64,000 nucleotides of DNA from Mogibacterium sp. Its GTDB lineage: Bacteria; Bacillota; Clostridia; Peptostreptococcales; Anaerovoracaceae. The number at the start of each line of letters is the position of its first letter. Within the stretch, counting starts at the first letter, position 1. Shown here piece by piece: positions 1 to 64,000 of the stretch. The notes below the pieces were generated by a model. The model did no database searches. It was not told where the DNA came from and saw nothing but the letters and a program-made list of their open reading frames with translations. Location of the stretch: the NCBI GenBank assembly GCA_017512145.1, contig JAFWHB010000009.1, forward strand, positions 1 to 64,000, given 5' to 3'. The position numbers and the translations under genes are program-made.

Positions 1-321
1 AGTGCTTTGCAGTATCAAAATAGCTGCCAGGATAATAGCAGCTCCTATTATAACTGCAATTACCATTTTGATTCTATAATATCTGCCTTGCTTCTGTTCT
101 TTAGTTATCTCACTGACCATTTTTCTGTCTCCTTTCAGCATTGCATCCAGTGAAACATCAAAAGTGTCGCTTATAAGGACTAATGTCTCCAGATCAGGAT
201 AGCTTTTATTGTTTTCCCAATTTGAGATCGTTTGCCTTGTCACATTACAAAGCTCTGCCAATCCTTCCTGTGTAAGGGTATTCTCTTTTCTTATTTCGGC
301 GATCCTTTTTCCGAGTTCCAT
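1..321 (-). CDS. Xre-family HTH regulator with membrane segment (partial)
   Basis: The gene starts with ATG at 321 and runs off the left edge, so only the first 107 codons are seen. Residues 1-65 form a Cro/C1-type helix-turn-helix (MELGKRIAEIRKEN, then TQEGLAELCNVTRQTISNWE). A hydrophobic stretch at about residues 85-105 (IKMVIAVIIGAAIILAAILI) looks like a transmembrane helix. The likely product is a DNA-binding protein anchored in the membrane, with any sensor domain lying outside the window. Two further HTH-TM proteins follow upstream on the same strand. Ligand and targets are unknown. Confidence 0.75.
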   Translation of the reverse strand, partial: MELGKRIAEIRKENTLTQEGLAELCNVTRQTISNWENNKSYPDLETLVLISDTFDVSLDAMLKGDRKMVSEITKEQKQGRYYRIKMVIAVIIGAAIILAAILILQST

Positions 322-362
322 CTAAATGCTCCTTGGAATTGATTTACATGGTCAGTGTAGTT

Positions 363-518
363 TCATTGTACATCATAGTCTATCAAAGGGCGTTTACATT
401 CGATGAAATCATCGCGCAAAGAATCTTTGCATATGAAAAGGCAGCAGCTTTTGCCACTGCCAATCTTATCAGTAGAACCATCCGCCAGAAATAATGTATC
501 GACAGTGTTAACATTCAT
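363..518 (-). CDS. Possible small protein, start overlaps stop of the upstream HTH-TM gene
   Basis: An open frame of 51 codons begins with an ATG that shares one base with the TAA stop of the preceding regulator (TAATG), the usual geometry of translational coupling. The predicted peptide contains four cysteines and no membrane helix, and I recognise no family. No good Shine-Dalgarno sequence stands before it, so it would depend on coupling. It may be a chance frame in a 196-base gap. Confidence 0.3.
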   Translation of the reverse strand: MNVNTVDTLFLADGSTDKIGSGKSCCLFICKDSLRDDFIECKRPLIDYDVQ

Positions 519-1444
519 TAGTCAATGCCGAATCTCACCGTGAAAAGGAACGCGTAATCTATGCCTGCGTCCTTAATCCCACGTATTGTGTCTTCAATGG
601 ATTCAGATGATTCAGCCACACCAGGGAAGATGTCACTTTCATCGTTACTGACGTATAAAATACCTAAAGGAATCTCTTCATTTGTCTTTGCTTTAATTAT
701 CCCTTTAGATTGCCACGTAAATGATGTGGAATAGTCTTCATAATACTCAGGTAGTTCAGATTCAATATCCATCCCCGTTTCTATACGGGACTCATTTGTA
801 GCCAGAATCAGCTTGAGCTCATTGCTACTCAGCGTATTGGGGATCAAAGCGACAGTACCCTCATGCTTTTCGCCTTCTATAAAATGTCTCAGATCTCCTC
901 CACTTATTTTCCGTTCGACACCATCAACGTATTTATGGATGCTGACCTCAGCATATGTATATTTTTTATCAACATGGAACTGATAAATCGCAGGATATCC
1001 ATCTGACAGCATGACTGCCATCTTCCCTTCTTTGGTATTGTAGTCAAGTGATTTGAGGTAATTTGACAGGAAGTACCCTTCTTTTATCATCACAAATCCG
1101 AGCGCTGCCGCCAAACCAAGAGCGACTGCCGTAATCGCTATCGCAATTTTTTTGAATCTCCCGCTCCTGTTTTCACCTTCAGTTGCAACGCCAAGCAAGT
1201 TCTTTTCAGAACGTGCCGGTACATCGATAGGCTTTATATCTTCACCTGCGAAGAATTCGTTAAGTGTAATGCCGAGAATATCACAGAGTTCTGTGTATAC
1301 CGAAACATCAGGAAGACAAACCCCTCGCTCCCATTTGGACACAGATTTTCCACTCTTGCCTAGCTTCTCTGCAAGTTGCTCTTGTGTGAGTCCGGCTGCC
1401 TTTCTTTTCTCCGAAATGTAATTTCCGATTTTGATCTGATCCAT
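518..1444 (-). CDS. Membrane-anchored Xre-family HTH regulator
   Basis: Protein of 308 residues. The start at 1444 is preferred over a longer frame to 1477 because AAAGGCGG lies just before it and the HTH fold begins there (MDQIKIGNYISEKRKAAG). Residues about 1-65 are a Cro/C1 helix-turn-helix with the SVSKWERG recognition helix. A single transmembrane helix is at about 100-122 (IAIAITAVALGLAAALGF). The rest, about 185 residues, is probably extracytoplasmic and matches no family I recognise. Established families with this layout act as one-component membrane sensors; that role is inferred here. The flanking genes have the same HTH-TM-ectodomain plan. Confidence 0.8.
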   Translation of the reverse strand: MDQIKIGNYISEKRKAAGLTQEQLAEKLGKSGKSVSKWERGVCLPDVSVYTELCDILGITLNEFFAGEDIKPIDVPARSEKNLLGVATEGENRSGRFKKIAIAITAVALGLAAALGFVMIKEGYFLSNYLKSLDYNTKEGKMAVMLSDGYPAIYQFHVDKKYTYAEVSIHKYVDGVERKISGGDLRHFIEGEKHEGTVALIPNTLSSNELKLILATNESRIETGMDIESELPEYYEDYSTSFTWQSKGIIKAKTNEEIPLGILYVSNDESDIFPGVAESSESIEDTIRGIKDAGIDYAFLFTVRFGID

Positions 1445-1562
1445 ATTGACCGCCTTTCTTTCACATGATTTAAGCAAATCTTATGGAGAAATACCAATTA
1501 ATTACAGCCCTCAAAGGTAGAATTTCGTGAATAATAACAGCGTTTTTTACGAATAATCATCC

Positions 1563-2750
1563 TCACATTTCATCAAGAAACCAATTTGCTCCGCAATAGT
1601 AATTATCTGGGTTCCGATTGTAATTTATGGTAAACATCGGCATATCGTCAGGCGGGTTTTCCTCATCTGATATTGGCTGTCGATAATCCAGACCAATTGT
1701 ACGAATACTTACATAGCAACCATTTATATCATACTTGCCAAGGCCCTGGCCCTTGATCAGAAAATAGACCGGCTGCTTCTTAGTTCCTCTTATTATTTTC
1801 ATATAAGGCACTAAAGATGCTCCACTGCTATCGCAAAGCGCAGTATCAAACAAGTCAACCTTTTCCTCAGATTTATAAGCCTTTGTCCCAATAGCAGTAA
1901 CGATATCCCATGGTCGATCCGGATTCGCTGAGTCAGTAGAAAGCCAGAGATCAAGGTCTGTATAATTGCTGATTTCGGCTTCCACCAGCCATTTGTCACC
2001 AACTTCCTTCACATCCACAATCCTGCCGGAAGTGTGCAGCATCGGTATTGCTGTGCCATATTGGGTATTGCCTTTGTCCGATACTGCACAGGCTTTATAC
2101 CACATCAAACCATTCGGCATTTCGGATTTATATACATACTTTCCATCTTCCATGTGCCTGCTTTTGTTTACTACTGCTATAAGATCATATTCACCATCCT
2201 TATCTTCAGCTGAATACAATTCATAACTGCTGAATGATTCTTCGTCCTTAATTGGTTTCCATAATATCGTAAGCTCATCTCCGTCGGTTTCTATTTCTAA
2301 TTGAGGGACTTCCCACTGATAAGAAGGATATACTTCCTCAGGTATCATTTTGAGCTGATCCATATCTATCATTAGGTATACCGCAAACACCGTTACAGCC
2401 ATGATCAAAACTGCTTTAACTCTCAACATGCGTTTTCGATAGATCTTATATTCTTCAAACAACGGATCTTCCAGATCAATGTCATAACTGATAACAGCGT
2501 TGTGTAATTCATTAGCATCCGCATTACTTCTATCTGTCTGAGCCTCACCTTTGATCAATTCTGAAGGTGTAACCTCAAGTAGTTCGCAAAGCGGGCTCAA
2601 TAAAGAATAGTCTGGCAACCCCCTGCCATTCTCCCATTTACTTACAGCCTTATCACTAACACCAAGCTTGTCTGCTAGCTCCTGCTGAGTCATATTCTTT
2701 TCTTTTCTCAAGGTCCTTATAAATGCACCTATTTTCTTCTGATCAATCAT
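1563..2750 (-). CDS. Membrane-anchored Xre-family HTH regulator with FN3-like ectodomain
   Basis: Protein of 395 residues. An N-terminal Cro/C1 helix-turn-helix (about 1-65, MTQQELADKLGVSDKAVSKWE) is followed by a linker and one transmembrane helix near 128-148 (AVLIMAVTVFAVYLMI). The outer part begins with a segment of about 90 residues resembling a fibronectin type III fold (LTILWKP, SYELYSAED, WYKACAVSD), then an unrecognised C-terminal region. The outer half may sense a surface or extracellular signal and pass it to the DNA-binding half; this is inference from the layout. The gene lies 119 bases upstream of the 518-1444 regulator on the same strand. Confidence 0.8.
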   Translation of the reverse strand: MIDQKKIGAFIRTLRKEKNMTQQELADKLGVSDKAVSKWENGRGLPDYSLLSPLCELLEVTPSELIKGEAQTDRSNADANELHNAVISYDIDLEDPLFEEYKIYRKRMLRVKAVLIMAVTVFAVYLMIDMDQLKMIPEEVYPSYQWEVPQLEIETDGDELTILWKPIKDEESFSSYELYSAEDKDGEYDLIAVVNKSRHMEDGKYVYKSEMPNGLMWYKACAVSDKGNTQYGTAIPMLHTSGRIVDVKEVGDKWLVEAEISNYTDLDLWLSTDSANPDRPWDIVTAIGTKAYKSEEKVDLFDTALCDSSGASLVPYMKIIRGTKKQPVYFLIKGQGLGKYDINGCYVSIRTIGLDYRQPISDEENPPDDMPMFTINYNRNPDNYYCGANWFLDEM

Positions 2751-2857
2751 TTATGCTCGCTCCAAAACAAAGCAGTCTTTAATCGTATAAGCTATACTTG
2801 AATTATAGCGCAACTAAACGCAGAAGCATCTAAACGAACCGTAGAGCACAAAGCAAA

Positions 2858-3385
2858 TTATAACTTGATCCAGAATCTTTGAATGATTTCATTGCTGTCG
2901 GTTTCGCCATCAAGTTCTATCTCATTTTCCAGGGCTCCACCATTTTTAGTAATTGTTTTCCTTGATGCTTCATTACTCTTATCACATGTTACCAGCACTT
3001 TGCGCTCTCCATGATCCCTGCATATGGCAAGCATCATTTTAAGCATTTCAGACGCATATCCTTTTCTTCGTTCAGATGGCAACACACTATAGCCTATATT
3101 TCCACCGTATTGCATCAGAAATGGTGTGAGGCGAAGACGGTAATCTATCATGCCAACGACTTTATCATCCTCAGATCTGATTGCCAGGTATACCTCGGAA
3201 GGTACATATCCCTCCCCGTATGTTGCCTTCAGTCTGTTCTCGAAATCTATCCATTCAGAAAAGGATCTGCAGTTGCCCAGATCAGCACAGCCATCAAGGC
3301 TATCTCCGTTTGCTAGCATAGTGTCTCTATATTGCAAAACCTGGTCTGCATATTCTATCGATGGTCTTATAAGTTTTATTCTCAT
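2858..3385 (-). CDS. GNAT-family N-acetyltransferase
   Basis: Protein of 175 residues. The start at 3385 is chosen because GGGGAGGAT precedes it and it overlaps the stop of the upstream methyltransferase gene by four bases (ATGA), so the two are translationally coupled. The central part has the acetyl-CoA-binding features of the GNAT fold: SVLPSERRKGYASEML (the R/Q-x-x-G-x-G/A loop as RRKGYA) and a following LVTCDKSNEASRKTI strand-helix of the RimJ/Acetyltransf_3 type. The substrate is not evident. Its position behind the attenuator-controlled methyltransferase suggests that both act on, or protect against, the same stress or antibiotic (inference). Confidence 0.85.
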   Translation of the reverse strand: MRIKLIRPSIEYADQVLQYRDTMLANGDSLDGCADLGNCRSFSEWIDFENRLKATYGEGYVPSEVYLAIRSEDDKVVGMIDYRLRLTPFLMQYGGNIGYSVLPSERRKGYASEMLKMMLAICRDHGERKVLVTCDKSNEASRKTITKNGGALENEIELDGETDSNEIIQRFWIKL

Positions 3386-4188
3386 TTTGGATCCTCCCCT
3401 GCGGTTTTCCTGCAGATATGTATCAGGTGACTTGAACTTCCAAGCAACTCCCTGACCTCGCATGTCGCAAGGTGATATCTTGAAAACAACTCGAAATCTT
3501 CATCATCCATTTCAAGCCCGCTCCATCTTTCGCCGTATTCCAACACGCTGTCAGCAGCCACGGTCTTCAACCATGTGACAGGTTTATCCGAAAACATCTC
3601 CTCGAATTCAGCAATGTCAAAGCCTGTGAACAGTTGCTCTTCAAAGTGCCTTACCCTGAAGTCATCAGTGAAATTCTCAGCAAGGCCATCTATAAACCCA
3701 TCATAAAGGTAATTCGTGAACAAAATTGCATGGACCGAAAGAAAGGCAATCATAATAACGCCGCCTGGCTTTGTCACCCTTATCGCTTCATCAATAGCTT
3801 TATACTGATCTGCAAGCTCATACAGGTGATATAGCGGGCCGAAGATAAGCGTCATATCAAACAAGTCATCACCGAACATTGAAAGGTCAGTTGCATCACC
3901 CTGAATCGCTGTAAGATTCTCAATTCCGGAGCCATTGTGACGAAGGATATCCAGATTGTGATTTACAAGTTCAACTGCCGTGACATTATAACCTTCTTTT
4001 GCGAGAGCAATAGAATAGCGGCCGGTACCTGCACCGATTTCAAGTATCCTCGCACCATTATTGAGATACTTGTGAATATATGTCATCGTTGTCAGATACT
4101 CCAGCTGGCCATGTCTTGTACGTTCAAGGCGTTCATCTTCGCAGTAGTTCTCATATATTGTTTTTACGATTTCCTCTCTCCTGCTCAT
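3382..4188 (-). CDS. SAM-dependent class I methyltransferase
   Basis: Protein of 268 residues with a class I methyltransferase core: motif I ILEIGAGTGRYSIALA (about 48-63), the acidic end of strand 2 (TAVELV) and post-I IQGDATDLS. The C-terminal third is probably the substrate-binding part. The substrate is not recognisable. The start codon lies 14 bases after a rho-independent terminator at 4202-4235, behind a leader with a 34-residue open frame. This points to expression by transcription attenuation, as is common for ribosome-targeted antibiotic resistance genes. The GNAT gene at 2858-3385 overlaps its stop and is co-expressed. Confidence 0.85.
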   Translation of the reverse strand: MSRREEIVKTIYENYCEDERLERTRHGQLEYLTTMTYIHKYLNNGARILEIGAGTGRYSIALAKEGYNVTAVELVNHNLDILRHNGSGIENLTAIQGDATDLSMFGDDLFDMTLIFGPLYHLYELADQYKAIDEAIRVTKPGGVIMIAFLSVHAILFTNYLYDGFIDGLAENFTDDFRVRHFEEQLFTGFDIAEFEEMFSDKPVTWLKTVAADSVLEYGERWSGLEMDDEDFELFSRYHLATCEVRELLGSSSHLIHICRKTAGEDPK

Positions 4189-4201
4189 ATCACTTCTCCG
4201 T

Positions 4202-4235
4202 AAAAAAAACAGCCTGCCTCTTTTAGAGACAAGCT
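4202..4235 (-). terminator. Attenuator terminator before the methyltransferase gene
   Basis: On the minus strand a 10-bp stem (AGCTTGTCTC with GAGGCAGGCT, two or three G-U pairs, loop TAAAA) is followed at once by G and eight T. It ends 14 bases before the methyltransferase ATG. Its 5' arm CTTGTCTCT (4225-4233) is also complementary over nine bases to AGAGGCAAG at 4289-4297, which lies in the last codons of the leader frame. The alternative pairing would prevent the terminator, giving a terminator/antiterminator switch. Confidence 0.8.
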
Positions 4236-4279
4236 TCGCTTCAGTAACGTGTTTTTGGTGAAGACCTACTTAGTACTGT

Positions 4280-4384
4280 TCAACGCTTCTTGCCTCTTAT
4301 ATGTGAACGAAAAGAATCTCCCTGATGATTGTTCAGGGTGGTATTGTTATTATTCACGTTTGCAGATGCAAAAAGGGTTTTCAT
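4280..4384 (-). CDS. Putative 34-residue leader peptide of the methyltransferase attenuator
   Basis: A frame of 34 codons starts with ATG at 4384, about ten bases after TAGGA, and ends with TGA at 4280. Its peptide begins MKTLFASANVNNNN and ends SHIRGKKR. The bases coding for the last Arg-Gly-Lys (AGAGGCAAG, 4289-4297) can pair with the 5' arm of the downstream terminator. A ribosome finishing the frame would cover them and let the terminator form; a ribosome stalled earlier would leave them free to make the antiterminator. This matches the logic of ribosome-mediated attenuation. The peptide is not one I recognise. Confidence 0.5.
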   Translation of the reverse strand: MKTLFASANVNNNNTTLNNHQGDSFRSHIRGKKR

Positions 4385-4420
4385 AATACAAAATTCCTAC
4401 TCACTAATTTTGTTGAGATT

Positions 4421-5296
4421 CTATTCTTTATGCTTTGAATTCTTATTCTTATTATAGAAGAAGATACACGATGAGACTGTCAGTACGATTAGTCCTCCGG
4501 CAAGTGTCGTCATGGACGGGGTCTCCCCCAGGCAGATCCACCCGATTAACACAGACATCACTATTCCCAGTTGGTCATATATCGATATTTCCGATGCCGG
4601 AGCCAGCCTGTATGCAATAGTGATCGAGATAAGGCCTACGCATCCGGTCAGCGCAATCATAACCAGCATGAGAATGTCCCATGGACCAGGCATCGTAAAG
4701 TCTCTGATCACAAAAGGCAGCGAGCAGATTACGCATACTACCGAGAAGTGCATTACTACGGTCATTGCCGGCACCTTGTCCTTGAAGTGCGCAAGCAGAG
4801 TATACGCGATTCCATTGCATACTGCAGATGCCAGCGCAAGCAGCATCGGCGCCATGGATGAGTCCAGATCCGGGTTCCCGGCAATGAGCCCGCCACAGAA
4901 CACAAGTATCAGTGCTATCCATTGCGGGAGTCTGGTCTTCTCCTTCAGGAAGATCACGGAGAACAGTGTTGTGAAGAACGGGCCAGTCCTGTTAATGATC
5001 GTGGCGTCGGCAATATCTCCGAGTCTTGTGGCGTAGAAGAATGTGACGAGTCCCACGAATCCCGCTATCGAGCGGGCAAAAAGATACGGTTGCTCGGCGA
5101 CCGGTCCGAATACCGGCAGCCCTTCTTTTCTGACAAAATAGCCTGCGATGATTATTCCCAGGATATTGCGGACCATCACCTGCAGATAGACCGACATATC
5201 CTCAGCAGACAGTTTTACGAAAAGCTGCATGAATGCGAATCCCGTGACAGAGACTATCATCCAGAATACAGCAGATTGTTTTAATTTAGAGATCAT
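4421..5296 (-). CDS. EamA/DMT-family transporter
   Basis: Protein of 291 residues with about ten hydrophobic helices in two repeats of five, the drug/metabolite transporter (EamA) plan. Visible family marks are the N-terminal FWMIVSVTGFAFMQLFVK helix, FLKEKTRLPQWIALILVF at the end of repeat 1 and CLGETPSM before the last helix. GGGAG precedes the ATG. It should lie in the cytoplasmic membrane and export or exchange a small metabolite; the substrate cannot be told. The gene stands alone, with the methyltransferase attenuator region beginning just after it. Confidence 0.85.
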   Translation of the reverse strand: MISKLKQSAVFWMIVSVTGFAFMQLFVKLSAEDMSVYLQVMVRNILGIIIAGYFVRKEGLPVFGPVAEQPYLFARSIAGFVGLVTFFYATRLGDIADATIINRTGPFFTTLFSVIFLKEKTRLPQWIALILVFCGGLIAGNPDLDSSMAPMLLALASAVCNGIAYTLLAHFKDKVPAMTVVMHFSVVCVICSLPFVIRDFTMPGPWDILMLVMIALTGCVGLISITIAYRLAPASEISIYDQLGIVMSVLIGWICLGETPSMTTLAGGLIVLTVSSCIFFYNKNKNSKHKE

Positions 5297-5311
5297 GATA
5301 TCTCCCGTCCC

Positions 5312-5761
5312 CTATGAACTGTATTCTCTGACTTTCGCCTTGAGCCTTTCTTCTGTTTCTTTTGCGTTCTCCATTGACAGCAGCATCACGCGGATATCAT
5401 CGACATCAACTATCAGGTTTATCTGATTTCGGTGAATAAAACTCACGTCGGCATAACTGAACTGTTCGCCTTCTTTGACATATCTTGGCTTCTTCCCGCG
5501 CTGCAGCGACCCATAGAGACCTTTGCAGGTAAAATAGTCATCATACATATGTATGTAGCATTGGCGCTCCGGAGCTGCTGTTTTGTTTCTGAGGAAATAT
5601 GAGACAAAAAGGAAGCACGCTGCGTACAGGTATACCCTGTCCAGCAGCAGGCTGTGAAGCGACCATGCTGTCAGGCCGTACGCGATCGCCGTCATCGAAA
5701 ACCCTATTGCCAGTGCCTTTCCCCATGACATTACTCTGGTCTTGTCTTCATATATCTTCAT
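5312..5761 (-). CDS. Small membrane protein, YcxB-like C-terminal domain
   Basis: Protein of 149 residues. Two transmembrane helices at about 15-33 and 38-55 are followed by a cytoplasmic domain with alternating strands (CYIHMYDDYFTC, FSYADVSFIHRNQINLIVDVDDIRVM), like the YcxB-type membrane proteins. GGAGG stands nine bases before the ATG. The gene is 15 bases upstream of the DMT transporter and the two are probably one transcript. No catalytic motif is visible and the role is unknown. Confidence 0.65.
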   Translation of the reverse strand: MKIYEDKTRVMSWGKALAIGFSMTAIAYGLTAWSLHSLLLDRVYLYAACFLFVSYFLRNKTAAPERQCYIHMYDDYFTCKGLYGSLQRGKKPRYVKEGEQFSYADVSFIHRNQINLIVDVDDIRVMLLSMENAKETEERLKAKVREYSS

Positions 5762-5839
5762 TACGAACGGCCTCCACTATAGTTTCAGTTCTTATTGTCC
5801 CTATTATGAAGAGAACCCCGGCTATCCCAAGGGCCCCAT

Positions 5840-5878
5840 AAGGGGGAGCACAAATTATTATTATTTGTGCTCCCCCTT
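5840..5878. terminator. Strong 15-bp hairpin between opine-type dehydrogenase and the 149-residue protein
   Basis: Arms 5840-5854 and 5864-5878 pair perfectly around a nine-base AT loop. It sits 15 bases after the stop of the minus-strand dehydrogenase gene and should end or process that transcript. There is no long T run on either side, so efficiency is uncertain. Confidence 0.6.
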
Positions 5879-5893
5879 TCATTAGGAGGTGAT

Positions 5894-6982
5894 TTATTTA
5901 CCCATTATGTATTTGAGCAGTTCTTTCTTGCTCATTCCTTCTATGCCAAGCATTTTACCTGTTCTGCCTTCTGTAATCTTATCGGAGAGGATGACTCTTC
6001 CGATAGTTATGATCGCATCGATACATGGGGTAGGAACGCCGGCAACCTTTCCGAGAGCTCTTATAGCTTCCAGCGAATAAGGGATGTCTTCAAGACAGTA
6101 TCTTGTGGAAAGTGTATTTCCGCACATGATGCCTTCATATCCCTTATTGTCCTTGCAGAGTTTGTACAGCGGTGTCGTTTCGTCACCGCAGGAGTACATA
6201 TCTATGTATTCCTGACATATCGACCTCTGGTGGAAACCGAACGCTTCCGCAATAGCTATCCTTTCTTTGTCCATCGTCTCAACGAACTTTCCTATCGAAG
6301 GAGTTATTCCATCAAGATAGTACTGGAAAGGAACGAACGGATCAGCTTCGATACGGCTGGTATTAAGCAGCATCGGTGCCGGATGCATCATAGCGTTGAG
6401 GTTATCGATACTCGTCTCGAGTACACTGGATACCAGTTTGAACCATGGCAGCTCGGGTCTGATTGCAGCTGCCAGCTTGTCGTTATCACTTGCCGGCAGC
6501 GCAGCCATCGGCACTTCGTTCTTGATACTGAATATGTAAACTTCACCAGGTGTCTGTATTCTCGTCGAGTACAGAAGCGTGCAGGCCGCGCCGACTACTA
6601 CATCTGCTGTGCAGCCCATATCTTTCATGACCTTGCGGAATGCGATAGCTCCGCATGATGCTTCAGGATGAAGGAATACCACCATCCCGTCCTTAAGATG
6701 AGGAACGATCTGCTTTGCCATGCTTTCGTGGTATATGGAAGGAAGTGTCATCATAACGATGTCTGCACCATCCATAACCTTGCCCATATCTGTAGAAGCG
6801 AATTCGAGTTCTCCGAATGCTTCAAGCGTATGATGTATCTGTATTCCTCCTTTTGCATTAATTGCATCAATCGTGGCAGGTACTACATCAAACAGTCGAA
6901 CTTTTTCCCCCATTGATGCAAGGTGTCCGGCAATCGACTGTCCACCATTGCCACCACCAATAATTGCCCAAGTCTTTTTCAT
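5894..6982 (-). CDS. NAD/NADP octopine/nopaline-type (opine) dehydrogenase
   Basis: Protein of 362 residues. The N-terminal Rossmann domain starts with AIIGGGNGGQSIAGHLA (about 6-22). The C-terminal alpha-helical domain carries the family signature LNAMMHPAPMLLN (about 213-225), which in opine dehydrogenases positions the substrate. Family members reversibly join an amino acid and a 2-keto acid with NAD(P)H, or act on related 2-hydroxy/2-amino acids; the actual substrate is not known. It is the last gene of an operon with an SSS symporter and an enolase-superfamily enzyme, suggesting uptake and oxidation of a secondary-amine or hydroxy acid compound. Confidence 0.8.
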   Translation of the reverse strand: MKKTWAIIGGGNGGQSIAGHLASMGEKVRLFDVVPATIDAINAKGGIQIHHTLEAFGELEFASTDMGKVMDGADIVMMTLPSIYHESMAKQIVPHLKDGMVVFLHPEASCGAIAFRKVMKDMGCTADVVVGAACTLLYSTRIQTPGEVYIFSIKNEVPMAALPASDNDKLAAAIRPELPWFKLVSSVLETSIDNLNAMMHPAPMLLNTSRIEADPFVPFQYYLDGITPSIGKFVETMDKERIAIAEAFGFHQRSICQEYIDMYSCGDETTPLYKLCKDNKGYEGIMCGNTLSTRYCLEDIPYSLEAIRALGKVAGVPTPCIDAIITIGRVILSDKITEGRTGKMLGIEGMSKKELLKYIMGK

Positions 6983-7036
6983 ACTATAGCTCCTTTCACA
7001 ATTTATTCTTTTGTAATCGTCATCTGAGTCCGTGCT

Positions 7037-8446
7037 TTATGCAGCTGCCGGCTTCTCATCCGGCATAGCGACAGATCCGATGATCAGAGCCAGCAGTCCT
7101 ACAGGCAGTCCGACAAAGATCGCATTGAATGGAGCGAAGAGTGTACAAAGAAGTGTGGCAGCGAAGCCAAGTACCATTGAGAGAACGACTCCTCTGTGCG
7201 AGGACTTCTTCCAGAAGTATGAGACTACCATCGGGCAGAAGAGTCCGCCGCCGAGTATAGCCCAGGCCTTCTGGATAACTGTCATTACTGATGCAGCAAA
7301 GAGTGCGATTACAAGGGCAAGACATCCGATAACGAATGATGATACTCTTGCGACCTTGAGTTCCTTTTCCTTGCTGATCTCCTTACCGTTGATTTTGTTG
7401 ATGATTCCGTAGATGTCTCTTACGAATGTCAGTGCAGCTGCGTTAACGAATGTATCCGCTGTTGACATGATGCAAGCGGTGATAGCACCGAGTACTATAG
7501 CAGCGATAATCCTCGGCATTACTTCTGCGAGAGCCCATGGCATTGCTCCTTCAGGATTCTCAAGAGCATTGTTCAGCATGTTTACGCCGACGCCGACAAG
7601 TACTGTCCAGATAGCCACAATGACCAGGAAGAGTGCCTGCCAGAGCATTGAGTTTCTGGCTACCTTAGGGCTCTTGGACGCGAACATTCTCTGATAGTAG
7701 TACTGACGTACGAATGGCGCTACAGTCATTGTGCAGATCATTCCGAGTCTCCAGTCAGCAGTTGAAACCGACATTACTCCCGGATAACTGGATCCTGCAT
7801 ATGCCAGCAGGTTGGCAATGCCTCCGACTTCCGGTCTTGCGCAGAGCATAGGCAGGAAGACGACCATGCCGAAGATGAAAACCGCTGCCTGCAGGAGGTC
7901 TGTCCACATTACTGACATAAGACCACCGAGGGATGCGTAGATGATAATGATTATCGCTCCGATCAGAAGGCCCCAGACCGGGTCGATATAAGCAATTGTC
8001 GAAAGCGATGTGCCCATAGCCTTGAACTGCGATGCCAGGGATCCGATGAATCCTGTCAACATTACGATACCGCCGATGAGGCGGATATCATTTTTGTTCC
8101 CGAAACGGCCTGACAGCCATTCGAACATCGACAGATAGCCTTTCTCGTCTCCTTCTTTCTTAAGGCGTTCTCCCATGATCAGACCGAACAAAACAAGTCC
8201 GATTGCCATAGGCGCGAGATACCAGAGCGCTCCCCATCCAAGGGAATAACCATATCCTACAGAACCTATCATTACACCGCCGCCTACTTCGGAAGCAAGC
8301 AGTGTCGCTACGATCAGGAATTCAGGTGTTTTACGTCCGCCGGCGAAGAAATCGTCTGCGTCATTAACTTTCTTAGATACTATGATTCCTACGAGCAGCA
8401 TAAGTGCAACGAAGAATATTACTGAACCTAATATTAACCAATCCAT
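7037..8446 (-). CDS. Sodium:solute symporter (SSS family)
   Basis: Protein of 469 residues with about thirteen hydrophobic helices. SSS features are seen near the start (DADDFFAGGRKTPEFLIVA and ASEVGGGVMIG, about 31-65) and the AFIMSTADTFVN-like segment ITACIMSTADTFVNAAAL in the second half. The protein belongs in the cytoplasmic membrane and takes up an organic solute with Na+. Gene order with the opine dehydrogenase downstream and the enolase-family gene upstream suggests that it imports their substrate (inference). Confidence 0.85.
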   Translation of the reverse strand: MDWLILGSVIFFVALMLLVGIIVSKKVNDADDFFAGGRKTPEFLIVATLLASEVGGGVMIGSVGYGYSLGWGALWYLAPMAIGLVLFGLIMGERLKKEGDEKGYLSMFEWLSGRFGNKNDIRLIGGIVMLTGFIGSLASQFKAMGTSLSTIAYIDPVWGLLIGAIIIIIYASLGGLMSVMWTDLLQAAVFIFGMVVFLPMLCARPEVGGIANLLAYAGSSYPGVMSVSTADWRLGMICTMTVAPFVRQYYYQRMFASKSPKVARNSMLWQALFLVIVAIWTVLVGVGVNMLNNALENPEGAMPWALAEVMPRIIAAIVLGAITACIMSTADTFVNAAALTFVRDIYGIINKINGKEISKEKELKVARVSSFVIGCLALVIALFAASVMTVIQKAWAILGGGLFCPMVVSYFWKKSSHRGVVLSMVLGFAATLLCTLFAPFNAIFVGLPVGLLALIIGSVAMPDEKPAAA

Positions 8447-8483
8447 TTCTATTCTCCTTCCATTAATACTCCAAACCTACATA

Positions 8484-8509
8484 TACATAATCAATGTACA
8501 TAATCAATG
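8484..8509. repeat. Perfect 13-bp tandem repeat between two operon genes
   Basis: TACATAATCAATG occurs twice head to tail (8484-8496 and 8497-8509) in the 69-base gap between the symporter and the enolase-family gene. It may bind a regulator, affect a local promoter for the symporter, or be a slippage product. Confidence 0.7.
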
Positions 8510-8515
8510 GTATTT

Positions 8516-9652
8516 CTAGTCCACTACATACTTGGCAACTGAGTAACGGTTTACAGCCTCTTCATCAATTGTGATTCCAAGGCCCGGCTTATCAGAAACA
8601 TATGTACATCCTTCCTCAGGATGGATCTGTTCGTAATAGCTGCAGATATCGCTCTCAAGTCTATTAGGCGAGAAATATGCATGCCCGATAGTATTTACGA
8701 TATTCTTGCAGGTAACACCTATATGCAGACTCGCCGCCTCTGTAACTCCTTCTTCTATCATTGAGTTGAAGAAGACCTGGATTCCGTTGGCATCCGCATA
8801 CTCACATATTGCTTTGGCCGGCATGATGCCGCCATTCTTGGTGACCTTAATGCTGAAGATATCAACTGCTTCTGCTTTGACGAGCGCTCTTGCATCCTGA
8901 AGAGTCATTACGCTCTCGTCTGCAGACAGTGGAATGTCGATCGCCTTGCGGACGCGTGCCATACCATCCACATCCCAGCTCTGCAGCGGCTGTTCAAAGA
9001 ACAGAATGTCGCAGTTTCTGATCAGTTTCCAGTACCTTATCGCGGTATCGATATCCCATCCCTGGTTTGCGTCCACGATAAGAGGATAATCACTACCGAC
9101 AGCTTCGCGCACTGCGCACGTCCTTGCCGCGTCGAGCTTGTAATCCGGTCCGCCGATTTTGATCATACAGCCGTCATAGCCCAGCTTTTTGGCCTCCAAT
9201 ACTTCTTTCGCACTCTCTTCCGGAGTGCTTCCTCCAATTGACCACATGCAACGCATTTTGTCTCTGCGTTTCCCGCCAAGGAGCTGGTGTACAGGCATAT
9301 TGCGGGACTTTCCCCATATGTCATATACAGCCATATCGATAGCGGATTTGGTAAGATGCTGGTTACGGATCGTTGCATCCATAGTCCTGTGGATCTCGTT
9401 GATATTCTCAGGATCTTTGCCGATGAGCATAGGTCCCAGGTGTTTCTCAAGAATGAGAGCAGAACTGGCTGCACTGTCTCCTGTGAAGAGTGGCCAAGGA
9501 TCGCATTCACCGTATCCGACTATCCCCTCATCAGTAAAAACAGAAACCAATATCGGTGTTGCTGTACTGAATATCCCGTATTCCTTGGACAGGTGATATG
9601 GGTGGAGAAGCGGAACTTCGAGTGAATTGATTTGAATTTTAGTAATCTTCAC
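8516..9652 (-). CDS. Enolase-superfamily (mandelate racemase/muconate lactonizing enzyme-like) protein
   Basis: Protein of 378 residues. A GTG start at 9652 is preferred over an upstream ATG because GGAGG stands nine bases before it and the alpha+beta capping domain begins there (VKITKIQINSLEV). Metal ligands are in place: D194 (VDANQGW), E220 (FFEQPL) and D245 (SADES). The base Lys after the third ligand is K269 (SIKVTKNGG). The usual K-x-K on the second barrel strand is M163-I-K165, so one of the two lysines is missing. It would abstract a proton alpha to a carboxylate; epimerase, dehydratase or lactonizing activity cannot be told apart. First gene of the LysR-flanked operon. Confidence 0.85.
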   Translation of the reverse strand: MKITKIQINSLEVPLLHPYHLSKEYGIFSTATPILVSVFTDEGIVGYGECDPWPLFTGDSAASSALILEKHLGPMLIGKDPENINEIHRTMDATIRNQHLTKSAIDMAVYDIWGKSRNMPVHQLLGGKRRDKMRCMWSIGGSTPEESAKEVLEAKKLGYDGCMIKIGGPDYKLDAARTCAVREAVGSDYPLIVDANQGWDIDTAIRYWKLIRNCDILFFEQPLQSWDVDGMARVRKAIDIPLSADESVMTLQDARALVKAEAVDIFSIKVTKNGGIMPAKAICEYADANGIQVFFNSMIEEGVTEAASLHIGVTCKNIVNTIGHAYFSPNRLESDICSYYEQIHPEEGCTYVSDKPGLGITIDEEAVNRYSVAKYVVD

Positions 9653-9726
9653 TTCTGCTATCCTCCAACTGATTCCCAATAATATATTACGGCCGTTCAC
9701 CGGGAGCTATCTTGCTGATTGCTCAT

Positions 9727-9757
9727 GGCAGACCCTATCCGGATAAGGGATTCTGCC
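9727..9757. promoter_or_regulatory. Inverted repeat in the LysR/enolase-family intergenic region
   Basis: GGCAGA (9727) and TCTGCC (9752) flank CCCTATCC/GGATAAGGG, making an imperfect dyad around 9740 with a central CCGG. It lies between the divergent genes and could be an operator or an mRNA hairpin in the 5' end of the minus-strand operon. Confidence 0.4.
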
Positions 9758-9820
9758 TCCGATCAATTGCAGATTAGCATTAGATATTTATATTGTGAAA
9801 TATATAGTTTATAATGATTC

Positions 9821-9840
9821 TTATAACTCTACTGTTATAA
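9821..9840. promoter_or_regulatory. TTATAAC-N6-GTTATAA dyad, candidate LysR operator
   Basis: A perfect 7-bp inverted repeat with a six-base spacer, 44 bases before the start of the lysR-type gene and between it and the divergent operon. LysR proteins bind dyads of this kind with T-N11-A geometry; the assignment is inference. Confidence 0.45.
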
Positions 9841-9883
9841 AGTTCTGTAAGTGTTGATTTCATTATGTTTTTGGAGAAGTACA

Positions 9884-10879
9884 ATGTTTGAAGCGAAAGA
9901 TTATGTTCTCGAAATATACAAAACCGGAAGCTTCTCACAGGCGGCCGCGAATCTTTACGTATCTCAGCCTGCGCTGAGCATGGTGATCAAAAGACTGGAA
10001 AGCCGTATTGGCGAGCCTCTTTTCGACCGCTCCGCTCATCCGATCAAGCTTACCGACTGCGGCAAGCAATATGTGGCATCCGCATTATCCATAAACGAAT
10101 CCGAGAAACAATTCTTGTCATACCTCGATGATTACCGCACTCTGGCAAAAGGAAGCATAACAATCGGCGGAAGCAATATGAACATCTCATATATACTTCC
10201 ACCGATAATAAAGCGATTCCTTGCAAAGTATCCTGCGATCGAGCTCAAACTCGTCGAAGGAAATATTGATGTGCTCCTCCGCAAGCTCGCAGACGGCGAA
10301 CTTGATCTGCTGATTGACAGCTGTGAGGTGGATACCAAAATCTTCCAGCACTATCTGTATGTCAGGGAGAATCTCCTGCTCGTCGTCCCCGAAAATCTCA
10401 AATTCAGGCGTGATGTAAGCAAATATGCCCTTGATCACGATGATATCATGAACAACAGGCATCTCTCTCCGGATAAAAAGCCTCTTCCGGTCAATTATCT
10501 TGACAATATGCCTTTCGTGTCCATGAATCCTGAGACCGACACATATGTAAAATCCCGCCAGCTGTTCAAGCACTATTCATTCCAGCCCAATATCATAGCC
10601 TCATTCAGCCAGTCTGCCACAGCATTGAACGTGGCTTATTCCGGCATAGGCGCTACATTCGCCAGCGACGAGCTCATCAAAGCCATGCCTATCAACGCCA
10701 AAGCCAGCTTCTATAAGATCCTGCCTGAGTACGGGACCAGATACATCAAGTTCTACTCCAAGAGAGCTCACCGTATCACCTACGCCATGCGCGCATTGAT
10801 AGCCATAGCCCAGGACGGCAAACAATACAACGACTACGAATTACTCGATCCAGGAATGATCATGCCACCACTAGAATAA
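9884..10879 (+). CDS. LysR-family transcriptional regulator
   Basis: Protein of 331 residues. The start at 9884 follows GGAGAAGTACA and opens directly into the winged helix-turn-helix (YKTGSFSQAAANLYVSQPALSMVIKRLE split over residues about 11-38; ERR-type GEPLFDR follows). The C-terminal part is a periplasmic-binding-protein-like effector domain (KGSITIGGSNMN, then LPPIIKRF). It is divergent from the enolase-family/symporter/opine dehydrogenase operon and is the likely regulator of it, probably responding to its substrate. Confidence 0.85.
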   Translation: MFEAKDYVLEIYKTGSFSQAAANLYVSQPALSMVIKRLESRIGEPLFDRSAHPIKLTDCGKQYVASALSINESEKQFLSYLDDYRTLAKGSITIGGSNMNISYILPPIIKRFLAKYPAIELKLVEGNIDVLLRKLADGELDLLIDSCEVDTKIFQHYLYVRENLLLVVPENLKFRRDVSKYALDHDDIMNNRHLSPDKKPLPVNYLDNMPFVSMNPETDTYVKSRQLFKHYSFQPNIIASFSQSATALNVAYSGIGATFASDELIKAMPINAKASFYKILPEYGTRYIKFYSKRAHRITYAMRALIAIAQDGKQYNDYELLDPGMIMPPLE

Positions 10880-10897
10880 ATCACAGACATGTAAAAA

Positions 10898-10930
10898 GAG
10901 AGGTATTGCCCGTTCAGAGCAATGCCTCTC
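10898..10930. terminator. Hairpin after the LysR gene
   Basis: GAGAGGTATTGC (10898-10909) pairs with GCAATGCCTCTC (10919-10930) with one G-U pair. It begins 19 bases after the stop codon. No clear T run follows, so it is a weak or processed terminator. The rest of the gap to 11178 shows no gene; a short minus-strand frame ending near 11043 (KKNRQRRNH) may be a fragment of a lost gene. Confidence 0.5.
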
Positions 10931-11178
10931 CTGCCTATTCTATCACTTAGCCATTAGATTCTTTCAATTAACAAAATAAGTGACAGCGAATGCGCAGTCA
11001 TTTTCTGGTTCCTTGTTTGTAGTCACATTTTAAACTTTAGTGATTGCGTCTTTGTCTATTCTTCTTCATATTATCTCTAACAGTTTTGGCAGCATCATCA
11101 TTCCTGTGCTTAGAGAGAGACTACTTTTGAGTCGTAAAAAAGAGCACGGAAGCGAGGTATCTAGAGTTGAGTCAATTG

Positions 11179-11508
11179 TTATGTAATACTCCTGATTAGC
11201 TCCTCTGGCTCTATCTTGAACAGCTTTGCCAGGGCAATCAAATTTGTCGTACTGGGATCACTCGCTCCGCTTTCCCATTTAGAGACAGCCTGCCTGCTTA
11301 CTCCCAATTGTTCTGCAACGAATTCCTGAGTCATCTTGTTCTCTGTGCGGTAAGCACGAATCACTTCTCCAAGATTCCTTGCATTCTGGTTCTTTTCCTC
11401 GCGTGCAGGCTTTGAGTTGATAAACTTCCTGAGTGCTTTGATGATAAGGACAATTATAAGAACTGTAAATATCAAAGCCACAAATAAGCATAAAGTCGCA
11501 TAATACAT
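11179..11508 (-). CDS. Small protein with N-terminal TM helix and C-terminal Xre HTH
   Basis: Protein of 109 residues. A hydrophobic helix fills residues about 4-25 (ATLCLFVALIFTVLIIVLII), then a short basic linker, then a Cro/C1 helix-turn-helix at about 48-108 (MTQEFVAEQLGVSRQAVSKWE). AAGGAGG precedes the ATG. The order TM-then-HTH is the reverse of the three regulators at the left end of the window. It would hold its DNA-binding domain close to the membrane. It sits beside partition genes of a mobile-element remnant. Confidence 0.75.
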   Translation of the reverse strand: MYYATLCLFVALIFTVLIIVLIIKALRKFINSKPAREEKNQNARNLGEVIRAYRTENKMTQEFVAEQLGVSRQAVSKWESGASDPSTTNLIALAKLFKIEPEELIRSIT

Positions 11509-11643
11509 AAGATTATCCTCCTTTTCCTTGAGAGGATTCTATCAAAACCTGATGCTTCCGACTACCAAATATTGCGCAACTATTGGTTGCTTAAGCTAAG
11601 CTACGAATAGTGTCAGCGAATCTTTAATGTATTTCGACTGCTT

Positions 11644-12297
11644 TTATATTATCATAGGGATATATGAAAGCTCGACTGCTGGTCTCAGTGCAATGACACC
11701 GTTATCTACCATATCAAGGATCTCCGGTATTAGCTCTGTGAGACGGATATATCTTCGTACTTGTTCCCTGCTTTCCCCAACTTGATTACCGATTTCGTCT
11801 CTTGCTTCTCCGAACTTCCGCTCCACTGGTGCGGAAGTTAAATCTGATCGCTGACCTTGCCGTTTTATGGCATCTAACTTCATCTTATATGCATAGGCCT
11901 TCTCACTTGGAAGAATCCTGGATCTCTGAAAATTGGCATCGACCATGAAGATTGTAGCTTCATCGAGATCCATCTCGACTACATCACATTTGAGAGTCGG
12001 TATTCCCGCAAGCTGACAGGCTCTAAGTCTTCGATGTCCTGACAGCAGCTCGTATCTACCATCCTCTTTTTTTCGTACTGTGGCCGGTGTAAGGACTCCA
12101 TTTGTTTTAATTGATTCGACAAGGTTCATCATATCCTCATCGTCCAGCACCTTGAATGGGTGGTCCGGGAATGGATCTATTTCATCAAGCGGGATCTCAT
12201 ATATCCTCTTTAGCTTCGCATCTTCTCGCTCTTCCTGTGAAGAAAATAAATCATCTAGTGATGGAAGCCTCATCTCTACGGTTTTCTCGTTCGCCAA
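11644..12297 (-). CDS. parB: ParB/Spo0J-family partition protein, C-terminally truncated
   Basis: Protein of 217 residues with a TTG start eight bases after GGAGGTGA, inside the 3' end of parA. The N-terminal ParB nuclease-like fold is complete (IDPFPDHPF, then ELLSGHRRLRACQLAG with the GHRRLRA box), followed by the helix-turn-helix region (NQVGESREQVRRYIRL). Relatives normally continue past the ALRPAVELSY segment for a further 70-100 residues; here the frame stops seven residues later. The gene therefore looks cut at its 3' end, probably by a deletion that removed part of the mobile element. DNA binding may persist but the dimer/spreading functions are doubtful. Confidence 0.75.
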   Translation of the reverse strand: MANEKTVEMRLPSLDDLFSSQEEREDAKLKRIYEIPLDEIDPFPDHPFKVLDDEDMMNLVESIKTNGVLTPATVRKKEDGRYELLSGHRRLRACQLAGIPTLKCDVVEMDLDEATIFMVDANFQRSRILPSEKAYAYKMKLDAIKRQGQRSDLTSAPVERKFGEARDEIGNQVGESREQVRRYIRLTELIPEILDMVDNGVIALRPAVELSYIPMII

Positions 12298-13069
12298 TCC
12301 TCATCACCTCCTTTGTCAGTGCTTCATACGCCATTGCCGGCTTGGAATCATGGTCATACTCATATATGCTTTGTCCTGCCTTAGATGCCTCTGCCGCTTT
12401 GACTGCGACAGGTATCTGCGTATCGAAGATCCTGATCTGCATCCCATATTTTGTTCTTATGGTATCTATGACCTCTTTAGCAAGATTAGTCCTCCCATCT
12501 ACAAGTGTCATGACTATGCCGCATATCTGCAATTTGTCATTAGTGTGGTTCCTCACCATATCTATGCTCTTCATGAGCTGTGTCATTCCCTTAGCAGGCA
12601 AAAATTGAGCTTGTACGGGGATAATCACACTGTCAGCAGCCGTTAAGGCATTTATCGTTATCATGCCCAGAGAAGGCATACAATCGATTAGGATATAGTC
12701 ATAATCCTTCTTTACATCTTTCAGTAGGTTAGAGAGTATTTTCTCCCTGCTCATAGCATTCACAAGCTGCGTTTCCATTGAAGACAGATCCAGATTGGAA
12801 GGTATGAGATCCACACCTTCAGGATGATGGATTATTGTATCCTGTACAGAAGGTCTGTGTTCCTGTGTTGCCAAATACATCAGTCTGCCAAGTGATTTAT
12901 CAAGAGTATCTCCGTTCCACCCAAGACTGGATGTTAAATCACTCTGAGGATCTGCATCTACAAGCAAAACTCTTTTGCCTTGCCTTACCAGTCCTACACC
13001 GAGATTTAAGGTGGTCGTTGTTTTGCCAACGCCGCCCTTCTGATTACAAACAGCAATTGTCTTCCCCAT
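12251..13069 (-). CDS. parA: ParA/Soj-family partition ATPase
   Basis: Protein of 272 residues with a deviant Walker A motif CNQKGGVGKTTTTLNL (about 8-23), the DADPQSDLTSSLG segment (about 39-51) and Walker B YILIDCMPSLG. GGGAGGTG precedes the ATG. ParA proteins use ATP to position plasmids, integrative elements or chromosome origins together with ParB. The downstream gene overlaps by 47 bases and encodes a ParB-like protein, and the upstream small genes resemble those carried by Firmicute conjugative elements, so this is more likely an element-borne pair than the chromosomal soj/spo0J. Confidence 0.85.
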   Translation of the reverse strand: MGKTIAVCNQKGGVGKTTTTLNLGVGLVRQGKRVLLVDADPQSDLTSSLGWNGDTLDKSLGRLMYLATQEHRPSVQDTIIHHPEGVDLIPSNLDLSSMETQLVNAMSREKILSNLLKDVKKDYDYILIDCMPSLGMITINALTAADSVIIPVQAQFLPAKGMTQLMKSIDMVRNHTNDKLQICGIVMTLVDGRTNLAKEVIDTIRTKYGMQIRIFDTQIPVAVKAAEASKAGQSIYEYDHDSKPAMAYEALTKEVMRIGERENRRDEASITR

Positions 13070-13580
13070 CTATACACCTCCCTCTGACTAAACACATCCT
13101 ATCAGTCGGTCCGCTGCACTCATCCAGCCAGCTCTCAACAAGAAACCAGTCAATCTCATCAGTTTGAAGGAAGCATTCCATAAAATCATCATAGGCAGAT
13201 TCATAATGAGGTTTACAGGTCATAAGAATATCCAGCATTTCTGCATCAGTCCTCATTCCTTTTGAAAGGAAAATTGCCTGAAGCATCTTCACAGCTTCTT
13301 CAGCATCAACTTTTTCAATTCTTCTTATAAGCTGTTTTATAGAGACCATATTCAGCCCATCTACTGCGGTTGTAAAACTATCGGCTGCCTTTATAGCCAG
13401 ATAATTTGAAACATCAGAAGCCAGTATCTCATCTGGAGCTATATCCGGGTCGTAGATGGCTTCCATATTTACAGTTTCAGTTCCGATCAGATAGAACTCT
13501 TTGTTTCTGATCTCTGCCTCTTTTCTCTCTGCTTCCTGTGATGCGACTTTCTCATTCTTTCTGGTGATTGGTTTTATCAT
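13044..13580 (-). CDS. Hypothetical protein of mobile-element module
   Basis: Protein of 178 residues; the start at 13580 follows AAAGGATC and is preferred to a frame beginning at 13658. It is mainly helical and acidic with no membrane segment or recognised motif. The last cysteine-containing part (WLDECSGPTDRMC) overlaps the parA start by 26 bases, so the two genes are expressed together. Probably a cargo or maintenance gene of the element remnant. Confidence 0.6.
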   Translation of the reverse strand: MIKPITRKNEKVASQEAERKEAEIRNKEFYLIGTETVNMEAIYDPDIAPDEILASDVSNYLAIKAADSFTTAVDGLNMVSIKQLIRRIEKVDAEEAVKMLQAIFLSKGMRTDAEMLDILMTCKPHYESAYDDFMECFLQTDEIDWFLVESWLDECSGPTDRMCLVRGRCIDGEDNCCL

Positions 13581-13679
13581 AAAATGATCCTTTCTCCGGT
13601 ATACTCCGGCTGTAAATAAAAAGGCTCCGCACCCTGTGTGCAGAGCAATGTAATTCAAGCCGAAGCCGTTGAAAGCATC

Positions 13680-13820
13680 TTAGTCAACAAACTTAATCAA
13701 GAGATCATCTACAGCGTCAGTATATCTTCCTTCAGCTATGAGCTGGTTCTTGAGTTCTACAAGAGCCATGACGATGATCCTGACTTCATCATGTGTAAAT
13801 CTGAATTTAGGCCTGAACAT
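13680..13820 (-). CDS. Small conserved-looking protein of mobile elements
   Basis: A 46-codon gene; the start at 13820 follows AGAGGTGG at six bases and is better than the longer frame. The peptide has one helix-rich unit ending in LIAEGRYTDAVDDLLIKF, a pattern I associate with short proteins of Firmicute integrative elements (from memory of the family, not tested). Function unknown. Confidence 0.55.
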   Translation of the reverse strand: MFRPKFRFTHDEVRIIVMALVELKNQLIAEGRYTDAVDDLLIKFVD

Positions 13821-13925
13821 AATTCCACCTCTTTCTGCTATGGTTGGAAAAAATCTAACCATTTATGACCTTCTCTATATGCCCGAATCGGCAGCCATGG
13901 ATTCTTTTCATTATGAGTGTAAATG

Positions 13926-13959
13926 AAAAAAGCGCGACTCACAATTATGTGAATCGCGC
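13926..13959 (-). terminator. Rho-independent terminator upstream of the element genes
   Basis: On the minus strand GCGCGA and TCGCGC arms (with an inner TCACA/TGTGA stem and one mismatch) are followed by six T. It separates transcription of the tRNA side from the parAB remnant, 105 bases before the 46-codon gene. Confidence 0.75.
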
Positions 13960-14290
13960 GTATGATCCCATTAGTAATATGGAACATATTTTACAGATCA
14001 GTTTTTCTCTGCCATATTTCGTTCTGAAAGAAATATCCCTTATATATGGGTTCACGTCTCGTCTCGAGCAAAAGACTCGAAATTCATAATTATCTGTCCT
14101 AACCTGTCATGGGATAAATAATCAGCTAATAATTCTCGTAAAACCAGAAACACTTCACGTATGGTCACATGGAAAGGACGTCCCCCGTTTTTTCCCCTTA
14201 TCTGCATTTTTGAGGCAGGTTTGGCTATATCCTGCTAGGTTTGTGAAAATCGCTCAAAACATTGAAATTTCAAGGAATCCCAGTAAAATC

Positions 14291-14317
14291 AAAAGCTCCC
14301 GGATGTTCTCCGAGAGC
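14291..14317 (-). terminator. Terminator of the tRNA operon
   Basis: GCTCTCGG pairs with CCGGGAGC around a seven-base loop, with one G-U pair, followed by TTTTGATTTT on the minus strand. It begins nine bases after the CCA end of tRNA-fMet. Confidence 0.75.
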
Positions 14318-14325
14318 CCTGAAAA

Positions 14326-14401
<76 letters not shown>

Positions 14402-14422
14402 TCAGCATATTGAATTGTGAAG

Positions 14423-14511
14423 TGGTACCGGAGACCGGACTCGAACCGGTACGAGAATCGCTTCTCATAGGATTTTAAGTCCCAGGTGTCTACCTATTCC
14501 ACCACTCCGGC
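14423..14511 (-). tRNA. tRNA-Leu(TAA)
   Basis: An 89-base class II tRNA with a long variable arm (TATGAGAAGCGATTCTCGT), acceptor GCCGGAG/CTCCGGT, anticodon TAA and encoded CCA. It lies between tRNA-Asn and tRNA-fMet in one transcript. Confidence 0.93.
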
Positions 14512-14527
14512 GTATAAAGTTAAAAAG

Positions 14528-14602
14528 TGGCTCCGAGGGTGGGGCTCGAACCCACAACCTACCGGTTAACAGCCGGTTGCTCTGCCATTGAGCTACCTCG
14601 GA
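14528..14602 (-). tRNA. tRNA-Asn(GTT)
   Basis: A 75-base cloverleaf with acceptor TCCGAGG/CCTCGGA, anticodon GTT and encoded CCA. It is the first gene of the three-tRNA transcript, 30 bases after the -10 element. Confidence 0.93.
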
Positions 14603-14632
14603 ACATTTTGTTACCTTATTTGCGACTCGTTT

Positions 14633-14661
14633 AGTATAGCTGAAACGGGTGCTGATGTCAA
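14633..14661 (-). promoter_or_regulatory. Near-consensus sigma-70 promoter of the tRNA operon
   Basis: TTGACA (14656-14661) and TATACT (14633-14638) are separated by exactly 17 bases on the minus strand. This fits strong constitutive transcription of the tRNA genes. The -35 box lies in the loop side of the dyad at 14642-14671. Confidence 0.85.
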
Positions 14662-14671
14662 CACCCGTTTC
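14642..14671. repeat. 10-bp inverted repeat overlapping the tRNA promoter and following the SDR gene
   Basis: GAAACGGGTG and CACCCGTTTC pair perfectly around a ten-base loop. It begins 34 bases after the stop of the tandem SDR gene and would act as its terminator or 3' stem, while the same DNA carries the tRNA promoter. Confidence 0.7.
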
Positions 14672-14705
14672 AATGTTTTTCTTTCAGTTCAAAATAGCCT
14701 ATTCC

Positions 14706-16499
14706 CTATCTCTTGAGGTATCCTCTCAGAGGTCCGCCCGGAAGATTTGTTACATCCTTGATTGCCTCGCCGATCGATACAACCTTAGGGTTGGTTCTTG
14801 CAACAGTCTGATCTACCTCTGCCTTGATGTGCTCGTCATATTCAGGATGCGTTACTATGTAGAACTCATCGTTTTCAACAGCCTTGAATACTCTTTCGCC
14901 GAATCCTTCGATCGGATATCCTGTTCCGATTACGAATGCAGCAGACTGCTTGCCCTTCTTGAACATTTCGCTCTCATAGTAAGGATCATCGCCATGGGCA
15001 TATCTTGCAGGACGATACTCATCAGCATGATCAAAGTTGGTGCGTACGAATCCAGGGCAGAATACACTGAGGTGAATATCAGCGCCTGCTTCCTGCATCT
15101 CATACTCGATACACTCTGACAGAGCTACTGCAGCGTTCTTGGTTACATAGTATGCGCACATACCGGTACTTGTAATGAGTCCGGCAACTGAACATGTATT
15201 CATTATGTTGCAGTGTGTACCCTGAGCCTTCATGATAGGAACTACCTGTCTCATGAAGTATACATGTGAGAGGAAGTTGGTGCGGATGATCCACTCCCAA
15301 TCCTGAAGCGGAATCATGAAGCCAAATCCTGGTGTGCATGTTCCTGCGTTGTTCATAAGGAGATCGATCTGGCCGTACTTCTCCATTGTAGTCTTTACGA
15401 CCTTCTCTGTCTCCTCATACAGCGAAACATCTGCATGAATCAGAGTGATATCCTCTGCGCCATACTCTTTAGCGACATCCTCGATCTTGGCAAGCTCATC
15501 TTCCATGATGTCGACAGCAACGATCTTCATCTTGCGCTTAGCAGCTTCTTTGACGAATTCTTTACCGAATCCGTAAGCAGCACCTGTAATGATCGCAACT
15601 CTTCCTGTGAGGTCCTTATCACCACTTTCAACAACCTTGCGCTGTTTACCAACATTCCTGAGGTCAGGATTATTGCCATCAACCCTGTCATAGATCTGCT
15701 TCTTGATAAGTGGATCATACTGAGGATGTGTTACGATATAGAACTGATCCTCTTCGATAGCCTTGAAGCATTTCTCGCCAAATCCATCGATAGGAAGTCC
15801 GGTGGTTACGACATATTCACTTGCCTTCTCAGAAGCAAAGAATTCTGCACTCTGATAATACGGATCTGTAGGATCTGAGAATCTTGCAGGTCTGTGGCGC
15901 TCAGCGTGGTGCAGATCTGTCTGTACAAATCCAGGGCAGAAGATACTGATCTGGATATCTGCGCCGATTTCTTCGAGCTCATACTGAGTAGCTCTTGAAA
16001 GCTGAACAGCGGCATGCTTTGTCGAATAATAGCCAGGCATCGCATTACTTGTGATGAGTCCTGCGATTGAACATACGTTGAGGATGTTGCAGTGTGTTCC
16101 CTGCTTCATCATGATAGGAATTACCTGTCTCATCATATATACATGAGACATGAGGTTAGCATATACCATCCATTCCCAGTCCCTGAGAGGCAGGTTGGAT
16201 ATGGTGCCTCCCTTTCCTGTTCCTGCGTTGTTGATAAGAAGATCGATCTGACCGAACTTCTCCATAGCGCACTTTACGATCTTCTGAGTGTCCTCAAGAA
16301 GTGAAACATCGGCCTGCAGGCAGACGATTTCCTCTGCTCCGAGTTCTTTGGCAACAGGTTCACATCTCAGAACTTCATCGCCCTCGATATCTACAGCAAG
16401 GATCTTCATTCCGCGCTTTGCGGCCTCTTTGACATACTCGAAGCCGAATCCATTTGCGGCTCCGGTGATCACAGCTACTCTACCTTTAAAGTCTTTCAT
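14706..16499 (-). CDS. Tandem double short-chain dehydrogenase/reductase (SDR-SDR fusion)
   Basis: Protein of 597 residues made of two complete classical SDR domains in one chain. Domain 1 (about 1-285) has TGAANGFG (12-19), NNAG (90-93), S144 and Y157/K161. Domain 2 (about 296-597) has TGAAYGFG (305-312), NNAG (383-386), S437 and Y450/K454. Both active sites look intact, so both halves should oxidise or reduce alcohol/ketone groups with NAD(P). The start at 16499 follows GAGGGGG and the first domain begins there. Both halves resemble the single SDR at 21811-22680, indicating duplication and fusion. It lies 165 bases after an OYE-ADC fusion gene and probably works on the same substrate. Confidence 0.9.
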   Translation of the reverse strand: MKDFKGRVAVITGAANGFGFEYVKEAAKRGMKILAVDIEGDEVLRCEPVAKELGAEEIVCLQADVSLLEDTQKIVKCAMEKFGQIDLLINNAGTGKGGTISNLPLRDWEWMVYANLMSHVYMMRQVIPIMMKQGTHCNILNVCSIAGLITSNAMPGYYSTKHAAVQLSRATQYELEEIGADIQISIFCPGFVQTDLHHAERHRPARFSDPTDPYYQSAEFFASEKASEYVVTTGLPIDGFGEKCFKAIEEDQFYIVTHPQYDPLIKKQIYDRVDGNNPDLRNVGKQRKVVESGDKDLTGRVAIITGAAYGFGKEFVKEAAKRKMKIVAVDIMEDELAKIEDVAKEYGAEDITLIHADVSLYEETEKVVKTTMEKYGQIDLLMNNAGTCTPGFGFMIPLQDWEWIIRTNFLSHVYFMRQVVPIMKAQGTHCNIMNTCSVAGLITSTGMCAYYVTKNAAVALSECIEYEMQEAGADIHLSVFCPGFVRTNFDHADEYRPARYAHGDDPYYESEMFKKGKQSAAFVIGTGYPIEGFGERVFKAVENDEFYIVTHPEYDEHIKAEVDQTVARTNPKVVSIGEAIKDVTNLPGGPLRGYLKR

Positions 16500-16613
16500 A
16501 ATAAGCCCCCTCAATGAAATTCCTCAGTAGTTGTCAATATTTGTATCTATGTTAAGCCCTTTTTTAAATTTAATAGTCCCTTGTCACCTGTCCGTATCAG
16601 CCTTAAGGAGACT

Positions 16614-16643
16614 GGCCGGAGCCGCTCCCCAGCGGCCCCAGCC
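16614..16643 (-). terminator. GC-rich hairpin between OYE-ADC gene and tandem SDR gene
   Basis: A 13-bp stem with two G-U pairs and a GGGG loop (arms 16614-16626 and 16631-16643). No T run follows on the minus strand. It may attenuate or stabilise the mRNA between the two genes rather than end it. Confidence 0.5.
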
Positions 16644-16664
16644 TGATGCGTAGTATACTTGCAA

Positions 16665-19481
16665 TTACTTGCGGCCTACTTCCATGAATGCTGTTCTGTC
16701 GTACCATGCAGGCAGGATCTTCTTCATTGTGGATTCTGCATCTACATCCTCAAGCTTCTGAAGTGCTGTGATGAGCAGATTGTTCTCAGCATAAGCACCG
16801 CCGATGATTGTGTTGACAGGCAGGCAGCCCCATGGGTCATCGATGCTTGACTTCAGCTCGAACTTGGTTACGAAGCCAGGCTTCCAGTCATCGTATTTGT
16901 ACTTAACAACGTTTCTCATCAGGAATACGTTAGCAAAGTTCCAGATGCCATCCTCGCCAGGCAGTCTGTCGAAGTGGATGTAGTATCCGCTTCCTGCTGT
17001 CTCAGCTCCTGGAGCAGGTGCCTGATAGAGTACGTGCATGAGTGGGTGGTTGTACTGACCGAGCTGCATCTCAAGATTGACAAGCTGTGTACCTCTTCTT
17101 GTTACTCCTACACAAACTTTGCCTGTCTCGTCATCTTTCCTGATAACGAACTCAGCATCAAGCTTCTTAGGAATAGCAGAGTTATCACGGCCAAGCTGTG
17201 TAGCCATTTCAGCACCCTGTCCGCCGAGTACCAGCGAGATAGTGTACATACCAAGCTGTCCCTTGTATGTACAGTAAACGCCAAGAATTGCCTCATAGTA
17301 ATTATCTGCGAATGTAGGATTCTTGATGTGGCAGCAGCTGACTGTTACTACTGGCATTGAGAATGGCTGAAGTGGTTCAGGCAGTACCTTCCTGATTGCT
17401 TCAGGCTGTGTCAGGTAAGCTACATATGTTCCCTCCTGACCTCTCATATGGCTGATCTTGGAGAATGACTTGAACTGTCCGTCGCCAATAGCGAAGCTGA
17501 GCTCCTCTTCCTTGAACAGGGATGCTCCTACTTCATATCCGCCTCTTGATGCAGGTGCGATGGTTCCGTCTACTACAGCGGATCCTACCATCTTTACACA
17601 CAGTCCCTTCTCTTCAAGAGCTGCCTTAAGGCTCTGATCCGGCTTATATCCGAGTGAGAGTACTACTGCATCACAGTCGATCTTCTTGAGCTCCTTAGTA
17701 TCTACATTCTCAACGCAGATTCCGTCAGCCATGATCTCCTTGAGAGCATTGCCGAGCTCGTACTTAGCGCCGAGTGCAGCAAGTCTTGTCTGAACGTCTA
17801 CTACATTCAGTCTGTAAGCATTAGGAGCAGCTACCTTGAGCATGTCTACGAATGTTACTTCAGCGCCTGTCTCAGCGATATATTCACCAGCTTCAAGTCC
17901 TGTAAGTCCTGCGCCGATCATTGCTACCTTCTTGCCTGAGAGGTCGACTTTGCCATTAAGAACATCGTTAACAGCATATACGTTGTCTCCATCTACGCCA
18001 GGAATGCTTGCAGGGAAGATGGATGTTGAACCTGTAGCGAGTACTACAGCTTCAGGCTCCATAGCTGCGATCTCATCAGCTGTTACTTCCTTGCCGAGGC
18101 AGCACTTAACGCCTGCATTCTTCATCTCATTAGCCATGTAGTCGATGAACCACTGCATTCTCTCCTTGCGAGGTGGCTTCTTAGCTAGGTTGACTGTTCC
18201 GCCGAGCTCTTCCTGACGGTCGAACAGTGTTACATCAACGCCTCTCTTAGCCAAAGTAGCAGCTGCGTACATTCCGCCAGGACCGCCGCCGACTACTACA
18301 GCTTTGTGCTCGCCCTTTACAGGCTCGAGATCTCCATAACGGAGCTCATTGCATGCACGTGGGTTAACAGCGCACTCGAATGGGAGTCCCTGAGCATTGA
18401 GTCCAAGCAGTGACTCGAAGCAGCGCAGACAAGCAATACACTTATTGAGCTCAGCAACTCTTCCCTCCTGAACCTTCTTGCCCCACTCTGCATCAGCGAT
18501 CCATGTTCTGCCCATTCCGACAAAGTCTACAACTCCGTCCTCAAGGAATGCTTCAGCTACTTCAGGCTCTCTGATTACAGATACAGCGATTACAGGAATA
18601 TTTACAACATTCTTGATGGCCTGGATCATAGGTTTTCTCCAGCCCTGTGGGAATGAGATAGGCTCTACCGAGAAGCTTCCTGTCTCATACAGACCGTCGG
18701 ATACATCGACGAAGTCGATTCCGGCCTCTTCGAGGCACTTAACGATCTTGATACCATCCTCGAGTCTGATCTGGTCACCTGTGTAACCAACCTTATCGAG
18801 GAATTCTACTACGGATACTCTGCAGCCGAGAGGAAAATCAGGGCCGCACTTCTTGCGGATGTCTTCGATGATCTCAAGAACGAGTCTCATTCTGTTCTCA
18901 AAGCTGCCACCGTATTCATAATCTCTGTAGTTTGTGTAAGGCGAGAGGAACTGCTGGAGCAGATATCCGTGAGCGCAGTGGAGTTCGATTCCATCGATGC
19001 CTGCCTTCTTGCATCTGAGTGCAGCATCACCGAACTGTCCAACGAGCTCGTGGATCTCCTCGATCGTCATAGGTCTTGTTTCCTGCTGCGATACCTTGCA
19101 GACTCTGTCAGAAGCGGATACACATGGCTGTCCGCCGATCAGTGAAGAAACACCTTCTCTGCCAGGATGGTGCAGCTGGATGAAAATCTTGGATCCATGC
19201 TTATGAACGGCCATAGCGAGTTCCTTGAGGCCCTGGATATGATAATCCTTGGTAGCAGCGATCTGTCTGAGCATTCCTGCACCTGTCTTCTCATTGACTC
19301 TGCAGATCTCAGGCATGATCAGTCCGCATCCACCTGCTGCTCTGTCTTCATAATACTTGATCATTGCAGGGCCAGGTGTTCCGTCAAGGTTAGCCAGATT
19401 GGTTCCCATCGGGGTCATTACCAGTCTGTTCTTAAGCTCGACATTGCCGATCTTACCTTTTTCAAATAGCTTATCGTACAT
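16665..19481 (-). CDS. OYE/FAD/NAD reductase fused to acetoacetate decarboxylase-like domain (copy 1)
   Basis: Protein of 938 residues. Residues 1-345 form an OYE FMN barrel with the signature HCAHGYLLQQFLSP (168-181) and YGGSFENR (190-197). C348, C351, C354 and C370 fit a [4Fe-4S] site. Residues 392-650 bind FAD (GGGPGG, 398-403) and NAD(P) (GAGLTG, 523-528), as in 2,4-dienoyl-CoA/2-enoate reductases, which end near here. A further 280 residues match acetoacetate decarboxylase: AIRKVLPEPL (695-704), YKGQLGMY (739-746), GRDNSAIPKK (764-773, with the Schiff-base lysine pair) and PVNTIIGG near 890. The start at 19481 follows AAGGAG. It may couple C=C reduction with decarboxylation or lysine-imine chemistry; the substrate is unknown. 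Confidence 0.9.
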   Translation of the reverse strand: MYDKLFEKGKIGNVELKNRLVMTPMGTNLANLDGTPGPAMIKYYEDRAAGGCGLIMPEICRVNEKTGAGMLRQIAATKDYHIQGLKELAMAVHKHGSKIFIQLHHPGREGVSSLIGGQPCVSASDRVCKVSQQETRPMTIEEIHELVGQFGDAALRCKKAGIDGIELHCAHGYLLQQFLSPYTNYRDYEYGGSFENRMRLVLEIIEDIRKKCGPDFPLGCRVSVVEFLDKVGYTGDQIRLEDGIKIVKCLEEAGIDFVDVSDGLYETGSFSVEPISFPQGWRKPMIQAIKNVVNIPVIAVSVIREPEVAEAFLEDGVVDFVGMGRTWIADAEWGKKVQEGRVAELNKCIACLRCFESLLGLNAQGLPFECAVNPRACNELRYGDLEPVKGEHKAVVVGGGPGGMYAAATLAKRGVDVTLFDRQEELGGTVNLAKKPPRKERMQWFIDYMANEMKNAGVKCCLGKEVTADEIAAMEPEAVVLATGSTSIFPASIPGVDGDNVYAVNDVLNGKVDLSGKKVAMIGAGLTGLEAGEYIAETGAEVTFVDMLKVAAPNAYRLNVVDVQTRLAALGAKYELGNALKEIMADGICVENVDTKELKKIDCDAVVLSLGYKPDQSLKAALEEKGLCVKMVGSAVVDGTIAPASRGGYEVGASLFKEEELSFAIGDGQFKSFSKISHMRGQEGTYVAYLTQPEAIRKVLPEPLQPFSMPVVTVSCCHIKNPTFADNYYEAILGVYCTYKGQLGMYTISLVLGGQGAEMATQLGRDNSAIPKKLDAEFVIRKDDETGKVCVGVTRRGTQLVNLEMQLGQYNHPLMHVLYQAPAPGAETAGSGYYIHFDRLPGEDGIWNFANVFLMRNVVKYKYDDWKPGFVTKFELKSSIDDPWGCLPVNTIIGGAYAENNLLITALQKLEDVDAESTMKKILPAWYDRTAFMEVGRK

Positions 19482-19626
19482 AGTATCTCCTTTCCTTCTT
19501 TCCAATACAGAAGCTAATAAGGATCGCCGTACTAATCGCGGCATAATAAACCAAAGAAATAAGTTTCCTGACTAAAGTATAAATTTCACAAAATAACCTT
19601 GCATTATCCTTTCTACCCAAAACATC

Positions 19627-19653
19627 AAAGGACATTTGTGCACGGTGTACAAT
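19627..19653 (+). promoter_or_regulatory. Composite operator shared by both OYE-ADC operons, site 1
   Basis: AAAGGACATTTGT, six bases, TGTACAAT. It includes the dyad TTGTGCA-N3-TGTACAA (19636-19652). The same composite (13 identical bases, six-base spacer, TGCACAAT) recurs on the minus strand at 21447-21473. Relative to the operon that each precedes, both copies have the same orientation. Confidence 0.65.
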
Positions 19654-19756
19654 ACAAGAAAATGCAAGGTGATGACCATCGTTCAGTCCCTTTTCAGACC
19701 GTCTTTTTTGCCAAATTGTGCACTATATATCATTGTGTATTTAGGATATCTTCCAA

Positions 19757-19785
19757 TTGACTTCTTGTGCATAGTACACTATTCT
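19757..19785 (+). promoter_or_regulatory. Candidate promoter of the PucR-type regulator gene
   Basis: TTGACT (19757-19762) and TATTCT (19780-19785) with a 17-base spacer, 50 bases before the ATG. A TTGTGCATAGTACAC dyad lies in the spacer, so bound regulator would cover the promoter, suggesting autoregulation. Confidence 0.55.
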
Positions 19786-19834
19786 GTTTCTGTATTGAGA
19801 TGCCAAGTAACAGGTAATACCAGCGAGGTGCAAT

Positions 19835-21367
19835 ATGATATTCCGCGATATTATTTCCAGACTTGAATCAATGTGTCAGATAGAGAAGCTGTCAGATTCC
19901 TTTGAGGATGAGATCCTTGAGGTCCAGTTCATCGATTTCAGACAGCAGGAATTCAGCGACAACATTCTGTACTTCAGCAATAACATGCAGGAGTGCAGCA
20001 AACTCCCGCGTCAGTGCGTATTCTCGGAGTCAGTGGCAAAAGGCCGCTTTGACCTCGATAACGGCAATTATGCCATCGTATCTGAGAGCGACTTCGGCTA
20101 TGCTTTCAACACAGCATTTCAGCTTGTCATTGGCTCTCACAAGGATGACTACTATGAATCGATGATGAGCACCCTTGACAGGGTCAAGGATGTCGACACT
20201 CTGATTGACATCGGATCTCAGACATTCGGCGCTTCACTTGTTTTCATAGACAGAGATTTCAGGATACTCAGTTATTCAACTCAGATCCCGGTTACGGATG
20301 ATCTTTGGAAGAAGAATATTGAGAGGGGTTACTGTGACTATGAATTCATTCAGACAGTCAAATCTCTCAAGTCAGTGCAGATGGCTGACTCGACTATGAA
20401 CCCTATCGAAGTGTCATGTTCTTCATCACCTTTCCAGAAATTCTCGAGCCGTGTATACTGCCATGATACATGGATCGGATTTCTCATCGTCATTGAAGGT
20501 TATGACTCATACAGGCCTGAACATGTTGAAATGCTAAGGATCCTGAGCGGTGTTGTAGGATATGCAGTAATGAAATACGCACCGAGTTACATGTATATGA
20601 CCAGTGATTATCACAGGTTCCTGTACAACCTTATCATCGGTGCCGAACCGGCTTCTCTCCCTGAGGCTTATACGCATCTTACCTTCCCGTCAGAGCTTCA
20701 GGTTCTCTATTGCAAAGCAACAAGGAACGGCTCGCAATTCCCTCGCGAGGGCGAATTATCTGAGGCTTTGACAATGGTCATGCCGGGTTGTCATGTCATA
20801 TCTCAGAGAGATAACGCAGCGATTATCGGCAGCAGTGAAATGCTGAATAAGATCGGATCGATTGCAGCTCTCTTCCCTGACAAGTGCCGCGTCAAAATAG
20901 GTGTCAGTCTTCCATTCAGCAATATTGAGACTCTCAGAGCTCATTTCCGTGAAGCCATAGATGCTTTCGAGACCGGAGAGATGCTCGATGCTGATATCGG
21001 GATATACACATTCGAGGATTATGGCATATATGTAATGTTCAGAACAGTTTCTGACAGTGAAGACCTAAGCAGGTATCTGCACCCTGCTATTCCTAAGCTC
21101 GCCGATTACGACAAGGCAAACAATGCCAACCTCGAGCTCACTCTTCATACATACCTGAAGCATGCCTGCAACACAACTGAGACTGCTGATGCTCTCTATC
21201 TGCACCGCAACAGTGTCATCTACAGGCTCCGCAGGATCGAAGAATTGTGTGATATTGACCTGACAGACACAGACACCAGGTTCCGTCTCAGACTGTCTTA
21301 TGCCATTAGTAACGTCATCAATCAGAAGCGTAAATGGGCAGGAAAGCAGTTCGGATCTCTGGGATAG
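19835..21367 (+). CDS. PucR/CdaR-type transcriptional regulator
   Basis: Protein of 510 residues. The C-terminal part (about 430-490) is a PucR-type helix-turn-helix: LTLHTYLKHACN, then TADALYLHRNSVIYRLRRI. The middle has a GAF-like or GGDEF-like CdaR sensor region, and the N-terminal third is unrecognised. GAGGTG precedes the ATG. Such regulators respond to a small metabolite and control catabolic genes. It stands between two operons that encode OYE-ADC fusions and SDRs, with shared TTGTGCA sites in front of both operons and of itself, so it is the likely regulator of the whole locus. Confidence 0.85.
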   Translation: MIFRDIISRLESMCQIEKLSDSFEDEILEVQFIDFRQQEFSDNILYFSNNMQECSKLPRQCVFSESVAKGRFDLDNGNYAIVSESDFGYAFNTAFQLVIGSHKDDYYESMMSTLDRVKDVDTLIDIGSQTFGASLVFIDRDFRILSYSTQIPVTDDLWKKNIERGYCDYEFIQTVKSLKSVQMADSTMNPIEVSCSSSPFQKFSSRVYCHDTWIGFLIVIEGYDSYRPEHVEMLRILSGVVGYAVMKYAPSYMYMTSDYHRFLYNLIIGAEPASLPEAYTHLTFPSELQVLYCKATRNGSQFPREGELSEALTMVMPGCHVISQRDNAAIIGSSEMLNKIGSIAALFPDKCRVKIGVSLPFSNIETLRAHFREAIDAFETGEMLDADIGIYTFEDYGIYVMFRTVSDSEDLSRYLHPAIPKLADYDKANNANLELTLHTYLKHACNTTETADALYLHRNSVIYRLRRIEELCDIDLTDTDTRFRLRLSYAISNVINQKRKWAGKQFGSLG

Positions 21368-21388
21368 AATACTAAGTCAACACGAAAG

Positions 21389-21416
21389 CCGGTGATCAGC
21401 AGATCCCGGTTTTTTT
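21389..21416 (+). terminator. Terminator of the PucR-type regulator gene
   Basis: CCGG-T-GATC pairs with GATC-CCGG (one bulged T) and is followed by seven T, 22 bases after the stop codon. Confidence 0.85.
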
Positions 21417-21446
21417 GTATGCAAGAATACTTTTTTGAGGCGAACG

Positions 21447-21473
21447 ATTGTGCATAGATAACAAATGTCCTTT
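21447..21473 (-). promoter_or_regulatory. Composite operator shared by both OYE-ADC operons, site 2
   Basis: On the minus strand AAAGGACATTTGT, six bases, TGCACAAT; on the plus strand it opens with ATTGTGCA (21447-21454). It ends 100 bases before the first gene of the second operon and matches site 1 at 19627-19653. Confidence 0.65.
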
Positions 21474-21572
21474 CGTGTTTTGTAGACTCTGAATATTGTT
21501 CGGGAGTGGATACAAACTCATAATTTAATCAGATAAGTATGTCACTCTTCTGATGCTGTGAGGTGAATTAAC

Positions 21573-21767
21573 ATGAAGATAATAGCTAAGATACTCGGCA
21601 GCTGCATTGGAATTCTTGCAGTCTGTCATACAGCTGAATGGTTCCTCGAGGGACGCAAGGTAGCTAAGGCAGCAGGCATACCGGTCAGCAAAGCATTACC
21701 GCTTTGTCTCCTTAAAGGATTTGTCTGGTGGAAGCCTCTTAAGAAGGAGCTCGATCTGAACAAGTAA
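21573..21767 (+). CDS. Small hydrophobic protein leading the second OYE-ADC operon
   Basis: Protein of 64 residues. A hydrophobic N-terminal segment (IIAKILGSCIGILAVCHTAEWF, residues 3-24) could be a membrane helix; the rest is basic with a WWKP motif. GAGGTG stands about nine bases before the ATG. It is 43 bases before the SDR gene in the same transcript. I recognise no family. It could anchor the oxidoreductases to the membrane or be a small regulator; both are inference. Confidence 0.6.
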   Translation: MKIIAKILGSCIGILAVCHTAEWFLEGRKVAKAAGIPVSKALPLCLLKGFVWWKPLKKELDLNK

Positions 21768-21810
21768 TTCATTATTGATTATCAATTCTAGTCTAAGGAG
21801 GTGCGTTAAA

Positions 21811-22680
21811 ATGAAAGATTTTGCTGGTAGAGTCGCTTTGATCACCGGTGCGGCTCATGGATTTGGTAAGGAATTCGTCAAAGAAGCATCAATGCGCGGA
21901 ATGAAGATCGCAGCTGTAGACATTATGGAGGATGCTCTTAGTGAGATCGAGCCTCTTGCCAGAGAACTGGGCGCTGCAGATGTGATGCTCTTCCCTTGCG
22001 ATGTTACAGAATATGAGCAGGTCAAGTGTGTTGTAAGCAAAGTCATGGAAGCATACGGGCAGATAGATCTTCTTATGAACAATGCCGGTGTAGCTACATT
22101 CGGTCCTGTCTGGGCGGTTCCGCCTCTCGAATATGAGTGGATCATCGACACCAATCTCAAATCCCATGTTTATTTCATGCATGAAGTCATTCCTGTAATG
22201 ATCAAACAGGGAACGCCTTGCAATATAGTTAATACTTGCTCAGCAGCAGGTACATTCACATCAAAGAGTGCAGCTGCTTATCAGGCATCCAAATTCGGTG
22301 CTCTTGCCCTGACTGAGTCTGTATATTATGACCTGATTGCATTTGGCGTTAACAATATCCATATAAGCGCTTACTGTCCTGGATTCATACAGACCAATCT
22401 CGATCACTCTGAAGAGTATAAGCAGGACAAATACAAGGTCGAAAGTCCATATTACGGCAGCGCACTTCATCAGAAGATGCAAGGTGCTGCTCAGTTCCTC
22501 ATCAAGACAGGCCGCGCAATTGACGAAGCCGGCCCTGTCGTATTCAAGGCTATAGAAGATGATCAGCTGTATATCATCACTCATGAGCACTATGACAAAT
22601 ACATCCAGGCCCGCTGCGAGAATATGCTCGCAAGGAGAAATCCTGAGGCTGTAGAGATTGACCACAACATCAAGAGATAG
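21811..22680 (+). CDS. Short-chain dehydrogenase/reductase (single SDR domain)
   Basis: Protein of 289 residues. The ATG at 21811 follows AAGGAGGTG. Classical SDR marks: TGAAHGFG (12-19), NNAG (about 90-93), a serine in NTCSAAG and a YQASK active site (Y-x-x-x-K, about 157-161). It closely resembles each half of the tandem SDR at 14706-16499, including GFGKEFVKEA and YCPGFIQTNLDH. It should act as NAD(P)-dependent alcohol dehydrogenase/ketone reductase. The OYE-ADC gene starts 10 bases after its stop, so the two are translated together. Confidence 0.92.
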   Translation: MKDFAGRVALITGAAHGFGKEFVKEASMRGMKIAAVDIMEDALSEIEPLARELGAADVMLFPCDVTEYEQVKCVVSKVMEAYGQIDLLMNNAGVATFGPVWAVPPLEYEWIIDTNLKSHVYFMHEVIPVMIKQGTPCNIVNTCSAAGTFTSKSAAAYQASKFGALALTESVYYDLIAFGVNNIHISAYCPGFIQTNLDHSEEYKQDKYKVESPYYGSALHQKMQGAAQFLIKTGRAIDEAGPVVFKAIEDDQLYIITHEHYDKYIQARCENMLARRNPEAVEIDHNIKR

Positions 22681-22690
22681 GAGGCCAATA

Positions 22691-25504
22691 ATGTACGATA
22701 TTCTATTTCAGAAAGGTAAAATCGGTAATGTCGAGCTCAAGAACAGACTAGTCATGTCCCCTATGGGAAGCAATCTCGCAGAGCTTGACGGTTCCTGCGG
22801 AGATGCCATGATCGCATACTACGAAGCAAGAGCCAAAGGCGGATGCGGTCTGATCATCCCTGAAATCTGCAGAGTGAACGATGCTACCGGTGCAGGCTCC
22901 TTCAGACAGCTGTCCGTAACCAAGGACCGCCATATCGAAGGACTGTCAAAGCTCGCTGCAGCCATCCACAAGCATGGCTCCAAGGTTTTCATCCAGCTCC
23001 ACCACCCTGGCAGAGAAGGTGTATCAAGACTTATCGGCGGACAGCCATGCGTATCGGCATCAGACAGAGTATGCCTGTACTCAAATCAGCCTACAAGAGC
23101 CCTTACTCATGACGAAGTTCTCGAGCTGATCGAACAGTTCAGCGACGGAGCTGTAAGATGCCAGAAGGCAGGAATCGACGGAATAGAACTGCACTGCGCA
23201 CACGGATACCTCCTTGAGCAGTTCCTATCGCCATACACAAACTTCCGTACAGACGAATACGGCGGAAGCTTCGAGAACAGAATGAGATTTGTCAAAAACA
23301 TCATCGACAAGATCCGCGAGAAATGCGGTCCTGACTATGTTGTCGGCATGAGACTCTCTGTTGACGAAATGCTCGCTCACAACGGCGTAACAGAACCGTT
23401 CATCGATCTTGAGGAAGGCGTTAAAATCGTAAAATACTTCGAAGAAGTCGGTATAGATTTCATCGATGTCAGCTGCGGTATCTATGAGACACTCAACTGG
23501 GCAATCGAACCGACATCCTTCCCTGAAGGCTGGAGAAGACCTATGATTCAGGCTGTAAAGAACGCTGTAAGCATTCCTGTAATGGCAGTATCTGCCATCA
23601 GAAGCCCTGAGATCGCAGCCGAGTTCATGGAGGAAGGCGTATATGACTTCGCTGAATTCGGAAGAACATGGCTTGCAGATCCTGAATGGGGTGTCAAGGT
23701 ACAGGAAGGCCGTATCGATGAGCTCAATAAGTGCATCAACTGTCTGCGCTGCTTCGAGACACTGCTGACAATCAACGCTCAGCTCCAGCCATTCCAGTGT
23801 GCTGTCAACCCTGTAATGGGAAGAGAGCTTAAGTGTGGCAAACTCGAACCTGTTGTCGGAGATAAGAAAGCTGTCGTTGTCGGCGGCGGCCCTGGCGGAA
23901 TGTATGCCGCAAAGACTTTGGCCGAAAGAGGCGTCAAAGTCACTCTTGTCGACAGACAGGATGAACTCGGCGGAACAGTCAACCTCGCTAAGCTCCCTCC
24001 TCTCAAGGAAAGAATGCAGAACTTCATCGACTACATGGGTAATCAGCTCTGCAAGCTTGGTGTAGATGTACAGCTCGGCAAGGAAGTTACAGCTGATGAT
24101 ATCGCTGCCATGGAGCCTGATGCAGTAGTACTTGCTACAGGTTCGAAGAGCATAGTTCCTGCAAGCATCCCTGGTGCAGATGGACCGAACGTATTCACTG
24201 TCGAGGAAGCTCTGACAGGCAAAGTCGATTTCACAGGCAAGCATGTTGCAATGATCGGTGCAGGACTGACAGGACTTGAAGCCGCTGAATTCCTTGGAGA
24301 GAAAGGAATCAAGGTCACAATAGTTGATATGGTTGACAGGCCTGCTCCTACTGCTTACATAGCAAATGTCATCGATGTAATGGGCAGAATCAAGAAGATG
24401 GACATCGCTCTCGAACTCAAGAACGCACTGAAAGCCGTTGAGGCAGATGGTGTCTGCATTGAAAATACAGAGACTGGTGAACAGAAGAAGATCGAGTGCG
24501 ATGCAGTTGTAATGTCCCTTGGATACAAGCCTGATCAAAGTCTCAAGGCTGCTCTTGAGGAGAAAGGCATCTGCGTCAAACTGGTTGGTTCAGCTATCAA
24601 GGACGGAACAATGGGACCTGCTACAAGAACAGGATACGATGTCGGTGCTTCACTCTTCGCTGAGGCTAAGCCAAGCTTTGTAACATCCCCTGAGAAGATG
24701 GCTGCATTCGCTAAGGACTGCGCAATGAAGAAGCAGGAAGGCGTATACATGCTCTATGCTACTGATCCTGCCAAGATCAGAGAAATACTGCCTGCACCGC
24801 TCGAGCCATATGCACTTCCTCTCGTATATCTCTCAGCTAACCACATCAATGAGCCTACATTTGCAGACAACTACTATGAATCGATTCTGGGCGTATACTG
24901 CACATACAAAGGCCAGCTCGGACTCTACTGCATCAGCCTCGTTCTCGGAGGCCAGGGTGCTGAGATGGCAACAGCCCTCGGCCGTGATGTCCTCTCCATC
25001 CCTAAGAAGGTAGATGCTGAGTTCGTCATCAGGAAGGACGATGAGGCAGGCAAAGTCACCGTTGCTGTTTCGAGAAGAGGCACACAGCTCATCGACATGA
25101 AGCTGAGACTCGGTGAGTACAACCATCCGATGACTCACCTCATCTTCCAGGCACCTTCTGCCGGAAAAGAGACCATGGGATATGGTTACTACATGCACTT
25201 TGATCAGATGCCTGATGCAGAAGGCGGTTCGAAGTTCAGCACATGCCTCACCAAGGTGCTCTGCAAATACAACTACAAGGGCTGGATTCCTGCATTCGTA
25301 GAGGATCTCAAACTGCAGTCCAGTGTTGATGATCCTTGGGCACAGCTGCCTATAGAAACCATCATCGGCGCAGGATACTCACAGAATGATCTCTTCCTCG
25401 GAACAAGCCAGTTCTGCGAAGAAACCGATCCTGCAGACACAATGCCTAAGATCATTCCTGCATGGTATGACCTCAGTGCATTTGGCGTAACAGGAAGGAA
25501 GTAG
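22691..25504 (+). CDS. OYE/FAD/NAD reductase fused to acetoacetate decarboxylase-like domain (copy 2)
   Basis: Protein of 937 residues with the same modules and motif positions as copy 1: OYE signature HCAHGYLLEQFLSP (168-181), Fe-S cysteines C348, C351, C354 and C370, FAD motif GGGPGG (398-403), NAD(P) motif GAGLTG (523-528), then the ADC-like part with KIREILPAPL (695-704), YKGQLGLY (739-746) and GRDVLSIPKK (764-773). The two copies align without gaps over about the first 830 residues. AGGAGG precedes the start at 22691. Conservation of the lysine pair in both copies argues that the decarboxylase-like domain is functional. Differences such as YVVGMRLSVDEML around the barrel rim may mean different substrates. 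Confidence 0.9.
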   Translation: MYDILFQKGKIGNVELKNRLVMSPMGSNLAELDGSCGDAMIAYYEARAKGGCGLIIPEICRVNDATGAGSFRQLSVTKDRHIEGLSKLAAAIHKHGSKVFIQLHHPGREGVSRLIGGQPCVSASDRVCLYSNQPTRALTHDEVLELIEQFSDGAVRCQKAGIDGIELHCAHGYLLEQFLSPYTNFRTDEYGGSFENRMRFVKNIIDKIREKCGPDYVVGMRLSVDEMLAHNGVTEPFIDLEEGVKIVKYFEEVGIDFIDVSCGIYETLNWAIEPTSFPEGWRRPMIQAVKNAVSIPVMAVSAIRSPEIAAEFMEEGVYDFAEFGRTWLADPEWGVKVQEGRIDELNKCINCLRCFETLLTINAQLQPFQCAVNPVMGRELKCGKLEPVVGDKKAVVVGGGPGGMYAAKTLAERGVKVTLVDRQDELGGTVNLAKLPPLKERMQNFIDYMGNQLCKLGVDVQLGKEVTADDIAAMEPDAVVLATGSKSIVPASIPGADGPNVFTVEEALTGKVDFTGKHVAMIGAGLTGLEAAEFLGEKGIKVTIVDMVDRPAPTAYIANVIDVMGRIKKMDIALELKNALKAVEADGVCIENTETGEQKKIECDAVVMSLGYKPDQSLKAALEEKGICVKLVGSAIKDGTMGPATRTGYDVGASLFAEAKPSFVTSPEKMAAFAKDCAMKKQEGVYMLYATDPAKIREILPAPLEPYALPLVYLSANHINEPTFADNYYESILGVYCTYKGQLGLYCISLVLGGQGAEMATALGRDVLSIPKKVDAEFVIRKDDEAGKVTVAVSRRGTQLIDMKLRLGEYNHPMTHLIFQAPSAGKETMGYGYYMHFDQMPDAEGGSKFSTCLTKVLCKYNYKGWIPAFVEDLKLQSSVDDPWAQLPIETIIGAGYSQNDLFLGTSQFCEETDPADTMPKIIPAWYDLSAFGVTGRK

Positions 25505-25545
25505 ACTCTTAAAAAAACTTATATCGCCTGATCTATACATGAAAA

Positions 25546-25580
25546 CAGCTCCCGTGGGCATGATGCCTTAGGGAGCTGCG
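25546..25580. terminator. Bidirectional terminator between OYE-ADC copy 2 and the TPR gene
   Basis: CAGCTCCC and GGGAGCTG arms with an inner GGCAT/ATGCC stem. It has TTTT on the minus strand side and TTCTTT on the plus side, serving the two convergent genes. Confidence 0.75.
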
Positions 25581-25601
25581 TTCTTTATTATTCTGTTAAA
25601 G

Positions 25602-26681
25602 TTATTGTTCTTGTTCCTGTTCCAGCTGCTGGTTGCGGTTGATTATCGCGATCTTGTTCCTGTACTTGTGTGCATTAGTCTCATCGCCTACTGCCTCGTA
25701 CAGCTGAGCAAGTTCGTCCATTACATCTGTGTTGCTTGGTGACAGAGTCAGGACCTTGCGAAGATCCTGGATTGCCTCGTCTACATTTCCCAGCGAAGCC
25801 TCAGCGACTCCGAGATAGTACCACAGAGGCCACCAGTTCTCATATCTGCCCTCTTTGAATTTGCTGAGGGTGTCTCTGCCTCCGACAAAATCTCCGCCAC
25901 TGATCTGATTGCAGCCAAGCTCTATCTGCACAGGCTCCTCAAGATCCAGAAGCATTCCGGATATCTCATGTCTCAGGTCCTCCAGCTGATTCTCATCAAG
26001 TCCTGATGTGTTCTCATCTGCAGATGAGCTCAGCTTGATGAACTCATCCCATGTGAGCTTAGCCTTGAGATAAAGTCCCATGTTGAGATATGCGTATCCA
26101 AGGAAATAGTATCCCATTGCGAAGTCCGGATGCATCATCGTCAGCACTTCAAAGGTATCCATTGACTCAGCCTTGAAGCTGCCGATGTATTCTTCTATTG
26201 TGTCTCCTGCAAGTGAAGCATTAACTGCCTCTCCTTCGGAGCTTGCCTCTGATGCGGTCTCATAGCACGCTTTGCACGCTCTGCCATAGAGATACATTGC
26301 GGCCTGAGACTGAGGATCAATAAGAAGAGCGGTCCTCAGGAGCTTGCACGCGTCCTCAAATCTTCCCTCATCTGCAGCCTTGGCGCCTTCCGATACCAGT
26401 ATCGGCTCAGCCTGATCACCTGCTGCAGCCTTGATATATGCGAGGTACTGATCTGCGTATACAAAGGCAGCATCTCCGCCGATGACTTTCGCCATATCGA
26501 TGAAGATGCTTCTGACTGCTATCTGTCCATTGTCGCCGTCGCTGAGAGGTACCGGCACCCCGCTGAGGATGCCCTGGCCTCCCATGACCCTGATGAAATC
26601 TTCGCTGAGTTCACCGAAGACCATACTCATATTGCCGGCGCTAAGGTATTTGCTTATTCTGTCCTCTCCGTTAAGCTTCAA
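25602..26681 (-). CDS. TPR-repeat protein
   Basis: Protein of about 359 residues if a TTG at 26681 is used; a longer frame from TTG at 26702 is possible and would also overlap the upstream stop. Several tetratricopeptide repeats are visible (KLLRTALLIDPQSQAAMYLYGRA; MGYYFLGYAYLNMGLYLKA; PLWYYLGVAEASLGNVDEAI; TDVMDELAQLYEAVG), and the C-terminus ends in a Gln/Glu tail. No signal peptide. TPRs make protein-protein contacts. The overlap with the upstream radical-SAM-like gene suggests that the two products work together. Confidence 0.75.
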   Translation of the reverse strand: MKLNGEDRISKYLSAGNMSMVFGELSEDFIRVMGGQGILSGVPVPLSDGDNGQIAVRSIFIDMAKVIGGDAAFVYADQYLAYIKAAAGDQAEPILVSEGAKAADEGRFEDACKLLRTALLIDPQSQAAMYLYGRACKACYETASEASSEGEAVNASLAGDTIEEYIGSFKAESMDTFEVLTMMHPDFAMGYYFLGYAYLNMGLYLKAKLTWDEFIKLSSSADENTSGLDENQLEDLRHEISGMLLDLEEPVQIELGCNQISGGDFVGGRDTLSKFKEGRYENWWPLWYYLGVAEASLGNVDEAIQDLRKVLTLSPSNTDVMDELAQLYEAVGDETNAHKYRNKIAIINRNQQLEQEQEQ

Positions 26682-28194
26682 GATCCCAGCCTTTCCTTTC
26701 AAATCTGATTATTTCTTCTTCGGAGACTGCGCTCTCAAGATCTGCGTGGATCGCATCTGTCAGAATCTGGAACTTGAGATCATCTTCGAAGTCAGCATAG
26801 AGCTCATGAGCGAATGCGAAGAGCATTCTTGCCAGATTGTCAGGCTTATGCATCTTATTGTCCATGCCATGTGAGTATACATAGTCTGCAAGCTTGCTGA
26901 AGAGATCGTAAGGCTTCATGCCAAGATCTGTAAGCATCCTTGGGAAAGCGTTCTTGAAGCCGCCATTTCCGATGAATGACTGTGTAACTCTGGAGATGTT
27001 CCTGATCCTGATCATATCCTCAGCGCTGAGATGATCTGTACCGATAACATCATATGGTGAAGCAGAGGTATAGAGATATCCATACTTATCTGCATCCATT
27101 CTGAGCTGTGTGCCCTTAGCGAGTCTCAGCATTTTGATGCCGAATGGAGAACCGTCAGCAAGTCCGTATGCCTTATTGAAGGAGCGTGCAAAGAGCTCTT
27201 CAGTCTCATATGGCAGTCCGGCTATAACAGAGACGTTAGCAATGACCTTGCCTGCCTGGAGCAGCTTGGTGACATTGTACATCAGCTGATAGATGTTCTC
27301 CTTGCGGCCGACTGCTGCAAGTACCTCGGCATTGGTGCTTGCTACATCGATATTGAATATAAAGAGTCCCTCTCTTGCCTCTGCAAGAAGTCTGATGGTC
27401 TCATCATCAAGATTCTCGCCGCTGATGTTGAATTCGAAGGAAGTTACTCCGTTGTCATTGTTGATGAGATACTCGAATATCCTGTATGCTCTCTCGCTGT
27501 TGGCATTGAAGCATCTGTCGAAGAATACTACCTGCTCAGGCTCCTTGACCAGGAAGTATCTGAGTTCTCTGCATACTCTTGCGAGGCTTAGAGATCTGAT
27601 CCTTGATTCAGGAAGATGCGGCAGATAAGCTACCCTCTCAGCACTTCCTCTCATCGATTCATAATAGATCACGCTGCCATCAGCGTCGGTCTTATCATAT
27701 GGGAACGGAAGATCATCCATCTCTACAGGCTCATCGTAGTTATTAACGACGATCTGCTCATCTGTCCTGTAAGCGAGGCCCGGGATATTCTCGAAGTCGA
27801 ACTCGTACTCATAGACAGACTTGAGGAATCTGAACAGAACCGACTCGCCCTCTCCTCTGATGACATAGTCGACCCAAGGATTAGCCTTCATGTAGTTCCT
27901 TGTTTCGAAGGAAACATGCATTCCTCCCACTACCACAGCAGTGCTCGGAGCTGCCTTCTTGATCATTTCGATTACATTGGAAATGTGTCTCTCGTTGAGA
28001 GCGTTGCAATGGAAGTACACGATATTGTACTGGCCTCTGATGATATCTTCGTAGATATTACCGTCAAGCTCGTACTTGCCATAAGTCTTCATATCTACAT
28101 CGAGCGGAGAATCCTCTACGATTGAATACAGATATCTCATAGCATAATCAGTGTAATTACAGTCTGTCTTAATTGTAGCTAGTAAGAGTTTCAT
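26671..28194 (-). CDS. B12-binding/radical-SAM-like protein lacking the cluster cysteines
   Basis: Protein of 507 residues. The ATG at 28194 follows GAGGTG at seven bases. Residues about 55-115 look like a B12-binding domain (NIVYFHCNALNERH, AVVVGGMHVSFE) and 175-400 like a radical SAM barrel of the same family (IYYESMRGS, then VVFFDRCFNANSERA). Where relatives have C-x3-C-x2-C after RG, this protein has S184, V188 and L191. The reading frame is intact on both sides, so this is not a frameshift. Without the [4Fe-4S] cluster, classical radical SAM chemistry is not expected; a binding or scaffold role is inferred. Followed by the overlapping TPR gene. Confidence 0.8.
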   Translation of the reverse strand: MKLLLATIKTDCNYTDYAMRYLYSIVEDSPLDVDMKTYGKYELDGNIYEDIIRGQYNIVYFHCNALNERHISNVIEMIKKAAPSTAVVVGGMHVSFETRNYMKANPWVDYVIRGEGESVLFRFLKSVYEYEFDFENIPGLAYRTDEQIVVNNYDEPVEMDDLPFPYDKTDADGSVIYYESMRGSAERVAYLPHLPESRIRSLSLARVCRELRYFLVKEPEQVVFFDRCFNANSERAYRIFEYLINNDNGVTSFEFNISGENLDDETIRLLAEAREGLFIFNIDVASTNAEVLAAVGRKENIYQLMYNVTKLLQAGKVIANVSVIAGLPYETEELFARSFNKAYGLADGSPFGIKMLRLAKGTQLRMDADKYGYLYTSASPYDVIGTDHLSAEDMIRIRNISRVTQSFIGNGGFKNAFPRMLTDLGMKPYDLFSKLADYVYSHGMDNKMHKPDNLARMLFAFAHELYADFEDDLKFQILTDAIHADLESAVSEEEIIRFERKGWDLEA

Positions 28195-28222
28195 GTTAAT
28201 CACCTCAATTGATTATCAGGAA

Positions 28223-29950
28223 TTACATCCTTTCCGGTGCTTTGATGCCCAGGAGTCCCAGACAATTAGCTATTACAGTTCTTGACGCACTGACAAGAGC
28301 CAGCTTGGCCAGCTTCTCGTTCTCGTCATCTACAAGTATGTGTTCATCATGATAGAACTTATTGAAGCTCTGTGCGATATCAACAAGATGTCTTGTAAGG
28401 ATCGAAGGTTCGTATTTGTCTGCTGCCTCGAGAACGACCTCAGGTACTCTGTAGAGCAGCTTGACAAGTGCATAAGCGCTGTCGCTCTCAAGATAGCTCC
28501 AGTCAAAGTTGCCGCCTCTGATAGCAGCGAGATCTGCCTCTGATGCGTTGCGGAGTACGCTGGATGCTCTTGCGTGAGTGTACTGTACGTAAGGGCCTGT
28601 CTCGCCGTCAAAGTTCAGTACCTTGTCCCATGAGAATACGTAATCCTTGATCCTGTTATTGGAAAGCTCCTGGAAGATGACAGCTCCGATACCGACTTCC
28701 TTCGAAACAGTATCAATGTCAACTCCCTGTGTCTGCTTCTCTCTCATGATCTCTGCAGTCTTCTCAACAGCAGTATTCAGAACATCTTCAAGGAATACAA
28801 CAGTACCCTCTCTTGTAGACATCATCTTGATGTCATCGCCGTCTGAGAGGCTTACAAGGCCAAATGGTACATGTATGCAGTCCTTCTGCCATTCATAGCC
28901 CATCAGCTCGAGAACCTTCTTCCACTGCTTGAAGTGGAGGTTCTGCTGTGATGCTACGACGTAGATGCACTTATAGAAATCGTAGTGCTCCTTCCTGTAT
29001 ACAGCAGCTGCGATATCTCTTGTTACATAGAGGCTGGATCCGTCTGACTTAGTGATCATGGCAGGGCTCATACCGTACTCTTCAAGATCTACGATCTGAG
29101 CACCCTGTGACTGGATCAGAAGTCCCTTATCCTTGAGTTCCTGGATGAATCTAGGCATCTTGTCAGAGTAGAAGCTCTCTCCTGCATAGGAATCGAATGT
29201 GATGCCGAGCATGTCATATACTCTGTTGAACTCTGTAAGGCTGAGCTCTCTGAACTTCTTCCAGAGCTCGACTTCCTCAGGCTCACCTGCCTCAAGACGC
29301 ACGAATGTCTCTCTCGCCTCGTCTTCAAGTGAAGGATCTTCCTTGGCCTCTTTGTGGAATCTTGTGTAGTACTTGAGCAGGGTCTTGATAGGATCCTTAG
29401 CGAGTTCTTCTTCTGAACCCCACTTCCTGTAAGCAACGATCATCTTGCCGAACTGTGTTCCGTAGTCGCCAAGGTGATTGATCCTTACAACATCAAAGCC
29501 TACAGCATCGTACAGCTTGTAAAGAGCGTTACCAATAACAGTACTCCTGATATGTCCGATGTGGAAAGGCTTAGCAATATTAGGGGAAGAATACTCGACG
29601 ATTACCTTCCTGCCCTTGCCTTCATCTGATCTTCCGTATGCAGCACCCTTGTCTGCAACTTCAGTTACTACCTGTCCGGCAAAGAAAGCTCTGTCAATGA
29701 AGAAGTTAACATAAGCATTGACATTCTCTACCTTGGCAAAGGCTTCGTTGCCCGATACTCTTGCTGCTATGTCTGCAGCTATCATCTGAGGAGCCTTCCT
29801 GAGAGCCTTGGCAAGTCTGAAGCAAGGGAAAGCATAGTCTCCCATCTTCTCATCTGCAGGTATCTCGATAAGGTTCCTTATCTCTTCAAGTGTAAGGCCA
29901 AGCGCCTCGTCGTATATTTCGTTTGCTATAATGTCTTTAAAATCTACCAT
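28223..29950 (-). CDS. argS: Arginyl-tRNA synthetase
   Basis: Protein of 575 residues, usual length for a bacterial ArgRS. Class I signature HIGH appears as FHIGHIRSTVIGNALY (about 113-128) and the KMSKS loop as KMMSTREG (about 365-372). An N-terminal additional domain for the tRNA D-loop and a C-terminal DALR anticodon domain (ILVDDENEKLAKLALVSASR) are present. It charges tRNA-Arg in the cytoplasm. The radical-SAM-like gene follows after 28 bases. Confidence 0.95.
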   Translation of the reverse strand: MVDFKDIIANEIYDEALGLTLEEIRNLIEIPADEKMGDYAFPCFRLAKALRKAPQMIAADIAARVSGNEAFAKVENVNAYVNFFIDRAFFAGQVVTEVADKGAAYGRSDEGKGRKVIVEYSSPNIAKPFHIGHIRSTVIGNALYKLYDAVGFDVVRINHLGDYGTQFGKMIVAYRKWGSEEELAKDPIKTLLKYYTRFHKEAKEDPSLEDEARETFVRLEAGEPEEVELWKKFRELSLTEFNRVYDMLGITFDSYAGESFYSDKMPRFIQELKDKGLLIQSQGAQIVDLEEYGMSPAMITKSDGSSLYVTRDIAAAVYRKEHYDFYKCIYVVASQQNLHFKQWKKVLELMGYEWQKDCIHVPFGLVSLSDGDDIKMMSTREGTVVFLEDVLNTAVEKTAEIMREKQTQGVDIDTVSKEVGIGAVIFQELSNNRIKDYVFSWDKVLNFDGETGPYVQYTHARASSVLRNASEADLAAIRGGNFDWSYLESDSAYALVKLLYRVPEVVLEAADKYEPSILTRHLVDIAQSFNKFYHDEHILVDDENEKLAKLALVSASRTVIANCLGLLGIKAPERM

Positions 29951-29983
29951 GTTGATCCTTTTCTGATTATTTGTATTTATTGA

Positions 29984-30517
29984 TTATTTGTTGCCGAAGA
30001 CTCTCCTGAAGTTCTTCTCATCGCAGATCTTGAAATCGTCTGCGAAGACATAGTCATCAGGACCTGCCTCCGGGTCATTTCGCTCTTCCATATATGCATC
30101 TATCAGCTTGTCTGTGAAGAGGCCATTGCCGCCTACCAGAGTTCCCGTAAAGGTGCCATCGTATACAGCTCCGGAGCCGCATGAAGGGCTGTTAGCCTTG
30201 AGAATAGCGCCCTCTACCTTGCATGTGCCTCTCTTGCGGCTGCCATGCTCTACGAGGACAGACTGAAGGGACAGCTCAGCACCGTAGTCGAACACCCTTG
30301 TGAGATCCTTGCCCTCCTTGTCGAGGACCTTGAAGTATCCGTCTTCTACAGGTACTATCTCAGCCGGGTTCCTTGGTGATTCAAGTCCGCCTGCAGTCTC
30401 AGGACATACAGTCACATAATCATGAGTCCTGCAGAACTCGATGATCTCTTCATTTCTGTTGTTGCCTCCGTCGTACTTGCAGTCAAAGCCGAGAAGGCAT
30501 CTGCTGATAATATACAT
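29984..30517 (-). CDS. DUF523 family protein
   Basis: Protein of 177 residues; the start at 30517 gives the usual N-terminus MYIISRCLLGFDCKYDGG. The family is marked by conserved cysteines in SRCLLGFDCKYDG, CPETAGGL and SPSCGSG, and is widespread in Firmicutes; no established function. Cysteine conservation suggests metal binding. It precedes argS by 33 bases and may be in its transcript. Confidence 0.85.
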   Translation of the reverse strand: MYIISRCLLGFDCKYDGGNNRNEEIIEFCRTHDYVTVCPETAGGLESPRNPAEIVPVEDGYFKVLDKEGKDLTRVFDYGAELSLQSVLVEHGSRKRGTCKVEGAILKANSPSCGSGAVYDGTFTGTLVGGNGLFTDKLIDAYMEERNDPEAGPDDYVFADDFKICDEKNFRRVFGNK

Positions 30518-30628
30518 ATTTGTTAAATCTCCAAACATTACAAAATCTGACTAATTATTATAACAAATAATCAGACATATAATCTATAAAATACGCCAAA
30601 CTCACACGGATTTGTTGATTCAGCGAGC

Positions 30629-33040
30629 TTATTTACGGTCTCTGAGCTCGACAACAGTATTACCGTCGCCGCCCTCGCTGTATGGAGCAGACTTGAAGGA
30701 TTTGACGTGCTTGTTACGCCTCAGTTCATCTCTTATGCCTGTTCTTAGTATTCCCTCGCCTCTGCCATGAATGATATGCACAGTCTTGAGTCCTGCAAGG
30801 AAGGCATCGTCGATATACTTGTTGACCAGGTCGATGGCTTCTTCTAGGTTCTTGCCTATGACATTTATCTCTGTCTTGATGGTCTTGGTCTTGCCAAATG
30901 ACATATTGCCATACTTGGTCCTTGTCTTCTCCTTGTGGCCCTGCTCTTCTGAGTCAGCAATGACAAGATCCTTGATATTGACTGTCATCTTAAGAGCACC
31001 AAGCCTGATAGCGAGATTGCCCTTGCTGTCCGGAAGTGACTCGACCTCACCTGTCTGCCCGAGCTTGGTATATTTGACCCTGAGGCCAAGGCGGATCATT
31101 TCAGGCTCAGGAACCTTGCCGGTCTGCAGAGTCTTAGGCTTCTTCACTTCCTGAGGCCTGTACTCATTCTCAGCCTGCCTCAGAGCCTTCCTGCTCTTAG
31201 CAGCCCCGCCTGCAATATGACCCTCGTCAAAGCCTGCATCCTTCTTCATGTGTCTTATACTGCGAAGCTCCTCAGATATCTCATCGATAGTTCCCTGAGC
31301 GTCTCTGAGCATGCCTCTTGCCTTGGCTCTTGCCTCTTCGAGGATCTTGTCAGCCTCTGCTCTTGCAGCATCAAGTTCTCTTGCAGCCTCATCTCTGCTC
31401 TTAGCAGCAGCTTCCCTCTCAATACCGGCCTCTCTGAGAGCCTCCTGGGCCTCCGCATGATCAGCCTCGACTCTAGATACAGCCTCTTCGAATTCGAGCT
31501 GTTCCTCGCCCATGAGCTCCGAAGCTCTGGCGATGATGTCCTCGCTGAGTCCGAGTTTTCTCGAGATCTCGAAGGCATTGGATTTGCCCGGAAGACCGAC
31601 CCTCAGTCTGTATGTAGGCGACAAAGTCTCTACGTTGAACTCCATTGAAGCATTCTCGACTCCCGGTGTTGAAAGTGCGTACTTCTTGAGTTCTGTATAG
31701 TGAGTGGTTGCTGCAACCAGGGCACCGGCTTCTTTGAGTTTCTCAAGTTCTGCGATGCCAAGAGCTGCACCTTCAAGCGGATCGGTACCTGCTCCAAGCT
31801 CGTCGAGCAGCACGAGGCAACCCCTGCCGGCTCCTTCGAAAATGGTGATTATATTCTTCATGTGAGATGAGAATGTACTGAGGCTCTGCTCAATGCTCTG
31901 CTCATCTCCAATATCCGCATAGATCTCATCAAGGATAGGCATATCTGATGTCTCACTCGCTGGTATATGAAGTCCGCTCTGTGTCATCAGACAGAGAAGG
32001 CCTATGGTCTTGAGCGTTACAGTCTTGCCTCCGGTGTTAGGACCGGTAATGAGAAGAGTCGTCCAGTCCCTGCCAAGTTCGACATCCGTCGGTACTACCT
32101 TGCTCGCCGGAATCAGTGGGTGTCTGCCCCTGCGGATACTGATATAGCAGTCATCATTCAGATGAGGCTCCATTCCGTCCATCATGCATGACAGCTTACC
32201 CTTAGCACTGATGAAATCAAGCTCTACGAGCAGCTTCTGATTGTTCTGAAGCTCAGTGAAGTGCTCTGCAACCCTGCTGGTGAAGAGCTCAAGTATCCTC
32301 ATGATCTCAGCCTGCTCATCCATATCAAGCTGTCTGAGCTCATTATTGAGATTGACGACAGCCTGAGGCTCAACGAACAGCGTTGCACCTGTAGATGACT
32401 GGTCATGGACCATGCCGGGATATGAGCTGATATACTCTCTCTTGACCGGAATGACATACCTTCCGTTACGCATAGTAACAATGGCATCCTGAAGCTGGGT
32501 CTTAGCTGAATTGCTGGTGACCATCTTCTGGAGCCTTGACTTAATAAGGTCATTCTTGTTACGTATCTCTCTTCTGATCCGGCGGAGCTCTGGTGAAGCG
32601 CTGTCTGCCATCTCATCATCCGAAAGGATCGACATGCCGATATCCTGTTCGAGCTTTGGCACGGGTTCAAGCAGACTTGCTATCTCCGGAAGGACCTTAA
32701 GACCCTCAGGCATTTCATTGCTGAGGAAGGTCTTGACCTGACGTGTGATCAGAAGGCTCGTTCTAACCTGAAGCAGCTCTCTCATGCTGAGGCATCTGCC
32801 CTTTCTTGCCAGACTGACGATACCGCTGATATCACCCATTTCGCCGATCGGAATATTTCCCTTATATAGAATAACGGAAACCGCCTCAGTAGTTTCCGTT
32901 AATGCATCCTGCACCTGGTGTCTGTTGTTCATAGGTACCAGCTCTGCAATCCTCTCTCTGGCAAGTGCAGAACCGGCCTGATCCTTAAGCAGGTCTAATA
33001 TTCTATTAAATTCAAGAAGTCCTAATATCTTAGAATTCAT
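30629..33040 (-). CDS. mutS2: MutS2 endonuclease
   Basis: Protein of 803 residues, usual length. The MutS-type ATPase holds Walker A TGPNTGGKTVTLKT (about 333-346) and LDELGAGTDPLEGAALG. A long coiled coil (about 515-620) precedes a KOW-like and a C-terminal Smr domain with HGRGEGILRTGIR. The usual LDLHG at the start of the Smr domain is INVIGKN here, a variation that may affect nuclease activity. MutS2 acts on branched DNA and on collided ribosomes rather than in mismatch repair. The start overlaps zapA by 11 bases. Confidence 0.93.
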   Translation of the reverse strand: MNSKILGLLEFNRILDLLKDQAGSALARERIAELVPMNNRHQVQDALTETTEAVSVILYKGNIPIGEMGDISGIVSLARKGRCLSMRELLQVRTSLLITRQVKTFLSNEMPEGLKVLPEIASLLEPVPKLEQDIGMSILSDDEMADSASPELRRIRREIRNKNDLIKSRLQKMVTSNSAKTQLQDAIVTMRNGRYVIPVKREYISSYPGMVHDQSSTGATLFVEPQAVVNLNNELRQLDMDEQAEIMRILELFTSRVAEHFTELQNNQKLLVELDFISAKGKLSCMMDGMEPHLNDDCYISIRRGRHPLIPASKVVPTDVELGRDWTTLLITGPNTGGKTVTLKTIGLLCLMTQSGLHIPASETSDMPILDEIYADIGDEQSIEQSLSTFSSHMKNIITIFEGAGRGCLVLLDELGAGTDPLEGAALGIAELEKLKEAGALVAATTHYTELKKYALSTPGVENASMEFNVETLSPTYRLRVGLPGKSNAFEISRKLGLSEDIIARASELMGEEQLEFEEAVSRVEADHAEAQEALREAGIEREAAAKSRDEAARELDAARAEADKILEEARAKARGMLRDAQGTIDEISEELRSIRHMKKDAGFDEGHIAGGAAKSRKALRQAENEYRPQEVKKPKTLQTGKVPEPEMIRLGLRVKYTKLGQTGEVESLPDSKGNLAIRLGALKMTVNIKDLVIADSEEQGHKEKTRTKYGNMSFGKTKTIKTEINVIGKNLEEAIDLVNKYIDDAFLAGLKTVHIIHGRGEGILRTGIRDELRRNKHVKSFKSAPYSEGGDGNTVVELRDRK

Positions 33041-33512
33041 CTTCGCTATTCATTCTCTTGATTGACTTAAGTTCGTTCTTGAGATTGACATTCTCCATCT
33101 GGAGATCAAAGTAAGCATTCTCCATCTCAACAAGCTTCTCTTGCAGTTTCTTGTAGTCTTCATTGCTCTGAGACTGTCTGTCTACCTCGGTGGACATCTT
33201 CTCCTTGAGATCTGTTACCTGCTTCTTGGTCTGCTCCCACATAGCTATGTAGTGCTTGACATCATTATCGAGCTGGTAGTTCTCTGTCTGGAGCTTGAGC
33301 AGCATATCTGTAGTGTCCATGAGCTTCTCTGTCACATTCAGTGCTGTAAGAACTGCAGCCTTATAGTTAGGATTGGAATTGAGTGCATTACTTGTGCGTC
33401 TCAGATCTTCATCAACGTACTTCGCGATTTCTTTGATGCGCTCTTCGCTCTTGTCGCTGGAGAGTACATAATTTGATCCACAGATCACTACGTCCGCTCT
33501 GTTCTTTTCCAT
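33030..33512 (-). CDS. zapA: Cell division protein ZapA
   Basis: Protein of 160 residues. The N-terminal ZapA fold (VVICGSNYVLSSDKSEERIKEIAKYVDEDL split) is followed by a long coiled coil with heptads to the C-terminus. ZapA bundles FtsZ filaments at the division site. Gene overlap with mutS2 and nearness to ftsZ are common in Firmicutes. Confidence 0.88.
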   Translation of the reverse strand: MEKNRADVVICGSNYVLSSDKSEERIKEIAKYVDEDLRRTSNALNSNPNYKAAVLTALNVTEKLMDTTDMLLKLQTENYQLDNDVKHYIAMWEQTKKQVTDLKEKMSTEVDRQSQSNEDYKKLQEKLVEMENAYFDLQMENVNLKNELKSIKRMNSEDEF

Positions 33513-33534
33513 AAATTCTCCCCTTGTTAATTAA

Positions 33535-34320
33535 TTAATTCCTCACAGCCTCATACATAAGTATTGCAGCGGATACAGCTGCATTGAGAGATTCGGTCTC
33601 TCCCTTCATAGGTAGCGTCACTCTCACATCGGCAAGGTCCATGACCTCATCGCTGATACCATTACCCTCATTGCCTATGACAAGAGCAACATTGCTCCTG
33701 AGGTCCTCCTCATAATAAGGTCTTCCTCCCGCCGGATCTGTTACGACAATTCTCTTGCCGGCTCTCCTGAGAACAGTATTTAATTCTTCAGGACCGGACA
33801 CGTAGGCAATCGGGATATCAAACACCATACCGGCAGTAGACCTTAAGACCTTAGGAGACCATACATCGGCAGTACCCTTGACTGCGATTATCATGCTGTA
33901 GCCTGCTGCAACAGCAGTTCTGATCATGGTGCCCATATTGCCGGGATCCTGAATCCTGTCAAGGACCAGGACGTTGGAACCTCCCGGAAGAGAATCTATC
34001 GCCTGAATATCCGTATGCGGCATCCTGACCACTGCGAGAATGCCTACGCCATTCTCTGCGTCTGTCAGCTTGTTGAAAATACCTTCAGGTACCTCGCATA
34101 CAGTAATGTCATCAGCTGCGATACATTCATCTATGAGGCCAAAGCATGCACCCTCAGGCACCATGATGAAATCTATGTCAAGGTCCCTGCGGATGGCTTC
34201 ACTGACCATGTTGATACCTTCACATGCAAATCGGCCTTCCGCGGTCCTTCCCTTACGTGTCTGCAGTTTTCTTATGAGCCTGATCCGGCTGTTATCCTGC
34301 GACGCTATTCTTATCAGCAT
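33535..34320 (-). CDS. TrmH/SpoU-family RNA 2'-O-methyltransferase
   Basis: Protein of 261 residues. An N-terminal L30e-like substrate-binding domain is followed by the SPOUT knot with its three motifs: LVLDRIQDPGNMGTMIRTA, ALVIGNEGNGIS and LPMKGETESLNAAVSAAIL. It methylates a ribose in rRNA or tRNA using SAM; the target base is not evident. Located between ftsZ and zapA in one transcript. Confidence 0.9.
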   Translation of the reverse strand: MLIRIASQDNSRIRLIRKLQTRKGRTAEGRFACEGINMVSEAIRRDLDIDFIMVPEGACFGLIDECIAADDITVCEVPEGIFNKLTDAENGVGILAVVRMPHTDIQAIDSLPGGSNVLVLDRIQDPGNMGTMIRTAVAAGYSMIIAVKGTADVWSPKVLRSTAGMVFDIPIAYVSGPEELNTVLRRAGKRIVVTDPAGGRPYYEEDLRSNVALVIGNEGNGISDEVMDLADVRVTLPMKGETESLNAAVSAAILMYEAVRN

Positions 34321-34343
34321 TCCTGTATCCTGCCCGGCGTCAG

Positions 34344-35483
34344 CTATCTGAGGAAGTCAGGAATATCAAAGTCAGTCTCTGAATTACTGCCTCTCTCCTC
34401 GAACAGCTCGTTCAGATCAACTTCCTTACCCTTCATTCCGTCGATCTCAACTTCTCTTCCTGTGTAAGTTGTTCTTGAAGAAGTATCAGGTGCATCGATG
34501 ATGCCGCCTGCTGTTGCCTTAGCATTGTTGAAATCTGTAGCAATGATGGTTACAGAAATCTTGTCATTCATCTCTTCGTTGATTGCAGCACCGAAGATGA
34601 TGTTAGCATCAGGGTCAGCCTCTGTCTGAACCTTCTCAGCGATGGTGTTGATATCGAGCATTCCCATGTCATATCCACCGGATACATACAGCAGGATCGA
34701 CTTAGCACCTGCGATTGATGTCTCAAGCAGTGGGCTGTTAAGAGCATTCTGAATAGCATCCTCGATCCTGTTCTCGCCCTCGCCGACACCAACTCCCATG
34801 TGAGCAACTCCTCTGCCCTCCATGATGGTTCTTACGTCTGCGAAGTCTACGTTAACAAGTCCGTATTCGCTGATCAGATCGGAAATTCCCTGTACGCCCT
34901 GTCTCAGAACATCGTCTGCCATTGCGAACGCCTCGAGCATTGATGTGTTCTTCTGGCTTGTGTCGATGAGTCTGTCATTAGGGATGATGACAAGTGAATC
35001 TACAAAGTTGCTGAGGTACTGGATACCCTTAGCAGCTCTGTTCCATCTCTTCTTACCTTCGAATGTGAATGGCTTGGTTACAACTGCAACTGTAAGTGCG
35101 CCGCAGTCCATCGATGCCTTAGCGATAACCGGTGCAGCACCTGTTCCTGTGCCACCGCCCATTCCTGCAGTGATGAATACCATATCTGCATCCTGGATAT
35201 GTCCGATGATCTCATCGATAGTCTCTTCAGCTGCCTTCTGACCGATCTCAGGGTTAGCGCCTGCGCCTCTTCCTCCTGCAACCTTCTCGCCAAGCTGGAT
35301 CTTAACCTCAGCCTTGCATTTCGAAAGTGCCTGTCTGTCTGTATTTACAGCTATAAATGTAACACCCTGAAGTCCGGTGTCTACCATTCTGTTTATCGCA
35401 TTGCATCCGCCCCCGCCGACGCCAATGACTTTAATAATCGCGGCTCTGTCCTGCTCGGATACAAAGTCAGAAACAAATTCCAT
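34344..35483 (-). CDS. ftsZ: Cell division GTPase FtsZ
   Basis: Protein of 379 residues. The start at 35483 is taken from GGAGGG before it; a longer frame to 35573 is in an untranslated part. The tubulin signature GGGTGTG lies in [18 protein letters not shown]. The T3 loop and synergy loop (DFADVRTIM) are complete. The C-terminal conserved peptide is DFDIPDFLR, which binds partners such as ZapA-linked or membrane-anchor proteins. No ftsA is seen upstream; ftsQ is the preceding gene. Confidence 0.97.
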
Positions 35484-35619
35484 AGTATAGCCCTCCTCGT
35501 TGAACTCATAAATAGATATAGTTATCTTAACATATAAAAGCCCTAAATGCATTAATTTTTCAACAAAAAACACAATATTTAGGGGTTAATTGCTTTACCC
35601 GACACAATTACTTGTAAAC

Positions 35620-37086
35620 TCATATGCCCGGCTCGAAGGATATCGTTCCATCCTCTCCGAATGAAATCGTACCTCTTCTGATCTTCTTGGAGAAGAGCTG
35701 CTCCACTACCTTGTGAAGTCTGCCGTTCTCAAGATTTGTTATCAGTTCCTCAGTTGTGCCTCTGACAATGAGTGTGTCATATATATATGCTGTTACAGCA
35801 TCGTCCTCTCCCATGTCCAGACTGACAAAGTAGAGGTCTGATTCTTTCATTGATTTGATTACGTTCAGTGTCTTCTGCAGGAGCTTCTTATCCTGCGTGC
35901 CGATCTTCTCGCCAAGCTTGATCTTGTTGACCACAAGTCCTGTGACAACTGTGATCTTAGGCTGTGTTCTGCTCTTCTTGAGCAGCATTCCCTCATCATC
36001 CATTACCAGGAAATCATCATCATATCTGAACACGAAAGCCTGCGTTCTCTCCCTGACGGTTATAACCATCGTGGACGGGAGCTTTCTTGTGACTTCAGCG
36101 CTCTTGATGTACGGATTCTGTTCGAGGTACTCTACAATCTCTGCTCCCTGCAGATCATATATGAGGTTCCTTCCCGGAACAGCATGTCCGATGTTGATGA
36201 TCTCTTCTGCGGTAAAGTGATTATTGCCTCTTACTTCTATGGCATCTACCGTAAATACCGATGAGATCGTGAATATGAAAATGAATATCAGCGACACGAA
36301 GATAACGAGGAACATCTTGATACGGAAGCTGTTGCGCTTCTTGCGGGCCTCATTTGCCTTCTTGCGCTTCCTGATCTTCTTCTCTATGGCCTTGATATCC
36401 TGAGGCTTCTCTTCCTCTACGGTGGTGATATCTTCTGTATCACTGTCTGAGAGGCCATAACTGGTTATCCTGCCTTCGTTGCCCTTATAGCCGGATTCTT
36501 CATCCTCGGCTTGCTTCCAGTTGATCTCAGGGACATTTGTCGTATCCTTGATGACTCTGGTATCACTCTTATCCCACTGAAGATTGATTGTCTCCTTAGG
36601 AGCATTCTGATCAGCATTTGCGGTTATGGTTTCATCAGATATCTGTCTGAGAGGTGCTACAACAAGAGTGGCGTCTCTTACGCGGGTAGGCTCGCCTGCT
36701 ACTATTGTTGCTGCCGGGACCTCTATCGTGGCGTCTGTGACACCCTGCCCGCCGTCAAAGGCGATCGTGTCATCCGTGACTCCCCGGCCGCCGCCAAAGG
36801 CGATCGTGTCATCCGTGACTCCCCGGCCGCCGCCAAAGGCAATGGTATCGTCAGTAACAGCGATAGTATCATCAGATACGCCTTCTTCTTCCGCCTGCCT
36901 TGCTGCAAGGAGTGCCAGATCTTCCGCAAGCAGCTTCTCAAGATCGACATCCATCGGCGTCAGAGTCCAGTCAGTAAAGTTCTCATATCCCTGCACAGTA
37001 AGGTCAGGAGATTTACTATTGTCATCTCCTGATCTGTCTACTACCAGAGTATCCTTATTAACCTGCTGTGTCTTATCATCAGCCAC
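35620..37086 (-). CDS. ftsQ: FtsQ/DivIB-type division protein with repeat-rich cytoplasmic tail
   Basis: Protein of 488 residues. A GTG start overlaps the murG stop. One transmembrane helix lies at about 258-280; a POTRA domain (FTVDAIEVRGNNHFTAEEI) and the FtsQ beta domain follow outside. What is unusual is the 250-residue cytoplasmic part, where typical FtsQ/DivIB have 20-40 residues. It holds about ten short motifs of the type D-x-T-[IL]: TLVV at 13, DDTI at 72, 79, 92 and 105, DATI at 118, DATL at 138, DETI at 151 and KETI at 164. Several lie in 13-residue repeats. These could be phosphothreonine sites for a FHA partner (inference). Confidence 0.88.
   Translation of the reverse strand: MADDKTQQVNKDTLVVDRSGDDNSKSPDLTVQGYENFTDWTLTPMDVDLEKLLAEDLALLAARQAEEEGVSDDTIAVTDDTIAFGGGRGVTDDTIAFGGGRGVTDDTIAFDGGQGVTDATIEVPAATIVAGEPTRVRDATLVVAPLRQISDETITANADQNAPKETINLQWDKSDTRVIKDTTNVPEINWKQAEDEESGYKGNEGRITSYGLSDSDTEDITTVEEEKPQDIKAIEKKIRKRKKANEARKKRNSFRIKMFLVIFVSLIFIFIFTISSVFTVDAIEVRGNNHFTAEEIINIGHAVPGRNLIYDLQGAEIVEYLEQNPYIKSAEVTRKLPSTMVITVRERTQAFVFRYDDDFLVMDDEGMLLKKSRTQPKITVVTGLVVNKIKLGEKIGTQDKKLLQKTLNVIKSMKESDLYFVSLDMGEDDAVTAYIYDTLIVRGTTEELITNLENGRLHKVVEQLFSKKIRRGTISFGEDGTISFEPGI
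36718..36879 (-). repeat. In-frame repeats in ftsQ (39-base units)
   Basis: Two perfect 39-bp units (36761-36799 and 36800-36838) and diverged copies on both sides encode GVTDDTIAFGGGR-like units. Replication slippage in this part would change the tail length in steps of 13 residues without shifting the frame. Confidence 0.9.
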
Positions 37087-38186
37087 TATCTGTATGTCTC
37101 CATTATCGTGTTATAAATAATTTCGGCGGCATGGACAGGCGCAGTGCTCCTGCTTGCCTTCTCCATCTGCCTGATCTGATTCCTGTCAGAATCAAGTTCT
37201 CTGATTATTCTGAGAACATCTCCTGTCGTGCTCTCAGACTCACGTACTATGAAAGCACCGCCCTTGTCTGCGACGGCTTTGGCATTATAGTACTGGTGAT
37301 CTGCAGTTACATTAGGGGATGGGATGAAAATCGCTGCCCGCCCCTCCATTGTTGTCTCTGCTGTCGAAAGTGCTCCGCTCCTGCTGATCGAAAGGTCAGC
37401 TGCAGAGAGCATCTCCGGCATATTCTTGATGAATGCGGAAATCCGCACATTCGAAGGTGCAAATCCTTCGGCAGCGAACTTCTGCTGTATATCTTCGAAG
37501 TACATGCTTCCGGTTCCCCAGATTACTGTGTAGCCCGGCTTGTCTGCGTATTCTCTTGCAACAGCCTCACCGACCGCATTAGTCATCTCCGATCCGAGGC
37601 TGCCTCCGAATACCATGATGACAAAGTCATCTTCGGGTATTCCGAGGTTCCTTCTGTCATTCAGCCTGCTCCTTCCGGAGAATTCGCTCCTGACAGGATT
37701 GCCTGAATATACGATCTTGTCCTGGTCTGCGAAGTGCTCTCTTGCGCTCTCGAATCCAAGGAAGACCCTCTTTGCGAATCTTGCAAGGAACCTGTTGCTG
37801 ACCCCCGGAAAACCATTCTGCTCATGCAGATATATCGATGCACCGAGTTTATCTCCTGCGAGCACAACAGGAACGCTGACGTAGCTTCCTGTACTGAAAA
37901 CAACGTCAGGTTTGAATTTCTTCATGATCTTGAGTGCCTGCGATCTTCCCCTGAGTGTACCTGACAGGGTCGATACGATCTTCTTGATATTGCGTCTGTC
38001 AAGAGGTCTCGATTCGACCTCGTAAAGAGTGTAACCTTTGTCGGGTATTATAGCTTTCTCAAGAGAATTGCCGCTGGCTATGTATATTACCTCACATTCG
38101 GGATCTCTCTCCCTGAAGGCATCACCTATCGCAAGTGCCGGATAGATATGGCCTCCTGTAGCGCCTCCTGTAAGTACTATTCTCAT
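37086..38186 (-). CDS. murG: MurG, UDP-GlcNAc transferase making lipid II
   Basis: Protein of 366 residues. N-terminal GT-B motif GGATGGHIYPALAIGDAF (about 7-24), the second GGSLGSEMTNAVG loop and the C-terminal HQYYNAKAVADKGGAFIV UDP-binding region are all present. It adds GlcNAc to lipid I at the inner face of the membrane. Its ATG overlaps the ftsW stop by four bases. Confidence 0.95.
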   Translation of the reverse strand: MRIVLTGGATGGHIYPALAIGDAFRERDPECEVIYIASGNSLEKAIIPDKGYTLYEVESRPLDRRNIKKIVSTLSGTLRGRSQALKIMKKFKPDVVFSTGSYVSVPVVLAGDKLGASIYLHEQNGFPGVSNRFLARFAKRVFLGFESAREHFADQDKIVYSGNPVRSEFSGRSRLNDRRNLGIPEDDFVIMVFGGSLGSEMTNAVGEAVAREYADKPGYTVIWGTGSMYFEDIQQKFAAEGFAPSNVRISAFIKNMPEMLSAADLSISRSGALSTAETTMEGRAAIFIPSPNVTADHQYYNAKAVADKGGAFIVRESESTTGDVLRIIRELDSDRNQIRQMEKASRSTAPVHAAEIIYNTIMETYR

Positions 38187-39451
38187 TGCTCTTCCGCCTT
38201 TCCTGCCTCTCGCAATTTCCGGCTCACTTTAGATACATTCAGGGCTATGCCCATTGCCAGCATGAAGGTCCACATGGATGAACCTCCGTAACTTATGAAC
38301 GGCAAAGTGATTCCTGTAGCCGGCATAGTTGATGTTACTACCGCAACATTGATTATGACCTGGAGGCCCAGCATTACGGCTACTCCTGTGGCCAGAAGGA
38401 AGCCGAGTCTGTCTGCAGCATCCAGAGCTATCATAAGAAGCCTGACGAGCAGGAAAATGTATGCTGCCATAAGTATGAGGAAGCCTATGTATCCAAGCTC
38501 CTCGCCGAGAATAGCAAGAATGAAGTCATTCTGAGGCTCAGGCAGGTACATGTTCTTCGCTATACTCTGTCCGAAGCCAAGGCCTTTGAGGCCACCATTG
38601 CCCAGGGCTATCAGACCCTGTGTTACCTGATATCCGTCGCCTTGTCTGTCAGCAAACGGGTCTATAAAGCTCGTAAGTCTCTGGTACCAGTGGTACGGAG
38701 TCTTGAATGTAACGATGTAGAAGTATCCGCCTATTCCTGCTGCTATAGGGAATAAGATGAAGAACAGGTTAAGCCCTGCTACCAGCATGATGGCAAACAT
38801 GATCATGACGATTACAATAGCCGTTGAAAGGTTCGGCTGTCTTATGATCAGTATGAAGTGAGCTGCCATAGCAACCAGCAGCACCAGGAGTCCCTTAAAA
38901 CTTCGTATATTCCGCGGATCTTCAACAAGGAAGGCCGAGGTGAAGATGATCATGAAGAGCTTGGAAAGCTCACTCGGTGTGATTCTGATACCGAAGATGG
39001 AGATCCATCTCTGGGCGTTGTTTACTGACGATCCGATGAGCAGTACCAGCACGAGCATGCCTATACTGAGAAGCAGCAGCGGATATGATATCTTGGTGTA
39101 GAAATGGTAATTGATATTAGCTACACCGATCATCATCAGCCATCCGGTAACTACGAAGAACAGCTGTCTGATCAGATAGTAAAGAGGCTGAGGCTTGCTG
39201 ATATTGATTGTCTGATAGTATCCGGCGCTGAAGACCATCGCTACCCCGAAGAGCGAGAAGAGCACAACAACAACGAGGACTACTGCATCGAATCCTCCGA
39301 ATGCCAGGCTGAGTTTCTCTCCCAGTGTGAGTCCTACAGTACCCTGAAGTTCTCCTCCCTCAAGTCTTACCTGTCTGAGCTCTGCCTTACGGGCTTTCTT
39401 GATTTGTCTTGCTCTTTTTCTGTTTGCTCTTGGCGAATCACTTGATGCCAT
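38183..39451 (-). CDS. ftsW: SEDS-family peptidoglycan polymerase FtsW
   Basis: Protein of 422 residues with about ten transmembrane helices after a 50-residue basic cytoplasmic tail. The catalytic loop is recognisable (FIDPFADRQGDGYQVTQGLIALGNGGLKG divided in the chain, with the PFAD aspartate and the GYQ motif). ATGITLPFISYGGSSM is the last SEDS signature. It polymerises glycan strands at the septum together with the PBP encoded at 41912-44038. Its start overlaps the murD end. Confidence 0.92.
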   Translation of the reverse strand: MASSDSPRANRKRARQIKKARKAELRQVRLEGGELQGTVGLTLGEKLSLAFGGFDAVVLVVVVLFSLFGVAMVFSAGYYQTINISKPQPLYYLIRQLFFVVTGWLMMIGVANINYHFYTKISYPLLLLSIGMLVLVLLIGSSVNNAQRWISIFGIRITPSELSKLFMIIFTSAFLVEDPRNIRSFKGLLVLLVAMAAHFILIIRQPNLSTAIVIVMIMFAIMLVAGLNLFFILFPIAAGIGGYFYIVTFKTPYHWYQRLTSFIDPFADRQGDGYQVTQGLIALGNGGLKGLGFGQSIAKNMYLPEPQNDFILAILGEELGYIGFLILMAAYIFLLVRLLMIALDAADRLGFLLATGVAVMLGLQVIINVAVVTSTMPATGITLPFISYGGSSMWTFMLAMGIALNVSKVSRKLREAGKAEEQ

Positions 39452-40832
39452 CGTCCAGAAGCTCCTTTACACACTTCTTGAAATGTCTGCCTCTCTGCTC
39501 GAAATTATCGTACATATCCCAGCTTGCGCATGCAGGTGAGAGAAGAACTTTGTCTCCTTCCCTGGCAAGCTCTGAAGCTTTGCGTACGCATTCTTCCATG
39601 TCAGCGCAGTAGTATATATCTGTAAAGCCCTCTTTGCGGGCTGCTTCTTCTATCTGAGGTGCATCTCTTCCGAGAAGCACAAGGGCTGTTACTGCACCCT
39701 TAAGATGTCTGGCAAGATCCGTGAAATCCTGAGCCTTGCCATCTCCACCTGCGATAAGGATTATATTGTCTCTGAGAGCCTTGATTGCGATTACTGCAGC
39801 ATCTACATTAGTACCCTTGGAATCGTTGAAGTATTCAACGCCCTTGTATTTGCCGCTGAACTCTATTCTGTGCTCAACACCCGGGAACTTCTTTACAGCT
39901 TCGGTGATCACATTAGGCTCAATACCTGCAAAGTAAGCAATTGCAGCGGCTGCAAGTGCGTTCTCAACATTATGATCGCCTATGATCCTGAGGTCTGATG
40001 TGTCGCAGATGAAGTATTCTGTTCCATCGAGGTCTTTGACGATAATCGCAGTATCGTCAACAAACGCTCCGCAGTCAAGTTTCTCTCTTCTGCTGAAAGG
40101 AATCACTGTTGCTCTGCTCTGCTGAGCCAGTGCAAGGGCCTGCTTGTCGTCATAATTGACAACAAGGAACTCATCCTCGCTCTGATTGACAGCGATTCTG
40201 GCCTTGGCATTGCCGTAAGCTTCCATTGTGTGGTGTCTGTTCAGGTGATCCGGAGTCAGATTGAGGATAGCCGATACACAAGGTCTGAAGAACCTGGTTG
40301 TCTCAAGCTGGAAGGATGAAACCTCTGTAACCATCCAGTTATCCTCTCCTGCCTTGATAGCCTCTGTAACTACAGGCTCGCCAATATTTCCTACGACCGA
40401 TGTCTTCCTGCCTGCTGCCTTGAATATTTCCCCTACGAGTGTGGTCGTGGTTGTCTTGCCGTTAGTTCCGGTTATTGCTACGAACTTGGCAGGAGTCAGC
40501 CTGTATGCGAGCTCGAGCTCTCCGATTATCTCTGCCCCGCTCTCCTCAGCTGTCCTGACAAAGTCCTTCTCAGGAGATACTCCAGGGCTCAGGACCAGCA
40601 TGTCGAATGCCGTCATATCTTCCGGCAGACATCCGAGATACTCTGTCACGCCCAGTTCTCTCATCTTCATCAGGAAATCCTGATCTATCTTCTCAGGCTG
40701 TGATGCATCCTGAATGGACACCGAAGCTCCGAGCTCTGTGAGAGCTGCAGCAGCTGCTTTGCCTGATTTGCCGAGGCCTATGATGAGGACCTTCATGTCT
40801 TTGACTTTGTCTCTGAATTCAATGTGATCCAT
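39438..40832 (-). CDS. murD: UDP-N-acetylmuramoylalanine--D-glutamate ligase
   Basis: Protein of 464 residues, typical length. N-terminal GLGKSGKAAAAAL Rossmann motif (about 19-31), ATP loop TGTNGKTTTTTLVGE, the central LNLTPDHLNRH and the C-terminal FNDSKGTNVDAA match the Mur ligases. It adds D-Glu to UDP-MurNAc-L-Ala in the cytoplasm. murE, murF, murC and murB are not in this cluster and must be elsewhere. Confidence 0.95.
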   Translation of the reverse strand: MDHIEFRDKVKDMKVLIIGLGKSGKAAAAALTELGASVSIQDASQPEKIDQDFLMKMRELGVTEYLGCLPEDMTAFDMLVLSPGVSPEKDFVRTAEESGAEIIGELELAYRLTPAKFVAITGTNGKTTTTTLVGEIFKAAGRKTSVVGNIGEPVVTEAIKAGEDNWMVTEVSSFQLETTRFFRPCVSAILNLTPDHLNRHHTMEAYGNAKARIAVNQSEDEFLVVNYDDKQALALAQQSRATVIPFSRREKLDCGAFVDDTAIIVKDLDGTEYFICDTSDLRIIGDHNVENALAAAAIAYFAGIEPNVITEAVKKFPGVEHRIEFSGKYKGVEYFNDSKGTNVDAAVIAIKALRDNIILIAGGDGKAQDFTDLARHLKGAVTALVLLGRDAPQIEEAARKEGFTDIYYCADMEECVRKASELAREGDKVLLSPACASWDMYDNFEQRGRHFKKCVKELLDDGIK

Positions 40833-40879
40833 GATTCTAATACCTTCTTTGACTGATTATCTGATTAATATGTGCCTTA

Positions 40880-41857
40880 TCACGCCACTGACAGAGCGGC
40901 AATGATGCAGCAGATCAATGTGAACAGGCAGAACATTTTGACAACTTTGGTCTCATGCCATCCGCCCAGTTCGAAGTGATGATGTATAGGCGCCATCCTG
41001 AAGAATCTCTTGCCTCCGGTCTTCTTGAAATAGAGGACCTGAATGATGACTGAGAGTGCTTCACATACGTAGATAAGCCCTGCGATAGGAAGCAGCCACT
41101 CGACATGGCCGATTATAGCTGTAGCCGAGAGGACTCCGCCAAGAGCCATAGAGCCTGTATCTCCCATGAATATCCTTGCAGGATAGTGGTTGTACATAAG
41201 GAATCCGAGTGTTGCGCCGAATACAGCCTGTGCTGCAGCTGCCATCGGCTCGTTACCGCCCGGTATGATCATCATCCCGATTACAGCAAAGCATCCGGCA
41301 ACGATTGCCGAAGTGCTCGATGCCAGTCCGTCAAGGCCGTCTGTCAGATTGACAGCATTTGCCATAGCGACCTCAACGAAAATGATGAACGGAATGTAGA
41401 AAATGCCAAAGTCCACGTTGACCTTGACGAATGGGATAAGTACGCTGGTTCCCTCTCTGATCATCATGAACACAGCAAGAGCTGCTCCGAATACGACTTG
41501 AAGAGCCAGTTTCTGTTTGGGTGTAAGGCCTTCGTTCTGTTTCTTGGCGATCTTGTTGTAGTCATCTACAAAGCCTATGAAGCCGAATGCGTACATGCTG
41601 AGAAGTATAGCAAGCTTGTCAGCTGTGAACCTGCCTGTCAGGAATCCGCTGGCGATAAGTGCTACCGTGATGCCTGCAACCATTGCAAGGCCGCCCATTG
41701 TAGGTGTTCCTGCCTTGCTGAGATGTGCCTGAGGTCCATCTTCCCTTATGAACTGCCCGAACTGCTTCTTCTTGAGAACCGGTATCATCCAGGCTGTTAC
41801 GAGCATGGAAACGGCAAAAGCTATTACTGCTACGATGGCATATTTATAGATCTGCAT
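40880..41857 (-). CDS. mraY: Phospho-MurNAc-pentapeptide translocase MraY
   Basis: Protein of 325 residues with ten transmembrane helices. Active-site aspartates are in FVDDYNKI and NLTDGLDGLA, and the FMGDTGSMALGG and APIHHHFE motifs are conserved. It links the pentapeptide precursor to undecaprenyl phosphate to make lipid I. It lies between murD and the PBP gene in the dcw order. Confidence 0.96.
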   Translation of the reverse strand: MQIYKYAIVAVIAFAVSMLVTAWMIPVLKKKQFGQFIREDGPQAHLSKAGTPTMGGLAMVAGITVALIASGFLTGRFTADKLAILLSMYAFGFIGFVDDYNKIAKKQNEGLTPKQKLALQVVFGAALAVFMMIREGTSVLIPFVKVNVDFGIFYIPFIIFVEVAMANAVNLTDGLDGLASSTSAIVAGCFAVIGMMIIPGGNEPMAAAAQAVFGATLGFLMYNHYPARIFMGDTGSMALGGVLSATAIIGHVEWLLPIAGLIYVCEALSVIIQVLYFKKTGGKRFFRMAPIHHHFELGGWHETKVVKMFCLFTLICCIIAALSVA

Positions 41858-41911
41858 CCCTGTAATTAATCTCCTTGATGTAAGTATCTGTAAAGTGTTC
41901 TCCTGATTGCT

Positions 41912-44038
41912 CTACTCGCTGTAGAGGTATACCGTGGAGCCCTTATCTACCTTGGTCTTCTTCTTAGGATACTGGTCAAGTACCACGAAGGCTGCATCTG
42001 TATTCGACTCAGGCATTACTATGTACTTAAGTCCGCTGTTCTTAAGTACATTAATGGCATCCTTGCTGTTCATTCCTGTAACGTCAGGTACCTTGACCTT
42101 CTGACTCTTGACTTCCTTCTCTTCATCCTCAGAATACTGACGCTCAACGCCGAGGTACTGGAGGGATTTCTCCATGATTTCCTTGACGATAGGACCTGCC
42201 GAGAAGTTACCATAATGGATCTTCTTCGGGTTATATACGATTACGACCATCGAGATCTGAGGGTCATCCATAGGAGCCATTGCGACGAATGAAGTATTGG
42301 TCTGCTTCTTGTCGTATGACTTGCTGCCCTCACTGACCAGGTTCGCTGTACCGGTCTTGCCTCCGACTCTGTATCCAGGTACATATGCCCTGTCTCCGCC
42401 GGCATCACTGACATAGTACTCCATGATGTCGCAGATCTTATCCGCTGTATCCTGCGAAACGACCTGCCTTACAGCTGTGTCTTCGATTTCTTCTTTGACA
42501 TTGCCATCCTTGTCGAGGATCTTCTTGACAAGCTTTGGCTTCATGAGAACTCCATTGTTACCAAAGCAGTTGACAGCGCACAGAAGCTGGAGCGGTGTTA
42601 TCGCGATACCCTGGCCGTAACCGGTTGTCGCAAGGTCTACATCTCCCATGCCCTCTGCACTCTTGACGATAGAATTGGTCTCGCCCGGAAGGTCGATTCC
42701 TGTCTTGTCATTGAAGCCGAAGAGGTCTATATAGTTGTAGAAAGTCTCAGCTCCCATATCGAGTGCGACCTTGGCAAGTGCAGGGTTACAGGAGTTACCG
42801 ACAGCCTCCTTGAGTGACTGCGTCCCGTGATTACCGAGGCACCTCAGGTTGTAGTTACCTACGTGGATGTATCCATTGCACTGATATGTGGATTTGCTGT
42901 CTGCAGTGTTTGATTCGAGAGCTGAAGCAGCAGCTATGAGCTTGAAGGTGGAACCCGGCTCATAAACATTGCTGATGCCTCTTATTGTCCACATTCTGCT
43001 CAGGTATTCTGTCTGCTGCTCAGGCGTCATTGCCGCGAACTTTTCTTTTTCCTTGGCGTCAAGTGGCTGCGATGAATTATTAGGATCGTACTCAGGAGTG
43101 GTTGCCATAGCAAGAACATCTCCTGTCTTAGGATTCATCACGATGCAGGTGATCGAATCCGCACCGGTCTTCTTCATGCCTGTTGCAAGAGCTTCCTCGA
43201 CAAAGTGCTGAATGACTGAATCTATTGTCGTTACGATGCTGCTGCCGTCCTGCGGCTCGTAGTACTTGGTCTTGCTGCCTGACAAAGTGTTACCGTTAGG
43301 GTCTGTGGTCCTGACAGTACGTCCCTTGACTCCGGCAAGCACTGAGTTGTATTCAAGCTCAAGACCTGTTCTGCCTACATTATCGCCATTGACGCCACCG
43401 AGGATCTGTGCGGCAAATGCTCCGTTCGGGTAGTATCTTGCAGTCCTGGTCTTGACTATGACCTTGCTGCCCCAGAGCTCTTCGGCCTTCTCTACCTGCT
43501 CTCTTGTCAGGCCATCGGCAATCAGAACAAGGTTCTCATCGCCTTCGAATTTGGCTCTGACTTCTTCGATATCCTTACCTGTGATCTTGGCCATTTCCCT
43601 GAGGGCCTTGGTCTTCTCTGAGATCTTAATATCGTCTGATTTGTACAGATACTGAGTGTAGGCATACAGCTCGTATTCTGTTACAGACTCAGCCAGAGTA
43701 GTCATCTGCGAGTCATAGATCGCTCCTCTTGCAGGCTCGATCTCAGTATCGACCTTCTGCATCTGGACTGCCATGACCCTGAGGTCATCAGCTCTGACTA
43801 TCTGCCAGTATCCCATACGCAGAATCAGTCCAACCATAAGAATAAGAAGCACAGCAAGACCCCCGACAAGTCTTCTTCTGTTGTCAGGAGTTATGGCAGT
43901 GCCCTTATCTCTCAGGTACATTCGCCTGCGGTCAGTAGATGACATTCCGCGCTGAGGATCCTGATATTCTTCAAAATCGAACGCGCCGTATTCGTACTGA
44001 TTGCCTTTTATTCTCTTATTATTCTTCTTTTTCGACAT
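41912..44038 (-). CDS. ftsI: Penicillin-binding protein (FtsI/SpoVD type) with PASTA domain
   Basis: Protein of 708 residues. A basic cytoplasmic start and one transmembrane helix (about 56-78, LVGGLAVLLILMVGLIL) are followed by the dimerisation domain and a transpeptidase domain with SxxK in EPGSTFKLIAA, SxN as NSCNPA and KTG in VGGKTGTANL. The last about 65 residues are a PASTA domain (VKVPDVTGMNSKDAINVL). It crosslinks septal peptidoglycan with FtsW. PASTA presence may permit sensing of muropeptides. The ATG has a close GGAG. SpoVD and FtsI cannot be told apart by sequence alone. Confidence 0.92.
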   Translation of the reverse strand: MSKKKNNKRIKGNQYEYGAFDFEEYQDPQRGMSSTDRRRMYLRDKGTAITPDNRRRLVGGLAVLLILMVGLILRMGYWQIVRADDLRVMAVQMQKVDTEIEPARGAIYDSQMTTLAESVTEYELYAYTQYLYKSDDIKISEKTKALREMAKITGKDIEEVRAKFEGDENLVLIADGLTREQVEKAEELWGSKVIVKTRTARYYPNGAFAAQILGGVNGDNVGRTGLELEYNSVLAGVKGRTVRTTDPNGNTLSGSKTKYYEPQDGSSIVTTIDSVIQHFVEEALATGMKKTGADSITCIVMNPKTGDVLAMATTPEYDPNNSSQPLDAKEKEKFAAMTPEQQTEYLSRMWTIRGISNVYEPGSTFKLIAAASALESNTADSKSTYQCNGYIHVGNYNLRCLGNHGTQSLKEAVGNSCNPALAKVALDMGAETFYNYIDLFGFNDKTGIDLPGETNSIVKSAEGMGDVDLATTGYGQGIAITPLQLLCAVNCFGNNGVLMKPKLVKKILDKDGNVKEEIEDTAVRQVVSQDTADKICDIMEYYVSDAGGDRAYVPGYRVGGKTGTANLVSEGSKSYDKKQTNTSFVAMAPMDDPQISMVVIVYNPKKIHYGNFSAGPIVKEIMEKSLQYLGVERQYSEDEEKEVKSQKVKVPDVTGMNSKDAINVLKNSGLKYIVMPESNTDAAFVVLDQYPKKKTKVDKGSTVYLYSE

Positions 44039-44096
44039 TCTCCGTTATTATACAACATCTTGTATTCGATGGTAAATAATAATACCCCATTTAGCG

Positions 44097-44131
44097 AAAA
44101 AAGCCACCAATCCGTCTCCGGATCAGTGGCT
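44097..44131 (-). terminator. Terminator inside the dcw cluster, between ftsL and the PBP gene
   Basis: AGCCAC/GTGGCT and ATCCG/CGGAT stems with a CA/CA internal loop, followed by six T on the minus strand. It starts 24 bases after the ftsL stop and 59 bases before the PBP start. It would reduce read-through from the mraZ promoter into pbp-mraY-murD. Confidence 0.75.
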
Positions 44132-44154
44132 GCTTTAAGTCACTATGATGAAGT

Positions 44155-44589
44155 TTAGTTATATGCTTCGCTTCTTATTGTTGCTGCCAGGTTCTGTCCG
44201 GACTCTGTGTCTTCGCTGATAACGATGCAGTTCTCAGCTGTCGGGTAGATCATCCCGTACTCTTCTGTAGCGATCTTCTCTATTCTTGTTACCTTGGTCT
44301 CTTCGATGATCTGGCTGTTAAGAGAGTCGATCTCTGCCTGAAGATAAGCGTTCTGCTCTGCGAGTACATTGTTAGCATGCTGCAGGCTTGCGGCATATGC
44401 GCTGAGACCTATGAGAATGAAGATAGCTGTCATGATTGCAGTTGCTGTAAGAACGAGATTCCTTGAAGCTCTTCTTGATCTTCTCTTGCTTGCTGCTCTG
44501 ACTCTTACCTTGGAAGCTGTCTGCTCGGCCATGCCTGCACCAGCGCCCGGTATTGTATTGAGCTGAATTGTACCTGTGTAGCTTGTCAT
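44155..44589 (-). CDS. ftsL: FtsL-like division protein
   Basis: Protein of 144 residues: basic cytoplasmic tail (RAASKRRSRRASRN), one transmembrane helix at about 47-68, then a leucine-zipper type coiled coil (NNVLAEQNAYLQAEIDSLN). Size, layout and position between rsmH and the PBP gene identify FtsL; sequence conservation in this family is low. It links FtsQ/DivIC to the PBP-FtsW synthase. Confidence 0.8.
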   Translation of the reverse strand: MTSYTGTIQLNTIPGAGAGMAEQTASKVRVRAASKRRSRRASRNLVLTATAIMTAIFILIGLSAYAASLQHANNVLAEQNAYLQAEIDSLNSQIIEETKVTRIEKIATEEYGMIYPTAENCIVISEDTESGQNLAATIRSEAYN

Positions 44590-44649
44590 TACCGCACCCC
44601 TTGCAATAACTAAATAGTGTGTGTTTGGTGTGTTGTGCAGGCTGCCTGT

Positions 44650-45582
44650 CTAGAGCTTTTCGATTACTCTCAGTTTGGCGCTTCTTGCCCGCGGATTGCG
44701 TTCGAGCTCCTCATCAGATGCCGTCAGAGGCTTTCTCGTTACTTTCTTTACATCTGCCTTCTTGCCGCAGACACATACCGGAAATTCCTTCGGACATGTG
44801 CATGGGTCGAGCCTTCTGTCAAATTCCTGTTTGACGATCCTGTCCTCGAGAGAATGGAATGTGATTATTGCTATTCTTCCGCCGCTCTCCAGGAGGTCCG
44901 GAAGCTTCTCAACTGCTTCTCTGAGGTGTCCGAGTTCATCATTGACTTCGATCCTTATTGCCTGGAAAGTTCTCTTAGCCGGATGAGGGCCGGTCCTTCT
45001 TGCCTTGGCAGGAATCGCTGCCTTGATGATGTCTGTGAGTTCTCCTGTCGTTCTGATCGGAGACTCTGATCTGGCTCTTACTATGAACTGGGCGATCCTT
45101 GATGCCCATTTCTCTTCTCCGTATTCCCGGATGATCCTTGTAAGCTCCTTCTCGCTGTAGGTGTTCACTACATCGTAGGCTGTGAATGAATCATCCTCGT
45201 TCATCCTCATGTCCATCGGAGCATCTTGCATGTAGGAGAATCCTCTCTCTGCATTGTCGAGCTGGAATGAAGAAACGCCCAGATCCAGGAGTATTCCGTC
45301 GACTTTGCCTCCGGCTGCCTCAGCGATAGCTTCTACGTCGCTGTAGTTGGCATGGATGAATTTCTTGTTGCATTTGTACTCTGCGAGTCTCTTGCCTGCT
45401 GCCTCCAGAGCTGCTGTATCTCTGTCAACAGCTATCAGAGTTCCTTTCTCAGAGAGTCTCTCGCAGATTCCTGATGAATGGCCGCCTCCTCCGACGGTGC
45501 CATCTACATATATCCCATCCGGCTTGACTGCAAGTGTCTCCATCACTTCGTCGTACAGAACCGGAACATGTTCAAATTCCAT
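44650..45582 (-). CDS. rsmH: 16S rRNA (cytosine1402-N4)-methyltransferase
   Basis: Protein of 310 residues. Family marks: [13 protein letters not shown] at the start, the SAM loop [28 protein letters not shown] and the C-terminal [12 protein letters not shown]. It methylates the decoding site of 16S rRNA. Gene follows mraZ after 24 bases in the usual order. Confidence 0.96.
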
Positions 45583-45606
45583 TTGCGTCTCCCTCCTGAA
45601 TTACTT

Positions 45607-46038
45607 CTAGAGGTCGTACATGTCGAGTTTTCTGACGAACTCTTCATTGTCCATCATGTTCTCGCCCTCAGGATCTGACAGGACTTCGGTGCTCCATACC
45701 TCGATCTTGTCCATCGCGCCCTTGGTGACGAGATTCTTGGTGATTCCTGCATAATCTCTGAGATTCTGCGGGATCAGGATCCTTCCCTGTGAATCCAGAT
45801 GGCATTCCTCTGTATTAGAGAAGAACTCTCTGATGAACTTACGTACATCTCTGTCTGACTGAGGAAGCTTCTTGATCTTGTTAACAAGGACTTCGTAGTC
45901 CTCCATTGCGTATATGTACAGACACTTGTCAAAGCCTCTTGTGAGCATGCAATGACCGCCAAGCTGATCCCTGTACTTCGACGGGATGATCAGCCTGTTC
46001 TTGCTGTCTATTGAGTTCTGATAAGTACCTGTAAACAT
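45607..46038 (-). CDS. mraZ: MraZ transcriptional regulator of the dcw cluster
   Basis: Protein of 143 residues with two AbrB-like half-domains, each having a DxxxR element (SIDSKNRLIIPSKYR and HLDSQGRILIPQNLR). MraZ binds repeated TGGGN boxes before its own gene; such boxes are visible at 46101-46167. First gene of the cluster. Confidence 0.95.
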   Translation of the reverse strand: MFTGTYQNSIDSKNRLIIPSKYRDQLGGHCMLTRGFDKCLYIYAMEDYEVLVNKIKKLPQSDRDVRKFIREFFSNTEECHLDSQGRILIPQNLRDYAGITKNLVTKGAMDKIEVWSTEVLSDPEGENMMDNEEFVRKLDMYDL

Positions 46039-46100
46039 TCTCTTAAGCGCTTGATTTGAGGTTATGTATATAGGATTCCCTTACCCTTATTGGAAGGTAT

Positions 46101-46167
46101 CTCCATTTTACCCCACTCTCCACCCCATTTCAAACAAACAACCCCATTTTTTGACTCCTTTCCCCCA
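46101..46167 (-). promoter_or_regulatory. Candidate MraZ-binding repeats before mraZ
   Basis: On the minus strand TGGAG/TGGGG pentamers occur at 46101-46105, 46111-46115, 46123-46127, 46142-46146 and 46163-46167. The first two have the ten-base spacing known for MraZ boxes; the others are at 12, 19 and 21 bases, close to multiples of a helical turn. Confidence 0.6.
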
Positions 46168-46209
46168 CTTTTTTCATGTAAAGTTGGCTTTACAAATTGA
46201 AAATCGCAT

Positions 46210-46247
46210 AAAAAAACGCGTCAGACACAATATATAGTGTCCGACGC
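46210..46247 (-). terminator. Terminator of the suf-nhaC-fabG strand unit
   Basis: GCGTC-GACAC pairs with GTGTC-GACGC (one mismatch each side), followed by seven T on the minus strand after a CG. It lies about 100 bases after the FabG-like gene and insulates the mraZ promoter. The rest of the 46039-46343 gap has no gene. Confidence 0.85.
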
Positions 46248-46343
46248 AAATTTAACCGCAATATGTAGGTCAAGTTTTCTTTACATTATTTGACGCCTAG
46301 TGGGTGTCTCCACCACACACCACCAAATATGGGGTGGCTATTC

Positions 46344-47066
46344 TCAGATAATAAGGCCTCCATTTACCCCTATTATCTGGCCTGTAATGAAGGCAGCTCT
46401 GTCTGATGCAAGGAACTCCATGACATCAGCGATTTCGGATGGTTTTCCGATCCTGCAGAGAGGAGTTTCATCAGCTATAGCCTTCACTGACTCAGGGTCC
46501 ACATTGGAATTCATCTCTGTATCTATCATGCCCGGAGCAATGCAGTTCACGCGGATATCTGACGGGCCGACCTCCTTGGCGAGGGCTTTGGTCAGGCCGA
46601 TCACGCCCGCCTTAGCCGCTGAATATGCTACTTCGCACGAAGCACCCACCTGTCCCCACATCGAGGATACCGTAATGATGCATCCGCTCTTACGGCTCAC
46701 CATGCCAGGCAGGACATTTCTGATGCAGTAGAACACACCATTGAGATTGGTGTCGATTATCTCTTCCCACCTTGTCTCATCTATATCAGTAATGAGATTG
46801 AAGTCGGCAATAGCTGCATTGCAGATAAGAACATCGATAGTGCCGAGAATAGTTGTCGCCTTGTCTATAGCGATCCTGACCGAGTTGCTGAATTTGACAT
46901 CGCATCTTACAGGCACAGCCCCGGTTTCCTGACGCAGCTCATCAGCCGCAATCTCAGACTTATTGTAGGTGAAAACAACATTGTCTCCGGCAGCTCTGAA
47001 TCTGCGTACGGCTTCGGCTCCGATCCCGCGGGATCCTCCTATGATCAGAACATTTCTCTTACTCAT
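46344..47066 (-). CDS. FabG-like short-chain dehydrogenase/reductase
   Basis: Protein of 240 residues. TGxxxGxG-type motif is GGSRGIG (about 10-16), then NAAIAD, S140 region (TVSSMWG) and YSAAK. The C-terminal ASDRAAFITGQIIGVNGG is typical of FabG and related ketoreductases. It could be 3-oxoacyl-ACP reductase, but no other fatty acid genes are near, so the substrate stays open. Not close to the SDRs of the PucR locus. Confidence 0.85.
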   Translation of the reverse strand: MSKRNVLIIGGSRGIGAEAVRRFRAAGDNVVFTYNKSEIAADELRQETGAVPVRCDVKFSNSVRIAIDKATTILGTIDVLICNAAIADFNLITDIDETRWEEIIDTNLNGVFYCIRNVLPGMVSRKSGCIITVSSMWGQVGASCEVAYSAAKAGVIGLTKALAKEVGPSDIRVNCIAPGMIDTEMNSNVDPESVKAIADETPLCRIGKPSEIADVMEFLASDRAAFITGQIIGVNGGLII

Positions 47067-47139
47067 CAGCCTGCTCCTGTTCTCTTTCTTTCTTGTCTTT
47101 CTCTCGCTTGCTCATGGCAAGACGGATATTGCTCAATAA

Positions 47140-48582
47140 TTATACGAGTTCACCTGCATCAGCTTTAGCCTGTTCTTCCGGTGTCATCCTGGTAGCCGTG
47201 ACTCCGAAGAATGCGAGCACGAAGCAGATTATCGGCATCGTGTAATTGAAGACTGCCCATGGTGCGTAGACTCCGGTAGTTATCTTAAGAGTTGTTGCGA
47301 TGAACACTCCGCATGTATTCCATGGGATCAGGCAGGATGTTACCGTACCTGCGGATTCAAGAGCATTTGAGAGGCTCTTAGGATGGATACCCTTCTCTCT
47401 GTAGGCAGGCGCGAACATTCTTCCCGGGATCAGGATGGAGATATACTGCTCAGCCATTACCGCATTTGCAAATATCGCTGTGAGCTCGGTCGCTCCGATA
47501 AGAGCTGCAGGGCCCTTGATGACCTTAAGAAGAGCCTTGATGATGACCTCCATCTGACGGCTTCCCTCCATGATGCCGCCATACATCATAGCGATAAGAA
47601 CCATGAGGATGGAGAATCCCATGTTGAGAAGTCCGCCTGTCGAGAGCAGATCATTCAGCGATTCGACCTCAGTCTCACAGACATATCCATTAAGTGATGC
47701 ATCAAGAAGCTCACTTACGCCTGCACCGCTCTGGAAGATCGGTGCCATTATAGCTGCTACGATGAAACCGAGAGTGATTCCAGGGATAGCCGGTATCTTA
47801 AGAGCGATTGCCAGTATTACTACAAGCGGAGGCAGCATAAGAAGCGGATTGATATTAAATGAGTTCTGCAGACCGTCCATGATGACCTGTGCCTGCGAAC
47901 TGTCGACGTTGTTACCGGAGACATGCATGTAGCCATATACACCGAAGAAGACGAGCGCGATAGCATATGCAAGCATCGTTGACTTGAGCATGTACTTAAC
48001 ATGAGTAAATACATCTGTTCCTGCCATGGCAGGAGCGAGATTTGTAGTATCCGATAGTGGTGACATCTTATCGCCAAAGTAAGCACCCGATATTACCGCT
48101 CCGGCTGTAGGTCCGACAGGCATTCCAAGTCCGCTGCCTATTCCGATAAGTGCAAGACCCATAGTTCCCATTGTTCCCCAGGATGTTCCCGTAGCAAGAG
48201 AAGTGATCGAGCAGATCAGCATGGTTGCTATGAGGAAAATCTTAGGCGAAAGAAGCTTGAGTCCGTAGTAGATCATTGTCGGAATAGTACCTGATACGAG
48301 CCACGCTCCGATCATCATTCCTACGATTGCCAGGATGAGAACAGACTGCATCGCCTTGGAGATTCCGTCTATCATCATGCCCTCGATATCTGACCATTTG
48401 TATCCGAGAACCATTGCCATGATCGAAGCGATGATAACGCCCATGAACATCGGGATATGCGGATCCGCTCCAAAGACAACGATTCCAATAACCATTACCG
48501 CTACCAGGCCGCAAAGTGAAATAAGGGCTTGGTATAACTTAGGTTCTTTGATCTCCCTTTCTTCAAGAAAAATATTACTCAT
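47140..48582 (-). CDS. nhaC: NhaC-family Na+/H+ antiporter
   Basis: Protein of 480 residues with about twelve transmembrane helices. Family marks: CSITSLATGTSWGTMGTMGLALIG region (about 124-147, here read as two adjacent motifs) and GDKMSPLSDTTNLAPAMAG. It exchanges Na+ for H+ (some relatives exchange organic acids or amino acids). GGAAGGA precedes the ATG. Next to a nucleoside kinase gene with no evident functional link. Confidence 0.88.
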   Translation of the reverse strand: MSNIFLEEREIKEPKLYQALISLCGLVAVMVIGIVVFGADPHIPMFMGVIIASIMAMVLGYKWSDIEGMMIDGISKAMQSVLILAIVGMMIGAWLVSGTIPTMIYYGLKLLSPKIFLIATMLICSITSLATGTSWGTMGTMGLALIGIGSGLGMPVGPTAGAVISGAYFGDKMSPLSDTTNLAPAMAGTDVFTHVKYMLKSTMLAYAIALVFFGVYGYMHVSGNNVDSSQAQVIMDGLQNSFNINPLLMLPPLVVILAIALKIPAIPGITLGFIVAAIMAPIFQSGAGVSELLDASLNGYVCETEVESLNDLLSTGGLLNMGFSILMVLIAMMYGGIMEGSRQMEVIIKALLKVIKGPAALIGATELTAIFANAVMAEQYISILIPGRMFAPAYREKGIHPKSLSNALESAGTVTSCLIPWNTCGVFIATTLKITTGVYAPWAVFNYTMPIICFVLAFFGVTATRMTPEEQAKADAGELV

Positions 48583-48613
48583 AAATAATCCTTCCTACTT
48601 CACGATAACCAAG

Positions 48614-50095
48614 CTATTTATCAAAACCTATGAATTCTCTCAGGATAGAATAATCAGGTACGAGCTCAGGAGTCTCGATCTTGTCGAAGTACTTGATGAA
48701 GTTCAGAATTCTCTGAGCCTCAGGGTAAGCCTCACTGCCAGGATGTATCTCCTGAAGAATAGGCTCTGCATAAGTCCTGAGAAGATTGGTCTCATATACA
48801 GTACTCGAGTTGAATACTACATCTGCCGATGAGCTGTACGGGAATACATTGACGCTCTCTCCGGCTCTTACCTTGTACCAGGTAAGGAGTGTCTTCTCTG
48901 CACTGTAGCCTCTGAACTGATTATCCCTGACCATCCTTCTGAGCAATCTCGTGTCAGCAGTTGAGAGTCTGTTGTGTCTGTCCATGCCCATCTGAGTCAG
49001 AGGGCTGATAAAGATCTTGAATTTGTCAGCAGGATCGATACTTGGAGTCAGCGCATCGTTGAGACTGTGGATTCCCTCAATAACAATTATCTGATCCGGC
49101 TCGATCGAAGTGATCCTGTTGCCGAAGATTTTCTTGCCTTCGACAAAGTTGTACTCCGGTATGTCTGCTTCCCTTCCTGCAAGGAGATCTGTCATCTGCT
49201 TGTTGAAGAGCATCATATCTATTGCGTCAAAGCTCTCAAAGTCCGGTTTGCCGTCCGGTCCGAGTGGAGTAAGATCACGGTTGATGTAGTAGTCATCAGT
49301 TCCCAGGTAAAGCGGCTCCGCCGTTCTCTCGGCCAAAGCTTTGCACAGCCTCTTCGCAGTTGTTGTCTTGCCGCTTGACGATGGTCCGGCGATGAGCACG
49401 ATCCTCTTGCCCCGGCTTACGATCATGTCCGCGAACTCGTCGATCTCGTTCTGATGCAGTTCTTCGCTCGCCTTTATCACGCTCTCAATCTCGCCAGAGC
49501 GGATGACCCTGTTCATATCTGCCAGATAATTGATTCCAGTCTCTCTGCGCATCCTCTTGCTCTCAGCATATGCGTCATAGAGCTTGTCATCATCTCTGTA
49601 ATAAGGAAGAGAATCCGGTGAGAGTACATTAGGTAATCTCAGCAGAAGCCCCTGTCTGTACGGTCTCAGCTCGAACAAAGTGATATATCCGGTTGAAGGC
49701 AGGACTCTGCTGTAGAGGCAGTTCCTGTATCCGTCCAGATTCAGTATCTCGACCTTCTCAGAAGGATCTCTTTCCTCCAGAAGGCCAGCCTTCTCCTTGT
49801 ATCCCAGAGTTCTCCACTTCTCAGCTGCATGCTCGACTGTGTCGAACTCCTTGACTATAGGGTAATCACGGCTGACGATATGCTCCATACGATTCCAGAT
49901 CTTGTGGATATCCGTTGATGTCAGAGGAGCCCCGCCCTTCTCTATATAAGTAAAATAGCCCTGATTAAGTGAGTTACCTATCGTTACATTGACATTACCC
50001 ATAATGTCTCTGGCCGCTTTAAGATAGATCAGAATCGCAGTATTGTGATACGCCCTCTCATCATCAAGCGTACTGATCCTGAAATCGTATTCCAT
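48614..50095 (-). CDS. Uridine kinase-like nucleoside kinase with ThrRS-type N-terminal domain
   Basis: Protein of 493 residues. The N-terminal half resembles the second additional domain of threonyl-tRNA synthetase (FTYIEKGGAPLT, then FDTVEHAAEKWRTLG), and the C-terminal half is a P-loop phosphoribulokinase/uridine kinase domain with AGPSSSGKTTTAKRL (about 238-252) and DDYYINRDLTPLGPDG. It probably phosphorylates uridine/cytidine or another nucleoside. The composite architecture is a known Firmicute family. AAAGGAG precedes the ATG; 12 bases separate it from sufB. Confidence 0.88.
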   Translation of the reverse strand: MEYDFRISTLDDERAYHNTAILIYLKAARDIMGNVNVTIGNSLNQGYFTYIEKGGAPLTSTDIHKIWNRMEHIVSRDYPIVKEFDTVEHAAEKWRTLGYKEKAGLLEERDPSEKVEILNLDGYRNCLYSRVLPSTGYITLFELRPYRQGLLLRLPNVLSPDSLPYYRDDDKLYDAYAESKRMRRETGINYLADMNRVIRSGEIESVIKASEELHQNEIDEFADMIVSRGKRIVLIAGPSSSGKTTTAKRLCKALAERTAEPLYLGTDDYYINRDLTPLGPDGKPDFESFDAIDMMLFNKQMTDLLAGREADIPEYNFVEGKKIFGNRITSIEPDQIIVIEGIHSLNDALTPSIDPADKFKIFISPLTQMGMDRHNRLSTADTRLLRRMVRDNQFRGYSAEKTLLTWYKVRAGESVNVFPYSSSADVVFNSSTVYETNLLRTYAEPILQEIHPGSEAYPEAQRILNFIKYFDKIETPELVPDYSILREFIGFDK

Positions 50096-50107
50096 GATAG
50101 CTCCTTT

Positions 50108-51043
50108 CTATTTGAGGAAGCCGTTAACGATTTGTTCTTCTGCTTCCTGCTCAGTAAGTCCCAGCGTCATCAGCTTGATGAGCTGATCGCCCGCGATCTT
50201 GCCTATTGCTGCCTCGTGGAAGAGCTCAGCGTCTACATTATTAGCCGCAAGTCCAGGTACTGCAAGAATACGGCCATTGTCCATAATAATCGAGTCACAC
50301 TCGGTATGGCCGTTGCATGGTGCATTACCTACGATCTTGGCATCGAACTTCTGGAAGGAGTTGCCTCTTGCGACAGATCTCGAAACGACATCTGCGCTCG
50401 ATCCTTCGCCATTCAGCTTGACATCATAAATGCTGACAGCATTCTGCTCGCCATGGGTCATCAGACGCTCTCTGACGACAAGCTTGGCACCTGCAGCAAG
50501 CTCAGCTGTATTGGTGCGGTTTGTGTCATCAACGCCCTTGATCTGGACCATTTCCATCTCCATGAAGCTGTCCTCTTCCATGTAGACTTCGGTTCCCGGA
50601 TTAAGGATTCTCTTGCCCTTGCCGTCGCCTGATCCGTAATGCTTCTCTACGTACTTGACTTTGGCTCCTTTGCCGACATAGAACCTGTGGATACCGTCAT
50701 GTTCTGAGTCCTTAGGACCACAGTTGTCTATACCGCATCCTGCTACAATCGTTACATCGCAGTCTTCACCTATATAGAAATCATTATACACAATCTCTGT
50801 AAGACCACTGACGGTCATTACTACAGGAATATGTACGCTCTGATTCTTAGTGCCAGGCTTAATCCTTACGTCTATGCCGCTGACACCTTCCTTGGATGTA
50901 ATATCTATATTAGCTGTAGAAACTCTTCCGATGGATTCACCGTTGGAACGGATGTTGAAAGCTCCTACAGGTACCTCATGGAGGTCAGCTACCTCCGCAA
51001 GTAATCTCTTCTGTATCTCGTCTACTTTAAGTTGTTCACCCAT
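50108..51043 (-). CDS. sufB: SufB/SufD-family Fe-S assembly scaffold (short form)
   Basis: Protein of 311 residues, clearly shorter than SufB of the full Suf system (about 470), lacking the long N-terminal part. The beta-helix core is recognisable (VIAGCGIDNCG-like IVAGCGIDNCGPKDSEHDG, then CNGHTECDSIIMDN and ELFHEAAIGKI). With the SufC ATPase encoded 23 bases upstream it should form a two-component SufBC complex that assembles [4Fe-4S] clusters. Cysteine desulfurase and SufU are not adjacent. The many Fe-S enzymes in this window would depend on such a system. Confidence 0.88.
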   Translation of the reverse strand: MGEQLKVDEIQKRLLAEVADLHEVPVGAFNIRSNGESIGRVSTANIDITSKEGVSGIDVRIKPGTKNQSVHIPVVMTVSGLTEIVYNDFYIGEDCDVTIVAGCGIDNCGPKDSEHDGIHRFYVGKGAKVKYVEKHYGSGDGKGKRILNPGTEVYMEEDSFMEMEMVQIKGVDDTNRTNTAELAAGAKLVVRERLMTHGEQNAVSIYDVKLNGEGSSADVVSRSVARGNSFQKFDAKIVGNAPCNGHTECDSIIMDNGRILAVPGLAANNVDAELFHEAAIGKIAGDQLIKLMTLGLTEQEAEEQIVNGFLK

Positions 51044-51066
51044 AATGTATAAATCTCCTTAATGCA

Positions 51067-51831
51067 TCAGTTTGCCGCTGCAGCCGCCTTAGCTGCCTTG
51101 CCCTGCTGTTTGAAGCAGTAACCGTTAACTGCCGAATCGGTATTCAGAAGTGTCGGTAGGATCTCGTCTCTGGATCCCTGAGCTGCAAGCTTGCCACCTC
51201 TGATAACGACGATCTCATCGGCAATATTCAGGATTCTCTCCTGATGCGAGATTATCATTATTGAGCTGTTGTTGATATTCTCACGCATGCCCTCGAATAC
51301 CTGGATAAGGTTCTGGAAGCTCCAGAGATCGATGCCGGCTTCAGGCTCGTCGAAAATCGAAAGTCTTGATGCTTTCGCAAGAATCGTAGCGATCTCGATT
51401 CTCTTGAGCTCGCCGCCTGAGAGGCTGTTATTGACTTCGCGGTCTATATATTCTCTTGCGCAAAGTCCGACCTCTGAGAGATATTCGCATGCGTCTGAAA
51501 CAGAGAGTTCGCTGCCCTTGGCAAGTCTGATCAGATCGATAACTCTGATGCCCTTGAACTTGACCGGCTGCTGGAATGCAAATCCGATTCCCATCCTTGC
51601 TCTCTCTGTAATACTCTTGTCTGTGATGTCCTCACCGTTAAAATAAATCTTTCCTGATGTTGGTTTCTCAATACCGGCGATAATTCTTGCGAGAGTGGAT
51701 TTGCCTCCTCCATTAGGGCCGGTAACTACGATCATCTTGTTATCAGGGATCGTAAGACTGATGTCCCTGATGATTTCTTTCGCGCCATCTTCATCCTCCA
51801 CGCCGAAAGAAATATTCTTCAGTTCTAACAT
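51067..51831 (-). CDS. sufC: SufC ATPase
   Basis: Protein of 254 residues of the ABC ATPase fold: Walker A TGPNGGGKSTLARI (about 39-52), Q-loop GFAFQQPVKF, signature NSLSGGELKRIEIA and Walker B RLSIFDEPEAGIDLWS. The DEPEAGID form is typical of SufC-type proteins. It drives the SufB scaffold. First gene of the downstream unit sufC-sufB-kinase. Confidence 0.93.
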   Translation of the reverse strand: MLELKNISFGVEDEDGAKEIIRDISLTIPDNKMIVVTGPNGGGKSTLARIIAGIEKPTSGKIYFNGEDITDKSITERARMGIGFAFQQPVKFKGIRVIDLIRLAKGSELSVSDACEYLSEVGLCAREYIDREVNNSLSGGELKRIEIATILAKASRLSIFDEPEAGIDLWSFQNLIQVFEGMRENINNSSIMIISHQERILNIADEIVVIRGGKLAAQGSRDEILPTLLNTDSAVNGYCFKQQGKAAKAAAAAN

Positions 51832-51973
51832 TATTAATCCTCCAAATACAAATATCTACTATAATTAAATCAAGGTTTGTTTTAATGTCAAGTCGCAATT
51901 CCAGCGAAACGGGATAGCCTTACCGCATGGTAAATTTTGTTTGGATTTTTTTGTTCTTAGGGGCTGGTTGTGA

Positions 51974-52001
51974 TTGACTATTATATGACGATTTTTATAC
52001 A
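51974..52001 (+). promoter_or_regulatory. Candidate promoter of the 690-residue OYE gene
   Basis: TTGACT (51974-51979) and TATACA (51996-52001) with a 16-base spacer, about 80 bases before the ATG at 52082. The rest of the 51832-52081 gap should also hold the divergent sufC promoter, which I cannot place. Confidence 0.5.
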
Positions 52002-52081
52002 ATTAAATCAATAATAATTGGTCACTATGCCATTTCCGGCATGGGTGGCCTAACTTAGTTATCTAAGGGAGGATAAGAAGG

Positions 52082-54154
52082 ATGAAGAAGGAATATGAAC
52101 CTCTATTCACGCCTTGGAAGATCGGCAATGTTGAGATTCCTAACAGAATCGTGCAGACTTCCATGGGAGGAACTTCTCTGTTCGGATGGCTCGAGCCTTG
52201 CCACTTTGACAAGGAAGCAGCTTATCACATTCTGAACCGTGCTCAGGAGCATGTTGGTCTGGTACTTCCGGGCATGCAGTGCGTAAGAGACACAATGGGA
52301 AGAAGATGGCTCTATCAGAACAAGAAGATGTTCAAGGATCTTGCAGAGTGGATGCCTGAATTCCACAAGACAGGTTCCAAGCTGTTCATTCAGCTGGCTG
52401 GTGGATTCGGCCGTTCAATGGCTATTAACGACATGTTCGTTAAGATGCTGCAGAACAAGGCATTCGGCGCAGTTGCTAAGCCATTCGTAGATATCGAATA
52501 CTGCTGCGCTTCTGCTTCTGAGACACCTAACAGATGGTATCCTGAGATCAAGTCAAGACCTATGACTGTCGAAGAGATCCATGAGATGGTTGAGGCTTTC
52601 GCTAAGACAGCTAAGATGTGCAAGGATGCCGGTGTAGACGGTGTTGAAATCCACGCTGTACACGAAGGTTACCTGCTCGACCAGTTCACTATTGCTAACA
52701 TGAACTACAGAACTGACCAGTACGGCGGTTCTTTCGAGAACAGATTCAGATTCCCTGTTGAGATCGTACAGGCTATCAAGAGAGAATGCGGACAGGACTT
52801 CCCTGTTGCACTGAGATACTCTGTAGTATCCAAGACCAAGGGTTGGCTCCAGGGCGCACAGCCTGGCGAAGACTTCGTAGAATTTGGTCGTGACATGGCT
52901 GAATCCGAGAAGGCTATCAAGTACCTTGAGGATGCAGGATATGATATGTTCAACTGCGACAATGGTACATACGATGCTTGGTACTGGGCTCACCCACCTG
53001 TCTATATGCCTGACAACTGCAACTTCGAGGATGTTGCTCACATCAAGAAGTTCACATCCAAGCCTGTTGTCTGCGCTGGTAAGATGGACATCAAGTTCGC
53101 TGCTGAAGAGATCAAGAAGGGTTCAATCGATGCTCTTGGTATCGCTCGTCAGAACCTGGTTGACCCTGAATGGGTTACCAAGATCATGGAAGGCAGAGAA
53201 GACGAGATCAAGCCATGTATCAGATGCCACAATGCTTGCTTCAACTTTGCTAAGTCCAAGCACACAGCTAATACACAGCCTCTGTTCGACTCACTCCAGC
53301 TTGCCCGCTGCGCTCTGACACCTCAGACAATGCAGCACAACAAGTACAAGATCGTTCCTGCAAGCAAGCCTAAGAAGGTCGCTATCGTTGGTGCCGGATT
53401 CGGCGGACTCGAGGCAGCTCTCGTTCTCAAGAAGAGAGGCCATCAGCCTGTAGTATTCGAGAAGTCCGACAAGATGTTCGGTCTCTACAACACTGCTAGC
53501 GCAATGTCCTTCAAGGATGCTGACAAGCTGCTCATTAAGTGGTATGAGAGAGAACTCAAGAAGTGGGATATCGATGTTAGACTCAACACTGAGATCAAGG
53601 ACATCACTTCCCTGCTCAAGTCCTATGATGATGTTATCGTATCAATCGGTACATTCCCTAAGGCAATCAACATTCCTGGATTCGACAAGGCTATCACATT
53701 CACTGATCTCCTGATCGGACCTGACAAGGATAAGTTCAACAAGATCGTATTCCTCGGCGGCGGACTTTCATCCTGCGAAGCTGCATATGATGCAGTACTC
53801 GCTGGCAAGAAGCCTGTAGTAGTAGAGTTCCAGGATGACCTGATCACAGCTCCTGGTACCTGCCTTGCTAACTCCTCATTCCTGAGAGAGGCTCTGCCAT
53901 TCAAGGGCGTTCCTGTACATCTGAGATCCACAGTTACCGAGATCGGCGACGGATACTGCATGATCAAGAACGTTGAGACTGGCGAAGTCTGGAAGGAAGA
54001 GTGTGACTGCGTTGTAAACGGTCTCGGATTTGTTCCTAACGATCAGTTCGCATCCATCAAGAACAAGCACCTCCACAGATGCGGAACATGCGTCAAGTGG
54101 GGAGCACTCAGAGAAGTAATCTGGGGAGCATGGGATGTAGCCATGACTATTTAA
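52082..54154 (+). CDS. OYE-type flavin/Fe-S/FAD oxidoreductase with divergent barrel signature
   Basis: Protein of 690 residues. The FMN barrel (1-370) has the signature HAVHEGYLLDQFTIAN (191-206), with an extra Glu and FTIA where most relatives have FLSP; YGGSFENR is kept (214-221). [4Fe-4S] ligands are C379, C382, C386 and C410, the last spaced by 23 residues. FAD motif GAGFGG is at 437-442 and NAD(P) motif GGGLSS at 569-574. GGGAGGATAAGAAGG precedes the ATG. It belongs to the 2-enoate/dienoyl-CoA reductase group that includes BaiCD/BaiH-like steroid enzymes; substrate unknown. It is a single-gene transcript ending in the hairpins at 54181-54327. Confidence 0.88.
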   Translation: MKKEYEPLFTPWKIGNVEIPNRIVQTSMGGTSLFGWLEPCHFDKEAAYHILNRAQEHVGLVLPGMQCVRDTMGRRWLYQNKKMFKDLAEWMPEFHKTGSKLFIQLAGGFGRSMAINDMFVKMLQNKAFGAVAKPFVDIEYCCASASETPNRWYPEIKSRPMTVEEIHEMVEAFAKTAKMCKDAGVDGVEIHAVHEGYLLDQFTIANMNYRTDQYGGSFENRFRFPVEIVQAIKRECGQDFPVALRYSVVSKTKGWLQGAQPGEDFVEFGRDMAESEKAIKYLEDAGYDMFNCDNGTYDAWYWAHPPVYMPDNCNFEDVAHIKKFTSKPVVCAGKMDIKFAAEEIKKGSIDALGIARQNLVDPEWVTKIMEGREDEIKPCIRCHNACFNFAKSKHTANTQPLFDSLQLARCALTPQTMQHNKYKIVPASKPKKVAIVGAGFGGLEAALVLKKRGHQPVVFEKSDKMFGLYNTASAMSFKDADKLLIKWYERELKKWDIDVRLNTEIKDITSLLKSYDDVIVSIGTFPKAINIPGFDKAITFTDLLIGPDKDKFNKIVFLGGGLSSCEAAYDAVLAGKKPVVVEFQDDLITAPGTCLANSSFLREALPFKGVPVHLRSTVTEIGDGYCMIKNVETGEVWKEECDCVVNGLGFVPNDQFASIKNKHLHRCGTCVKWGALREVIWGAWDVAMTI

Positions 54155-54180
54155 TCATTACAAGTTGATTATTTGAATTA

Positions 54181-54400
54181 AAGCAAGCGAGAGGGGTTCT
54201 CCGAACGACCTGAAAACGGTCGTTCGGAGAACCCCTCTCGCTGCTTATTATTAAATAATCAATAATGCTTAACCCAGCGGGGACGAGGTGGACTACCTGA
54301 AAACGGTAGTCTGGGGAACCCCTCCCCATCTTATTATTTAATAATCAATAATTCTTAGCCCAGCGAGGTTTGGAAAGGGATAACCCGGCGGGGTTTGTGT
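54181..54400 (+). repeat. Tandem intergenic hairpin repeats after the OYE gene
   Basis: Hairpin 1 (54181-54246) has a perfect 25-bp stem, extended by four pairs after a bulge, and the loop TGAAAAC. Hairpin 2 (about 54279-54327) has the same loop within ACCTGAAAACGGT but a different, imperfect stem. Each is followed by nearly the same tail, beginning TTATTATT at 54245 and 54331 (period 86) and ending in CCCAGCG. A third partial unit with AACCCGGCGGGGTTT ends near 54395. Hairpin 1 probably terminates the OYE transcript. Confidence 0.8.
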
Positions 54401-54435
54401 CTATCTGTAATAATGTAAGATATTGAGATCGTCTG

Positions 54436-54759
54436 TTATTTGCCCATTTTCTTGTTGGATTTGATTATATATACGACGGTCGCGATCATCATAGCTATTT
54501 CGAGGAGGAAGCTCCAGCCATAGCCTTTGGTAATGTCTATACCCATGAAGATGAATATAGCTGTGATCATCAGGAAGACTATGCCGGACTGTCTGAAGTA
54601 CGGCTTCTTATCCATCGTGTCTCTTACGATCTGCGAGCTGAACAGGTAGGCTGTGTTGAACGGGAAGCCTATGTTCATAAACTGCAGTACCGCGATGATA
54701 AGAGATATCGCTGCGAATCCGAATGGCAGCAGCATGATTCCAATTGCGACTTTGTCCAT
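54436..54759 (-). CDS. Small integral membrane protein (DUF3784-like)
   Basis: Protein of 107 residues with three transmembrane helices (about 4-27, 59-75 and 80-98) and a central amphipathic loop. The length and plan resemble the DUF3784 membrane proteins of Firmicutes, but I am not sure of the family. No motif suggests function. It follows the glycosidase-like gene after 53 bases. Confidence 0.65.
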   Translation of the reverse strand: MDKVAIGIMLLPFGFAAISLIIAVLQFMNIGFPFNTAYLFSSQIVRDTMDKKPYFRQSGIVFLMITAIFIFMGIDITKGYGWSFLLEIAMMIATVVYIIKSNKKMGK

Positions 54760-54812
54760 ATATGTATCCCCCTCTGATGATTGATGTATGGTCCCGGCAG
54801 CACCAGATAATG

Positions 54813-56636
54813 CTACTCGTTCCAGATGGATTTGTATTGTTTGTACTTATTGATATCCGAAAGCGCATTCCATGGTATGAAGCCGCCATTCAGGCCTGCT
54901 TCTTCAAGGGCTCTTATCTGGTCTTCCATCTTCTCCGAGTCATAAGTTACTGATGGTGCCCAGTATGGTGTATTGTAGCCCGTGATCCAGGTCCTTGCTG
55001 CGGCAGGATTCTGCAGACGCTTCTGCTGCTTGGCTGCTCTCTTGGCCCATCTCAGAACTGAATCGTATGGATGTGCCCAAGGCTCGTCGCCCTGGAAGTG
55101 GTCTGTGTAAGGCATCGCACTGATGGCATCGACTATATTCGAGATCGCCGTCCAGTACTGTCCGTAGGCTGTTACGTAACTGTAGGCACTCTCGCCGAAG
55201 ACATCGACTGAGATGTACGCACCGGCCTCTCTCAGCTGGTCTGCAGCATAGAAGCAGAAGTTCTGGATTGCCTGAGCCTTCTCTTCGCCGTACTTGTTGC
55301 GGAAATCCGCATTGCCTGACTTTGACATATCATAGGTCGCCTCAGGGAACCTGACATAGTCAAACTGGATCTCGTTGAAGCCGAACTTCTCAACGGCCTC
55401 CTGCGCCAGTCTTACATTGTACTCCCAGACTCCTCTTGAGAAGCCGCTCGGCCAGCTCGTGCTGCCTGCGTACTTGATGCAGTCTTCAGGATGATCCTTG
55501 GCATACTGCGGGTCATTGAAAACAACGATCCTGCCGATCAGATACACGCCCGTCTCTCTCAGGGCATCGACGCTCTTCTTATAGTCCTCTACCGTCGCAT
55601 AAGCGCTCTTATACGAAGTCGGCGACAGCTCCTTGGCAACATCTGACTGGAATGCGAGATATCCGTCCTTGAGGTCCATGACAACAGCATTGCAGTCGGT
55701 CTTATTGATGATCTTGATATATTTGTCTGAATGTACAGCCGCCTCGCCGTTGAGATACATGGTCCTTGCGTAGGAGCAGAATTCATTGCCCTCGATCGGA
55801 GTCTTCTCGTACGGATAGTAGTCGAGATTCTTGGCCTCGCCGCCGTAGAGATTGAATCTGAACTTGTCCTTCTTGGCCTTCTTGTATTCGCCGTGCTCGT
55901 TGTAGTTGGCGTCAGCCTCTTCCTGGGTGCCTGCCATGTACTTGCCATAGACATAGCCCTCAGCCAGCTGGCCATCCAGAGTCGTATATGCGACCTTGTA
56001 CTTGTGTATGAATCCGTTCTCGAGCAAAGCATCATGTCCTGCGACCGGAAGGACTGTGCCCTTCGGCGCAAATGATGCGATCGCCGGGCCTTCCTTGTCT
56101 GCATAGATAGTTGCAGGTGTCCTGACATATACTGCCGTCTCGAGTACTGTGTCGTCTATTGTATCTGCAAGGCTGTCCTCGGACATATAGAGGTCATTAC
56201 TGTCATCAGGGAAAACCGTAGACTTGATCTCCTCTATCTCACCCTTAGCGCCCTCAGCCTGTTCCTCAGCACCTGCATCAGCCTCTGCAGGCTGCGCTTC
56301 ATCTGCCTCACTTCCAATGAGGTCAGCACTTACCTTGTAATATTTGATGCCATCTACAGTGATGCTCTTGCGGTATTTCTCTACGCGGGAACCCCTGATC
56401 ACCTTGCCGGCCTCTTCAAGAGTACCGGAAGCCTCGGCAGCCTGATCTGCGGCTTCACCTTCCTGTGCGGCATCAGCCTCTGCATCATGCATCTTATATA
56501 CCCTGACTGTATTGGAGTTGCCTGCTGCGAATGAAGCTGAATGCCACTGCCCCAGCATGACATAATAAACAGTCCCCGCAATAGCGAGAAGCAGCAGTGA
56601 TATCAGAACGGTAACAGCCAGTCGGAACTTCTTCAT
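54813..56636 (-). CDS. Membrane-anchored putative glycoside hydrolase (DUF4015 type)
   Basis: Protein of 607 residues. An N-terminal membrane anchor (about 5-28, LAVTVLISLLLLAIAGTVYYVM) is followed by a low-complexity Glu/Ala region, an SH3-like stretch (TPATIYADKEGPAIASF, VAYTTLDGQLAEGYVYG) and a C-terminal TIM-barrel-like domain of the DUF4015 glycosyl hydrolase-like family: CNAVVMDLKDGYLAF, FGFNEIQFDYVRFPE, YISVDVFGESAY and the final GFIPWNALSD. Acidic residues in FDYVRFPE and VDVFGE are probable catalytic candidates. It should work outside the cell on a wall or surface glycan. AAGGAG precedes the ATG. Confidence 0.82.
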   Translation of the reverse strand: MKKFRLAVTVLISLLLLAIAGTVYYVMLGQWHSASFAAGNSNTVRVYKMHDAEADAAQEGEAADQAAEASGTLEEAGKVIRGSRVEKYRKSITVDGIKYYKVSADLIGSEADEAQPAEADAGAEEQAEGAKGEIEEIKSTVFPDDSNDLYMSEDSLADTIDDTVLETAVYVRTPATIYADKEGPAIASFAPKGTVLPVAGHDALLENGFIHKYKVAYTTLDGQLAEGYVYGKYMAGTQEEADANYNEHGEYKKAKKDKFRFNLYGGEAKNLDYYPYEKTPIEGNEFCSYARTMYLNGEAAVHSDKYIKIINKTDCNAVVMDLKDGYLAFQSDVAKELSPTSYKSAYATVEDYKKSVDALRETGVYLIGRIVVFNDPQYAKDHPEDCIKYAGSTSWPSGFSRGVWEYNVRLAQEAVEKFGFNEIQFDYVRFPEATYDMSKSGNADFRNKYGEEKAQAIQNFCFYAADQLREAGAYISVDVFGESAYSYVTAYGQYWTAISNIVDAISAMPYTDHFQGDEPWAHPYDSVLRWAKRAAKQQKRLQNPAAARTWITGYNTPYWAPSVTYDSEKMEDQIRALEEAGLNGGFIPWNALSDINKYKQYKSIWNE

Positions 56637-56758
56637 TTCTAGTTAACTCCTTGCGGCACAAAATACTCTATGCCTGAATGTACTTATGTCTGATTATAAC
56701 CCAATTAGTAATCCTGCCCCAATTGTATTTAGAAATATTCAGATTAGCATAAAGCAAG

Positions 56759-57220
56759 TCATTCCGACATCTCATCCGGCAGATTGCGGATCATCTCAAT
56801 ATAAGGCATCCTGCGGAAGCCCTTGCGTCTGTATATACCGTTTGCATGCTCATTATCATCCTCAGATTCAAGTCTGTGAACAGCTTCAGGATAGGCTGAC
56901 TGTATATACGCGAGGAATTCAGACGCAAGGCCTGTCCCCTGCAGTTCCTTCTCAAGATACAGATCCTCGATCCAGATGCATCGTCTGCCGAATTCTGTCG
57001 CGAAGCTGTGCGCTATCATGGCATAGCCACGGACTGTTCCATCTTCATCAGTGAAGACAAATCCGTCAGCAAACGGGCTATCTGAAATGCACTCTGTGAT
57101 GTCATTATTGAATATCTCATCTGACGGGAGGAGCCATGTAGCATCTGATGAGTAGAAATCTCTCATCATCTCCATGACCCTCGGTCTGTCAGATTCAGTT
57201 ATCTTACGTATATTGCTCAT
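56759..57220 (-). CDS. GNAT-family N-acetyltransferase
   Basis: Protein of 153 residues with the GNAT core: CIWIEDLYLEKELQGTGLASEFLAYI split, the QGTGLA acetyl-CoA loop near 96-101, and RLESEDDNEHANGIYRRKGF. The start lies one base after the stop of the AKR gene, so the two are coupled. The substrate is unknown; diamine and amino acid acetyltransferases have similar length. Confidence 0.85.
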   Translation of the reverse strand: MSNIRKITESDRPRVMEMMRDFYSSDATWLLPSDEIFNNDITECISDSPFADGFVFTDEDGTVRGYAMIAHSFATEFGRRCIWIEDLYLEKELQGTGLASEFLAYIQSAYPEAVHRLESEDDNEHANGIYRRKGFRRMPYIEMIRNLPDEMSE

Positions 57221-57221
57221 T

Positions 57222-58403
57222 CTAGTATCCGAATATCGCCTCTGCTCTCTTCATATTATTGCGTATCTCTACGCCGAATGGGCATCTTGTCTCGCAGAGT
57301 CCGCACTGCAGGCAGTCACTTGCGTGATGCTCAAGGACCTTATAATGCATTGCCTCTGTCTCAGGAACTCTGAACCCATCAGAACCCTCTGCGATACCAT
57401 TGGACTCATTGTGTGCAACTGCAAGGTTGAGGAACTTGGTAACATCAGCGATATTGATATTTGCCGGGCACGGATGGCAGTGAGTGCAGTACATGCAGTG
57501 GCCTTCCCAGCTGACCCTAGGGAATGCAGCGAAAGCCTCTGCAAATGACTTCTCCTCCTCGGATGCCTCGCAGTATCTGATGCTCTCTCTAAGCTGCTCT
57601 TCGTTCCTTGCGCCTGAACAGATGGTAGCGACTGCCGGTCTTGAGAGTGCATAGCTGATGCACTGAGCCGGAGTAAGTGAAGCTCCTGCAGGTGAAAGCT
57701 TGTCGTCCAGGATATCACCTCCGGCGAAAGCCTTCATAACAGTGATGCCTACACCCATATCCTCACAGAGCTCATAGAGTCTCTGTCTGTCAGGATCCAT
57801 GTTCTTGAATCCGCCTTCGTATACCTCGTCTGCCCACAGATCATCGACATTCTCAGTACCCGGAAGCATGTCATATACATAATTGACACTGAACATCAGG
57901 ACTTCGATATCCCCTTCTGAGATCGCTCTGATAGCAACCTTAGGATTGTGGGATGAGAGACCTATGTGTCTTATCCTGCCTTCAGCCTTGAGCTGCTTTG
58001 CATAGTCAACAATACCATTGGCCTTGATCGCATCCCAGTCACTGTCTGCATCGCAGTAATGGATCATTCCGACATCTATATAGTCTGTTCCGAGTCTCTC
58101 AAGAGAATCCTCAAAGGCTGCCTTGACATCATTAAGGTTGCGGCTCCTCTCATACTGCCCATTCTTCCAGACAGATGAGATGTGCGACTGTATTATGAAC
58201 TTGTCACGTCTTCCCTTAAGAGCCTCTCCGACAGCTGATCTTGCATCAGGGTCTGATGTGAAGAGGTCAAAGTAATTGACGCCGGCCTCTTCAGCCATAT
58301 CGAAGAACAGCTTTGCATTATTGTTGTCTTCCACGAAAGCCTCACAGCCGAGCGCTATAACACTGACATCAAGGCCTGTATTACCTAGTTTTCTGTATTC
58401 CAT
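57222..58403 (-). CDS. Aldo/keto reductase with C-terminal ferredoxin-like Fe-S domain
   Basis: Protein of 393 residues. N-terminal AKR barrel: MEYRKLGNTGLDVSVIALG, catalytic D/Y/K/H type residues around NYFDLFTSDPDARSAVG, IGLSSHNPKVAIRA. The C-terminal part has two cysteine groups, CMYCTHCHPCPANI and CLQCGLCETRCPFG, each typical of [4Fe-4S] binding. This fused family is frequent in anaerobes; physiological substrates are not established. It stands after the terminator of the alcohol dehydrogenase gene and before the coupled GNAT gene. Confidence 0.88.
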   Translation of the reverse strand: MEYRKLGNTGLDVSVIALGCEAFVEDNNNAKLFFDMAEEAGVNYFDLFTSDPDARSAVGEALKGRRDKFIIQSHISSVWKNGQYERSRNLNDVKAAFEDSLERLGTDYIDVGMIHYCDADSDWDAIKANGIVDYAKQLKAEGRIRHIGLSSHNPKVAIRAISEGDIEVLMFSVNYVYDMLPGTENVDDLWADEVYEGGFKNMDPDRQRLYELCEDMGVGITVMKAFAGGDILDDKLSPAGASLTPAQCISYALSRPAVATICSGARNEEQLRESIRYCEASEEEKSFAEAFAAFPRVSWEGHCMYCTHCHPCPANINIADVTKFLNLAVAHNESNGIAEGSDGFRVPETEAMHYKVLEHHASDCLQCGLCETRCPFGVEIRNNMKRAEAIFGY

Positions 58404-58433
58404 TTACTTGTCCCTTCGTCTTAACTCTATCTA

Positions 58434-58463
58434 AAACGGGGTTATCCTCAGATAACCCCGTTT
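58434..58463 (-). terminator. Terminator of the OYE-MFS-ADH operon
   Basis: AAACGGGGTTATC and GATAACCCCGTTT pair perfectly over 13 bases around a four-base loop, followed by a short T run (TTTT) on the minus strand. It begins 40 bases after the alcohol dehydrogenase stop. Confidence 0.8.
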
Positions 58464-58502
58464 GCTATGTTGCCATATATTATAGCAAGTGTCAATCAGC
58501 TA

Positions 58503-59672
58503 TTACATGCACATCTTGAAAATGTTCTCAACGTCTTCGAGAGTGAGATCTGTAAGTCCGTGAACTACTTCCTTGCCTCTGAGTGCCTTAACAGCCATAT
58601 CGTGGAGCTTGCTCTCTTCAACGCCGAATGCTGCGAGGTGGCTCTCAAGACCGAGCTTGCCATAGAGCCAGTCAGTAAGTGCGTCGATTGTTGCCTGAGC
58701 GCCTTCCATAACATCCATACCCTCAGCGATGTTCATGCAGGCAGTTCCGAATCTGTAGAATGCAGGAGCTGTCTCGTCAGAGAGAATGTACTGCATCCAT
58801 CTTGGCATCAGGATAGCGATTCCGTGTCCATGAGGAATCTCATAGAAAGCAGCGATTCCGTACTCTGTGAGGTGAAGCGGCATGTCTGAAGAACCGCCCT
58901 GGTCTACGATTCCGCCTGTGATCATGTAAGAAGCGAGTGACAGTGTCTCTCTTGCCTCTTCATTTGTAGGCTCTGCGATAGCGATAGGAGCTGTTCTGAT
59001 GACGTTGCGGCACATTGCTTCCATCCACTCATCGATGAAGGAGATCTTGTGCTCCTTGATAAAGTAACGGATATCTGTAACGTGTGACAGGATATCTGCT
59101 GCTCCGACTGCTGTCTGGTAAGCACTTACAGTGTAGGAGATGGTAGGATCTACAAATGCTGCTACCGGCTGGAATGTCTCGCCCCATGGGTCGAGCTTCT
59201 GATTTGTATCAGCGTTGGAGATAACAGCCCATGCATCGTTCTCTGAACCAGCTGCTGCCATTGTAGGGATAGCGATCAGAGGAAGTCCCTGGTCAACGCT
59301 TGCTTCCTGAGTTACGAGGTCCCAGCAGTCTCCGTCATAGAACTTAGCCTGTGTTACAACCTTAGCTGCGTCGATTACAGAGCCGCCGCCTACAGCGAGT
59401 ACTACGTTACAGTCGAACTCTTTGCATACATCAGTAGCCTTGTTGACTGTTGTGTACTGTGGGTTTGGCTCGATACCATGGAACTCATGAACCTCAACAC
59501 CCTCAAGTGCCTTCATTACTCTGTCATATGTTCCATTCTTCTTGATTGATCCGCCGCCGTACATGAGGAGAACCTTGTCTCCGTATTTCTTAACGCATGC
59601 TCCGAGGTTGTTCTCGATCTGGTCCGGTCCGAAGTAAAGCTTAGTTGGGTTGTAGAATGTATAGTTATTCAT
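58503..59672 (-). CDS. Iron-containing alcohol dehydrogenase
   Basis: Protein of 389 residues, family III alcohol dehydrogenase. NAD(P) motif GGGSVIDAAK (about 95-104), and metal ligands in the region of AGSENDAWAVI, PLHLTEYGIAAFYEIPHGHGIAIL with the H-x3-H type residues. It resembles butanol dehydrogenase BdhA/YqhD-like enzymes and reduces an aldehyde with NAD(P)H or the reverse. Last gene of the operon after an OYE and an MFS transporter; it may handle the alcohol or aldehyde end of the same pathway. Confidence 0.88.
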   Translation of the reverse strand: MNNYTFYNPTKLYFGPDQIENNLGACVKKYGDKVLLMYGGGSIKKNGTYDRVMKALEGVEVHEFHGIEPNPQYTTVNKATDVCKEFDCNVVLAVGGGSVIDAAKVVTQAKFYDGDCWDLVTQEASVDQGLPLIAIPTMAAAGSENDAWAVISNADTNQKLDPWGETFQPVAAFVDPTISYTVSAYQTAVGAADILSHVTDIRYFIKEHKISFIDEWMEAMCRNVIRTAPIAIAEPTNEEARETLSLASYMITGGIVDQGGSSDMPLHLTEYGIAAFYEIPHGHGIAILMPRWMQYILSDETAPAFYRFGTACMNIAEGMDVMEGAQATIDALTDWLYGKLGLESHLAAFGVEESKLHDMAVKALRGKEVVHGLTDLTLEDVENIFKMCM

Positions 59673-59740
59673 CTCTATTTCCTTTCTGCGATATGCAAGT
59701 GAATGTCTGATGTGCTGTTTTCTGTCTTTATCTATAAATA

Positions 59741-60931
59741 TTAGTTCTTCTTGTTAGCTCTCTTAGCTTCGATTACTGCCCAGATGAGTCCTGCGATGAT
59801 TACGATGACAAATCCGTACTGTACCGGTACACGAGGGCTGTCAGAACCAGTGAAGTTCATTACTGCCTGGATGAAGTATGTTGTCAGGAAGCATCCGATG
59901 TTCATGCCGGATACGAAGATAGCTACTGCCATCGACTGCTTGTCCTTAGGTACATACTCAGAATATGTATTGACTGTTCCCGGCCATACTGTCTGTACAG
60001 CTGTTCCTGAGAGCAGTGCGCCAAGTACGATAAAGAATACACTGTGTCCGAATGCGATGCAAGCTGTTCCTGCGATCCACATTACAAGGCCGATTGGGAC
60101 TACCAGCTTGCCTGCCTTAGTTGACAGAGGGTTGAACAGGAATCCGCCGCACATGTTGCCGATGCAGTATACGGAGAGAAGTGCGCCTGCTACTGCAGCT
60201 CCGCCGATCTCCTCATAAGCGCAGATCGAAGACATGTTCAGAAGTACTGTGTAGAATGCGAAGAATACGAGTGCGAACATTACAGCTGTGAACAGTGCGT
60301 ATCCAGGCATTTTGCCGTGCTCAGGAACCTGTGAAGGTGCCTCAACGTTGTTGGCAGCGACTTCCTCTTCAGTAGGCTGCTTGAGGAAGATCAGGATGAG
60401 TGCCAGTGGAACGAGTGCGATCAGGTGGAACCAGAAGCAGTACTTTGCGCTGTGGTCAGCGAGCATTCCGGAAACGATCATGTAGAATACCGAACCTGCA
60501 GCGAGTGAAACTGTAGCCCAGCCGAGGTACTTAGGTCTTTCCTTGTCGTTGAACAGCTGCAGTGACATTGTGCCCTGGAGAGGGAATCCGATACCGATGC
60601 AGAATCCGACGATTCCTCTGAGTACATAGATAACTCCCAGTGAGTTTGTGAGTGCGCATGCAGCACCGCAGATAGCGATTCCGCCGAGTGAGATGACTGC
60701 AAGCTTCTTGAATCCGAGCTTGTTGAGAAGTGATCCTGCAACGAGTGAGCCCGGGATCATGCAAAGTGATGAAATAGTTGAAATGAGAAGTATTGCTGTG
60801 TAGCTCTTGTCAGCGAACATCTCTGTTGCCATTACGTTGATAGCCGGCGACATGATGAAGATGACGTTAGCTGCAAAGTATGCAGCGAGCAAAGCTATGA
60901 AATTTCTCTTCTTCTGAACTTCGTAACTCAT
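59741..60931 (-). CDS. Major facilitator superfamily transporter
   Basis: Protein of 396 residues with twelve transmembrane helices. The start at 60931 follows GGAGGAATT. The loop between helices 2 and 3 (SLLNKLGFKKLAVISLGG) has the MFS motif in altered form, and a second half repeat starts after a 30-residue loop with LFTAVMFALVFFAF. Similar to the oxalate/formate antiporter group by outline. It presumably imports the substrate or exports the product of the adjacent OYE and ADH enzymes. Confidence 0.85.
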   Translation of the reverse strand: MSYEVQKKRNFIALLAAYFAANVIFIMSPAINVMATEMFADKSYTAILLISTISSLCMIPGSLVAGSLLNKLGFKKLAVISLGGIAICGAACALTNSLGVIYVLRGIVGFCIGIGFPLQGTMSLQLFNDKERPKYLGWATVSLAAGSVFYMIVSGMLADHSAKYCFWFHLIALVPLALILIFLKQPTEEEVAANNVEAPSQVPEHGKMPGYALFTAVMFALVFFAFYTVLLNMSSICAYEEIGGAAVAGALLSVYCIGNMCGGFLFNPLSTKAGKLVVPIGLVMWIAGTACIAFGHSVFFIVLGALLSGTAVQTVWPGTVNTYSEYVPKDKQSMAVAIFVSGMNIGCFLTTYFIQAVMNFTGSDSPRVPVQYGFVIVIIAGLIWAVIEAKRANKKN

Positions 60932-61015
60932 AATTCCTCCAAAATAATTCCTTGGTGATATTGTCATATTCATTATTGCGGGCAGCAGGGCTTGCCGCCC
61001 GCAGTAGTGACTGTA

Positions 61016-62959
61016 TTAGATGCTGAGCGCGATGTCAGCTGCCTCATATGTAGCTCCCCATACGAATCCTGCCTTCTTAGCATCGCCGATGACATATACA
61101 TCATCTACGAGCTCCTTGACAGCCTCTTCGAGTGGGTTGTATGCCTTGTGGCCAAGTGCAAGTACGATTGAATCAAATCCATCAAGTACTTCTACCTCAG
61201 GATCCTTCTTGAGGAGATCCTTGTATGTGATTCCGCCAGGGATGAACTCCTGGATAGCTGTGCTTGCCATCATCCTGATGCCTGCTTCCTTCATCTCATT
61301 AAGGAGCATCGGCTTAGCATATGGGTCGAGATCCATTACGAATCCGTCCTTCATCTCTACGATGGTAACGTCTCTCTTCTGCTCAGCAAGGAATGCTGCT
61401 GTTTCAGCTCCGATAAGTCCGCCGCCGCATACGAGTACCTTATGTCCTGTTACCTTCTTTCCGAGGAGAACTTCTGTAGGCTCGAGGATGTTAGCAGGAT
61501 CAAGTCCAGGGATCCTTGGAACGAGGTTCTTGCTGCCTGTTGCGAGGATAACTGCATCCGGCTTCTCAGCCTTGATAAGATCAGCAGTTACTTCTGTGTT
61601 AAGGTGAACATCTACGCCGTACTTGTCGCACTGCTTGATCCAGTATCCGATTCCTCTGCCGATTGTTCCCTTTCCCGGAGGATATGAAGCTGCGAGGAAT
61701 TCTCCGCCAAGGTGATCATCCTTCTCATAAAGTGAAACGTTGTGTCCGCGTCCTGCTGCGATCCATGCTGCGTGCATTCCGCCAGGACCGCCGCCTACTA
61801 CCATGATCTTCTTAGGGGACTGTGTCTTGTTTGCTACATACTCTTCTTCACATCCGTTAGTAGTGTTGACTACGCAGCGCATTGGCTCGTCTGTGAAGCA
61901 GTGCATGATGCAGCCCTGTCCGCATGAAATGCAAGGCATGATGTCTTCATAACGCTCTTCGAGAACTTTGGCTGCGAAGTGTGGATCTGCAACTGATGCT
62001 CTTCCGATGCAAACCATGTCAGCGCTTCCGTCTCTTACAACTGCCTCAGCGATCTCGCCGTCAGTGATTCTTCCTACTGTCATTACAGGAATGTTTACAG
62101 CCTGCTTGATTGCTGCTGCGTGTGGTACCTGATATCCAGGTGCGAGGTATGATGAACCTACGCAGTACTGGAGGCTTCCGTATGTGGAGATCGATATGTT
62201 GATTGCATCTACGCCCTCTTCCTCGAGCATCTGAGCAACTGCTTTGGTCTCCTGGATCTCACGGCCGCCTTCGAGCATCTCAGATCCGCTGAGTCTTACT
62301 ACGATCGGATAACCTTCGCCTACAACTTCTCTTGTATATCTGATGACCAGCTTGAGGAATCTCATTCTGTTGTTCAGAGATCCGCCAAATTCATCTGTTC
62401 TCTTGTTTGCGTGTAATGAGAGGAACTGTGCTGGAAGATATCCGTGTGAAGCGTGGATCTCAAGTCCGTCATATCCTGCTTCCTTTACTCTTCTTGCAGC
62501 CTGTGCGTACTCTTCGATTACTCCGTAAACTTCTTCAGTTGTGAGTGCTCTTGGCATCTCCTGGCATGCAGGGCAAGGTACTGCGGAAGGAGCAACTACT
62601 TCGAGGCCCTCTGTGTATCCCTTGTTGGTCTCTCTGCCTGTGTGTCTCAGCTGGCAGAAGATCTTAGCGCCTGCTTCGTGAACAGAATCAGTCAGCTTCT
62701 TGTAGCTAGGAATTACGTAATCATCCCACATTCCGCATTCGTCCTTGAGGGACTTACCATTTCTTGCTATAGCGGAGCACTCCTGGATGATGAGTCCGAA
62801 TCCGCCCTTAGCTCTTTCGGTGTAATACTTGATGAGTTCATCGGATGCTTCTCCATTGTGCTTTGCAAGGTTAGTTCCCATTGCCGGTACAACGAGTCTG
62901 TTCTTGATTGTGACATTACCGATCTTGATTGGTTCTGCCAGTGCTCTGATCTTGGACAT
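61016..62959 (-). CDS. OYE-type flavin/Fe-S/FAD oxidoreductase
   Basis: Protein of 647 residues, usual length for the 2-enoate/2,4-dienoyl-CoA reductase group. FMN barrel 1-335 with HASHGYLPAQFLSL (169-182) and FGGSLNNR (191-198). Fe-S ligands C343, C346, C350 and C362. FAD motif GGGPGG at 389-394 and a second GGGLIG near 505-510. The C-terminus returns to the usual GDAKKAG...AADIALSI end, so there is no ADC-like domain. AAAGGAGC precedes the ATG. First gene of an operon with MFS and ADH genes and divergent from a TetR-type regulator. Substrate unknown. Confidence 0.9.
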   Translation of the reverse strand: MSKIRALAEPIKIGNVTIKNRLVVPAMGTNLAKHNGEASDELIKYYTERAKGGFGLIIQECSAIARNGKSLKDECGMWDDYVIPSYKKLTDSVHEAGAKIFCQLRHTGRETNKGYTEGLEVVAPSAVPCPACQEMPRALTTEEVYGVIEEYAQAARRVKEAGYDGLEIHASHGYLPAQFLSLHANKRTDEFGGSLNNRMRFLKLVIRYTREVVGEGYPIVVRLSGSEMLEGGREIQETKAVAQMLEEEGVDAINISISTYGSLQYCVGSSYLAPGYQVPHAAAIKQAVNIPVMTVGRITDGEIAEAVVRDGSADMVCIGRASVADPHFAAKVLEERYEDIMPCISCGQGCIMHCFTDEPMRCVVNTTNGCEEEYVANKTQSPKKIMVVGGGPGGMHAAWIAAGRGHNVSLYEKDDHLGGEFLAASYPPGKGTIGRGIGYWIKQCDKYGVDVHLNTEVTADLIKAEKPDAVILATGSKNLVPRIPGLDPANILEPTEVLLGKKVTGHKVLVCGGGLIGAETAAFLAEQKRDVTIVEMKDGFVMDLDPYAKPMLLNEMKEAGIRMMASTAIQEFIPGGITYKDLLKKDPEVEVLDGFDSIVLALGHKAYNPLEEAVKELVDDVYVIGDAKKAGFVWGATYEAADIALSI

Positions 62960-63298
62960 TGTATTGCTCCTTTCAGTTGTTTATTGATTTGCCTGGCTGC
63001 TCTGTTTCAGCCCTCTTATTTCTCTTTGCAGCTTCATATTACCCGCCGCCAGACAGACAAACAATTCACAAACAGACGCGTTTATCCATTAATGTACATA
63101 AGCTGTAACCGTTCTTTTTTCAGAACTTTCCGGGGTTTTGATCATATTTGGACTGCAATTTCAGTCGTGTCAATATATAGACTTTTCCTGTGATTCGTCT
63201 ATTTATGTACACATTTAGAACAATTACATTTCCGGCAGGAATGCTATAATAAAACGATACAATTCAGCGGCAATTTGCCACATATCTGGAGGTTCTTT
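62960..63298. promoter_or_regulatory. Divergent control region of the OYE operon and the TetR-type gene
   Basis: No gene is seen. Two copies of TTATGTACA in opposite orientation (63094-63102 minus, 63203-63211 plus) are candidates for the operator; the first lies in the longer dyad TTAATGTACATAA. A TATAAT at 63244-63249 is a plausible -10 of the TetR gene. Confidence 0.5.
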
Positions 63299-63880
63299 AT
63301 GGCTCTTAATATTCATAAGATTCTGGCTCATGCCCTGCTCGACCTGTGCCAGCGCAAGAAGCTCGAAGCTATCACGATCAAGGACATCCTTGATGAGACA
63401 GGCGTCAGCAGACAGACTTTCTATAACAGATTCAGGGACAAGAACGACCTGATCCAGTGGACATATGAGAATGCTGTTCTGAGTGAGTTCCATAAGGCCG
63501 GCGACACCGGTACATATTACGAGAACACGCTCAATTACTGCCGTGCCCTTGAGAAATACAGATTCTTCATGAAGCAGGCTTATCAGCTGGAAGGCCAGAA
63601 CAATCTCCGTGATAACATCTTCGAATATGCATCCAAGTATGACTACGAGTGGCATCTCGCTCACTATGGCAAGGATGAACTCCCGGATGATTTCAAGTTC
63701 ATCTCTCACTACCACTCAGTAGGCTCAATATATCTTGAAATGGAATGGATCTGCTCGAATGCTAAGGACCGCATGACACCTGAAGAAATGGCCCGCAGGA
63801 TCACCGAGGTCCGCAAGATCAGCATGAGCGACAAATACTTTGGCGCTGACAATCCAATCTACGAATACCCTGAGGACTAG
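63299..63880 (+). CDS. TetR-family transcriptional regulator
   Basis: Protein of 193 residues. The ATG at 63299 follows GGAGG. The N-terminal helix-turn-helix (ALLDLCQRKKLEAITIKDI, ETGVSRQTFYNRFRDK) is followed by an all-helical ligand domain, as in the TetR_C/DhaS group. It is divergent from the OYE-MFS-ADH operon and is its likely regulator. Confidence 0.88.
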   Translation: MALNIHKILAHALLDLCQRKKLEAITIKDILDETGVSRQTFYNRFRDKNDLIQWTYENAVLSEFHKAGDTGTYYENTLNYCRALEKYRFFMKQAYQLEGQNNLRDNIFEYASKYDYEWHLAHYGKDELPDDFKFISHYHSVGSIYLEMEWICSNAKDRMTPEEMARRITEVRKISMSDKYFGADNPIYEYPED

Positions 63881-63910
63881 AGAATAAGCCGCCACAAGCA
63901 GGTAGCAAAG

Positions 63911-63952
63911 AAAAGAACATCCCGCGGATCCAGCGGAGATGTTCTTTTCTTT
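63911..63952. terminator. Bidirectional terminator after the TetR-type gene
   Basis: AAAAGAACATC pairs with GATGTTCTTTT, with an inner CCGC/GCGG stem, and T-rich ends on both strands (TTTTCTTT). It separates the TetR gene from a convergent gene at the right edge. Confidence 0.8.
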
Positions 63953-63981
63953 AGGGTTTATTTTATATGGAATGTATGGAT

Positions 63982-64000
63982 TTATTTAGCTGCTTTTCTT
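63982..64000 (-). CDS. Possible 3' end of a gene leaving the window
   Basis: On the minus strand the last codons would read RKAAK and a TAA stop. A basic Lys/Ala tail and the bidirectional terminator just beyond support a convergent gene, but only about six codons are visible. Confidence 0.25.

Follow-up and report, generated by a model that had tools for sequence, protein, structure and literature searches.

A 2-enoate-reductase-type flavoprotein fused to an acetoacetate decarboxylase-fold domain in Mogibacterium and other anaerobes

What would a single polypeptide do that begins as an OYE-type ene-reductase and ends as a domain resembling acetoacetate decarboxylase (ADC)? The question is raised by a stretch of 64,000 nucleotides from Mogibacterium sp. 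(assembly GCA_017512145.1, contig JAFWHB010000009.1, positions 1 to 64,000), which we refer to as the window. An initial annotation of these letters described such a protein in two copies and proposed, as its first choice, that it reduces a substrate and then decarboxylates it. We followed up this proposal with domain, structure, genome and literature searches.

Two fusion genes and their domains

Copy 1 (938 aa) occupies positions 16665-19481. The initial annotation gave this extent without a strand; the fusion frame is indeed unbroken, and it is encoded on the minus strand (ORF 16665-19544), the plus-strand reading of the same stretch being full of stops. The ORF is extendable to 19544, and orthologues begin at the methionine of MYDKLF (19481), with AAAGGAGA just 5' of MYDKLF. 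Its 2-enoate-reductase/FadH-like half (FMN barrel, Fe-S cysteines, and FAD/NAD domains) was placed by Pfam at 17508-19481, and its ADC-fold domain (residues 661-938 plus stop) by Pfam and alignment at 16665-17501. Copy 2 (937 aa) lies on the plus strand at 22691-25504, as Pfam also finds it. The corresponding flavoprotein half is at 22691-24664 (Pfam, AlphaFold model, and a fold match to 2-naphthoyl-CoA reductase) and the ADC-fold domain at 24671-25504 (Pfam, alignment, AlphaFold model, and fold matches). Alignment places the codons of a PKK lysine pair, K772/K773 (equivalent to ADC K115/K116), at 17163-17168 on the minus strand in copy 1 and at 25004-25009 on the plus strand in copy 2.

The two proteins share 65% identity over 938 aligned residues and have the same Pfam domains, in keeping with the arrangement first described. 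Oxidored_FMN (E = 2e-75 and 6e-72) and Pyr_redox_2 (E = 2e-32 and 2e-28) both matched far above their curated cut-offs. ADC (PF06314) matched the last 240-280 residues of both proteins (E = 1.6e-35 and 2.4e-34, the latter for copy 1), with scores of 123 and 119 bits against a gathering cut-off of 29.8. Each copy is a 2-enoate-reductase/FadH-type flavoprotein joined to an ADC domain.

The flavoprotein half carries the ene-reductase active-site residues H168, H171, and Y173 and the Fe-S cysteines C348, C351, C354, and C370, the latter at the positions already annotated; all seven are invariant in 64/64 fusions. Its domain order and its Fe-S and active-site residues place it among the multidomain ene-reductases (the FadH, NCR, and BaiCD superfamily). 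The solved 2-naphthoyl-CoA reductase NCR (6qkg) has the same FMN barrel, [4Fe-4S] cysteines, and FAD/NAD domains (TM-score 0.89 by target length, 30% identity), and E. coli 2,4-dienoyl-CoA reductase FadH (1ps9) shares the architecture of the N-terminal half (TM-score 0.86 by target length, 27% identity). NCR and FadH end at about 670 residues without an ADC-fold domain, whereas the fusion continues into one. The best-scoring curated families over the full length of the OYE half were the BaiCD bile-acid flavoenzyme (NF041087) and the long bilirubin reductase (NF045599), which, unlike the fusion, have no ADC domain. The two copies scored 469.4 and 466.2 bits against the BaiCD cut-off of 825, and the bilirubin reductase model gave 414 bits against 750; hence the OYE half belongs to neither equivalog. 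For each curated OYE equivalog with a match, its score fell under the cut-off, and we rejected membership in the BaiCD, bilirubin reductase, and mycofactocin OYE families, all being well below cut-off. Two more OYE-type flavoproteins, both without an ADC domain, lie in the window at 52082-54154 (plus strand) and 61016-62959 (minus strand). Genome-wide there are about eight, two of which read with one internal stop.

We modeled the C-terminal domain alone (residues 658-937) and the full-length protein with AlphaFold. The isolated domain gave a confident prediction (pLDDT 93.3, pTM 0.90) that superimposed on the ADC structure 3bh2 with Z 25.1 over 231 residues at 3.4 A, bearing out the ADC fold that had been suggested for this part. 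The aldolase-dehydratases Sbi_00515, Swit_4259, and MppR followed with Z 21-22.6, and the ADCs and these three were the only strong structural relatives. Foldseek ranked them likewise (3e-16 to ADC and 3e-11 to the aldolase-dehydratases). Among the matches listed in the sequence and fold searches, no solved chain carried both OYE and ADC domains. The full-length model, built with 47 orthologues, reached pLDDT 83 and pTM 0.64 with the linker (residues 659-665) below pLDDT 50, and the mutual placement of the two halves that it predicts is not confident.

Spread and origin of the fusion

A scan for the ADC domain in a species-representative genome collection returned 73 loci, about 60 of which encode a full-length fusion of 935-941 aa. 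Carriers include Mogibacterium and its relatives, Lachnospiraceae, Oscillospiraceae, Clostridium, Acetobacterium, Sinanaerobacter, and an Olsenella, so that the fusion is found in two phyla, in Clostridia and in Coriobacteriia. The closest relatives are rumen Clostridiales and Mogibacterium metagenome-assembled genomes (MAGs), at about 90% identity in the ADC domain, and the window thus most probably comes from a Mogibacterium-like bacterium of the rumen. The initial annotation had called the fusion stable and not an artefact, and these orthologues bear it out. An assembly artefact or read-through is ruled out by the constant length and unbroken frames in independent genomes; the Pfam matches, the fold, and the roughly 60 orthologues likewise speak against a C-terminal part that arose by chance or mis-translation, which we reject.

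The distribution is patchy. Sampled scans found the fusion in 3 of 118 other genomes of the same family, in one more among 391 genomes of the class, in 5 of 40 genomes of the family of the Acetobacterium-like genomes, and in 5 of 199 genomes of the class of Olsenella. Apart from the window's own, no further fusion appeared in 299 sampled genomes of the phylum, and the module is therefore rare per genome. In two Coriobacteriia loci the fusion ORFs (L135:7673-10990 and L136:8011-11328) are about 165 residues longer at the N-terminus and lie next to another OYE gene, which is BaiCD-like (525 bits against the cut-off of 825).

The same partners also occur as separate genes. Four relatives of Acetobacterium (L123-L126) have an OYE (641-650 aa, 37-40% identity to the fusion's OYE half), an ADC-like protein (281-289 aa, 27-31% identity), and a short-chain dehydrogenase (SDR; double in two of the four genomes) as adjacent genes in varying order. 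A further locus, L027, encodes a glycyl radical enzyme and its activase, then an ADC-like protein (35%) and an OYE (44%). The glycyl radical enzyme scored 987 bits, just below the sulfopropanediol dehydratase cut-off of 1000. Compared with the fusion, L123-L126 add a membrane-like protein and L027 adds the glycyl radical enzyme. The former, of about 340 aa, is conserved, has no Pfam match, and is encoded immediately 5' of the unfused OYE genes (L123:301-1332, L124:4461-5489, L125:5335-6345, and L126:11871-12839). The L027 genes (L027:4958-12762), with a divergent LysR regulator, look like an undescribed operon, and the literature searched held no description of either gene set.

Maximum-likelihood trees of the two halves are congruent. 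The fusions form one clade with support of 100/99 in both the ADC and the OYE tree, followed by L027 as the next branch (88/82 and 81/79) and then by the L123-L126 group; in both trees, then, the unfused sets are sister branches. The trees indicate a single origin of the fusion among the sequences sampled. Because the partners occur as separate neighboring genes and their trees agree, the two proteins were partners before they became fused; the join of OYE and ADC is ancient and widespread.

Neighboring genes and candidate operators

The genes around the two copies run in the order double SDR (minus), fusion copy 1 (minus), PucR-type regulator (plus), SDR (plus), and fusion copy 2 (plus). The double SDR (14706-16514, minus strand, about 602 aa), in which Pfam finds two fused short-chain dehydrogenase domains, is directly downstream of copy 1. 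The regulator (19835-21367, plus strand) is of the PucR/CdaR type with a C-terminal HTH_30 by Pfam and is divergent from copy 1. The single SDR (21811-22680, plus strand; 289 aa, Pfam; ORF listed from 21775) is directly upstream of copy 2. A short ORF of about 64 aa lies between the regulator and the SDR (about 21574-21768, plus strand); at that position, Mogibacterium genomes related to this one carry a gene for a 3HCDH-type dehydrogenase of 319 aa (L030 4154-5113). The double SDR likewise accompanies the fusion in four other loci (L045, L048, L085, and L100) and is part of two of the unfused operons, L123 and L126.

This operon is conserved in Clostridia. Many of the 73 loci are cut by contig ends; even so, within a distance of five ORFs, a PucR-type regulator accompanies the fusion in 51 of them and an SDR in 46. 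Neither was found beside the fusion in the five Coriobacteriia loci examined, and the case for an operon is therefore built on Clostridia. The dehydrogenases themselves vary. The SDRs fall into three subfamilies (PRK06194-type, gluconate-dehydrogenase-type, and PRK06172-type), a zinc alcohol dehydrogenase adjoins the fusion in L019/L101, and a 3HCDH-type dehydrogenase scoring over its cut-off (NF006143) is present in the Mogibacterium group as well as close to a Coriobacteriia fusion, that is, in two phyla. Since unrelated dehydrogenase families are swapped beside the fusion, the swapping points to an alcohol/carbonyl step as the constant. Beyond PucR, the dehydrogenases, and the one-clade 3HCDH, no transporter or pathway gene that might serve as a substrate clue recurred across the 73 loci. 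The outer genes (CbiM/CbiQ, Ser dehydratase, hydantoinase, Orn/DAP decarboxylase, and DAP dehydrogenase) were each confined to a single clade, and we left them out of account.

The gap between the regulator and copy 1 contains TTGTGCA at 19636, 19716, and 19765 (span 19636-19781, plus strand; by motif count), and one of these sites sits within the near-palindrome TTGTGCACGGTGTACAA. With a longer pattern, 3 sites were found versus 0.59 expected. Among 47 orthologous regulator/fusion gaps TGCACAA led the 7-mers in enrichment, occurring in 29 of them versus 1.5 expected from simple shuffles, which keep base composition only and treat gaps from related genomes as if they were independent. These counts make TTGTGCA a plausible candidate operator.

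The ADC-fold site and the proposed chemistry

We mapped the active site through alignments, using the residue numbers of C. acetobutylicum ADC. The C-terminal domain has the score, the fold, and the Schiff-base lysine (PKK) of the ADC superfamily (PF06314). The lysines are at K772/K773, as annotated, and are kept in 64/64 fusions together with E730 (Glu76); aligned with solved ADC structures, the lysine would sit in the pocket. In the same 64 sequences Arg29 is replaced by Gln (Q682) and Glu61 by Ser (S715), so that two of the five catalytic-site positions marking true ADCs are changed. Arg29 and Glu61 matter for decarboxylation in ADC. All true ADCs aligned (L010, L012, L013, 3bh2, 3bgt, and 3c8w) carry both, whereas the unfused OYE-linked ADC proteins, too, have Gln at the Arg29 position. 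The C. acetobutylicum-type ADC (3bh2, 3bgt) thus shares the fold, the PKK lysine pair, and Glu76 with the fusion at 17-21% identity, but has Arg29 and Glu61 in place of Gln and Ser and is not fused to a flavoprotein. Of the features of acetoacetate decarboxylase proper (EC 4.1.1.4), the fusion has Glu76 and lacks Arg29 and Glu61.

The aldolase-dehydratases Sbi_00515 (6eej, 4zbt), Swit_4259 (5upb), and MppR (4jmd) are stand-alone proteins of the same fold with 13-16% identity to the domain. From PDB titles and general background, we take this group to use the lysine for aldol condensation and dehydration. Swit_4259, whose PDB entry calls it an ADC-like enzyme, shows Ala and Tyr at the Arg29/Glu61 positions and keeps YNEAAL and PKK where the fusion has YYEAIL and PKK, in a sequence match that spans only the N-terminal half of the fusion's ADC domain. 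Loss of Arg29/Glu61 with retention of the lysine and Glu76 is thus common to the fusion and Swit_4259, the one member of the group with which this pattern was compared. By Z and Foldseek scores the domain is slightly closer to ADCs, so we do not file it with the aldolase-dehydratases; its mode of action may nonetheless be like theirs.

Could the domain be a binding or assembly module without catalysis? Many members of the ADC superfamily have unknown roles, and the linker and the domain arrangement are not firmly predicted. However, five positions of the pocket, along with many other polar residues, do not vary across 47-64 sequences, and separate ADC genes travel with an OYE gene. Because of this invariance, we regard a non-catalytic domain as very unlikely.

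Decarboxylation is the main rival among catalytic roles. Here the SDR or 3HCDH would make a beta-keto acid, the ADC domain would decarboxylate it to a ketone, and the OYE half would reduce a C=C before or after. The Pfam ADC score far over the cut-off, the retained lysine pair and Glu76, the beta-hydroxy-acid type dehydrogenases in the operon, and the ADCs as closest structural matches are all consistent with such a route. It is weakened, on alignment evidence, by the invariant Gln and Ser found in every fusion where all true ADCs compared have Arg29 and Glu61. We consider it somewhat unlikely, and reduction followed by decarboxylation is no longer the first choice that the initial annotation made it. 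Its second suggestion, that the lysine serves an aldol or dehydration step, fares better: because Arg29/Glu61 are absent in Swit_4259 too, with the lysine and Glu76 kept, aldol/dehydration chemistry fits better than decarboxylation. The suggested order is probably reversed, since an ADC-fold step of this kind would make the double bond and hence precede reduction.

The reading we favor, to which we give a probability of roughly 45%, is that the fusion is a two-step enzyme whose ADC-fold domain forms a C=C through a lysine Schiff base and whose flavoprotein half reduces it. We infer the steps as follows. K772 (ADC K115) of the PKK motif would react with a ketone or aldehyde to give a Schiff base. 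The resulting enamine would lose water or another beta leaving group to give an alpha,beta-unsaturated carbonyl (enone or enal); alternatively, this product could arise from an aldol condensation plus dehydration. The N-terminal half would then reduce the C=C, with electrons passing from NAD(P)H to FAD, to the [4Fe-4S] cluster, and to FMN. A neighboring dehydrogenase would make or remove the carbonyl by carbonyl/alcohol interconversion. Overall, the route would be one of deoxygenation or chain editing, inducible under PucR control, through which a fermenting anaerobe also gets rid of reducing equivalents. Three points count against this two-step reading: (i) a 3-hydroxyacyl-CoA-type dehydrogenase neighbor would also suit the making of a beta-keto acid for decarboxylation; (ii) Glu76 is common to true decarboxylases too; and (iii) the halves are not confidently placed relative to each other (pTM 0.64, linker 659-665).

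The flavoprotein half might instead run in the oxidizing direction, as BaiCD does, installing a C=C alongside a carbonyl for the ADC domain to use in a (retro-)aldol or hydration step of a degradation route. PucR regulation is of a catabolic type, and BaiCD is the best-scoring curated model for the OYE half, yet below cut-off (469 vs 825 bits). The unfused relative L027, in contrast, lies in a fermentation-type glycyl-radical dehydratase operon, which favors reduction, and we judge the oxidizing direction improbable.

A more specific form of the two-step reading is a self-contained deoxygenation enzyme, in which Schiff-base elimination in the ADC-fold site feeds reduction in the flavin site and which rumen and gut anaerobes use on dietary or host compounds. 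We offer it tentatively, as a doubtful but conceivable case; such a coupling of iminium chemistry and ene-reduction is not known to have been described. Each half belongs to a described superfamily, and their fusion with its own regulator is undescribed in the literature searched. The initial annotation likewise knew of no described enzyme of this kind. Our search covered open-access full text, with subscription papers outside its scope, and found no account of an OYE-ADC fusion, which is weak evidence of absence.

The join is old, spans two phyla, and in Clostridia is tied to a dehydrogenase and a regulator; hence a real pathway of anaerobes in gut and rumen lies behind it, which present-day annotation would probably mask by naming the protein as a generic oxidoreductase. 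Schiff-base chemistry with ene-reduction is a pairing that chemists also build by hand for cascades. Both the relatives with separate genes and the invariant exchange to Gln and Ser offer a handle on roles of the ADC fold besides decarboxylation.
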